DNA of 36,693 bases from an uncultured Eubacteriales bacterium (GTDB lineage Bacteria; Bacillota; Clostridia; Christensenellales; Aristaeellaceae). Position numbers and translations under genes: made by a program. The stretch is from contig CACWZI010000046.1 in assembly GCA_902765305.1 (NCBI GenBank), positions 1-36,693 of the forward strand. The letters run 5' to 3'. Of this stretch, positions 1 through 36,693 are shown piece by piece. The notes under the pieces were generated by a model. It worked only from the letters and a program-made list of their open reading frames with translations. It was not told the DNA's origin and did not search any database. Positions within the stretch are counted from its first letter, which is position 1. Every line of letters starts with the position of its first letter.

Positions 1-3236
<3,236 letters not shown>

Positions 3237-3896
3237 TCATTGGATATGGGTCATCGTCGCGCCGGACAGCTCGACATAGTCACCTGTCTCCAGCGTCAGT
3301 TCAGTTTCCCCGTGCAGCACCTCGAACTTGATCAGCTCTTCCTTGCCCGAACCCACGATGCCTGAATAGACGCTGTAGCTCGACAGCGGCGCCTTGTCCG
3401 CCACGGCCACAAGGTAATCGCCCGCCGGCAGCTGCTTGCCCACCAGGTAGGCGCCCTCGCCCACGACGCCGTTTTCGTCCATCAGCGAAGGCTCTGCGCC
3501 CAGCGGCCAGGCCCGCACCTCGAAAAAGGTGACCCAGGTGTTGCGCACCAGGTGGATATCCGCCTGGCCGCTGATCAGCTTGTGCAGTATCAGCGGGTCC
3601 TCATCGCCCTTGCCCGCGCGGACGACGACGCTGGCGAACATGGCGTTTTCCCGCTCCTGTACGGCATAGTCTCCCACCGGCAGGTCGGAGCCCACCAGGT
3701 AGGTGCCGTCCTCGTAAAACCCGACGCTCTCCTCTGCCTCCCTGGCCTCGATGACCTCGTCCAGCTGGGCGCGAAGGGCGTACAGCTCGCTGATCGACAG
3801 CGTGGAGAAGTCATAGTCGCTCGAAGCCTGCGCAGCACAGCCGCCCGCCAGGATCAGCAATGCCAAGGCCAATAAACACAGTCTGCGCATACGCAA
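3237..3896 (-). CDS. Secreted lipoprotein with a duplicated domain, function unknown
   Basis: 219 residues. The N-terminus is a lipoprotein signal peptide (MRMRRLCLLALALLILAGGC, lipobox LAGGC, lipidated Cys20), so the mature protein should be anchored outside the membrane. A short helix rich in Glu/Ala/Arg (about 33-57) follows. Then come two copies of a beta-rich module, each opening with the pattern YLVGxxLPxGDY (about residues 67-78 and 149-160). This indicates an internal duplication. I do not recognise a named family. The ribosome site GGAGG lies a few bases before ATG 3896. It is the first gene of the unit that continues into lacZ (14-base gap). A sugar-binding or cell-wall role would be inference from the neighbour only. 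Confidence 0.8.
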   Translation of the reverse strand: MRMRRLCLLALALLILAGGCAAQASSDYDFSTLSISELYALRAQLDEVIEAREAEESVGFYEDGTYLVGSDLPVGDYAVQERENAMFASVVVRAGKGDEDPLILHKLISGQADIHLVRNTWVTFFEVRAWPLGAEPSLMDENGVVGEGAYLVGKQLPAGDYLVAVADKAPLSSYSVYSGIVGSGKEELIKFEVLHGETELTLETGDYVELSGATMTHIQ

Positions 3897-3921
3897 ACCT
3901 CCATTTTATGATGATGCCATT

Positions 3922-3950
3922 ACTATACACGAACGGGCGCAAATTGTCAA
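3922..3950 (-). promoter_or_regulatory. Sigma-A promoter for the lipoprotein-lacZ operon
   Basis: On the minus strand: TTGACA (3945-3950), a 17-base spacer and TATAGT (3922-3927). It lies 26 bases upstream of the lipoprotein start codon. Consensus -35, near-consensus -10 and ideal spacing. Confidence 0.8.
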
Positions 3951-3993
3951 CCAACGCCATATTAACACTGGCGTGTGTTTCCCAATAACAGTT

Positions 3994-4019
3994 CAACCCG
4001 CCCGTTGCCGGGCGGGTTG
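3994..4019 (-). terminator. Hairpin after the L,D-transpeptidase gene
   Basis: Perfect 11-base stem CAACCCGCCCG / CGGGCGGGTTG with a 4-base loop, eight bases beyond the stop of the 4027-5379 gene. The tract after it on the minus strand (AACTGTTATT) is only weakly T-rich, so termination strength is uncertain. Confidence 0.6.
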
Positions 4020-4026
4020 CTTACGT

Positions 4027-5379
4027 TTAATCCTGTATGACCACCGTGGTTCCCTCGGGGCAGTTGTCGTAGATCCACTTGACCTCCTTGACCTTCATGC
4101 GGATGCAGCCGTGGGAGGCCCGGTGGCCCAGGCCACCGTCCCCGGGCTTGTCGCCGATCTTGTTGACGGTGTTGGAGTGGAACAGCACGCCGCCAACGAT
4201 GTGGTAGGCCCACTTGGCGTAACAGTTGAAGTCCTTGAAGTAGTACCACTCGTTGCCCGTCTTGCCGCCGGCCTGGTAGGTGCCCAGCGGCGTGGGGGTC
4301 TCCACCTTGCCGGTGGCGCAGGTGAACTTGTGGATCGGGCCCTCGTAGGCATGGCCGTTCCACTGGCTGACGTAGATCCTCTGTTCGGAAACGTCCACCA
4401 CCAGCTTGTAGGGGAACACGTATTCCTCGCTCTCCACCGCCCGGTTGGAGAACAGCAGCTCCTGGGTGGCGCGGTCCGCTACGCCGGTCTCGGGCAGGTC
4501 GTTCTTGCGCTGGAAGTACTTCAGCCCCAGCACGGACAGCTCGCCGAAATTGCCGTCGGCCCCATAGACGTATTTCAGCTGGTGCAGCCGGGTCTGGACC
4601 CGCAGCGCGTCCTCGTTCTCGTCGCCCTTGGCCACATCCTGGCGATAGAGCGTGAAGGGCTTTGCGCCGCTGACATAGTCCATCAACGCAGGCGTGACCG
4701 CGTCGTTGGTCCTGTCCAGCTCCGCCTGGTCCACCAGCGGCCGGTCCATGATCACGGGCATGTCGGAAAACTTGCCCTCTGGGTTCGGCGTGGCGGTGGG
4801 CTCGGGGATGGGCGTCGTGCCAAAGGCCGGGTCCTGAACGAGCATGTAGTGCTTGAAATTCCGGATGGCGTTGGAGGTGCCGGAGCCCGTCAGGCCGTCA
4901 ATCTTGCCGCCGTAAAAACCCCACAGGCCCAATATGGTCTGTATGCGGGTCAGGTCGCCGCCAAAGGCCGCGTCGTCCGAGGAGGGCAGTACCAGCGTGG
5001 AGATATCGGAAAACAGCTTCCGCTGGGTCTCGGAATCGGCCACGCCGGTCTCGGGCAGGTTGTTGTTCCTCTGGAAGGCCAGCACGGCCTTCTCGGTGCT
5101 CTCGCCATAATAGCCGTCTGCGGAATCGCCCAGATAGCCCAGCTCGATCAGCCGGTTCTGCATGAACACGATGTAGGCGGTACTGTCGTCGCCGTCCCTG
5201 TCCCCCGGCCTGAGCGTCGCATAGCTGGCGCTGCCGGAAGCAGTATCCGCGGAGGACGTGTTGCCCGCCGGGGCGTCGTTGCCAAACAAGGCCTCCTGTC
5301 CGGAAATGGCAAGGCCCGCCTGGGGCAGCGCGGCAAGCAGCATCACGATCGTCAACATTGCGCACAGTACGCGTCGCAT
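4027..5379 (-). CDS. Secreted L,D-transpeptidase with peptidoglycan-binding repeats
   Basis: 450 residues. Signal peptide at 1-25 (MRRVLCAMLTIVMLLAALPQ onward). Peptidoglycan_binding_1-like modules lie at about 55-115 and 122-175 and again at about 235-300; FGELSVLGLKYFQRKNDLPE is typical. A proline/threonine linker near residue 190 separates them. The C-terminal 130 residues are a YkuD L,D-transpeptidase domain with the catalytic motif HRASHGCIRM, where Cys is the nucleophile. Such enzymes form 3-3 peptide cross-links in peptidoglycan or attach proteins to it, outside the membrane. GGAGG lies 11-12 bases before ATG 5379. A -10-like TATAAT sits at 5434-5439 on the minus strand without a clear -35. 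Probably monocistronic. Confidence 0.93.
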   Translation of the reverse strand: MRRVLCAMLTIVMLLAALPQAGLAISGQEALFGNDAPAGNTSSADTASGSASYATLRPGDRDGDDSTAYIVFMQNRLIELGYLGDSADGYYGESTEKAVLAFQRNNNLPETGVADSETQRKLFSDISTLVLPSSDDAAFGGDLTRIQTILGLWGFYGGKIDGLTGSGTSNAIRNFKHYMLVQDPAFGTTPIPEPTATPNPEGKFSDMPVIMDRPLVDQAELDRTNDAVTPALMDYVSGAKPFTLYRQDVAKGDENEDALRVQTRLHQLKYVYGADGNFGELSVLGLKYFQRKNDLPETGVADRATQELLFSNRAVESEEYVFPYKLVVDVSEQRIYVSQWNGHAYEGPIHKFTCATGKVETPTPLGTYQAGGKTGNEWYYFKDFNCYAKWAYHIVGGVLFHSNTVNKIGDKPGDGGLGHRASHGCIRMKVKEVKWIYDNCPEGTTVVIQD

Positions 5380-5491
5380 TTATGGTAGCACCTCCGTCGA
5401 CGGCACAGGCCGCCAGTGTCATTGTTTACTTCTATTATAGCTTTGCGCCATGGGATATGCATGGCGATTTTTTTAAATTTCTGGGAAGTAT

Positions 5492-5617
5492 TCAGCCATC
5501 CCCGACCCCCGCCGTCGGCGCGATCCGCACGCTGCCCGTTTCGATCACGGCAAAGCGGCACCCCGACAGTAAAAGGGCCGAAAGGAGGAGAAGGAGGAGC
5601 AGTTTTTTTATGCGCAT
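5492..5617 (-). CDS. 41-residue lipoprotein, mostly signal peptide
   Basis: Small gene read directly from the sequence: ATG at 5617, TGA at 5492-5494. The product begins MRIKKLLLLLLLSALLLSGC (seven leucines in a row, lipobox LLSGC, Cys20) and has only about 21 mature residues, ending GVGDG. Its start lies four bases after the stop of the 5622-6236 gene. An AGGTGA ribosome site overlaps the end of that gene, so the two are probably co-transcribed and perhaps translationally coupled. The coding strand carries a 7-A run early in the gene. The mature part shows no family I recognise. It could be a minimal lipopeptide, a source of a signal-peptide-derived peptide, or the remainder of a longer lipoprotein. 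Confidence 0.6.
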   Translation of the reverse strand: MRIKKLLLLLLLSALLLSGCRFAVIETGSVRIAPTAGVGDG

Positions 5618-5621
5618 AACA

Positions 5622-6236
5622 TCACCTGCATGGGTTGGTTTGGGGCAAATACTGATTTGTCGCGCTGTCCCCTAATGCGGGCGATTGCTCGCCCTCAGAA
5701 GGGACTGATTGGCCCTCAAAGCGGGCCGTCACCACGATCTGGGGGCGCAGCGGGTCCGGGTGGGCGACGACCGGGTCGATCTCGCCGTCGCCGTCCGCGT
5801 CCGCAAACAGCGGGACGCCATCCTCCAGGAACCAGCCGGCAAAGACATACCCCTCCGGCGCGGCGGGATCGGCAGGGCGCTGGATCGCGTCCCCCTCCCG
5901 CGCCACCTGGGTCGCCACCTGGGCGTCATCCACGATGAAGCAATAGGTGACCACAGCCTCCGGGGCGGGCTGGGGCGCATCCTCCGTGAGCAGATCCCCG
6001 GAAAGCGCATCGGACAGATCGAGCGACGAGAGCTCCCCCGCCTCCCCGACCATCGTCTCGTTTTCCATTTCGGGGACGCCGTCAAACGCGTCGATCGGGT
6101 CTTCAGGTGCCCCGTTTTCGAGCACCACGATCCCGCCGCCTGCGTCCTCCGCAAACACGGACGCGGGCAGGACCCCTGTCAGCGCCAGCATCAGCGCGAT
6201 AAACAGCGCCGTCAATCGCCTCACGGTATGCCTCAT
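5622..6236 (-). CDS. Short secreted protein with one InlB-type (Listeria-Bacteroides) repeat, probably truncated
   Basis: 204 residues. Signal peptide MRHTVRRLTALFIALMLALT onward, likely cleaved after SVFA (about residue 29). An acidic low-complexity stretch follows. Then there is one beta-grasp repeat at about 95-172 with the GYVFAGWF signature found in many large clostridial surface proteins. Those relatives usually run to many hundreds of residues with several repeats and a surface anchor; here the chain stops soon after one repeat. The last 16 residues are partly encoded by a copy of the dispersed repeat end motif (5652-5662), so the original 3' part may have been replaced. AGGAGG lies seven bases before ATG 6236. 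An AT-rich TATAATATAAT segment at about 6286-6300 is a possible -10. Confidence 0.75.
   Translation of the reverse strand: MRHTVRRLTALFIALMLALTGVLPASVFAEDAGGGIVVLENGAPEDPIDAFDGVPEMENETMVGEAGELSSLDLSDALSGDLLTEDAPQPAPEAVVTYCFIVDDAQVATQVAREGDAIQRPADPAAPEGYVFAGWFLEDGVPLFADADGDGEIDPVVAHPDPLRPQIVVTARFEGQSVPSEGEQSPALGDSATNQYLPQTNPCR
5652..5662 (+). repeat. Isolated copy of the dispersed repeat end motif CTGATTTGTCG
   Basis: Eleven bases identical to the outer end of the palindromic repeat family (compare 173-187, 32908-32917, 33139-33148, 36583-36593). Here it lies inside the 3' end of the 5622-6236 reading frame and codes Ala-Thr-Asn-Gln on the minus strand. Confidence 0.5.
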
Positions 6237-6334
6237 ATTCCCTACCTCCTAAAAATAGCCAATATTTATCCACGGTCACGACTAATCTATTATATTATAC
6301 ACAAAATGGGGTTTGTATTCAATAATCAAAAAGG

Positions 6335-7052
6335 TAATCCTGAATTATTCATGGTTATCAAATTATGCGAAAAGAGTCCAAGCAGCCATCAGCGGAATCA
6401 ATCATCATACGACAAGAGGAGGATTTTACGTCCAAAAGGGCATACTACCCCTACAAGCCTCCGGATTGATTCTTTAGATGTCAAGGTTCGAAAGCGGTTG
6501 CGCTTATTCTGTCAACGAGCACAGGTGTCGAATGCTATTTAGCGCTTCAAGGATCTCCATTTGGAATGGACAATGACTGCATAGTCTAAAGAAAACATAT
6601 CTTGCGGAATGTACAACCCTGGCGGCAATTTTCAAAAGCTTCAACCGCAGCGTATCAATGCGCTCTTTCTTCATGCAGTCAGGCAGCGTGAGTCGCCGAA
6701 ACCAGTTGAACAGACTGTAAGCCAAAGCGTGAATCAGAACTCGATTGGCATTGACAATCTGACTGGAACTACTCACATAATCCATGTCAAAGCCGCTTTT
6801 GCATTCCTTGATAAAGTTTTCCCGTTGAAATCTACTCGAAAATTTTTATTGCATTCCAAGCTTTTTCCGTTTATAATAGTCATCGGAAGAACCCCTTTCA
6901 CTGGTTTATTTTGGCTTTGTACACCTTTATTTTACCATGAATCGGGTTCTTTTTCCATTCACTTTTCAGGTGATTTCATTTTTTCTTTTAAACCCTCTTA
7001 TTATTGGGGGACTTATGCGTGTCTTTGAGTTTTGATGAATAATTCAGGATTA
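6335..7052 (-). mobile_element. Internally deleted IS1380-type insertion sequence with both ends intact
   Basis: A perfect 18-base inverted repeat bounds the segment: TAATCCTGAATTATTCAT at 6335-6352 and its reverse complement at 7035-7052. Between them lies a broken transposase gene on the minus strand that keeps the N-terminal start and the C-terminal third but lacks the catalytic core. Length is about 0.72 kb, against roughly 1.6-1.7 kb for complete IS1380 members. The segment is much more AT-rich than its flanks. I could not find a clear target duplication; the bases outside the ends do not match as a direct repeat. The right end lies only 39 bases before the histidine kinase gene. Confidence 0.75.
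6504..6883 (-). pseudogene. IS1380-family transposase, deletion remnant
   Basis: Starts at ATG 6883 behind AAAGGGG. The first residues read MTIINGKSLECNKNFRVDFN, which fits the N-terminal beta-strand segment of IS1380 transposases. After about 33 codons that frame ends. The adjacent frame (from about 6830 down to 6504) reads ENFIKECKSGFDMDYVS, then RRLTLP, RIDTLRLKLLKIAARVV and VFFRLCSHCPFQ, the standard C-terminal part of the family (E of the DDE triad region, then the TxRLKLLKIGARVV block). The two frames overlap at about 6806-6832, so the deletion junction lies there and also shifts the frame. The DDE core between them is absent, so the product cannot be an active transposase. Confidence 0.75.
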
Positions 7053-7091
7053 TATGTTATCAGCTGACTTTGGTTTTCTTGGGAGAACGTT

Positions 7092-8354
7092 ATGGATGAA
7101 CAACTACTTCAAAATCTGCTGATCGCGCTTCTGTTGCCTGCCCTGGCGCTCTTCGGTCTTGGCGTGGCAATCGGATTCGATCCGTATCTCAAGAGGGACA
7201 AGAAGCGGACGCTGCTGCTCATTGAGGCCATCGTGCTGACACTGATCGCAGAAAATATCGTTGACTTGGCGGTGGTCGAGGCATGGAAACCTGAATATAT
7301 CTTTCTGAAGACTTTCCTCGACGTTTACAGCTATGCCGCGCGGCCCGTGGTCATTACACTTTTCATCCAGACCGTTTGGGACGATCCCCGGCGTCGCCTG
7401 TTCTGGATTCCGGTGGGCCTGAACGCGGCGATCTTCCTGACTGCGCTCGTCAGGCCCTGGGCCTTTTGGATCGCGCCGGATGGGAAGTTCTTCCGCGGTT
7501 CACTGGGCTATACCGCCCACTGGGTCAGTGGCTTTCTGCTGGTTTCGATGCTTGCCATCATGCTGAGGCAGCGGGCCAGGGAGGGCGGAAGAGCCACTGT
7601 CATACCATTGACCAATGTGGGCGTGGCGGCGCTGGGCCCGATGCTGGACTTCCTGTTCCACCAGAACGGGATCATTACCTTCACCGAGATCACCACCGTT
7701 TACTGCTGCGTATTCTACTACATATGGCTGCACCAGCAATACGTGCGGGAGCATGAACTGGCGCTGCGGGAAGGTCAGCGCGTCCAGCTGATGCTCAGCC
7801 AGATCAAGCCTCACTTCCTTCATAATGCCTTGACGGTCATTGTGGGCCTGTGCGACACCGATCCCAACCGTGCCAAGCAGGCCACGCTGAAGTTCGCCAA
7901 ATACCTGCGCGGCAACATGGATTCCATAGAAGAGGCAGGACTGATCCCCTTTGAAAAAGAGCTTAAGCATACGCGGCTGTATCTTGAAATTGAACAGTTA
8001 CGCTTTGGGGAAGCCCTGGAAGTGCGCTACGACATCGCCTGCGACAATTTCAACATCCCGGCGCTGACCGTGGAGCCGCTGGCGGAAAACGCCGTGCGCC
8101 ATGGGGTTCGGGAGAATCCTGGCGGCAGGGGAACGGTGACGATTGCAACCCGTGAAGCCTTCGACCATTACGAGGTTTTCGTAATCGATGACGGCCCTGG
8201 CTTTGATTCCACGAAGTTGCCAGGCGATGGGGAAAACCATGTGGGGATCACTAACGTGCGCGAACGGCTCATGCAGGTTTGCCGAGGCACATTGGCTTTT
8301 GAGTCCGTGGCAGGCAGAGGGACGATGGCGAAAATACGGATACCGAAGGAATAG
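7092..8354 (+). CDS. 7TM LytS-like sensor histidine kinase
   Basis: 420 residues. Seven hydrophobic segments fill residues 7-218 (about 7-28, 40-60, 77-95, 103-120, 137-160, 169-190, 200-218). A His_kinase (PF06580-type) domain follows: the phospho-acceptor His241 is in QIKPHFLHNAL. A HATPase domain with N-box VEPLAENAVRHGV (Asn333), G1 box DDGPGFD (about 367-373) and GITNVRERL follows. All catalytic elements are present. The ligand bound by the membrane part is unknown. GGGAGAA precedes ATG 7092. The response regulator gene follows after 12 bases, so the two form one operon. Its promoter is not obvious and may be affected by the IS remnant that ends at 7052. Confidence 0.93.
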   Translation: MDEQLLQNLLIALLLPALALFGLGVAIGFDPYLKRDKKRTLLLIEAIVLTLIAENIVDLAVVEAWKPEYIFLKTFLDVYSYAARPVVITLFIQTVWDDPRRRLFWIPVGLNAAIFLTALVRPWAFWIAPDGKFFRGSLGYTAHWVSGFLLVSMLAIMLRQRAREGGRATVIPLTNVGVAALGPMLDFLFHQNGIITFTEITTVYCCVFYYIWLHQQYVREHELALREGQRVQLMLSQIKPHFLHNALTVIVGLCDTDPNRAKQATLKFAKYLRGNMDSIEEAGLIPFEKELKHTRLYLEIEQLRFGEALEVRYDIACDNFNIPALTVEPLAENAVRHGVRENPGGRGTVTIATREAFDHYEVFVIDDGPGFDSTKLPGDGENHVGITNVRERLMQVCRGTLAFESVAGRGTMAKIRIPKE

Positions 8355-8366
8355 GAGAGCGGTATT

Positions 8367-9170
8367 ATGCTGATATTTGCGATAGACGACGAGCCGATTG
8401 CGCTGGCAGTGCTGCACAATGCCATCGCTGAAGCGGTGCCGGTGGCGAGCATCATGGATTTTCCTCTCGGCACTGACGCGCTTGAGGCGATTCAGAAACA
8501 GGGACTTCGCCCAGACGTGGTGTTTTCCGACATCCGGATGCCTCAGCTGGACGGGTTAGCGCTGGCGGCTCGGATTCGCTCGGCGTCGCCCGCGACGAAG
8601 CTGGTGTTCGTTACGGCGTATTCCGAATATGCCCTTAAAGCGATCCAGTTGCGTGCCAGCGGCTATGTGATGAAGCCTGTGGACGCGGACGCGATACGGG
8701 AAGAGATTGCCAATATAGCTGTCGTGCGCGCGGTGATGCCCAACGGCCTGTGGGTTCGCTGCTTCGGAAACTTTGAGGTTTTCTGGAATCGAAGCCCCCT
8801 GCTGTTCGATCGCAGGCAGACCAAGGAGCTATTTGCCTTTCTGATCGACCGGGAGGGCGGAGTCTGTACGTCGGAGGAGATCATTGCCAGGCTGTGGGAG
8901 AGCGAGACGAATATGGCCGCGGCCAAGGATCGCCTCCGGCACCTGGTGGGAGACTTGAGGAGGACGTTGTCCTCCATCGGCATGGAAGATATCCTGGTGC
9001 GCCGCAGCGGGCGTTTGGCCATCCTCCGGGACAGGGTGGACTGCGACTTCTTCCGCATGGTGGACGGAGACATGGAAACAGTCAATACCTTCACCGGTGA
9101 ATACATGGCTCAGTACAGCTGGGCGGAGCTGACCACCGGGCGACTGGTCTTCAGAATACAAAAGGGATAG
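8367..9170 (+). CDS. Response regulator with SARP-type winged-helix output domain
   Basis: 267 residues. Receiver domain at 1-118 with the acidic pair DDEP at the start, phospho-acceptor Asp55 in FSDIRMPQLDG, a Thr in VFVTAYS and Lys in MKPVDAD. The C-terminal part (about 125-230), from WVRCFGNFEVFW to the DRLRHLVGDLRRTL region, matches the winged-helix DNA-binding fold of SARP/OmpR-like activators rather than LytTR. It stops soon after that, so the full bacterial transcriptional-activator domain of classical SARPs appears shortened. AGGAGAG overlaps the end of the kinase gene. It is the partner of the 7092-8354 kinase. A plausible target is the element found at 9243 and 12623 (inference). 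Confidence 0.92.
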   Translation: MLIFAIDDEPIALAVLHNAIAEAVPVASIMDFPLGTDALEAIQKQGLRPDVVFSDIRMPQLDGLALAARIRSASPATKLVFVTAYSEYALKAIQLRASGYVMKPVDADAIREEIANIAVVRAVMPNGLWVRCFGNFEVFWNRSPLLFDRRQTKELFAFLIDREGGVCTSEEIIARLWESETNMAAAKDRLRHLVGDLRRTLSSIGMEDILVRRSGRLAILRDRVDCDFFRMVDGDMETVNTFTGEYMAQYSWAELTTGRLVFRIQKG

Positions 9171-9187
9171 GAAAGTTAAATGTTTAT

Positions 9188-9212
9188 GAAGCACTTAAAG
9201 CGCTTCTTTTTT
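9188..9212 (+). terminator. Rho-independent terminator of the two-component operon
   Basis: Stem GAAGC (9188-9192) with GCTTC (9202-9206), one extra C-G pair inside a mismatch, followed by six T residues (9207-9212). Placed 18 bases after the response regulator stop. Confidence 0.65.
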
Positions 9213-9242
9213 GGGGTGGAAAGCAAGGTGGCAGGTCGCTGT

Positions 9243-9276
9243 TGTCATGTTCTTGGCCGGACGGTGTTTTATGATG
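9243..9276 (+). promoter_or_regulatory. Shared upstream element, copy A (before the MATE pair)
   Basis: The 34-base segment opening TGTCATGTTCTTGGCCGGAC matches 27 of 34 positions of the segment at 12623-12656. It lies after the two-component terminator and about 135 bases before the first MATE gene. The invariant core is TTGGCCGGA. It could be a response-regulator operator or an activator-dependent -35 region. A possible promoter downstream is TTTACC, 17 bases, TATCGG (about 9316-9344), which is weak. Confidence 0.55.
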
Positions 9277-9412
9277 AAAATGGGGGGGGTGTATCTGGTC
9301 ATACCCTCTGTCGCTCTTTACCCGACATACCAAAATACTTATCGGACATGGCGCAAGAGCGTTGTTCAATCCACCCGAAACGGGGATAGAAGCGGAAAGG
9401 TATTTTTGCAAA

Positions 9413-10819
9413 ATGGAAGCAATCAATCCAAACCTGAACACGTCGAAGAACGGTCCCGGTGTGAAGGAGTCGATATTCTACCTGATCGTGCTCATCGCCA
9501 TTGTCCCCATGATCACAGGATTGATCGGCGACTTCTTCTGCACGCGATTCTTGACCGAGGAAGAGGTCGCCGTCATGGGACTGACCGGCTCGGTGGATAC
9601 GCTGCTGACGGCGCTCGTCGCGGTGTTCGGCATCGGGGCCCAGGCGGTCTGCTCAAAGGATGTTGGCGCGCGGAATCCGGATGAATCCTCGCGGAATTAC
9701 ACGTCCATTGCCATGATGGAATTGGCGATCGTGCTGGCCGTTGCCGCCGTTGTCGCGCTGCTGCGCTATCCCATCGCGGAGCTGATCGGCGCAAAGGACG
9801 ACATCGACCTGATGAAGCCGACCGCTACCGCCATTATGGCCTTCGCAATCGGTATGCCGGGCAGCGCGCTTTACTACCTGCTCTCGGTTCTGCTCTATCT
9901 GGATGAAAAGACGCGCAGGCTGGTGCTTTACGCGACGCTGTTGAACTTCGTCGCCAGCCTCGCCGGACAGGTCGCCGTCACGCTGGCGGGACCGACCCTG
10001 TTGGGCTACCAGACCTGCGGGATCGCAGGCGACTGGTTCGGCGTGGCGTTCCTGGCCCTGTGCAAGCGCAGGAGAACCGACTATTTTCGTTTCTTGCCGA
10101 AGGAATTCTCGATGCGGCGCTTTGGGCGGGTCTTATCCGTCGGCCTCCCCGGCGGGCTGGAATACATCTATTACGCGGCGTTTGAGTTCGTCATCTACCT
10201 GTTTGTGGTGAATCGCTTTTCCTACGTCTATCTGGCGGTGTTTGAACTCAAGGAGGACATCGGCGGCATCGCGGAGAACCTTGTGGTCGGCATGTGCATC
10301 CTGCTGGTCAACCGGATCGGCCTGGCGGTGGGCAGCAAAGACGCGGAGCGGATCCGCAGGGAAATCAAGTATTCCTGGCTGGCGTGCGTCGGGATCGCCA
10401 TCGCCGCAGGGGTCGGGCTCGCTTTCCTGTATCCGGCGATGGTGGAGCTGTTCATGGGCGACAACGGCGAGCATACCGAGCAGATCATCTGGCACGCCAA
10501 GTACTACCTGACCTGCACCTGCGTCGGCCTGCCCTTCTATGTGGCCAACAACGTGTTCACCAGCGTCTATGAGGTCAAGGAGATGCTGAAGCACGCGCAT
10601 TTGAACTACTTTCTCGAAGTGCTGGGCTTCGCGCTGCTCTACGGTATTTCCCTTGGGCTCCTGATGGGACCCGTGGGTCTGTGGATTGCCTATCCGCTCA
10701 CAGAGGCGACCACGCTGCTGGTGAATTTCATCCTCGTCACCGTTCACAATCGCCGTTTCCCAAAGGATTGGATGGATCTTTCCTTCCCACGGAAGCAAAC
10801 GGAGGCGACGGAAGCGTGA
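9413..10819 (+). CDS. MATE-type multidrug/flippase-like transporter (first of a coupled pair)
   Basis: 468 residues from ATG 9413, with about 12 hydrophobic segments in the two-bundle arrangement of MATE/MOP-superfamily proteins. The first bundle begins near VLIAIVPMITGLIGDFFCTR and the second near FGRVLSVGLPGGLEYIYYAAFEF. These proteins export cationic compounds or flip lipids using an ion gradient. A TTG at 9362 in the same frame is possible, but the extra 17 residues look non-family and its ribosome site is poor; AAGG lies about 12 bases before ATG 9413, which is not ideal either. It overlaps the next gene by four bases (GTGA), implying translational coupling and perhaps a heteromeric complex (inference). 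Preceded by shared element copy A. Confidence 0.88.
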   Translation: MEAINPNLNTSKNGPGVKESIFYLIVLIAIVPMITGLIGDFFCTRFLTEEEVAVMGLTGSVDTLLTALVAVFGIGAQAVCSKDVGARNPDESSRNYTSIAMMELAIVLAVAAVVALLRYPIAELIGAKDDIDLMKPTATAIMAFAIGMPGSALYYLLSVLLYLDEKTRRLVLYATLLNFVASLAGQVAVTLAGPTLLGYQTCGIAGDWFGVAFLALCKRRRTDYFRFLPKEFSMRRFGRVLSVGLPGGLEYIYYAAFEFVIYLFVVNRFSYVYLAVFELKEDIGGIAENLVVGMCILLVNRIGLAVGSKDAERIRREIKYSWLACVGIAIAAGVGLAFLYPAMVELFMGDNGEHTEQIIWHAKYYLTCTCVGLPFYVANNVFTSVYEVKEMLKHAHLNYFLEVLGFALLYGISLGLLMGPVGLWIAYPLTEATTLLVNFILVTVHNRRFPKDWMDLSFPRKQTEATEA

Positions 10820-12531
10820 ATAATCGGACGCTTGGCATACGGAAGTTTGATCGTATTCTCATGGCCTCCGCCATCGAGATGATCGTCGGCATCGTGATTG
10901 AGCTGATCGATTCGGCGGTGACTGGCCACATCGTCGGCATGGCGGGCCTTTCGGCGATGAACGTCGTCGCGCCGGTTCTCGGCTTCACCATCTTTACCGA
11001 AAACCTCTTTTCCGTCGGCACCAGTATGCTCTACGCAAAGCGCACCGGCGAATACCGGAAAAAAGCCTCGGAGCAGATATTCGGCATGGGGCTGTCGCTG
11101 TCTTCCCTGGTGGGCGTAATGACGTTTGCCGTCATCACGCTTCTTCTTCCGCTCTACCTGGACGCCATCGGCGTTCATGGGCGGGTGCGGGAATACGTGA
11201 TGATCTACATGTCCTTCCTGAGATTCGAGCTTATGCTGTCGCCGGTCTACGAGGTGCTGAACCTGCTGATTACCACGGACGGCGACGAATTCCTGAGCAT
11301 GGCGTCAAACATCGCCCGGCCACTTTTGAACATCGCGCTGTCCATTTGGCTGGGCAGGCGCTACGGCATCGCGGGCATCGGCATGGGCACGCTGATCAGC
11401 GCGGTCGTCGCCCTTGCGATCCTGATGCTGCACTTCTTCAGCCAGCGAAGCTCCCTGCGGCCCAGGCGCTATTTCTCCTGGAAGGACCTGCGGTCGATGC
11501 TGCTCTTCGGATGGAACGATTCCGCCATGTTCTTCGTGCTTCCGGCGCTGTTTTTTGTCATCACCAAGCTGGTCATCCTCCGCTTCGGGGAAACCTGGCT
11601 ACCGGTGCTGACGGTATTGTACGCGGTCATCGAGATCACCAGCGTGTTTGAATCCACCGGGGAGGCCATGCGGGCCATACTGCCCATCTACATGGGCGAT
11701 CAAAACAACCGGGCGGTACTGCGCCTGACAAAGCATTCCCGCAGGGTCAACCAGATATTCGGCGTCCTGTTCGGCGTTGTGCTGCTCGTAGCCGCCGACT
11801 GGATTCCCCTGGCCTTTGATATCGAAGAGCCGTATCTGCTGGCCGTTTGCGCCCGCGGCTTACGGATATTCGCAATTGCCTGCCCGACGCTCTCCGAAAT
11901 GGCGCTGGTCAATTCCTTCTATCTGAACACCGGCAAGCCGAAGATCGCCATGCTTGAAACGCTGTTGGCTCAGCTGGTCTGTCCGCTGGTGCTGGTCGTT
12001 CCGATGATCCTTCTGTTCGGCATGGACGGCATCTTCATCGGCTTCGCGGCCTCCGCCTACCTCGCGCTGCTGATCCTCGGTGTCGTGCTCTATACCCGCT
12101 TTGGCAGGGAATCGTTCCCGTATTATCTCAAGGACAACGGCTGCCCGATACTTGATGAGGAAGTCGCGCTGGACGAGGCGGACGTCATGGCCTTTGTCGG
12201 GCGGGTGGACGGCTTCCTGTCGGCGCACGGCATGGCGAAGAAAACAGCCCTCCGCGTCGAACTCGCCTGCGAGGAATACCTGCTGCTGATTCGGGATCAG
12301 AACAAGGACGAGAAGGTGGAGGCGGAGTGCTGCGTTCGCGTCGAACCGGGCGATGTCGTTCTCTCCATCTGGGACAGCGGTGAGGTGTTCGACATGACGG
12401 ACGAGGATGCCTTTCCAGGCAGCATGCGCGGCTTTGTGGTGGCATCGCTGATGGTGCGGCAGACAGGCAAGAAGCACATGATCGCCACCAGCTTCAACCG
12501 GAATTGCTTCCGCTTTCCGATCGGACCATAG
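10816..12531 (+). CDS. MATE-type transporter fused to a C-terminal HATPase_c_2 (anti-sigma-kinase-like) domain
   Basis: 571 residues from GTG 10816, which overlaps the preceding stop as GTGA. Residues 1 to about 440 form a 12-TM MATE-like transporter, starting near ILMASAIEMIVGIVIELID and ending near LILGVVLYTRFGRE. The last about 125 residues are soluble and resemble the RsbW/SpoIIAB Bergerat fold: helix with ELACEEYLLLI at the N-box position, G1-like WDSGEVFDMTDED, and G2-like GSMRGFVVASLMV. The Asn that binds Mg at the N-box is replaced by Leu, so ATP binding may be weakened or lost. Ordinary MATE proteins end after the last TM at about 450 residues. An upstream in-frame ATG at 10681 lies inside the previous gene and is not used. 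A terminator follows at 12567. Confidence 0.87.
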   Translation: MNNRTLGIRKFDRILMASAIEMIVGIVIELIDSAVTGHIVGMAGLSAMNVVAPVLGFTIFTENLFSVGTSMLYAKRTGEYRKKASEQIFGMGLSLSSLVGVMTFAVITLLLPLYLDAIGVHGRVREYVMIYMSFLRFELMLSPVYEVLNLLITTDGDEFLSMASNIARPLLNIALSIWLGRRYGIAGIGMGTLISAVVALAILMLHFFSQRSSLRPRRYFSWKDLRSMLLFGWNDSAMFFVLPALFFVITKLVILRFGETWLPVLTVLYAVIEITSVFESTGEAMRAILPIYMGDQNNRAVLRLTKHSRRVNQIFGVLFGVVLLVAADWIPLAFDIEEPYLLAVCARGLRIFAIACPTLSEMALVNSFYLNTGKPKIAMLETLLAQLVCPLVLVVPMILLFGMDGIFIGFAASAYLALLILGVVLYTRFGRESFPYYLKDNGCPILDEEVALDEADVMAFVGRVDGFLSAHGMAKKTALRVELACEEYLLLIRDQNKDEKVEAECCVRVEPGDVVLSIWDSGEVFDMTDEDAFPGSMRGFVVASLMVRQTGKKHMIATSFNRNCFRFPIGP

Positions 12532-12566
12532 ACGGTATCGGGGGAAAAATTGGCGTTAAATTTTTG

Positions 12567-12591
12567 AGAGGCGGGCAAATCGCCTCTTTTT
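12567..12591 (+). terminator. Rho-independent terminator after the MATE pair
   Basis: Seven-base stem AGAGGCG / CGCCTCT with a 7-base loop, with the stem's last T running into TTTT. It lies 36 bases beyond the stop of the fusion gene and before the next shared element. Confidence 0.8.
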
Positions 12592-12622
12592 CGCCCCTGA
12601 TCGGAGGGATTCAGGGGGTTTC

Positions 12623-12656
12623 TGTCATGTTTTTGGCCGGATGGGACATTATCATG
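12623..12656 (+). promoter_or_regulatory. Shared upstream element, copy B (before the HD-GYP operon)
   Basis: The segment opening TGTCATGTTTTTGGCCGGAT matches copy A (9243-9276) at 27 of 34 bases, including TGTCATGTT, TTGGCCGGA, GG, TTAT and ATG. It starts 31 bases after a terminator and ends 101 bases before the HD-GYP gene. This placement marks the start of a separate transcription unit. Confidence 0.55.
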
Positions 12657-12678
12657 TATTATAGATTATTGTGGGTTT

Positions 12679-12709
12679 TTGTCGGGACCTGAAACATAAT
12701 CGGTATAAT
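12679..12709 (+). promoter_or_regulatory. Possible promoter of the HD-GYP operon
   Basis: TTGTCG (12679-12684), 19-base spacer, TATAAT (12704-12709). The -10 is perfect; the -35 and spacing are poor. This fits an activator-dependent promoter just downstream of shared element copy B. Confidence 0.45.
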
Positions 12710-12757
12710 ACAGGGCATGCATGATCGAGGGCACGGCTTGAAAGCAGAGAGGAGCCA

Positions 12758-15163
12758 ATGAGCGTGGAGATACTGAAGCAGTACCAAGCGGACATCATGC
12801 TGATACTCATCGGCATCTGCGCCATCATAACGGTGTTTGTCTATCTGACGAACACGATGTCACAAAAGAGAAAGATCATTTTGATGCAGATGGAGCTCAG
12901 CGCCATGTTCCTGCTGATTGCCGACAGGAGGGCTTATATCTACCGGGGAGACGCGAGCACGCTGGGCTGGTGGATGGTGCGCATCAGCAATTTTCTGGTT
13001 TTCTTCCTAATGCTGGCCGTCATCTACAGCTTCAATCTATACCTGATCGACCTGTATACCCACGAGGGCAAGCTCGAAACAGCGCCCCGCCGATTAAAGG
13101 TCGTAAAACATCTCGCGCTGTTAGGCATGGCGCTGGTCGTCATCTCCCAGTTCACGGGGTTTTACTATACCTTCGACGAGATGAACCGCTACCAGAGAGC
13201 GCCGGGTTTCATCGTCTGCTATATCATCCCGCTCTCGATCCTGCTGCTGCAAATGTCGGTTATATTGCAGTACTACAGGAACCTGAGCCACAGCATGCGG
13301 CTCTCGCTGTTGGTTTTTACGGCGGGTTCTGTCGTCGCGTCCGTCTTCCAGGTCTTTATGTACGGCATCTCGCTGAACAACATGACCATTGTCGCCATGA
13401 CGGCGCTGCTGTATGTCTTTGCGCTCAAGGACATGACGCGGGAGGTGGAACACGCCCGTAATGTGGAAATCGAGTCGTACAAAGAAGCGCAGAAGAAGGA
13501 GCACGCCCTTTTCGAGCAGACGGCGGAGGCCCTTGCGGCTGCCATCGACGCCAAGGATAAATACACGCACGGCCATTCGTCCCGCGTGGCCATGTACTCC
13601 ACTCAAATCGCTCGGGAGTCCGGGAAGAGCGAGGAGGAATGCGAGAAGGTCTACTTCGCGGCGCTGCTGCACGATGTGGGCAAGATCGGCGTGCCGGACG
13701 CCATCATCAACAAGGACAGCAAGCTGACCGACGAGGAATTCGCCTGGATCAAGCGGCATCCCGTGTTCGGGAACCAAATTCTCTCCAGCATCCAGCAGTC
13801 GCCCTATCTGAGCATCGGGGCGCACTACCACCACGAGCGATACGACGGCCGGGGCTATCCGGAGGGGCTTAAGGGCGAAGACATCCCAGACCTCGCACGG
13901 ATCATCGCTGTGGCGGATTCCTACGACGCCATGACCTCCAAACGCAGCTATCGCGATCCCTTGCCCCAGCAGATCGTGCGTGAGGAGCTGGTCAAGGGCA
14001 TGGGCACCCAATTCGATGCCGAATACGCCAAGGTCATGCTGAGCCTGCTCGACCGGGACGTGGAATACCGAATGAAGGAGCACATGGAGGACACGGACGA
14101 AGCGTTCATTACCCGTCTGCATTGCGAAAGCGTCTATCACGAGTGTTCGGTGGGCTTCCAGATTACCGATGCGGTCACCAAAATTCGCCTGTACAGCAGG
14201 GCGGACGAGGGCTTTGACGAAGCAGGGAGCCCCCCTGCGCTAATACTGTTCGACGCGCTGGATGGCAGGGTTCATGAGGATCCATCTCAGAATAAAGAAC
14301 TACTCTATATGGAATACGGCCAGATTCGGTTTGACGGGCGAACGCTGTGCAAAGCGGCGCGCAAGATCGAGACAAAGGTGTTGGACGGCGAAGGGAATAC
14401 CGGCGCGGCCGGGAAGAAATCAACCGCGCATTATAGCGCATACGAAATCGAGGCTGTCCGACACAGGGACCACGCCATGATTCGCATATCAGACGGCAAG
14501 CAGACCGTACAGAGCATCGTCGCGTTCCCGGACAGCACGCGGTTCGCCTATCTGTCCCTCACCGGCGAGCATTGCACGATCAGCAGCATCCATGTGGATG
14601 AGGATGCCGGCGTCGTTCCGGAGGATTATATTCCGCGCATTGCCGAGGAAATCAGTTATATCAAGGGCTGTCCGCAGGGTGACATTCCCAATTTGCAGGT
14701 CGATGGCTGGCGCACCCAGGCAACGCAGGGTGTTCCCATCAACGACAGAATGGAGATCGCTTTCCACACGCAGAGCCTGCCCACGGCCCGCCTCATATGG
14801 CACTGCCCCTTCGTCACGATCTTTACTTCAAAGGATGGAAGGGTTGGCGGAGAAGGGTATCGGGAGTTCCTGCTTCTGCGCCTGGACGGGGAGAACTGGG
14901 AATCTGATTCCCATGTTGAAAACAAGGTTGAAATCAATCGAACAGGCGCTTTTGGAGGCTGGAATAACTGGAAAGAGAAGAACCGCGAGGGACTGGACTG
15001 CCGGGTCAGCATCCAACGGGAGGGCAATACCGTCGCCATGACTACCGAAAACATGGGCATTTCTCTTTCCAGCGTGACGACGGTCAAGGACGAGGTCGAT
15101 GAACTCTACGTCGCCCTCACCGGCGATCAGATTGCGCTTACGAATATCAGGCTTGCCCATTGA
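12758..15163 (+). CDS. Membrane HD-GYP domain protein (predicted c-di-GMP phosphodiesterase) with a long C-terminal extension
   Basis: 801 residues. Six or seven hydrophobic segments cover residues 10-225. A linker helix (about 225-255) leads to a full HD-GYP domain (about 255-430): HGHSSRVA, LLHDVGK (His305-Asp306), HHERYDGRGYPEG (GYP 366-368) and VADSYDAM. HD-GYP enzymes hydrolyse cyclic di-GMP, usually with a two- or three-metal site, and the metal ligands are present. Residues about 440-801 form a large beta-rich extension that I do not recognise; its last 200 residues read like a concanavalin-type beta-sandwich. From topology it should be cytoplasmic. GAGAGGAG precedes ATG 12758. First gene of a three-gene unit. 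Confidence 0.9.
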   Translation: MSVEILKQYQADIMLILIGICAIITVFVYLTNTMSQKRKIILMQMELSAMFLLIADRRAYIYRGDASTLGWWMVRISNFLVFFLMLAVIYSFNLYLIDLYTHEGKLETAPRRLKVVKHLALLGMALVVISQFTGFYYTFDEMNRYQRAPGFIVCYIIPLSILLLQMSVILQYYRNLSHSMRLSLLVFTAGSVVASVFQVFMYGISLNNMTIVAMTALLYVFALKDMTREVEHARNVEIESYKEAQKKEHALFEQTAEALAAAIDAKDKYTHGHSSRVAMYSTQIARESGKSEEECEKVYFAALLHDVGKIGVPDAIINKDSKLTDEEFAWIKRHPVFGNQILSSIQQSPYLSIGAHYHHERYDGRGYPEGLKGEDIPDLARIIAVADSYDAMTSKRSYRDPLPQQIVREELVKGMGTQFDAEYAKVMLSLLDRDVEYRMKEHMEDTDEAFITRLHCESVYHECSVGFQITDAVTKIRLYSRADEGFDEAGSPPALILFDALDGRVHEDPSQNKELLYMEYGQIRFDGRTLCKAARKIETKVLDGEGNTGAAGKKSTAHYSAYEIEAVRHRDHAMIRISDGKQTVQSIVAFPDSTRFAYLSLTGEHCTISSIHVDEDAGVVPEDYIPRIAEEISYIKGCPQGDIPNLQVDGWRTQATQGVPINDRMEIAFHTQSLPTARLIWHCPFVTIFTSKDGRVGGEGYREFLLLRLDGENWESDSHVENKVEINRTGAFGGWNNWKEKNREGLDCRVSIQREGNTVAMTTENMGISLSSVTTVKDEVDELYVALTGDQIALTNIRLAH

Positions 15164-15197
15164 ATGAACCAATATAGAAATGGAGGAAGGAAGCAAT

Positions 15198-15758
15198 ATG
15201 AAGACGGATATCATCATTATTGACAGTCAGCCCAGCAGCTTCGAGAGAGCTCTAGATGAGACGAACAAGCTCGCCGCCAACTTGGGACTGAGCGTGAAGG
15301 ACGCCCAGATGCAGACGCTCATGATGGAGGAGGTACTGGGCCTGGCCAGGAGCGTGATCGGCGATACCCAGGCGCGCTTCTGGATTGAAGCAGAAGACCA
15401 GCGGATCGACCTTCGCCTGACCACCGAAGCCGTGCTGAGCAAGGAAATGCGCTACCACCTGATCCATTCCTCCACAAGCCAGAAGAACGAAGCGGCAAAG
15501 GGCATCTTCGGTAAGCTGCGCGACAGTATCGAACAGTCGCTGGCGGGCAGCGAGGCGGTTTATACAGAGGAGGCGGTTCCGTCGGAGTTGATCAATGATA
15601 TGCCCGACTATGTCGTTACAGATCCGGAATGGGACGGCCTGGAGCGAAAGCTGCTGCGCCACATGGCTGATGACGTAAAGATCGCCATTCGCGGCAAGCA
15701 GGTGGACATCACCGTCAGCAAAGACCTTTCCAATTCCAGCGCTTTCAATCGCGACTGA
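15198..15758 (+). CDS. Small protein resembling a degenerate anti-sigma-type ATPase fold
   Basis: 186 residues from ATG 15198, behind GGAGGAAGGAAG. No signal peptide or TM segment. The N-terminal half (strand, helix DETNKLAANLGL, helix QMQTLMMEEVLGLARSVIG, strands WIEAEDQRIDLRLTTEA) has the order of a Bergerat-fold domain. The N-box Asn position holds Gly, and no DxGxG box is seen, so ATP binding is unlikely. The C-terminal half (AAKGIFGKLRDSIEQSL and a final strand pair) is unfamiliar. It lies between two HD-GYP genes, 34 bases after one and 61 before the other, so it is probably co-transcribed. It may be a partner-switch protein for the ATPase-like tail of the 10816-12531 transporter (inference). 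Confidence 0.7.
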   Translation: MKTDIIIIDSQPSSFERALDETNKLAANLGLSVKDAQMQTLMMEEVLGLARSVIGDTQARFWIEAEDQRIDLRLTTEAVLSKEMRYHLIHSSTSQKNEAAKGIFGKLRDSIEQSLAGSEAVYTEEAVPSELINDMPDYVVTDPEWDGLERKLLRHMADDVKIAIRGKQVDITVSKDLSNSSAFNRD

Positions 15759-15819
15759 TTGCGGGAAGATCGAACAGAGAACATCTGCCGACGGAAATGC
15801 TTTGTGGGAGGGCTGAATT

Positions 15820-18800
15820 GTGAATCTCAGGGTTTTCAGGAAAAAAACTTCAAAATGGGCGCAATCGCTCCGGCTTTGTCTTTGCATGATGATGGCGCTT
15901 TTGTTCGTCATCCAGTATGGAAGCTATGCTTTGGCTGAGTCAACCACGGAGACGTCGAAATCGGACGAGGTTCACATTTCGGTCGATCTCGAAGGACAAA
16001 CCGAAGGCTACTCCGCGGTGCTGTACGACAACAGCAACGGCCTTCCAACCTCCGAAGCGAACGCCATTGCCGAGACCAGCGAGGGTTTTATCTGGATCGG
16101 CAGCTATGCCGGCCTGATCCGGTATGACGGCAATACCTTTGAGCGATTGGACTCCACGGGGGGTATTTCCAGCATCAAATGCCTGCATGTGGACAGCCGG
16201 GATCGGCTTTGGATGGGTACCAATGACAACGGCGTCGCGGTCATGGATAAGGGAGAGTTTCGGTTTTGGGGAAAGATGGATGGCATGAAATCCGCTCATA
16301 CCCGGGCCATTACCGAGGATGAGAACGGTACGATCTACATCGCCACCACCTGCGGCATCGCCACCATTGACGCGGATTACAACCTGGCCATGCTGGAGGA
16401 CGATCTGATCGCCGAGGCGAACATGCGTTACATTACAATGGGAACCGATGGGCTGATCTACGGGCTCACAAATCTGGGCGATATCATGACGCTTAAGGAC
16501 GGCAGGCTGCAGAGCTATATCCCCGCCGGTGAAAACACGGTCACCGGCGCTGTCGGCGCGTTCTATCCGGACATGTATGAACCTGGGATGGTCTATATGC
16601 AGACCGTGAATTATCCTTTCTGCCGCGCCCGGATGGGAGACGCGCTGACAGGCATTGTGGAGATCGATATCCAGCCGCTGTCCACGGTGCAGATGATCTC
16701 GAGCATCGACGGCAAGCTGTGGATCTGCGCCTCCAACGGCATCGGTTATGTGGAAAACGATGAATTCCACCTGCTGGAGAACCTGCCCATGAACAACAGC
16801 GTGGGCGGTGTGATGATGGACTACCTGGGCAATCTCTGGTTCACTTCTACCCGCCAGGGAGTGATGAAGATCGTTCCGAACCAGTTTTCCGATTTGTTCC
16901 AGCGCTTTGATTTGCCGACGAATGTGGTCAACACCACCTGTATGATCGAGGATAAGCTCCTGATCGGTTCGGATACGGGACTGACGGTGTTGGACGACAA
17001 TGGCCCGGTATCCAGCCTCCCGTTGACAAAAGCGATCACGGTGAACGGCGAAGACCTGGGCGCTGATGATCTGATCGAGCTGCTTGACGGCTGCCGCATT
17101 CGTTCGATCATTCGCGACAGTCACGACCGGGCTTGGATCTCCATCTGGCGAAAGCTGGGGCTGGTGTGCTACGATCATGGCGAGGTAGTCGTATTTCCTC
17201 AGGAAAACGGCCATTTTGCCAGTCTGCGAGCTGTTGCCGAAAAAGAGGATGGCAAAATCCTTGTGGCGCTGGCCGGCGGCGTGAACATCATTGAAGGAGA
17301 CCGCATGATCGGCTCTTATGGCGAACAGGATGGTATCTCAAACACAGAAAGCCTCACCGTCACGGAAGGGCTGAACGGAGAAATCGTGCTGGGCAGCAAC
17401 GGCGGGGGCATCTACATCATTGATGATTCGGGCGTCAAAAATATCAACGTGGAGGACGGCCTGCCTTCGGATGTGGTGATGCGCGTCAAGAAGGACAAAA
17501 AACATAACGTCGTCTGGATCGTTTGCAGCAGCGCCATTGCTTACATGACGCCGGATCATCACATCACGACGATTCAAAAGTTCCCCTACACAAATAACTT
17601 CGATCTTTACGAAAACAGCCAGGGTGATATGTGGGTGCTCTCAAGCAACGGCATCTATGTGGTTCCGACAGAAGAGCTGCTGGCCAACGGCGAAATCAGC
17701 CCTGTCTATTACAGCCTTGCCAACGGCCTGCCCTGTATCGCCACCGCGAATTCCTACAGTGAGCTGACCGCGGAAGGTGATTTGTATATCGCGGGCAGCA
17801 CCGGCGTGTGCAAGGTCAACATCGACCAGCCGTTTGAGGATGTCAATGAACTCAAAGCGGTGGTGCCCTATGTGGAGGCGGACGGGGCGCGCATTTACCC
17901 GGATGAAAACGGCGCGTTTACCATCTCGTCCGGCACGCAGAAGCTGACGGTTCCCAGCTTCGTGTTCAACTATTCCCTGAGCGATCCTCAGGTGAGCCTT
18001 CAGCTTCAAGGCTTTGAACGAGGCAGCACGACCGTCAGACGCAGCAATATGGTGCCCATCGACTACACCAATCTTCGGGGCGGCACTTATCACTATGTGA
18101 TGCAGCTCAGGGACAATATGGGCCGCGGCAACAAGGTCGTTACCGTTCAGATCACAAAGGAAAAGGCTTTTTATGAGGAAGTCTGGTTCTATGTCGTCGC
18201 GGGACTGGCCGCGCTGCTGCTGTTGGTCGTGATCGTTGGGCTTTATGTCCGCCGGAAGACGCAAAAGCTGGAAAAGAAGCACAAGGAAACCATGGCCTTC
18301 GTCAGCGGCATCACCGAGGCGTTCGCAAAGGTCATCGATATGAAGGACCGCTATACCAACGGTCATTCCTCCCGCGTGGCGAAGTATACCGCCATGCTGG
18401 CAAGGGAACTGGGCTGCGACGAGGAGACGGTGGAAAAATACTACCGCATCGCGCTGCTGCACGATGTCGGCAAGGTGGGCGTGCCTCAAGAGGTGTTGAA
18501 CAAGCCCGGCAAACTGACGGATGAGGAATTCGAGATCATCAAGTCGCACACTACGCAGGGATACGATGCGCTGAAGGAAATCACCATCATGCCGGAGCTG
18601 GCCATCGGGGCCCAGGCCCACCACGAACGTCCCGACGGCAGGGGCTATCCCAACCATTTGAAGGGCGACGAGATCCCACGAGTGGCGCAGATCATCGCCG
18701 TTGCGGACTGCTTCGACGCGATGTATTCCAACCGTCCCTACCGCAACCGCATGAACTTTGATAAGGTGGTTTCCATCATCAAGGAGGTCTCTGGAAGTCA

Positions 18801-18924
18801 GCTGGCGCCGGACGTGGTGGACGCATTCCTGCGACTGGTGGACAAAGGAGAGTTCCGTGATCCCGATGACGTGGGCGGAGGCAGCATGGAGAATATCGAG
18901 AACATCCGCAGCAAGGAATCATAA
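15820..18924 (+). CDS. Extracellular beta-propeller sensor with cytoplasmic HD-GYP domain
   Basis: 1034 residues from GTG 15820, behind GGGAGGG. Signal peptide at 1-40 (hydrophobic core LCLCMMMALLFVIQYGSYAL). Residues about 55-690 consist of two-component-regulator propeller repeats (for example GFIWIGSYAGLIRYDGNTF, DRLWMGTNDNGVAVMD, GNLWFTSTRQGVMKI). A Y_Y_Y-like domain follows (about 710-785; LRGGTYHYVMQLRDNMG), then one TM helix (787-810) and a coiled linker. A complete HD-GYP domain ends the protein: LLHDVGK with His881-Asp882 and HHERPDGRGYPNH with GYP 942-944. The outer half is like hybrid two-component sensors that bind oligosaccharides, but the output is c-di-GMP hydrolysis instead of a kinase. 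Last gene of the operon. Confidence 0.93.
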   Translation: MNLRVFRKKTSKWAQSLRLCLCMMMALLFVIQYGSYALAESTTETSKSDEVHISVDLEGQTEGYSAVLYDNSNGLPTSEANAIAETSEGFIWIGSYAGLIRYDGNTFERLDSTGGISSIKCLHVDSRDRLWMGTNDNGVAVMDKGEFRFWGKMDGMKSAHTRAITEDENGTIYIATTCGIATIDADYNLAMLEDDLIAEANMRYITMGTDGLIYGLTNLGDIMTLKDGRLQSYIPAGENTVTGAVGAFYPDMYEPGMVYMQTVNYPFCRARMGDALTGIVEIDIQPLSTVQMISSIDGKLWICASNGIGYVENDEFHLLENLPMNNSVGGVMMDYLGNLWFTSTRQGVMKIVPNQFSDLFQRFDLPTNVVNTTCMIEDKLLIGSDTGLTVLDDNGPVSSLPLTKAITVNGEDLGADDLIELLDGCRIRSIIRDSHDRAWISIWRKLGLVCYDHGEVVVFPQENGHFASLRAVAEKEDGKILVALAGGVNIIEGDRMIGSYGEQDGISNTESLTVTEGLNGEIVLGSNGGGIYIIDDSGVKNINVEDGLPSDVVMRVKKDKKHNVVWIVCSSAIAYMTPDHHITTIQKFPYTNNFDLYENSQGDMWVLSSNGIYVVPTEELLANGEISPVYYSLANGLPCIATANSYSELTAEGDLYIAGSTGVCKVNIDQPFEDVNELKAVVPYVEADGARIYPDENGAFTISSGTQKLTVPSFVFNYSLSDPQVSLQLQGFERGSTTVRRSNMVPIDYTNLRGGTYHYVMQLRDNMGRGNKVVTVQITKEKAFYEEVWFYVVAGLAALLLLVVIVGLYVRRKTQKLEKKHKETMAFVSGITEAFAKVIDMKDRYTNGHSSRVAKYTAMLARELGCDEETVEKYYRIALLHDVGKVGVPQEVLNKPGKLTDEEFEIIKSHTTQGYDALKEITIMPELAIGAQAHHERPDGRGYPNHLKGDEIPRVAQIIAVADCFDAMYSNRPYRNRMNFDKVVSIIKEVSGSQLAPDVVDAFLRLVDKGEFRDPDDVGGGSMENIENIRSKES

Positions 18925-18934
18925 GTAAGCTTAC

Positions 18935-18960
18935 AGCGTCTCTTCTTTGGAGGGGGCGCT
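18935..18960 (+). terminator. Possible terminator of the HD-GYP operon
   Basis: AGCGTCTC (18935-18942) pairs with GGGGCGCT (18953-18960) through six Watson-Crick and two G-U pairs. It is followed by a T-rich stretch (TATTCTTTTA). Eleven bases beyond the operon stop. Confidence 0.45.
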
Positions 18961-19019
18961 TATTCTTTTATACATATCAAATGATTCACCCAGACCCACT
19001 CCAAGAGTGTAAATATCGA

Positions 19020-19048
19020 TTGTCCTGACGTGGGGAGTACTTTATATA
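19020..19048 (+). promoter_or_regulatory. Possible promoter of a non-coding transcript
   Basis: TTGTCC (19020-19025), exactly 17 bases, TATATA (19043-19048). Transcription would start near 19055, at the first base of a long paired structure. Confidence 0.45.
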
Positions 19049-19054
19049 AAGTTA

Positions 19055-19231
19055 CCGTGCAGAGCAATCATGACGGAATGGCCCAATTACAACTGCGAGA
19101 TGCCACCTTACCCAAACTTCAAAATGAATCCGCCGGTTGCATCCATCCCATAATCGTCCATTGTATCATTATCACCCACTAAAGCCAGCTCTGCACGTAA
19201 GTTTTGATACAAAGCTTGCGTGCAGCTTTTT
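19055..19231 (+). ncRNA. Candidate structured RNA, rod-like, about 175 bases
   Basis: No protein frame is credible here. Nested complementary segments run along the whole length: CGTGCAGAGC (19056-19065) with GCTCTGCACG (19188-19197), ATGA with TCAT (19070-19073/19166-19169), AATGG with CCATT (19077-19081/19158-19162), and GATGCCACC with GGTTGCATC (19099-19107/19135-19143, one mismatch). The shape resembles a 6S-like rod, but I do not recognise conserved sequence of 6S or any riboswitch class. The closing strand 19188-19197 also takes part in a terminator hairpin (19191-19231), so the two folds exclude each other. A decayed miniature inverted-repeat element is the main alternative. Confidence 0.4.
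19191..19231 (+). terminator. Rho-independent terminator of the candidate RNA
   Basis: Eleven-base stem CTGCACGTAAG (19191-19201) with CTTGCGTGCAG (19215-19225), one G-U pair, 13-base loop, then C and five T residues (19227-19231). Confidence 0.6.
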
Positions 19232-19726
19232 GCATATTGGCGTGATAGATTATGCGGAAATAAACTTATTCACCGTGAATTTGGTTCATTTCTGCATAAT
19301 TCATTTCTTATACTGCAAATGTGTTCTTTCCATTCACTTTGCCAGCAAGCACTATTACCCTGTTTTCAGCCCCTTTTCATGCCCTGCCTCGTTCAAATGC
19401 GGCATTTTGCCGGTATCCGTTGACAAGTGTTGACATGTGTTGACTTGTGTTGACGAATACAAATGCGCCGAAATTCAACAATATGATTGTCATATGCCTT
19501 GTTCGCTTGATACTCTGCGCTATAGTTCCAAATTGTATATATTTTATCGTGTTTCGAAAAAGCAAAGAAATGATGTATGCTAAAAAGAAGCTGGTTAAAG
19601 GATCATCGTAGAGATTTTCAGACGTTTCATGAAGCGGCTAATCGGTAGTCACCACATATAGCAGGAATAATGCAAAGTAATTTATGATTTGAGACATTCG
19701 ATAGCCGTGTGTTCTACAGCTAAGCA
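19232..19726. other. AT-rich intergenic stretch without a recognisable gene
   Basis: Apart from the 10-base tandem array at 19419-19458 I see no supported gene, RNA or element here. Short open frames on both strands have no ribosome site and no family-like sequence. Confidence 0.6.
19419..19458. repeat. Four tandem 10-base units, GTTGACAWGT
   Basis: Units GTTGACAAGT, GTTGACATGT, GTTGACTTGT, GTTGACGAAT follow each other without gaps. The 10-base period places each TTGAC on the same face of the helix, as in arrays of protein-binding sites. The closest downstream gene is the antitoxin at 19777. Confidence 0.7.
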
Positions 19727-19755
19727 TTGACAAGTAACGACATTTGCGTTACAAT
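19727..19755 (+). promoter_or_regulatory. Promoter and probable operator of the RelB/RelE module
   Basis: TTGACA (19727-19732), 17-base spacer, TACAAT (19750-19755). Inside it lies the palindrome GTAACG-7-CGTTAC (19734-19752), overlapping the -10. This is the expected place for autorepression by a ribbon-helix-helix antitoxin. Confidence 0.75.
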
Positions 19756-19776
19756 CAGTCAAAAGGAGATGATCTC

Positions 19777-20082
19777 ATGGAGAAATCCGTAACTATGAAT
19801 CTTCGCGTGAATCCTTCCGTGAAAAAGCAGGCGGAGGATGTGCTCAAGCAATTGGGAATCCCTATGGCTACGGCGATTGATATGTACCTCCGACAGATTT
19901 CCCTGACCGGCGGTATTCCCTTCTCCGTTGCGCTTCCCAAGGCCCCTGCGCCCATCAACGCCGACACCATGACCAACGATCAACTGCGTGCCGAATTACA
20001 GGCGGGATATGAGGATATGTTGAAAGGCAATGTACAGGACGCCTCTGCCGCATTTGAGAGATTCAGGAGCCAGCATTTATGA
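19777..20082 (+). CDS. RelB/DinJ-family antitoxin
   Basis: 101 residues from ATG 19777, behind AAAGGAG. The N-terminal ribbon-helix-helix domain (MEKSVTMNLRVNPSVKKQ, then LGIPMATAIDMYLRQISLTG and GIPFSV) is typical of RelB/DinJ. The remaining about 50 residues form the toxin-neutralising tail. It binds its own promoter and inhibits a RelE/YafQ-type ribonuclease. The reading frame is intact. The stop overlaps the toxin start as ATGA. An upstream in-frame start at 19744 lies within the promoter and is rejected. Confidence 0.92.
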   Translation: MEKSVTMNLRVNPSVKKQAEDVLKQLGIPMATAIDMYLRQISLTGGIPFSVALPKAPAPINADTMTNDQLRAELQAGYEDMLKGNVQDASAAFERFRSQHL

Positions 20083-20412
20083 ATCAATACAACATGAAAA
20101 TCACCGGCAAAGCTCTGGAAGATATGGAGCGCATATATAATTTATAATTACATCGCCCTCGATCTCCTGGTTCCTGATACGGCTATGGGGCAGTATAGCC
20201 GCATTGCTGACGCCATTGAAAGCCTATCGTATACACCCAAGCGCTGTCGGCTCTTTGATTCCCAGCCAGAGCGGAATATGGGTATGCGGCAAAGGCTGAT
20301 CGACAATTATTCGATAATCTTTGTCGTTGACGATATAACGAGTACAGTCACTGTTTTAAGGGTATTGTACAGCGCGTCCGACATTAATGCCCGGTTGAAA
20401 AACAATCGATAG
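20079..20412 (+). pseudogene. RelE/ParE-family toxin, frameshifted by a 7-base tandem duplication
   Basis: Starts at ATG 20079 (ATGA overlap with the antitoxin). The frame reads MNQYNMKITGKALEDMERIY and then stops at 20145-20147. At 20136-20149 the heptamer TATAATT occurs twice in tandem. Removing one copy restores an uninterrupted frame, MERIYNYIALDLL onward, that ends at TAG 20410-20412 with about 108 residues. The restored protein has the RelE/ParE plan: a YIALDL helix, YTPKRCRLFD, the basic strand MRQRLIDNYSIIFVVDD, and VLRVLYSASD. As written, the toxin is inactive. The change could be reversible by slippage, or an assembly artefact. Confidence 0.85.
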
Positions 20413-20414
20413 AG

Positions 20415-20461
20415 AACACACGGGGACGGTTCTTCAACACAAAGAACCGTCCCCGTGTGTT
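20415..20461. terminator. Perfect 20-base hairpin after the toxin gene
   Basis: AACACACGGGGACGGTTCTT (20415-20434) and its exact complement (20442-20461) flank a 7-base loop. No good T-run follows on the plus strand. The GGGGACGGTTCT core recurs in short form near 29064 and 30021, so this may be a dispersed hairpin repeat that also ends transcription from both sides. Confidence 0.5.
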
Positions 20462-20491
20462 GCATGTGTTGTCCCCGAATGTTGCAAACAA

Positions 20492-20518
20492 CGCCGCGGA
20501 CGGAAAGCGTCCGCGGCG
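20492..20518 (-). terminator. Hairpin after the isomerase-family gene
   Basis: Eleven-base perfect stem CGCCGCGGACG / CGTCCGCGGCG with a 5-base loop. It lies 16 bases beyond the stop of the minus-strand gene at 20535 and is followed on that strand by TTGTTTGC. Confidence 0.6.
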
Positions 20519-20534
20519 ACGGTCAAGGCTCAAA

Positions 20535-22017
20535 TCAGGCGAAGGGATTTTCGCTCTTGTAGTAGACGCCCTTGGGCTGGTTGAAGCTGATCTTCTCGAT
20601 GCCCAGGTACTTGAGCACCTCGAAGATGGCCTTGCCGGCGTGGCCGAAGGCCACGGCGCCGTGATGGGGATAGCCGTCCTCGATCAGCACATGGCGATAG
20701 AAGCGGTTCATCTCGGGAATCGCGAACACGCCGATGCCGCCGAAGGACTGGGTGGCCACGGGCAGCACCTCGCCCTGGGCGATGTAGGCCTGCAGCTGGC
20801 TGTCCTTGTTGCCCTGGAGGCGATAGAAGGTGATGTCGCCGGGAGCGATGTCGCCCTCGAGGGTGCCGCGGGTGATGTCGGGCTCTCCGCCGCCCTCAAG
20901 GCCGCGGTTCATGATCAACTGGTACTTCATGGTGCCGCAGCTGAGCCTGCACATCGGGGTGTTGCCGCAGTGGAAGCCCATGAAGGTCTCGTTGTGGCGA
21001 TAGTTGAACTTGCCCTCGATGCTTTCCTTGTACATATCGGCGGGCACGCTGTTGTTGATGTCCAGCAGGGTGACGGCCTCGCCGGTGACGCAGGTGCCGA
21101 TGTACTCAGACAGCGCGCCGTAGATGTCCACCTCGCAGGCGGTGCAGATGCCCATGCCGGTCAGGCGGCTGTTCACGTAGCAGGGCACGAAGCCGAACTC
21201 GGTCTGGAACGCCGGCCAGCACTTGTTGGCCATGACCACATACTTGGAAGCGCCCTTGTTGGCCTCGATCCAATCCAGCAGGGTCAGCTCATACTGGGCC
21301 AGCTTGGGCAGGATGCCCGGATAACGGTTGCCCTCGCCCAGCTCGTCCTCCATCTCCTTGATCTTGGCGGGGATGCGGGGATCGTTGGCGTGCTCCTTGT
21401 AGGCCTTGGTCCAGCTCGGAGTTCTCCTGGACGTTGACGCCCAGCTTGAACAGCGGCGCGATGGGCGCGTTGCAGGCCAGGAAGTCGAAGGGACGGGGGC
21501 CGAAGGTGATGATCTTCAGGTCCTTGAGGCCCAGGATCGTGCGGGCGATGGGCAGGAAGTCGATGATCTCGCCCGCGCAATACTCGGCGTCGCCCACGGG
21601 ATACTCGGGGATATAGGCCTTGATGCCGCTGAGCTTCAGGTTGTAGGAAGCGTTCAGCATGCCGCAATAGGCGTCGCCGCGGTCGCTGGACAGCACGCCC
21701 ACGTTCTCCTCGGCGGCGGCGATGTACATCACCGGGCCGTCGAACAGCTTGGCGATGGCGGTCTCGGGGCCCTCGGGGCCGAAGTTGCCCAGGAACACGA
21801 CCAGGGCGTTGATGCCGGACTTCTTGATCTCCTCATAGGCCTCCATCACGTTGGCGTCGATGCCGCCCTCGATGATGGTCTGACACTCGTAGATGTCAAA
21901 ATTCTTTTCCTTCAGCTTCGCAACGATGGCCTTGCGGCGCTTTTCGGAGAGGGTGATCGGGAAGCAGTCGCGGCTGACCGCGAGGATGCCCATCTTGACC
22001 TGCGGGATGTTGTTCAT
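20535..22017 (-). pseudogene. L-fucose/L-arabinose isomerase-family protein, one frameshift
   Basis: Two adjacent frames together give about 490 residues. The first (22017 to about 21410) starts MNNIPQVKMGILAVSRDCFP and is the N-terminal substrate-entry domain (FLGNFGPEGPE). The second (about 21409 to 20535) continues KAYKEHANDPRIPAKIKEME and includes CEVDIYGALSEYI, FHCGNTP and AYIAQGEVLPVATQS, the C-terminal part of the family. Such enzymes interconvert aldose and ketose sugars such as L-fucose and L-fuculose, with Glu/Asp metal ligands (the Glu of ACEVDI is visible). The shift lies at about 21405-21412, in CTGGACCAAGGCC, as a net gain of one base or loss of two. GGAGGAG precedes ATG 22017. 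Codon use is normal on both sides, so the break is recent or a sequence error. Confidence 0.8.
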
Positions 22018-22079
22018 AGGTATCTCCTCCTTGGAATTATGTTAGTCTTTTTTAACTGCTGCATAACCTTGACAACTAT

Positions 22080-22108
22080 ATATTAACAAGAAACCATCCC
22101 CGCGTCAA
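22080..22108 (-). promoter_or_regulatory. Promoter of the isomerase-family gene
   Basis: On the minus strand TTGACG (22103-22108), 17-base spacer, TAATAT (22080-22085). About 60 bases upstream of ATG 22017. Confidence 0.7.
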
Positions 22109-22191
22109 TACCCAAAATAAGCGGATTTGTATTGTTTTCCACACAGGAATTGCTTTTGGCGGGATTTGCCGCCATCGTGAGCGCATACAAT

Positions 22192-22242
22192 GCAGCGGCG
22201 GCCTCCAGGCCGCCACGGTGGCGGCGCTGGCGCCGCCGCTGC
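22192..22242. repeat. GC-rich nested hairpin between asnS and the isomerase gene
   Basis: The outer arms GCAGCGGCGGC (22192-22202) and GCCGCCGCTGC (22232-22242) are perfect complements. Inside them GCCGCCAC (22209-22216) and GTGGCGGC (22218-22225) form a second, very tightly looped stem. It lies 28 bases beyond the asnS stop. No T-run follows on the minus strand, so it may be an intergenic repeat or a processing or pausing structure. Confidence 0.55.
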
Positions 22243-22270
22243 GGGGCCGTGCGTATGTTGAATAAGCTTG

Positions 22271-23668
22271 TCAGAAATCCGCGTTGCCGGTTGTCCTGGG
22301 GAAGGGCAGCACGTCGCGGATGTTGGCGATGCCGGTCAGGTACATGATCATGCGCTCGAAGCCCATGCCGAAGCCGGCGTGCTTCGCGGTGCCGTACTTG
22401 CGCAGCTCCAGGTACCACCAGTAGTCCTCCGGGTTCATGCCCAGTTCCTCGATGCGCGCCTTCAGCACGTCATAGCGCTCCTCGCGCTGGCTGCCGCCGC
22501 AAAGCTCGCCCACGGCGGGCACCAGCAGGTCCGCCGCCGCCACGGTCTTGCCGTCGTCGTTCATGCGCATGTAGAAGGCCTTGATCTCCTTGGGCCAGTC
22601 GGTGACGAACACCGGCTTGCCGAAGTGCTTCTCGGTCAGGTAGCGCTCGTGCTCGGTCTGCAGGTCCTCGCCCCAGGCCACGGGATATTCGAACTTCTCG
22701 CCGGAATGCTTCAGGATGTCGATGGCGTCGGTGTAGCTGCAGCGCACGAACTCGGAATCCCGCACGAACTTCAGCCGGTCGATCAGGCCCTTGTCCACGA
22801 ACTGGTTCAGGAAGGCCATCTCCTCCGGGCACTCCTCCAGCACGGCGGCGATGATGTATTTCACCATCTCCTCCTGCAGGTCCATGTCCACGGCCAGGTC
22901 AGCAAAGGCGATCTCCGGCTCGATCATCCAGAACTCCGCGGCGTGGCGGGGCGTGTAGGATTCCTCGGCGCGGAAGGTGGGGCCGAAGGTGTAGACGTTG
23001 CGGAAGGCCATGGCGAAGATCTCGGCGTTCAGCTGGCCGGAAACGGTCAGCGACACCGGCTTGCCGAAGAAATCCTTGCTGAAGTCGGTCTTGCCGTCCT
23101 CGGTGAGGGGCAGGGCGTCCGGGTCCAGCGTGGAGACGCGGAACATCTCGCCCGCGCCCTCGCAGTCGCTGCCGGTGATCAGCGGGGTGTGTACGTACAG
23201 ATAGCCCTTGTCGTGGAAGAAGCGGTGGATGGCCTGGGCCGCCACGCTGCGCACCCGGAAGGCGCACTGGAACAGGTTGGCCCGGGGCCGCAGGTGCTGG
23301 ATCGTGCGCAGGTATTCCAGGGTGTGGCGCTTCTTCTGCAGCGGATAGTCGGAGGGGCTTTCCCCCACCAGCGTCACGGAGGCCGCCTTCAGCTCAAAGG
23401 GCTGCTTCATATCGGGCGTCAGCACGAGCCTGCCCTCGGCCTCGATGGCCGCGCCGGTGGTGATGGCCCTGACGAGGCTGGCGTACTCTGGCAGCTTATC
23501 CGCCTCCAGAATGATCTGGAGGTTTTTGAAGTAAGTGCCGTCGTTCAGCTCCACGAAGGCAAAGGCCTTCGATTCGCGTATCGTGCGCACCCAGCCGCTG
23601 ACCTTCAGGTGTTCGATGTCGGCGGCAGGCTGGTGGGTATAGAGATCCTTGATCAGCGTATATGCCAT
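22271..23668 (-). CDS. asnS: Asparaginyl-tRNA synthetase
   Basis: 465 residues, the normal bacterial length. It charges tRNA-Asn with asparagine in the cytoplasm. N-terminal OB-fold anticodon-binding domain (about 15-110; [21 protein letters not shown]). Class II catalytic core: motif 1 region around [26 protein letters not shown], motif 2 in [19 protein letters not shown], and motif 3 in [21 protein letters not shown] and the absence of the GAD insertion distinguish it from bacterial-type AspRS. ATG 23668 lies behind GAGGGAACG. The leader is too short for a T-box riboswitch. Confidence 0.96.
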
Positions 23669-23712
23669 GGTCGTTCCCTCTTTCGAGCCGGTTATTGGCC
23701 TGGTTTTCCACT

Positions 23713-23740
23713 ATTATAACGGTTTCATGTTAAGAGTAAA
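23713..23740 (-). promoter_or_regulatory. Promoter of asnS
   Basis: On the minus strand TTTACT (23735-23740), 16-base spacer, TATAAT (23713-23718), 45 bases before the start codon. Confidence 0.65.
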
Positions 23741-23773
23741 GGGCTGTTTTCCCTATTCTTGACAATCCCATGC

Positions 23774-23802
23774 TTTTCAATGCGTGCCCGGCATGTTATA
23801 AT
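23774..23802 (+). promoter_or_regulatory. Promoter of the glycosyltransferase gene
   Basis: TTTTCA (23774-23779), 17-base spacer, perfect TATAAT (23797-23802). A TTGACA at 23759-23764 is too far from the -10 (32 bases) to be its partner. Confidence 0.6.
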
Positions 23803-23849
23803 GGGCTTAATATACTTTGTCAATGAAAAAACAGAGGGGTGATACTCCG

Positions 23850-24872
23850 TTGAAGCTGATAACCTTCACGGTGCCCTGCTATAATTCCGCCGCCTACATG
23901 GATCACTGCATCGACACCCTGCTGACCGCGGGGAGCGACGCGGAGATCATACTGGTGGACGACGGCAGCACCGACGACACCGGCGCCATCGCCGACCGCT
24001 ACGCCGCCCAATACCCGGACATCGTTCGGGTGATCCACCAGGAAAACGGCGGCCACGGCGAGGGCGTCAATCAGGGCATGATCCACGCCACCGGCATGTA
24101 TTTCAAGGTGGTGGATTCCGACGACTGGCTGGACACCGCAGCGCTTGAAAAGCTGATGGCGCTGATCCGGGAAAGCGCCGGTTCAGAGGAGCCCATCGAC
24201 CTGATCCTCACCAACTACGTCTACGAGCACGCCGAGGACAACACCCACCGGGTGGTGCGCTATCGCAACGTACTGCCTATGGGCAAGGTGTTCACCTGGG
24301 ATGAGATCGGCCGCTTCGCCACCACCCAGTTCATGATCATGCACGCCGCCACCTACCGAACCGACGTGCTGCGCCGCTCGAAGCTGTCGCTGCCCAAGCA
24401 CACCTTCTACGTGGACAACGTGTTCGTCTACCAGCCCCTGCCCAGCGTCAAGCGCATGTACTACCTGGACGAGGACATGTACCGCTATTTCATCGGGCGG
24501 GCAGACCAGTCGGTGACCGAGGACAACATGATCCGGCGCATCGACCAGCAGATCCTCGTGACCAAGATCATGGCCGACGCCCACGACCTGGAGCTGCTGG
24601 AGCAGCACAACAAGAAGCTGGCGCAGTACATGTACCACTACCTGTCCATCATGCTGATGATCTGCAACATCTACCTGATGATGTCCGGCAGGGAGGAGAA
24701 CCAGCAAAAGCGCGTCGAGCTGTGGCACTGGCTGAAGGAAAACCACCCCGCCACCTTCCGGCGCATGCGCTACCGCAGCTCCAACGTGGTGTTCCTGTTG
24801 CCCGGCAAGGTGGGGCGAGACATCGACCTGTTCTTTTACAAGTGGATCCGTAAGATATACAAGTTCAACTGA
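23850..24872 (+). CDS. Family 2 glycosyltransferase
   Basis: 340 residues from TTG 23850. GT-A fold with the nucleotide-sugar site: VPCYNSAAYMDHCIDTLL, VDDGSTDDTG (about 36-45) and the metal-binding VDSDDW. HTFYVDNVFVYQPL fits the acceptor side, and a C-terminal amphipathic, basic segment (KVGRDIDLFFYKWIRKIYKF) may lie on the membrane. It transfers a sugar to a cell-wall, capsule or lipid acceptor that cannot be named. TTG 23850 is chosen because AGAGGGGTG lies eight bases upstream and the protein then begins MKLITFTVPCYNS, as in the family. ATG 23823 would add nine residues and has no ribosome site. No other glycan-assembly genes are next to it. Confidence 0.9.
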   Translation: MKLITFTVPCYNSAAYMDHCIDTLLTAGSDAEIILVDDGSTDDTGAIADRYAAQYPDIVRVIHQENGGHGEGVNQGMIHATGMYFKVVDSDDWLDTAALEKLMALIRESAGSEEPIDLILTNYVYEHAEDNTHRVVRYRNVLPMGKVFTWDEIGRFATTQFMIMHAATYRTDVLRRSKLSLPKHTFYVDNVFVYQPLPSVKRMYYLDEDMYRYFIGRADQSVTEDNMIRRIDQQILVTKIMADAHDLELLEQHNKKLAQYMYHYLSIMLMICNIYLMMSGREENQQKRVELWHWLKENHPATFRRMRYRSSNVVFLLPGKVGRDIDLFFYKWIRKIYKFN

Positions 24873-24918
24873 GAAATCGTGGCCGCACCGACTCCCTCAG
24901 AATTTATCAATATATCCC

Positions 24919-24947
24919 TTGACATATATATACCCTGCTTCTACAAT
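24919..24947 (+). promoter_or_regulatory. Promoter of the third MATE gene
   Basis: TTGACA (24919-24924), 17-base spacer, TACAAT (24942-24947), 33 bases before ATG 24981. Confidence 0.8.
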
Positions 24948-24980
24948 GGTTTTGTATTATACGTCAAGGAGAAATCACCC

Positions 24981-26363
24981 ATGCAGAAGGCGGCCCCCGC
25001 TGAGAACAAGATGGGCGTGATGCCCATTCCCAAGCTGATACTGAACATGTCGCTGCCGATGATACTGTCCATGCTGGTGCAGGCGTTGTACAACGTGGTG
25101 GACAGCTACTTCGTGGCCCGCTACGCCCAGGACGCGCTGACGGCGGTGTCGCTGGCTTTCCCGGCGCAAAACCTGATGATCGGCGTGGCCACGGGCACGG
25201 CGGTGGGCGTCAACGCGCTGCTTTCCCGGGCACTGGGCGAGAAGAAGCCGGAGCTGGCGAACCGCATCGCCGAAAACGGCGTGTTCCTGGCGATGGTGGG
25301 CTACGCGCTGTTCCTGATCTTCGGCCTGTTCGGCGTGCGGGCCTTCTTCCGCGCCCAGACCGACGTGGAGACCATCGTGAATTACGGCGTGGACTACCTG
25401 ACCGTCATCTGCTGCTTCAGCTTCGGCGTGTTTGGCCAGATCATGTTCGAGCGGCTGATGCAGTCCACCGGCCGCACCATCTACACCATGTTCACCCAGG
25501 GCACCGGCGCGATCATCAACATCATACTGGACCCCATATTCATACTGGGGCTCAAGCAGGGCGCCAGGGGCGCGGCCATCGCCACGGTGATCGGCCAGAT
25601 CGTCGCCTTCGGCCTGGCGGTGACCCTGAACCACTTCAAGAACACGGACATCCGTTTGAGCATGCGCCGCTTCAGGCCGAATCTGAACATGATCCGGCGC
25701 ATCTACGCCATCGGCGTACCCTCCATACTGATGATCGCCATCGGCTCGGTGATGACCTTCCTGTTCAACATCATACTGATCACCTATACCAGGGCCGCGG
25801 AGCTGTCCGCCACGGTGTTCGGCGTGTACTTCAAGCTGAACAGCTTCGTGTTCATGCCGGTATTCGGCCTGAACAACGGCATCATCCCCATCGTGGCCTA
25901 CAACTACGGCGCGCGCAACCGCCGCCGCATGATGGAGGCGATCCGGCTGGCGGTGATCTACGCGGCCAGCTACATACTGCTGGGCCTGCTGGCCTTCATG
26001 ATCATCCCCGGGCCGCTTTTGAAGATCTTCAACGCCTCCGACGAGATGCTTCGGGTGGGCATCCCCGCGCTGCGCATCATCGGCTCAACCTTCCTGTTCG
26101 CCGGCGTCTGCATCGCCATGGGCTCGGTCTTCCAGGCGCTGGGCTACGGCACCTATTCGATGATCGTGTCCTTCATCCGCCAGCTGGTGGTGCTGCTGCC
26201 CGCGGCCTGGATACTGGCCCGCATCGGCTTGCAGACCGGCAACGACCACCTGGTCTGGTTCGCCTTCCCCATCGCCGAGATCGCCTCGCTGATCACGACG
26301 CTGATACTGTTCCGGCGGCTGTATAAAAACGTTATACTGCCGATCCCCGAAGGCACAACCTGA
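24981..26363 (+). CDS. MATE family efflux transporter
   Basis: 460 residues, about 12 TM segments. The N-terminus PIPKLILNMSLPMILSMLVQ and ALYNVVDSYFVARYAQDALT are classical for the MepA-like branch of MATE exporters. The second bundle starts near RIYAIGVPSILMIAIGSVM; FVFMPVFGLNNGIIPIVAYN is another signature. It probably exports drugs or metabolites in exchange for Na+ or H+. AAGGAG lies before ATG 24981; a longer frame from 24879 would begin upstream of the promoter and is rejected. Own promoter and a strong terminator, so it is a single-gene unit. Its sequence is clearly different from the pair at 9413-12531. Confidence 0.94.
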   Translation: MQKAAPAENKMGVMPIPKLILNMSLPMILSMLVQALYNVVDSYFVARYAQDALTAVSLAFPAQNLMIGVATGTAVGVNALLSRALGEKKPELANRIAENGVFLAMVGYALFLIFGLFGVRAFFRAQTDVETIVNYGVDYLTVICCFSFGVFGQIMFERLMQSTGRTIYTMFTQGTGAIINIILDPIFILGLKQGARGAAIATVIGQIVAFGLAVTLNHFKNTDIRLSMRRFRPNLNMIRRIYAIGVPSILMIAIGSVMTFLFNIILITYTRAAELSATVFGVYFKLNSFVFMPVFGLNNGIIPIVAYNYGARNRRRMMEAIRLAVIYAASYILLGLLAFMIIPGPLLKIFNASDEMLRVGIPALRIIGSTFLFAGVCIAMGSVFQALGYGTYSMIVSFIRQLVVLLPAAWILARIGLQTGNDHLVWFAFPIAEIASLITTLILFRRLYKNVILPIPEGTT

Positions 26364-26372
26364 TTGCGTTTG

Positions 26373-26417
26373 TTTCATGGCTGCCGAAATGCATTTCGGC
26401 AGCCATGAAATTTTTTT
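26373..26417 (+). terminator. Strong Rho-independent terminator
   Basis: Perfect 18-base stem TTTCATGGCTGCCGAAAT (26373-26390) and its complement (26393-26410), two bases between the arms, followed by seven T residues (26411-26417). Confidence 0.92.
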
Positions 26418-26438
26418 CGGGAATCATAGGATACCCCC

Positions 26439-26467
26439 TTGATTTTTCAGTCGTCTACAGTTAGAAT
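26439..26467 (+). promoter_or_regulatory. Promoter of the cellobiose phosphorylase gene
   Basis: TTGATT (26439-26444), 17-base spacer, TAGAAT (26462-26467). The leader is about 65 bases. Confidence 0.6.
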
Positions 26468-26494
26468 AATACTATAGGTGTGTTATACTCATAA

Positions 26495-26510
26495 TCGAAA
26501 TCGTTTTAGA
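26495..26510 (+). promoter_or_regulatory. Possible LacI/CcpA-type operator
   Basis: TCGAAATCGTTTTAGA has a GAAA-TCG-TTTT core close to LacI-family/cre half sites. It lies downstream of the -10, between promoter and start codon, where a repressor would act as a roadblock. The match is partial. Confidence 0.3.
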
Positions 26511-26538
26511 ATCACAAGGAGCAAGGAGGCACATCGGT

Positions 26539-28971
26539 ATGCAATACGGCCATTTCGACGACCTGGCGCGGGAATACGTCATCACCCGCCCCGACACCCC
26601 CTCCCCCTGGATCAACTATCTGGGCAGCGAGGAATTCTTCACCCTGATGAGCAACACCAGCGGCGGCTACAGCTTCTACAAGGACGCGCGGATGCTGCGC
26701 CTGACCCGCTATCGCTACAACAACGTGCCCACCGACGCCGGCGGACAGTATTTCTACATCAATGACGGCGGCAGCGTGTGGACCCCCGGCTGGATGCCCG
26801 TGAAGGCCAAGCTGGACAGCTACGAGTGCCGCCACGGCCTGGGCTACACCCGCATCACCGGCGCAAAGAACGGCCTGAAGGCCGAGCAGCTTTCCTTCGT
26901 GCCCCGGGGCGTGAACGCCCTGGTGACCCGTGTGACGCTGACCAACGAATCCGCCGCCGAGAAGAATGTATCCCTGTTCAGCTTCGTGGAGTTCTGCCTG
27001 TGGAACGCCCAGGACGATTCCACCAACTTCCAGCGCAACTTCTCCACCGGCGAGGTGGAGATCGAGGGCAGCGCCATCTACCACAAGACCGAGTATCGCG
27101 AGCGCCGCAATCACTTCGCCGTGTACGCGGTGAACGCCGACATCGAAGGCTTCGACACCGACCGCGCGTCCTTCATCGGCTACTACAACGGCTTCGGCGA
27201 GGCCCAGGTGCCCTTCGCCAACCAGAGCAAAAACAGCGTGGCCAGCGGCTTTGCCCCCATCGCCAGCCATTGGCTCAAGCGCGCCCTCAAGCCGGGCGAG
27301 ACCGCCAGCTTCATCTTCGTGCTGGGCTACTGCGAGAACCCCCAGGATCAGAAGTTCATCGCCCCCAACGTGATCAACAAGGCCCCGGCCTACGAGATCC
27401 TGGGCAAGTACAAGACCGACGAACAGTTCGAGGCTGCCTTCGCCGAGCTGAAGGCCTACTGGACCGAACTGCTGTCCTCCTTCCAGGTGGAAAGCGGCGA
27501 CATCCGCGTGGACCGCATGGCGGGCCTGTGGAACCAGTACCAGTGCATGGTCACCTTCAACATGTCCCGCTCCGCCAGCTACTACGAATCCGGCATCGGG
27601 CGCGGCATGGGCTTCCGCGATTCCACCCAAGATCTGCTGGGCTTCGTGCACCTGATCCCCGCCCGGGCCCGTGAGCGCATCCTGGACATCGCGGCCACCC
27701 AGTTCCCGGACGGCAGCGCCTACCACCAGTACCAGCCCCTGACCAAGCGGGGCAACAACGACATCGGCTCCGGCTTCAACGACGACCCGCTGTGGCTGAT
27801 CTTCGGCGTGGCCGCCTACATCAAGGAGACCGGCGACGTGTCCATCCTGAAGGAAACGGTGCCCTTCGACAACGACGAGAAGCTGGCCCAGCCCCTGATG
27901 GAGCACCTGCGCCGCAGCATCCACTACACGCTGGAGCACCGCGGCCCCCACGGCCTGCCGCTGATCGGACGGGCCGACTGGAACGACTGCCTGAACCTGA
28001 ACTGCTTCTCCAGCACCCCCGGCGAGAGCTTCCAGACCACCGAGAACAACGAGTCCGGCGCGGCTGAATCGGTGTTCATCGGCGGCATGTTCACCGGCGT
28101 GTGCCCGGATTACGAGATCCTGTGCCGGCTGTACGGCTGGACGGACGAGGCCGAGCAGGTGGCCGGCTGGTATGCCGACATGGAAAAGGCGCTGCTGACC
28201 GCCGGCTGGGACGGCGAATGGTTCGTGCGCGCCTACGACGCCTACGGCAACAAGGTGGGCAGCCATGAGTGCGACGAGGGCAAGATCTACATCGAGCCCC
28301 AGGGCTTCGTGGTCATGTCCGGCGTGGGCGTGAAGGAGGGCTATGCCCAGAAGGCCATGGACAGCGTGGAGAAGCACCTGCTCTCCGAGCATGGCGTGGC
28401 GATACTGACGCCCCCCTACACCCGGTACCACCTGGAGCTGGGCGAGATCAGCTCCTACCCGCCGGGATACAAGGAGAACGGCGGCATCTTCTGCCACAAC
28501 AACCCCTGGATCGCGCTGGCGCAGGCGACCCTGGGCCACGGCGGCAAGGCCTTCGACATCTACCGCCGCACCTGCCCCGCCTGGATCGAGGACCAGGAGC
28601 TGCACTATACCGAGCCCTACGTTTACAGCCAGATGGTGGCCGGCCCCTACGCGCCCCACTTCGGCCAGGCCAAGAACAGCTGGCTGACCGGCACCGCGGC
28701 CTGGAGCTTCTACACCATCAGCCAGGGGATCCTTGGCGTCAAGCCGGATTACGACGGCCTGAAGCTGGATCCCTGCCTGCCCAAGGAACTGACCGACCTG
28801 AAGCTGGTGCGCAAGTTCCGCGGCAGCACCTACAACATCCACGTCGTCAACAAGGCCGGCGACGAGAAGGGCAAGCTGAGCCTGACCGTGGACGGCAAGG
28901 CCATCGACGGCAACGTCATCCCCGCCGACAAGGCCCCCGCGACCCATCAGGTCGAGGTCGTGCTGGCGTAA
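26539..28971 (+). CDS. cbp: Cellobiose phosphorylase (GH94)
   Basis: 810 residues, the usual length. Splits cellobiose with phosphate to glucose 1-phosphate and glucose in the cytoplasm, saving ATP during growth on cellulose fragments. The sequence follows the Clostridium thermocellum enzyme closely by memory: [114 protein letters not shown]. The catalytic Asp is 483 in DWND. Order: N-terminal beta-sandwich, helical linker, (alpha/alpha)6 barrel, C-terminal jelly roll. AAGGAGG lies before ATG 26539. No sugar transporter or cellodextrin phosphorylase lies beside it. Confidence 0.97.
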
Positions 28972-28980
28972 GAGCACAGC

Positions 28981-29027
28981 GAAAGGAAGGTCCCTCCCAC
29001 ACGACTGCGCGGGAGGGACTTCCTTTC
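28981..29027. terminator. Hairpin after cellobiose phosphorylase
   Basis: GAAAGGAAG-G-TCCCTCCC (28981-28998) pairs with GGGAGGGACTTCCTTTC (29011-29027) with one bulged base. Nine bases beyond the stop. No T-run follows, so termination is uncertain. Confidence 0.5.
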
Positions 29028-29125
29028 CAACATATGTTCCGCATCTCAAATTTTGTGTGTCAATAGGGACGGTTTTTGTTCATTGGACGTTCGTTGGAAC
29101 ATGTCGATAAGCAGGAAGCTGTAGA

Positions 29126-29776
29126 TTAGAGCCCAACAAAATAATTGATTTCCTTCTCCAGTAAGCGAAACACGTTTGCGACCAGATACCCATCAGCAAT
29201 CGCATGATTCAGACGAACGGTCACAGGCATGACAAGTCGGCCGGTTTCTTCTCTGTATTTTCCCCAATTGATGATCGGTGCAAAATACAGGTTCCCATCG
29301 GGAAGCTCAAGATGCAGTGAATCATAGGAAAGCCAAGATATATAAGACGCATCAAACCAGTTGGGATGGTTCTTCATATCCAGACCGTATTCTCTTGTTT
29401 TCTTTGCAGCTTCAACATCACGCAATGCAGCAGCATAGAACTTTTCATAATCCTCATCGTATTCTGTATACACAGGCGTACAGGTTTCCGTATCTTCATG
29501 AAAAACATACTGCGTAGGATTGATTACGTCATAACAGATCAGCTCACCTGTCTGCCAAAGGTATCCCATTCTGTAGTCTTCGCGTGAATTCATAACCTTC
29601 GAAAGAATATACAGGAAATTGATGTAAAACTTCGTCTCTGTGTTCTTGGAGTATGTGACGAGCCCTGTTACGTCCACTCTCGAAGTTATTGATGTCGAGC
29701 ACTTACAGTCTTCCGTAAAGTGGTGAAATACGCCCTTGCGATAGTATGTCTCTCTGTCAATTACTTTATAGTTCAT
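29126..29776 (-). CDS. Type A chloramphenicol acetyltransferase-family O-acetyltransferase (CatA-like)
   Basis: 216 residues, the family's usual size. Transfers acetyl from acetyl-CoA to a hydroxyl, in classical members that of chloramphenicol, as a cytoplasmic trimer. N-terminus MNYKVIDRETYYRKGVFHHF fits CAT. The catalytic block reads RLNHAIADGYLVA, with His191 and Asp195 of the HxxxDG motif; the preceding residue is Asn where classical CATs often have His. ATG 29776 is chosen because GAGG lies about ten bases upstream; ATGs at 29791 and 29785 are the alternatives. The gene is far more AT-rich than its neighbours and sits among mobile remnants, so recent acquisition is likely. Substrate cannot be proved from sequence. 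Confidence 0.88.
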   Translation of the reverse strand: MNYKVIDRETYYRKGVFHHFTEDCKCSTSITSRVDVTGLVTYSKNTETKFYINFLYILSKVMNSREDYRMGYLWQTGELICYDVINPTQYVFHEDTETCTPVYTEYDEDYEKFYAAALRDVEAAKKTREYGLDMKNHPNWFDASYISWLSYDSLHLELPDGNLYFAPIINWGKYREETGRLVMPVTVRLNHAIADGYLVANVFRLLEKEINYFVGL

Positions 29777-29887
29777 TTTCGTCATCCTCACAAAACACTT
29801 AACTCAATGCCGTTGTGACGGTTCCATTTGACACTCTTTGCATGAGGAGCCAATAAGAACCTCCAAAAAGTGTCGAAGAAAACCGTC

Positions 29888-30020
29888 CGAGACTGCTGAT
29901 AAAGTGAGACACAAGCGCCGACCTGCCGTAGCGGCGACTATCAGTCGCCACAGGAAAGAGTGCATGGCGACTGATAGTCTTTGAGACCCGGAATACAAGG
30001 AGACTTTTTCAGCAGTCTCG
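29888..30020. mobile_element. Miniature inverted-repeat element (133 bases) with 7-base target duplication
   Basis: Outer arms CGAGACTGCTGATAAAGT (29888-29905) and its complement with one mismatch (30003-30020). Inner arms GACTATCAGTCGCCA (29936-29950) and TGGCGACTGATAGTC (29965-29979) are perfect. AACCGTC stands directly outside each end (29881-29887 and 30021-30027) as a direct repeat, as expected of a target-site duplication. No coding capacity; it needs a transposase elsewhere. Confidence 0.7.
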
Positions 30021-30056
30021 AACCGTCCCCGATGACAGGAGGGATGCTTTCAACTG

Positions 30057-30176
30057 TTACCAGATTTTTTCAACTTCATCATAGCCCTTCCAAATGTTTT
30101 CGTCCCTGGTAATGAGTGGAAAGTCTGGCTGAATCATACAGTGCCCAAATCAGGGCATGGTATCAATGAGAACCAT
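30057..30176 (-). pseudogene. PIN-domain (VapC-like) toxin, deletion remnant
   Basis: ATG 30176 overlaps the antitoxin stop (TGATG). The frame begins MVLIDT, the usual start of VapC toxins with its first acidic residue, then stops after eight codons. In another frame, 30137 to 30057 encodes PDFPLITRDENIWKGYDEVE and ends IW-stop, which is a typical PIN C-terminus. About 100 codons between them are missing. The product cannot be a working nuclease. Confidence 0.65.
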
Positions 30177-30391
30177 CACATGTATTCCTCGAATTCTTCA
30201 GGCGTTTCATCAAAATTATCCGCAATGAATTCCAGTCCGCCTGCCAGCGCATCAAGCTGAAAATGCGTTTTGCGCGGCACATTATCCTGCCGGCGACGCA
30301 GCAACAGAAAATCAATAAAATCCACGGTCTGCTCCTGCTCGGTACGTGTCATAGCGTTCCAGCGCTGGACGACCTTCTCCGGCATCGCCAT
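30176..30391 (-). CDS. Probable VapB-type antitoxin (DUF2281-like), now without its toxin
   Basis: 71 residues from ATG 30391, behind GGAGGTG. The helix MPEKVVQRWNAMTRTEQEQT followed by DFIDFLLLRRRQDN is characteristic of DUF2281-type antitoxins. The acidic tail ends EEFEEYM. Upstream in-frame ATG 30433 would add 14 residues and lacks a ribosome site. It overlaps the remnant toxin start. It may survive as an orphan that can still neutralise related toxins (inference). Confidence 0.7.
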   Translation of the reverse strand: MAMPEKVVQRWNAMTRTEQEQTVDFIDFLLLRRRQDNVPRKTHFQLDALAGGLEFIADNFDETPEEFEEYM

Positions 30392-30466
30392 CAAACCCAC
30401 CTCCAGACATTCTCCGTGAATAAAGCATATCACAATCCCGGCTTCTGCGCAAGAGAGAATCCGTTT

Positions 30467-31030
30467 CTATGATCGATTCCCCGGGACCGGATTGTACAGT
30501 ATCCCCTCCACCGATCGCTCCAGCGTGCCCATGCGGGTCCTGTAGGGTATGGTCTTGACCTCGGCAAAGCCGCACTTTTCGATCACCCGGGCGGACTGGC
30601 GGTTCCATTCAAAGTGGCCGACAAGTATGAAGTCGAGCCTGACCACATCGAACAGGTAGCCGATGACGCGGCGCACCGCCTCGGGCATCAGGCCCTGTCC
30701 CCAGCAATCCCGGTTCAGGGCGTAGCCGATCTCCCGTCCGCGCAGGGCGTCCAGCTCCGGAAATTGGGTTTCGTCATAAAACTCAATGCCCAGCGATCCC
30801 ACCGCCCGGCCCCGGTATTCCAGGGCGAAGGTCTTCTTATCGGCAATGAATAACTTCAGTATCTCCCGGGATTCGTCGAGGCTTCGATGGGGCGTCCACC
30901 CCGCCATCTGCCCCACGCCGTCCACCCGGGCATAGGCGTAGAAGTCCTCCAAATCCGATTCCCGCCAGGGGCGCAGCAGCAGCCGCTCCGTGCGCAGCTC
31001 GATGCCGGTGATGTCGATGGGTGCGTTCAT
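30467..31030 (-). CDS. GNAT N-acetyltransferase, RimJ/RimL type
   Basis: 187 residues from ATG 31030, behind GGAGGGATTAC. Starts with the RimJ/RimL opening IELRTERLLLRPWRESDLED. Acetyl-CoA-binding part: EIGYALNRDCWGQGLMPEAV (the Q-G-x-G-x-A loop appears as WGQGLMPEA). FEWNRQSARVIEKCGF is the last helix-strand signature. It acetylates an amino group of a protein N-terminus or small molecule; substrate unknown. A longer frame upstream to 31162 has no ribosome site. Unlike the CAT gene it has the GC content of the host. Confidence 0.92.
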   Translation of the reverse strand: MNAPIDITGIELRTERLLLRPWRESDLEDFYAYARVDGVGQMAGWTPHRSLDESREILKLFIADKKTFALEYRGRAVGSLGIEFYDETQFPELDALRGREIGYALNRDCWGQGLMPEAVRRVIGYLFDVVRLDFILVGHFEWNRQSARVIEKCGFAEVKTIPYRTRMGTLERSVEGILYNPVPGNRS

Positions 31031-31160
31031 GTAATCCCTCCGATCTGCGCGACGAACGCCGTCGCACTGTACGTATTCTATCATACTGAAGGCGTAGCGG
31101 CAAGGAATGAATGGGAAAATGTGGATAATTCGGATTTGGCAGGGAGGTAATGCGGTCCCC

Positions 31161-31376
31161 AATAGCCTTCCCCAGCGACCGAAGGGAGCGGTTCAGGGGA
31201 AGGTGGCGCGGCGCAAAGCGCCGTGACGGATGAGGTCGTTCTCCAAAAAGGAAGCTCGTAAACCATCGTTACCGCGGGGGGACCGACCTCATCCGACCCG
31301 GCCTTGCGGCCGGCCCACCTTCCGCGGGCCTACCGGCCCCATCTCGCTGAAAACAGTCCACTGGAAGGCTTTTGGG
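31161..31376. repeat. Dispersed palindromic intergenic repeat, copy 2
   Basis: Opens ATAGCCTTCCCC and closes GGAAGGCTTTTGG, as inverted ends. Inside are a GGGGAAGGTGG arm, GGATGAGGTCG and its complement CGACCTCATCC, and small GC-rich stems (GGCGC/GCGCC, GGCCTTGCGGCC). It fills most of the space between the GNAT gene and the fourth MATE gene. The end motif TGATTTGTCG is not seen here. Confidence 0.7.
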
Positions 31377-31526
31377 ACCGTCGCCAACACCCCGATAAAT
31401 CAGTTTTTCCCCCACCGGATTAACCGCATCCTTTCAAACATACTTCGCTTATGCGCTGGTTTCCCAAGGATGCGCATGGTATCATAATATACAGGGACTA
31501 CTGAAAACAGGCAGAAGGTTTGAACG

Positions 31527-32885
31527 ATGAATAACGCACCCCACGATTTCACCCGCGGCGGCATCGCCGGGCCGCTGATTCGCTTTGCCATTCCCGTGCT
31601 GGCCGCGCTGTTTTTGCAGGCGATGTACGGCGCGGTGGACCTGCTGGTGGTGGGCCAGTTCGCCGACAAGGCGGACGTCTCCGCCGTGGCCACCGGGGCC
31701 CACATCATGATGACACTGACCAACCTGGTGGCCAGCCTGGCCATGGGCGCGACGATACTGCTGGGACAGCAGATCGGCGAGGGCAACGCGGAGCGGGGCG
31801 GCGCGACCATCGGCGCGTGCATCGCCCTGTTCGGTTCGATGGGGCTGGCGCTGACGCTCGTCACGGTGCCCGGCGCGGGACTGCTGGCCACGCTGATGCA
31901 GGCCCCGGCCCACGACCTGACCGCCGCCTATGTGCGCATCTGCGGCACGGGCATGCTGGTCATCATCGCCTACAACCTGATCGGCAGCGTGTTCCGGGGC
32001 ATCGGCGATTCCGTGACGCCGCTGGTCACCGTCGCCATCGCCTGCGCGATCAACATCGCCGGCGACCTGCTGCTGGTGGCTGTATGCCAAATGGGCGCCG
32101 CCGGCGCGGCCATCGCCACCGTCGCCGCCCAGGCGGTCAGCGTGGCGATCTCGCTTATGCTGGTTCGAAAAAAACAGCTGCCCTTCCGGCTGGAAAGGCA
32201 GCACATCCGCTTCGACAGACCCCTGGTGGCGCAGGTCCTCCGCCTCGGGCTGCCCATCGCGCTGTCCGACCTGCTGGTCAGCATATCCTTCCTCGTCATA
32301 CAGGCCATCGTCAATGCCCTGGGCGTCGTGCCCTCGGCGGGCGTGGGCGTCGCGGAAAAGGTATGCGCCTTCATCATGCTGGTGCCCTCGGCCTTCTCCC
32401 AGTCCATGTCCGCCTTCGTTGCCCAGAATGCTGGCGCGGGGAAGTACGACAGGGCGGTCAGGTCGCTGTATTGCGGCATCGGTCTCTCCCTCGCCGTAGG
32501 CGCGGTGATGTCCTGGATGTCCATAGGCCACGGCCAGCTGCTGGCCGGCATCTTCTCAAACGACCGGGAGGTCATCGTCGCGGCGGCGGATTACCTGAAG
32601 GCCTACGGCATCGACTGCCTGCTCACGCCCATATTCTTCTGCGCCATCGGCTTCTTCAACGGCCTGGGCCGAACCCGCTTCGTCATGGCCCAGGGCATCG
32701 TCAGCGCGTTCTGCGTGCGCGTGCCGGTTTCGTACCTGATGAGCCGCCGTGTGCCCGTGTCGCTGTTTTGGATCGGCATGGCCACGCCGTTTTCGTCGAT
32801 GCTGCAGATCGCGATGTGCACGTGGTATTTCCTGGCGTTGCGGCGACAGGGGCTGTTGAGGATGGAATCTGAGAAAAAAGGGTGA
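31527..32885 (+). CDS. MATE family efflux transporter
   Basis: 452 residues with about 12 TM segments. Opening FTRGGIAGPLIRFAIPVLAA then LFLQAMYGAVDLLVVGQFAD is a strong MATE signature. The middle GMLVIIAYNLIGSVFRGIGD and second-bundle start VLRLGLPIALSDLLVSISF fit too. Predicted Na+/H+-driven exporter. AGAAGG precedes ATG 31527. A TAATAT at about 31487-31492 could be the -10; no good -35 is seen. Single gene flanked by two copies of the palindromic repeat. Confidence 0.94.
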   Translation: MNNAPHDFTRGGIAGPLIRFAIPVLAALFLQAMYGAVDLLVVGQFADKADVSAVATGAHIMMTLTNLVASLAMGATILLGQQIGEGNAERGGATIGACIALFGSMGLALTLVTVPGAGLLATLMQAPAHDLTAAYVRICGTGMLVIIAYNLIGSVFRGIGDSVTPLVTVAIACAINIAGDLLLVAVCQMGAAGAAIATVAAQAVSVAISLMLVRKKQLPFRLERQHIRFDRPLVAQVLRLGLPIALSDLLVSISFLVIQAIVNALGVVPSAGVGVAEKVCAFIMLVPSAFSQSMSAFVAQNAGAGKYDRAVRSLYCGIGLSLAVGAVMSWMSIGHGQLLAGIFSNDREVIVAAADYLKAYGIDCLLTPIFFCAIGFFNGLGRTRFVMAQGIVSAFCVRVPVSYLMSRRVPVSLFWIGMATPFSSMLQIAMCTWYFLALRRQGLLRMESEKKG

Positions 32886-32907
32886 CTGTACGGTTACATG
32901 CAGCTTA

Positions 32908-33148
32908 TGATTTGTCGAGCTGTAGGCGACGGTTCCAAAAGTAGCCTTCCCCTCTGGGGAAGGTGGATTTCGGTGAAAACGCTTGCGTTTTTGCCGAAAG
33001 ACGGATGAGGTCCTCGTCGCTCGAACAACGTCTATTGGGGCATTGGCGCGAATAGCAACGTAAGGAGGACCTCATCCGACCCGCTACGCGGGCCACCTTC
33101 CCCAACGGGGGAAGGCTTTTGGAAGCCACGCGTCTCCCCGACAAATCA
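32908..33148. repeat. Dispersed palindromic intergenic repeat, copy 3 (complete, 241 bases)
   Basis: The outer ends are TGATTTGTCG (32908-32917) and CGACAAATCA (33139-33148), an exact inverted repeat. Next inside are CCAAAAG-T-AGCCTTCCCC and GGGGAAGGCTTTTGG, then GGGGAAGGTGG / CCACCTTCCCC, and GGATGAGGTCC / GGACCTCATCC. The centre is unique AT-richer sequence. This is the clearest full-length copy and looks like a non-autonomous mobile or REP-like element. No target duplication is evident. Confidence 0.75.
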
Positions 33149-33201
33149 GAATTGATAGCTCGGGCCGATTGGAGGCCGTCGCTGCGGGCATTTGTCCAAA
33201 G

Positions 33202-33241
33202 CAGGTGTAGGGGCGCCGAAGCGGCGCCCCTACACCTGTTT
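33202..33241. terminator. Hairpin terminator between MATE and GH3 genes (convergent)
   Basis: Perfect 16-base stem CAGGTGTAGGGGCGCC (33202-33217) and its complement (33223-33238) with a 5-base loop. TTTT follows on the plus strand, and CTTTG follows on the minus strand. It lies 13 bases after the GH3 stop and can serve both converging units. Confidence 0.75.
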
Positions 33242-33254
33242 TATACGGAAACAT

Positions 33255-35327
33255 TTATTCGACCCTGATCGCGCCATGCCCGGTCAGCTCCGACGTGCGG
33301 GCGTCCGGCTGGCCCAGGCCGACCCAGAAGGCGGGCGTGCCCTCGTCGACGCTGATACCCGCGTCGTCCACGACCTTCAGCCGCTCCGCCGGGATGTCCA
33401 GCGCCACCTTCACCGAGCCGCCCGCGGGCACACGGACCCTGGCAAAGGCGCACAGTCGGGGATTCCTCGGCGCGTGGGCCGCCCCTTCGTTCTGCACGTA
33501 GACCTGGACCACCTCGTCAGTGTCCATACCGCCGTCGTTGACGATCTCTGCCTCGACCCCCGCCTCCGTCCGCTTCGCGGCGGCCACCCGGCAGTCGCCG
33601 TAGGTCAGACCGTAGCCGAAGGGGTACAGGGGGGCCTCCTCGACGTAGCGATAGGTGCGGCCCTTCATGGCGTAGTCGGTGAATTCCGGCATGGTCGAAA
33701 GCTGTTCGTTCCGGTAGAAGGTCACGGGAAGCTTGCCGGAGGGTGAGACCCTGCCCAGCAGGATGTCCGCCACGCTCCTGCCGCCCCTTGCCCCGGGGTA
33801 CCAGGTCAGCAGCACGGCATCGGCCTTCTCGGCGGCTTCGCCCAGGTCGATGGCGCTGCCTGCCATCAACACGATCACCGTGGGCCTGCCCACGGCCAGC
33901 ACCGCGTCCATCAGCCTGCGCTGGCACTCGGGCAGCAACAGGTCCAGCTTGTCGCCGGAGGCGGCGGCGTTGCCGGTGTCGCCCTCCTCCCCCTCCAGGG
34001 TCTCGTCCAGGCCCACCACCAGCACCACCGCGTCGGCGCGCTCCGCCACGGCCACGGCCTCGCTGAGCCGGTCGTCCGGCTGGCCCAGGTGCTCCACCCG
34101 GTCCTTGAACAGGTGGCAGCCCTCGCTGTACAGCACACGTGTCCTGGACTCTAAAGCATCCTGCAATCCCTCCAGCACCGTCACGTAGCGGGAGGAGGTG
34201 CCGTGGTAGTTGCCCACCAGCGCCACGCGGCTGTTGGCGTTGGGGCCGATCACCGCCAGGGTGGTGAGCTTGTCGGCGTCCAGCGGCAGCAGGCCGTCGT
34301 TCTTCAGCAGCACACAGGCCTCCTCGGTGGCCTTTTGCGCCTTGCTGAGGTGCTCCGGGCACTCCACCGCCTCCAGCGGGATGCTGTCGTAGGGGCTCGA
34401 ATCCATCAGCCCCAGCATATAGCGGCAGGTGAACAGGCGCACGGCGCTGCGGCGGATCTGTTCCTCGGTCACCATGCCCTTCTCATAGGCCTTCATCATG
34501 TAGACGTAGGCGCTGCCGCAGTTCAGGTCGCAGCCCTTTTCCAGGGCCAGCGCCGCGGAGGCCTCCGGCGAATCGGTGACCATGTGGCCGGTGTGGAAGT
34601 CGTTGATGGCCCAGCAGTCGGAGACGAAGTGGCCCTCGAAGCCCCAGTCCTCCCGGAGGGTCTTCATCAGGGGCGTATTGGCGCAGCAGGGCTCGCCATT
34701 GGTGCGGTTGTAGGCGCCCATCACGCTCTCCACCCCCGCGTCCACCAGGGCGTGGAAGGCGGGCAGGTAGGTCTCGTTCATATCCTTTGGATCGGCCTCG
34801 GCGTCGAAGTGGTGGCGCAGCGCCTCGGGGCCGGAGTGCACCGCGAAGTGCTTGGCGCAGGCGGCGGCCTTCAAGGTCTCCCCCTCGCCCTGCAGGCCCT
34901 TCACGTACTGCACGCCCAGCGTGGCGGTCAGGAACGGGTCCTCGCCGTAGGTCTCATGGCCCCGGCCCCAGCGGGGATCGCGGAAGATGTTGACGTTGGG
35001 CGACCAGAAGGTCAGGCCCTTGTAGATGTCCCGATCGCCGTGAGCGGCGGCGGCGTTGTACTTTGCTCGGCCCTCGGTGGCGGCCACGTCGCCCAGCGAG
35101 CGCACCAGTGCGGGATCGAAGGTCGCCGCAAGGCCGATGGCCTGGGGGAAGGACGTGGCCGTGCCGCCCCTCGCCACGCCGTGCAGCGCCTCGTTCCACC
35201 AGTTGTAGGCGGGCACGCCCAGCCGTTCGATGGCCGGCGCATCGTAGCGCAGTTGGCCGGCGGCCTCCTCCACAGTCATGCGGTTGACCAGCTGGATTGC
35301 CTTTTCCCGTGCCTGTTCGCGATTCAT
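33255..35327 (-). CDS. Glycoside hydrolase family 3 beta-xylosidase/beta-glucosidase
   Basis: 690 residues, no signal peptide, so it acts in the cytoplasm on imported oligosaccharides. Domain order: GH3 barrel (1 to about 310), alpha/beta sandwich (about 335-545), fibronectin III-like domain (about 600-675). The nucleophile is Asp237 in FVSDCWAI. YNWWNEALHGVARGG, RDPRWGRGHETYGEDP and AKHFAVHSGPE are typical of the xylan 1,4-beta-xylosidase branch, though beta-glucosidases and arabinofuranosidases share much of this. GGGAGGACG precedes ATG 35327. It is transcribed away from the cysteine desulfurase from a separate promoter. No xylan-uptake genes are seen nearby. Confidence 0.93.
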   Translation of the reverse strand: MNREQAREKAIQLVNRMTVEEAAGQLRYDAPAIERLGVPAYNWWNEALHGVARGGTATSFPQAIGLAATFDPALVRSLGDVAATEGRAKYNAAAAHGDRDIYKGLTFWSPNVNIFRDPRWGRGHETYGEDPFLTATLGVQYVKGLQGEGETLKAAACAKHFAVHSGPEALRHHFDAEADPKDMNETYLPAFHALVDAGVESVMGAYNRTNGEPCCANTPLMKTLREDWGFEGHFVSDCWAINDFHTGHMVTDSPEASAALALEKGCDLNCGSAYVYMMKAYEKGMVTEEQIRRSAVRLFTCRYMLGLMDSSPYDSIPLEAVECPEHLSKAQKATEEACVLLKNDGLLPLDADKLTTLAVIGPNANSRVALVGNYHGTSSRYVTVLEGLQDALESRTRVLYSEGCHLFKDRVEHLGQPDDRLSEAVAVAERADAVVLVVGLDETLEGEEGDTGNAAASGDKLDLLLPECQRRLMDAVLAVGRPTVIVLMAGSAIDLGEAAEKADAVLLTWYPGARGGRSVADILLGRVSPSGKLPVTFYRNEQLSTMPEFTDYAMKGRTYRYVEEAPLYPFGYGLTYGDCRVAAAKRTEAGVEAEIVNDGGMDTDEVVQVYVQNEGAAHAPRNPRLCAFARVRVPAGGSVKVALDIPAERLKVVDDAGISVDEGTPAFWVGLGQPDARTSELTGHGAIRVE

Positions 35328-35367
35328 ACCGTCGTCCTCCCTGCGTAATTCTCAGTAATTTACTCGT

Positions 35368-35396
35368 ATCATACAAATAAATGGCTGGAGTGTCAA
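35368..35396 (-). promoter_or_regulatory. Promoter of the GH3 gene
   Basis: On the minus strand TTGACA (35391-35396), 17-base spacer, TATGAT (35368-35373), about 40 bases before ATG 35327. Confidence 0.8.
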
Positions 35397-35401
35397 GGTC
35401 A

Positions 35402-35430
35402 TTTACATCCCGCCCCCCATCGGTTATAAT
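35402..35430 (+). promoter_or_regulatory. Promoter of the cysteine desulfurase gene
   Basis: TTTACA (35402-35407), 17-base spacer, TATAAT (35425-35430). Its -35 box lies five bases from the -35 box of the divergent GH3 promoter. Confidence 0.8.
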
Positions 35431-35464
35431 AAAAAAACAAATAATAACAAGGGCGAAACAAAAT

Positions 35465-36586
35465 ATGATTTATCTCGACCACGCCGCCACCACGCCACCC
35501 GACGCCACCGTCGTTCGCGCCGTGGCCGATTGCATGGCGTCCGCATGGCACAATCCCGGGGCGGCCTATTCGGCTTCGGAGGCTGCCCGGCGCATCCTGC
35601 GCCTGGCCCGTCAAACCGTCGCCGGCATGCTGAACGCCCGGCCCCAGGAGGTGCTGTTCACCGCCAGCGGCACCGAGGGCAACAACCAGGCGCTGACGCT
35701 GGCGAAGGGCGGCCATGCCATCGTCGGCGCGGTGGAGCACGCCTCGGTGCTGAAGGCCGCGCGCAGGCACGCGGGCGAAGTGACGGTGATCCCGCCGGAC
35801 GGGAACGGGCGAACCCAACCCGAGGCCGTCGAGCGGGCCCTTCGGCCCGACACCCGGCTGATCTGCGTGCAGTATGCCAACAACGAAACCGGCGCGCTCC
35901 AGCCGGTGGCCGAAATCGGCGCGCTGGCCCGTTCCCGCCGGGTACCCTTCCTGTGCGACGCGGTGCAGGCCTTCGGCAAGGCGCCCATCGACGTGCGCGC
36001 GCTGAACGTCGACCTTCTGACCCTCTCCGCCCACAAGCTCTACGGACCCCGGGGCGCGGGCTGCCTGTTCGTACGCCAGGGTTTGCCCCTGACGCCCTTG
36101 ATCGACGGCGGCGGGCAGGAGTTCGGCCTGCGCTCGGGCACCGAAAACGTGCCCGCCATAGAGGGCATGCGGGTGGCCGCAGAGCTGGCCGCAAGCGATA
36201 TGGAAGCCCGCGCCGAAAGGGAGAAGGCGCTGGCGGCGGGATTCCTTGCGCGACTGAGGGCGCTGGTCCCATCCTGCCGCCTGCTGGCGGAAAACGCCCC
36301 GCGCCTGCCCGGCGTGATGGCGCTGCTGCTGTCGGGGCTGCAATCGGAGCAGGCCGTGGCGGACCTGGACCTGATGGGCATACAGGTTTCCGCCGGAGCG
36401 GCGTGTTCAGCCCGAAGCGAACACGTCAGCCACGTCTACCGGGCGATGGGCCTGGAGGAAAAGGACGCCCGCTGCGTGATCCGCGTCAGCCTGGGCCGGG
36501 AGAACACGTCGGAGGAGATGGCGATTGCGGCGGCGGCGATCGCGAAGGTTTATGGGAAGCGCTGTGAACAGAGCGACAACTTCTGA
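35465..36586 (+). CDS. Cysteine desulfurase (NifS/IscS-like, class V aminotransferase)
   Basis: 373 residues from ATG 35465. A PLP enzyme that takes sulfur from cysteine for Fe-S clusters, thiolated tRNA or other sulfur-containing products. N-terminus MIYLDHAATTPPD is diagnostic. HNPGAAYSASEAAR, TASGTEGNNQAL and AVEHASVLKAA bind PLP. The Schiff-base Lys is Lys191 in SAHKLYGPRGAG, and RSGTENVPAIEGM follows. The catalytic Cys is Cys314 in SAGAACSARSEHVSH; this loop differs from the common GSACSSG form. No ribosome site is strong (GGGCGAAA). No IscU or thiamine/tRNA thiolation gene follows inside the window. An upstream frame from 35381 runs through the promoter and is rejected. The last codons and stop coincide with a repeat end motif. 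Confidence 0.92.
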   Translation: MIYLDHAATTPPDATVVRAVADCMASAWHNPGAAYSASEAARRILRLARQTVAGMLNARPQEVLFTASGTEGNNQALTLAKGGHAIVGAVEHASVLKAARRHAGEVTVIPPDGNGRTQPEAVERALRPDTRLICVQYANNETGALQPVAEIGALARSRRVPFLCDAVQAFGKAPIDVRALNVDLLTLSAHKLYGPRGAGCLFVRQGLPLTPLIDGGGQEFGLRSGTENVPAIEGMRVAAELAASDMEARAEREKALAAGFLARLRALVPSCRLLAENAPRLPGVMALLLSGLQSEQAVADLDLMGIQVSAGAACSARSEHVSHVYRAMGLEEKDARCVIRVSLGRENTSEEMAIAAAAIAKVYGKRCEQSDNF

Positions 36587-36593
36587 TTTGTCG
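36583..36593 (+). repeat. Dispersed repeat end motif CTGATTTGTCG at the desulfurase stop
   Basis: Identical to the outer end of copy 3 and to the hairpin at 173-187. The motif contains the TGA stop of the cysteine desulfurase gene. The following 100 bases to the window edge contain only short direct repeats (AACAGGGAACAG near 36630 and 36643) and no gene. Confidence 0.55.
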
Positions 36594-36693
36594 GGCTGTT
36601 GGTGGAAAAGCAGAGGGTAGTACAAAGGGAACAGGGAACAGTCAACAGGGAACAGGAAAAGCCGCGCACGGAATGTTGCAGCCAGAACGAAGG

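Follow-up and report, generated by a model that had tools for sequence, protein, structure and literature searches.

A promoter box shared by a MATE transporter pair and an HD-GYP operon probably links both to a LytS-type two-component system in an uncultured Eubacteriales bacterium

In the genome of an uncultured gut bacterium of the Eubacteriales, a MATE transporter pair and an operon encoding two HD-GYP proteins are probably co-regulated, as a regulon, by the neighbouring two-component system through a promoter box common to both units. The window, by which we mean the whole 36,693-nt stretch analysed, is one contig of a draft genome of 3.88 Mb (~3.9 Mb; 177 contigs, 93% complete). The ORF listing confirmed seven consecutive plus-strand genes in the order reported by a first-pass annotation of this DNA (Table 1), and we refer to genes 1-2, 3-4 and 5-7 as units one, two and three. 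That annotation had proposed that the units act together. Co-regulation is the part of the proposal that is best supported, because the shared element is real and is tied to gene 2's family in other genomes. Across the genomes compared, the gene 2 regulator is conserved and its targets are reshuffled, and the window is by this comparison one version of the regulon, with a transporter pair and two HD-GYP proteins.

Table 1. Computed features of the seven-gene stretch, in window coordinates.
Feature	Position	Strand	Description
Gene 1	7092..8354	+	LytS-like membrane histidine kinase; His_kinase PF06580 and HATPase_c (Pfam)
Gene 2	8367..9170	+	Response regulator; C-terminal winged helix of SARP/OmpR-like type, Trans_reg_C match below cut-off
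Hairpin and T run after unit one	9188..9211	+	Weak, terminator-like (folding)
Promoter box 1	9241..9260	+	GTTGTCATGTTCTTGGCCGG; -10 hexamer TATGAT at 9270-9275
Gene 3	9413..10819	+	MATE transporter, 468 aa; ORF open from TTG 9362, probable start ATG 9413 (by eye)
Gene 4	10816..12531	+	MATE transporter ending in a degenerate RsbW-like tail of about 135 residues; probable start GTG 10816 (by eye)
Terminator hairpin after unit two	12566..12588	+	Folding: -13.8 kcal/mol, z -2.47
Promoter box 2	12621..12640	+	TCTGTCATGTTTTTGGCCGG; -10 hexamer TATCAT at 12650-12655
Gene 5	12758..15163	+	Membrane HD-GYP protein; conserved unnamed C-terminal domain at 14081-15160
Gene 6	15198..15758	+	186 aa, unnamed family whose other members usually adjoin STAS genes; probable start 15198 (by eye)
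Gene 7	15820..18924	+	Signal peptide and transmembrane helix (both by eye), Reg_prop propeller, HD-GYP

Because the start codon of gene 4 overlaps the stop codon of gene 3, the MATE pair is probably translationally coupled. The two terminators annotated earlier fared differently: the hairpin after unit two folds well, with 3 of 200 shuffles as good, whereas the one after unit one is weak (9188-9206; -6.6 kcal/mol, z -1.15; 23 of 200 shuffles as good), and a terminator consensus scan of the window listed neither. The gene-poor stretch that follows gene 7 holds a long hairpin at 20417-20459 (20 pairs, minus strand) and a 16-pair hairpin at 19191-19225, and two further transporter ORFs lie farther along the window, at 24879-26360 (MatE confirmed) and 31527-32885 (MATE-like by eye only). 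In all loci fetched from other genomes, genes were called by a simple custom script whose small ORF calls are unreliable.

The element that the first-pass annotation had placed upstream of both units is a genuine one. Within three mismatches, TGTCATGTTYTTGGCCGGAYGG has two sites in the draft genome (9243 and 12623 of the window), both at the promoters of units two and three, and a reversed-pattern control has none. The box spans ~20 nt, ends 10 nt before the -10 hexamer and, judged by sequence, occupies the place of a -35 element; aligned sites approximate TTTGTCAYGTTTTTGGMCG followed by a -10 hexamer, and by best match the gap between them is 10 nt at 13 of the 16 sites, 9 nt at two and 15 nt at one. 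It can be written as TTTGTCA-N4-TTTGGCC, an 11-bp unit with two heptamers, and likely contains a direct repeat, the signal of which is modest in this T-rich box (identity 0.47 at offset 11 versus 0.42 and 0.41 at offsets 10 and 12). When one mismatch was allowed in the 17-nt pattern TGTCAYGTTYWTGKMCG, the window's own genome gave four matches, the two exact ones being the window's boxes, and the control gave one; no copy of the box was seen before the window's gene 1. That the shared element belongs to a known riboswitch or RNA family was rejected: the window has no Rfam match at gathering scores, and neither box region folds better than its shuffled versions.

The box recurs in related genomes. 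Exact TGTCAYGTTYWTGKMCG matches number 13 in eight of 300 family genomes, with four for the reversed pattern, and 8 of the 13 adjoin gene 1-2 relatives or precede gene 5. In G285, one exact match (contig C229) stands before a gene for an unnamed secreted protein and another (C331) before a contig end; others lie in G263, G275 and G100, outside the set of matches whose neighbours were compared. A scan of the fetched loci found near-copies after gene 1-2 relatives in G285, G228, G222, G258, G128 and G180. In G204, gene 1-2 relatives are followed by a box, an HD-GYP gene, a propeller kinase and a gene 5 relative. G287, from another genus, carries two exact copies on separate contigs, one between a gene 2 relative and a propeller-HD-GYP gene related to gene 7, the other upstream of a gene 5 relative, at a distance of ~420 nt that includes a called ORF of 77 aa. 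In G186, two divergent boxes lie next to a gene 2 relative, beside which no gene 1 relative was found; one faces a MATE gene without the tail domain, the other a two-gene run ending in a propeller-HD-GYP gene whose propeller shares 86-87% identity with the gene 7 propeller. One box copy in G285 precedes a gene run that ends in genes 1-2 themselves, so some family members may be autoregulated. A general motif before gene 5 relatives was rejected: when their upstream 300 nt were scored, none of the 27 others passed the cut (best score 6.3, versus 28.0 in the window).

The presence of the box follows the regulator. Downstream of gene 2 relatives, it was found in 13 of 15 loci at C-terminal domain identities of at least 53% versus 3 of 18 loci below 45% (leave-one-out scoring, shuffle p≤0.01), and four loci with gene 1 at 50-52% and a dissimilar regulator are without it; in these loci the box tracks gene 2's DNA-binding domain rather than gene 1. 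The box had first been spotted in the window and relatives sought from it, so these early counts are seeded, and since most of the 15 high-identity loci had supplied training sites, a held-out test was run on the only previously unseen set, 68 loci that remained of 80 named ones after removal of 10 seen earlier, one duplicate and one too short. The box was significant in 26 of the 68, versus none on the opposite strand, and 25 of these 26 had the 10-nt spacing. Split by C-domain identity, the hits made up 22 of the 38 loci with at least 53%, 3 of the 21 with 48-52% and 1 of the 9 with less, which leaves 16 of the 38 high-identity loci, and 42 of the 68 overall, without a significant box. In another check, which used 26 picked loci, the spacing is 10 nt in all, or in 23 when ties are broken against 10, versus 14% of shuffled tails. 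Across the leave-one-out and held-out sets the box mostly lies 17-150 nt past the end of the gene 2 C-domain match, in varied gene settings. By its computed place, spacing and link to the gene 2 domain, the box looks as the gene 2 family's own binding site should.

Two other readings of the box deserve weighing. It might be the site of another regulator or mark an alternative promoter class, with the two-component system a bystander; the 3 of 18 loci with a distant regulator that also score would fit this, as would the 5 of 13 exact matches untied to genes 1-2 or gene 5. However, such a reading sits poorly with a box that follows gene 2 C-domain identity, that mostly lies 17-150 nt past the domain match in changing surroundings, and that in the window's own genome occurs only at these two promoters, and we consider it unlikely. 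Less credible still is that seven ordinary genes are neighbours by chance and share an element that arose by short local duplication. The full set was seen only in the window, HD-GYP genes are plentiful and 107 of the 120 family genomes have MATE relatives. Yet many genomes show the element at a fixed distance from the -10, in G287, which belongs to another genus, a contig of its own bears it ahead of a gene 5 relative, and the held-out result described above already speaks against chance. Regulation of units two and three by unit one through the box is thus the reading that we prefer.

The two-component pair itself was confirmed at the level of its main domains. Pfam recognises the kinase domains of gene 1 and Response_reg in gene 2, as the first-pass annotation had it, and the receiver domain and sensor kinase are encoded in neighbouring genes. 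As to its further description of gene 2 as SARP-type, Trans_reg_C was matched only below cut-off (E 4e-4; 20.8 bits versus 26.2), and a PDB search with the winged-helix domain gave a weak best match (E 0.23) and no significant similarity to known SARP structures. Gene 1 relatives at E≤1e-50 occur in 67 of 300 family genomes. The 80 named records encoding gene 2 relatives are mostly metagenome-assembled Clostridia, many with rumen or ruminant-gut isolate names; a few come from isolates (Butyrivibrio, Eubacterium ruminantium) or bear the label Eggerthellaceae or Flexilinea. Within these loci, which span 3.5 kb upstream and 8 kb downstream of gene 2 and are frequently truncated by a contig end, neighbours include STAS, SpoIIE or RsbW genes in 6 of 80, MATE genes in 3 and HD-GYP genes in 4, the last being close to the 3 expected on an estimate of about ten HD-GYP places per genome; some hold very large proteins or peptide-exporter-like ABC genes, as judged by lengths, with identities by eye. 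One locus (L345:10953-20294) reads gene 1-2 relative, box, receiver-like protein, STAS, SpoIIE, RsbW and a peptide-exporter-like ABC pair, the last assigned by eye. A literature search, with subscription journals mostly outside its coverage, returned no paper on a family combining SARP, LytS and Clostridia.

In unit two, MatE scored over the Pfam cut-off in both genes, and profile comparisons upheld the earlier description of gene 4 as a MATE-HATPase fusion. The direct match of its tail to HATPase_c_2 is weak (E 0.011, below cut-off); profile comparison links the tail to those of other MATE proteins (E 2.3e-11) and to free-standing RsbW-like proteins (E 1.1e-7), related MATE tails match the solved RsbW 6m36 (E 1.4e-5), and a profile of gene 4-type tails found no significant match among solved structures. 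The N-box Asn and the G2 glycine box serve ATP/Mg binding. The N-box Asn is absent from all 12 gene 4-like tails, which share a [YF]NR[NS] motif near their end instead, and the GGLG box is lost; by these residues the gene 4 tail looks like an RsbW-type pseudo-ATPase that has lost its ATP-binding residues. Several relatives lie among partner-switching genes. G108 (three MATE-tail copies) and G209 have a run of MATE, MATE-tail, SpoIIE, STAS, STAS and RsbW, of which G278 has a broken-up version; because the three seem to derive from a single inherited arrangement, they represent fewer independent cases than their number suggests. In G172 the MATE-tail gene directly follows a propeller-SpoIIE gene, with a propeller at 69-70% identity to the one in gene 7, in G258 the relative is near a STAS-domain gene, and in G188 a MATE gene whose tail is more canonical shares a locus with propeller, SpoIIE and STAS genes. 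This gene context suggests that partner switching may control the transporter. The window has no called STAS gene and no PP2C gene; elsewhere in its genome there are three SpoIIE places, and on contigs C80, C148 and C49 gene 6 paralogues have STAS genes next to them. In another genome, L041:13731-14855 has a HATPase-like N-terminal domain (by eye) before a sodium:dicarboxylate symporter (PF00375), beside STAS, RsbW and MATE-tail genes. Among the papers listed by literature searches, with subscription journals mostly outside coverage, none was on a MATE with an RsbW-like tail.

In unit three, the HD-GYP and propeller-HD-GYP assignments of genes 5 and 7 were confirmed by Pfam (HD_5/HD in both, Reg_prop also in gene 7). 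The HD and HHxxxDGxGYP motifs of gene 7 are intact and its alignment matches solved HD-GYP enzymes; those of gene 5 were seen by Pfam and by eye. Gene 5 relatives at E≤1e-90 occur in 32 of 300 family genomes. The 360 residues at the C-terminus of gene 5 are a conserved domain for which, in 12 members, neither Pfam nor the PDB gave a match. In G290 and G150 a gene 5-type domain and HD-GYP are joined to a propeller that shares 66-67% identity with the gene 7 one. The gene 7 propeller was found at E≤1e-120 in 39 of 300 genomes, with 53 matches listed. Its outputs vary: among 40 propeller genes in 39 new loci, 17 carry HD-GYP (one broken), 2 a gene 5-type HD-GYP (one fragmentary) and 13 SpoIIE, 7 have SpoIIE in the next same-strand gene and 1 is cut by a contig end; a more distant propeller relative (L201) carries HisKA, HATPase_c and a receiver domain. 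Both output types occur in G253 (L261:3766-19552), where two propeller genes ~10 kb apart have SpoIIE and HD-GYP, respectively, and at G000:C3:28368-28847 lies a fragment of an HD-GYP domain that shares 75% identity with the gene 7 domain and is interrupted by two in-frame stops. A literature search with the same restricted coverage of subscription journals found no paper on propeller, HD-GYP and SpoIIE together, or on partner switching with HD-GYP.

Gene 6 had been called a degenerate ATPase fold, which we do not retain as proven: neither gene 6 nor any of 18 family members has a match over the Pfam cut-off, and profile comparisons with the GHKL fold were insignificant, with short local similarity only at the expected helix and last strands. 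The family is found in 141 of 300 genomes. Among free-standing members in the fetched loci, 33 of 42 have a STAS gene within two genes (those of the window and of L212 do not), versus 130 of 1430 other genes, in loci chosen for gene 6 and related genes, so that this background is not a random genome sample. In several genomes, domains like gene 6 are also found fused behind Mbeg1-like (PF11187) hydrolases (L106:7874-9595, L107:6927-8636, L108:7921-9825 and L110:7770-9449).

A fixed seven-gene system does not emerge from these comparisons. The first-pass annotation had itself named scattering of the genes in related genomes as evidence against its proposal, and scattered they are: no other locus examined had all seven, gene 5 relatives mostly have other neighbours (19 loci examined), and the idea of a fixed set of seven is rejected. 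The conserved adjacency of MATE-HATPase and HD-GYP genes that it had suggested looking for was likewise not found; only 1 of 28 distinct MATE proteins of at least 545 aa in the fetched loci has an HD-GYP gene within five genes, namely the window's own. Beyond it there is only a same-genus case, L212, in which the MATE gene is cut by a contig end, too few to claim conservation.

Taken together, we propose that genes 1-2 encode a LytS-type kinase and a SARP/OmpR-like response regulator, that the regulator would bind the ~20-nt box standing in for a -35 element, and that, once bound, it would activate, rather than repress, the transporter pair and the HD-GYP operon. The HD-GYP enzymes would then lower a cyclic dinucleotide, most likely c-di-GMP, and the extracytoplasmic propeller of gene 7 would add another sensory input. 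STAS proteins encoded elsewhere in the genome may be bound by gene 6 and by the tail of gene 4, and the transporter pair would therefore be set post-translationally by partner switching. We hold this partner-switching part only tentatively, and the wiring of transporter, gene 6 and STAS is put forward as a hypothesis.

The tail and the HD-GYP domains each admit another reading. It is quite conceivable, if short of probable, that the tail is a dimerisation or nucleotide-sensing module without STAS partner. The missing N-box Asn and GGLG box would fit this; among 18 gene 4-like relatives in the fetched loci, ten have no STAS, SpoIIE, RsbW or gene 6-like neighbour (six near the end of the fetched piece), and those of G076 and G098 lie with FGGY sugar-kinase and HAD genes (Pfam), and in G192 and G222 the neighbours match these genes in length. 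Against this, seven of the 18 do have STAS, SpoIIE or RsbW within five genes; one further relative has a gene 6-like and an HD-GYP gene in its neighbourhood. As to substrate, hydrolysis of 3'3'-cGAMP rather than c-di-GMP is improbable in our estimate: the best solved relative of the gene 7 domain is the 3'3'-cGAMP-specific phosphodiesterase 5z7c (E 1.8e-46), ahead of 4mcw (E 1.1e-40), but similarity of the core does not settle specificity, and c-di-GMP is the likelier substrate because the genome has 38 GGDEF places.

If these readings hold, the box would be a promoter code, open to testing, by which the targets of a two-component family present in many gut Clostridia could be read from genome sequence. 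Should STAS proteins be bound by transporter tails, the known range of partner switching would extend past sigma factors to membrane transport. The exchange of HD-GYP and PP2C outputs in the propeller family is a natural experiment on the replacement of cyclic-dinucleotide signalling by partner switching and vice versa. A wider picture, which we regard as doubtful, is that MATE transporters (and in G108 perhaps one of SDF type) carry RsbW-like pseudo-kinase domains that bind STAS proteins, the phosphorylation of which gates transport, that interchangeable propeller receptors feed either HD-GYP or SpoIIE PP2C outputs, and that the two-component regulator and its box co-express these branches.

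Parts of this arrangement resemble known systems. Hybrid two-component sensors with Reg_prop domains, as in Bacteroides, have an extracytoplasmic propeller sensor as gene 7 does; unlike them, the propeller is here joined to HD-GYP and in relatives to SpoIIE. With the RsbW/RsbV/PP2C modules (SpoIIAB/SpoIIAA/SpoIIE) the locus shares the RsbW-like tail of gene 4 and, beside some relatives, STAS, SpoIIE-type PP2C and RsbW genes, whereas here the domain is fused to a transporter, has lost its ATP-binding residues and stands in a window with neither STAS nor PP2C gene. For SARP regulators, the available text of PMC10972967 describes sites of heptamer direct repeats in 11-bp units overlapping the -35 region. 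The regulator and box would resemble the AfsR and ActII-ORF4 class, so far as that text describes it, in the winged-helix domain and in heptamers of an 11-bp unit over the -35 region, and differ in that the domain lies behind a receiver domain, is paired with a LytS-like kinase in gut Clostridia and has a box of modest repeat signal. In Pseudomonas aeruginosa, HsbR-HsbA ties partner switching to a response regulator, and the cascade includes the diguanylate cyclase HsbD (available text of PMC6482189 and PMC5085249, respectively); where that cascade has a diguanylate cyclase, the locus described here has HD-GYP proteins and, as a possible effector, a transporter.
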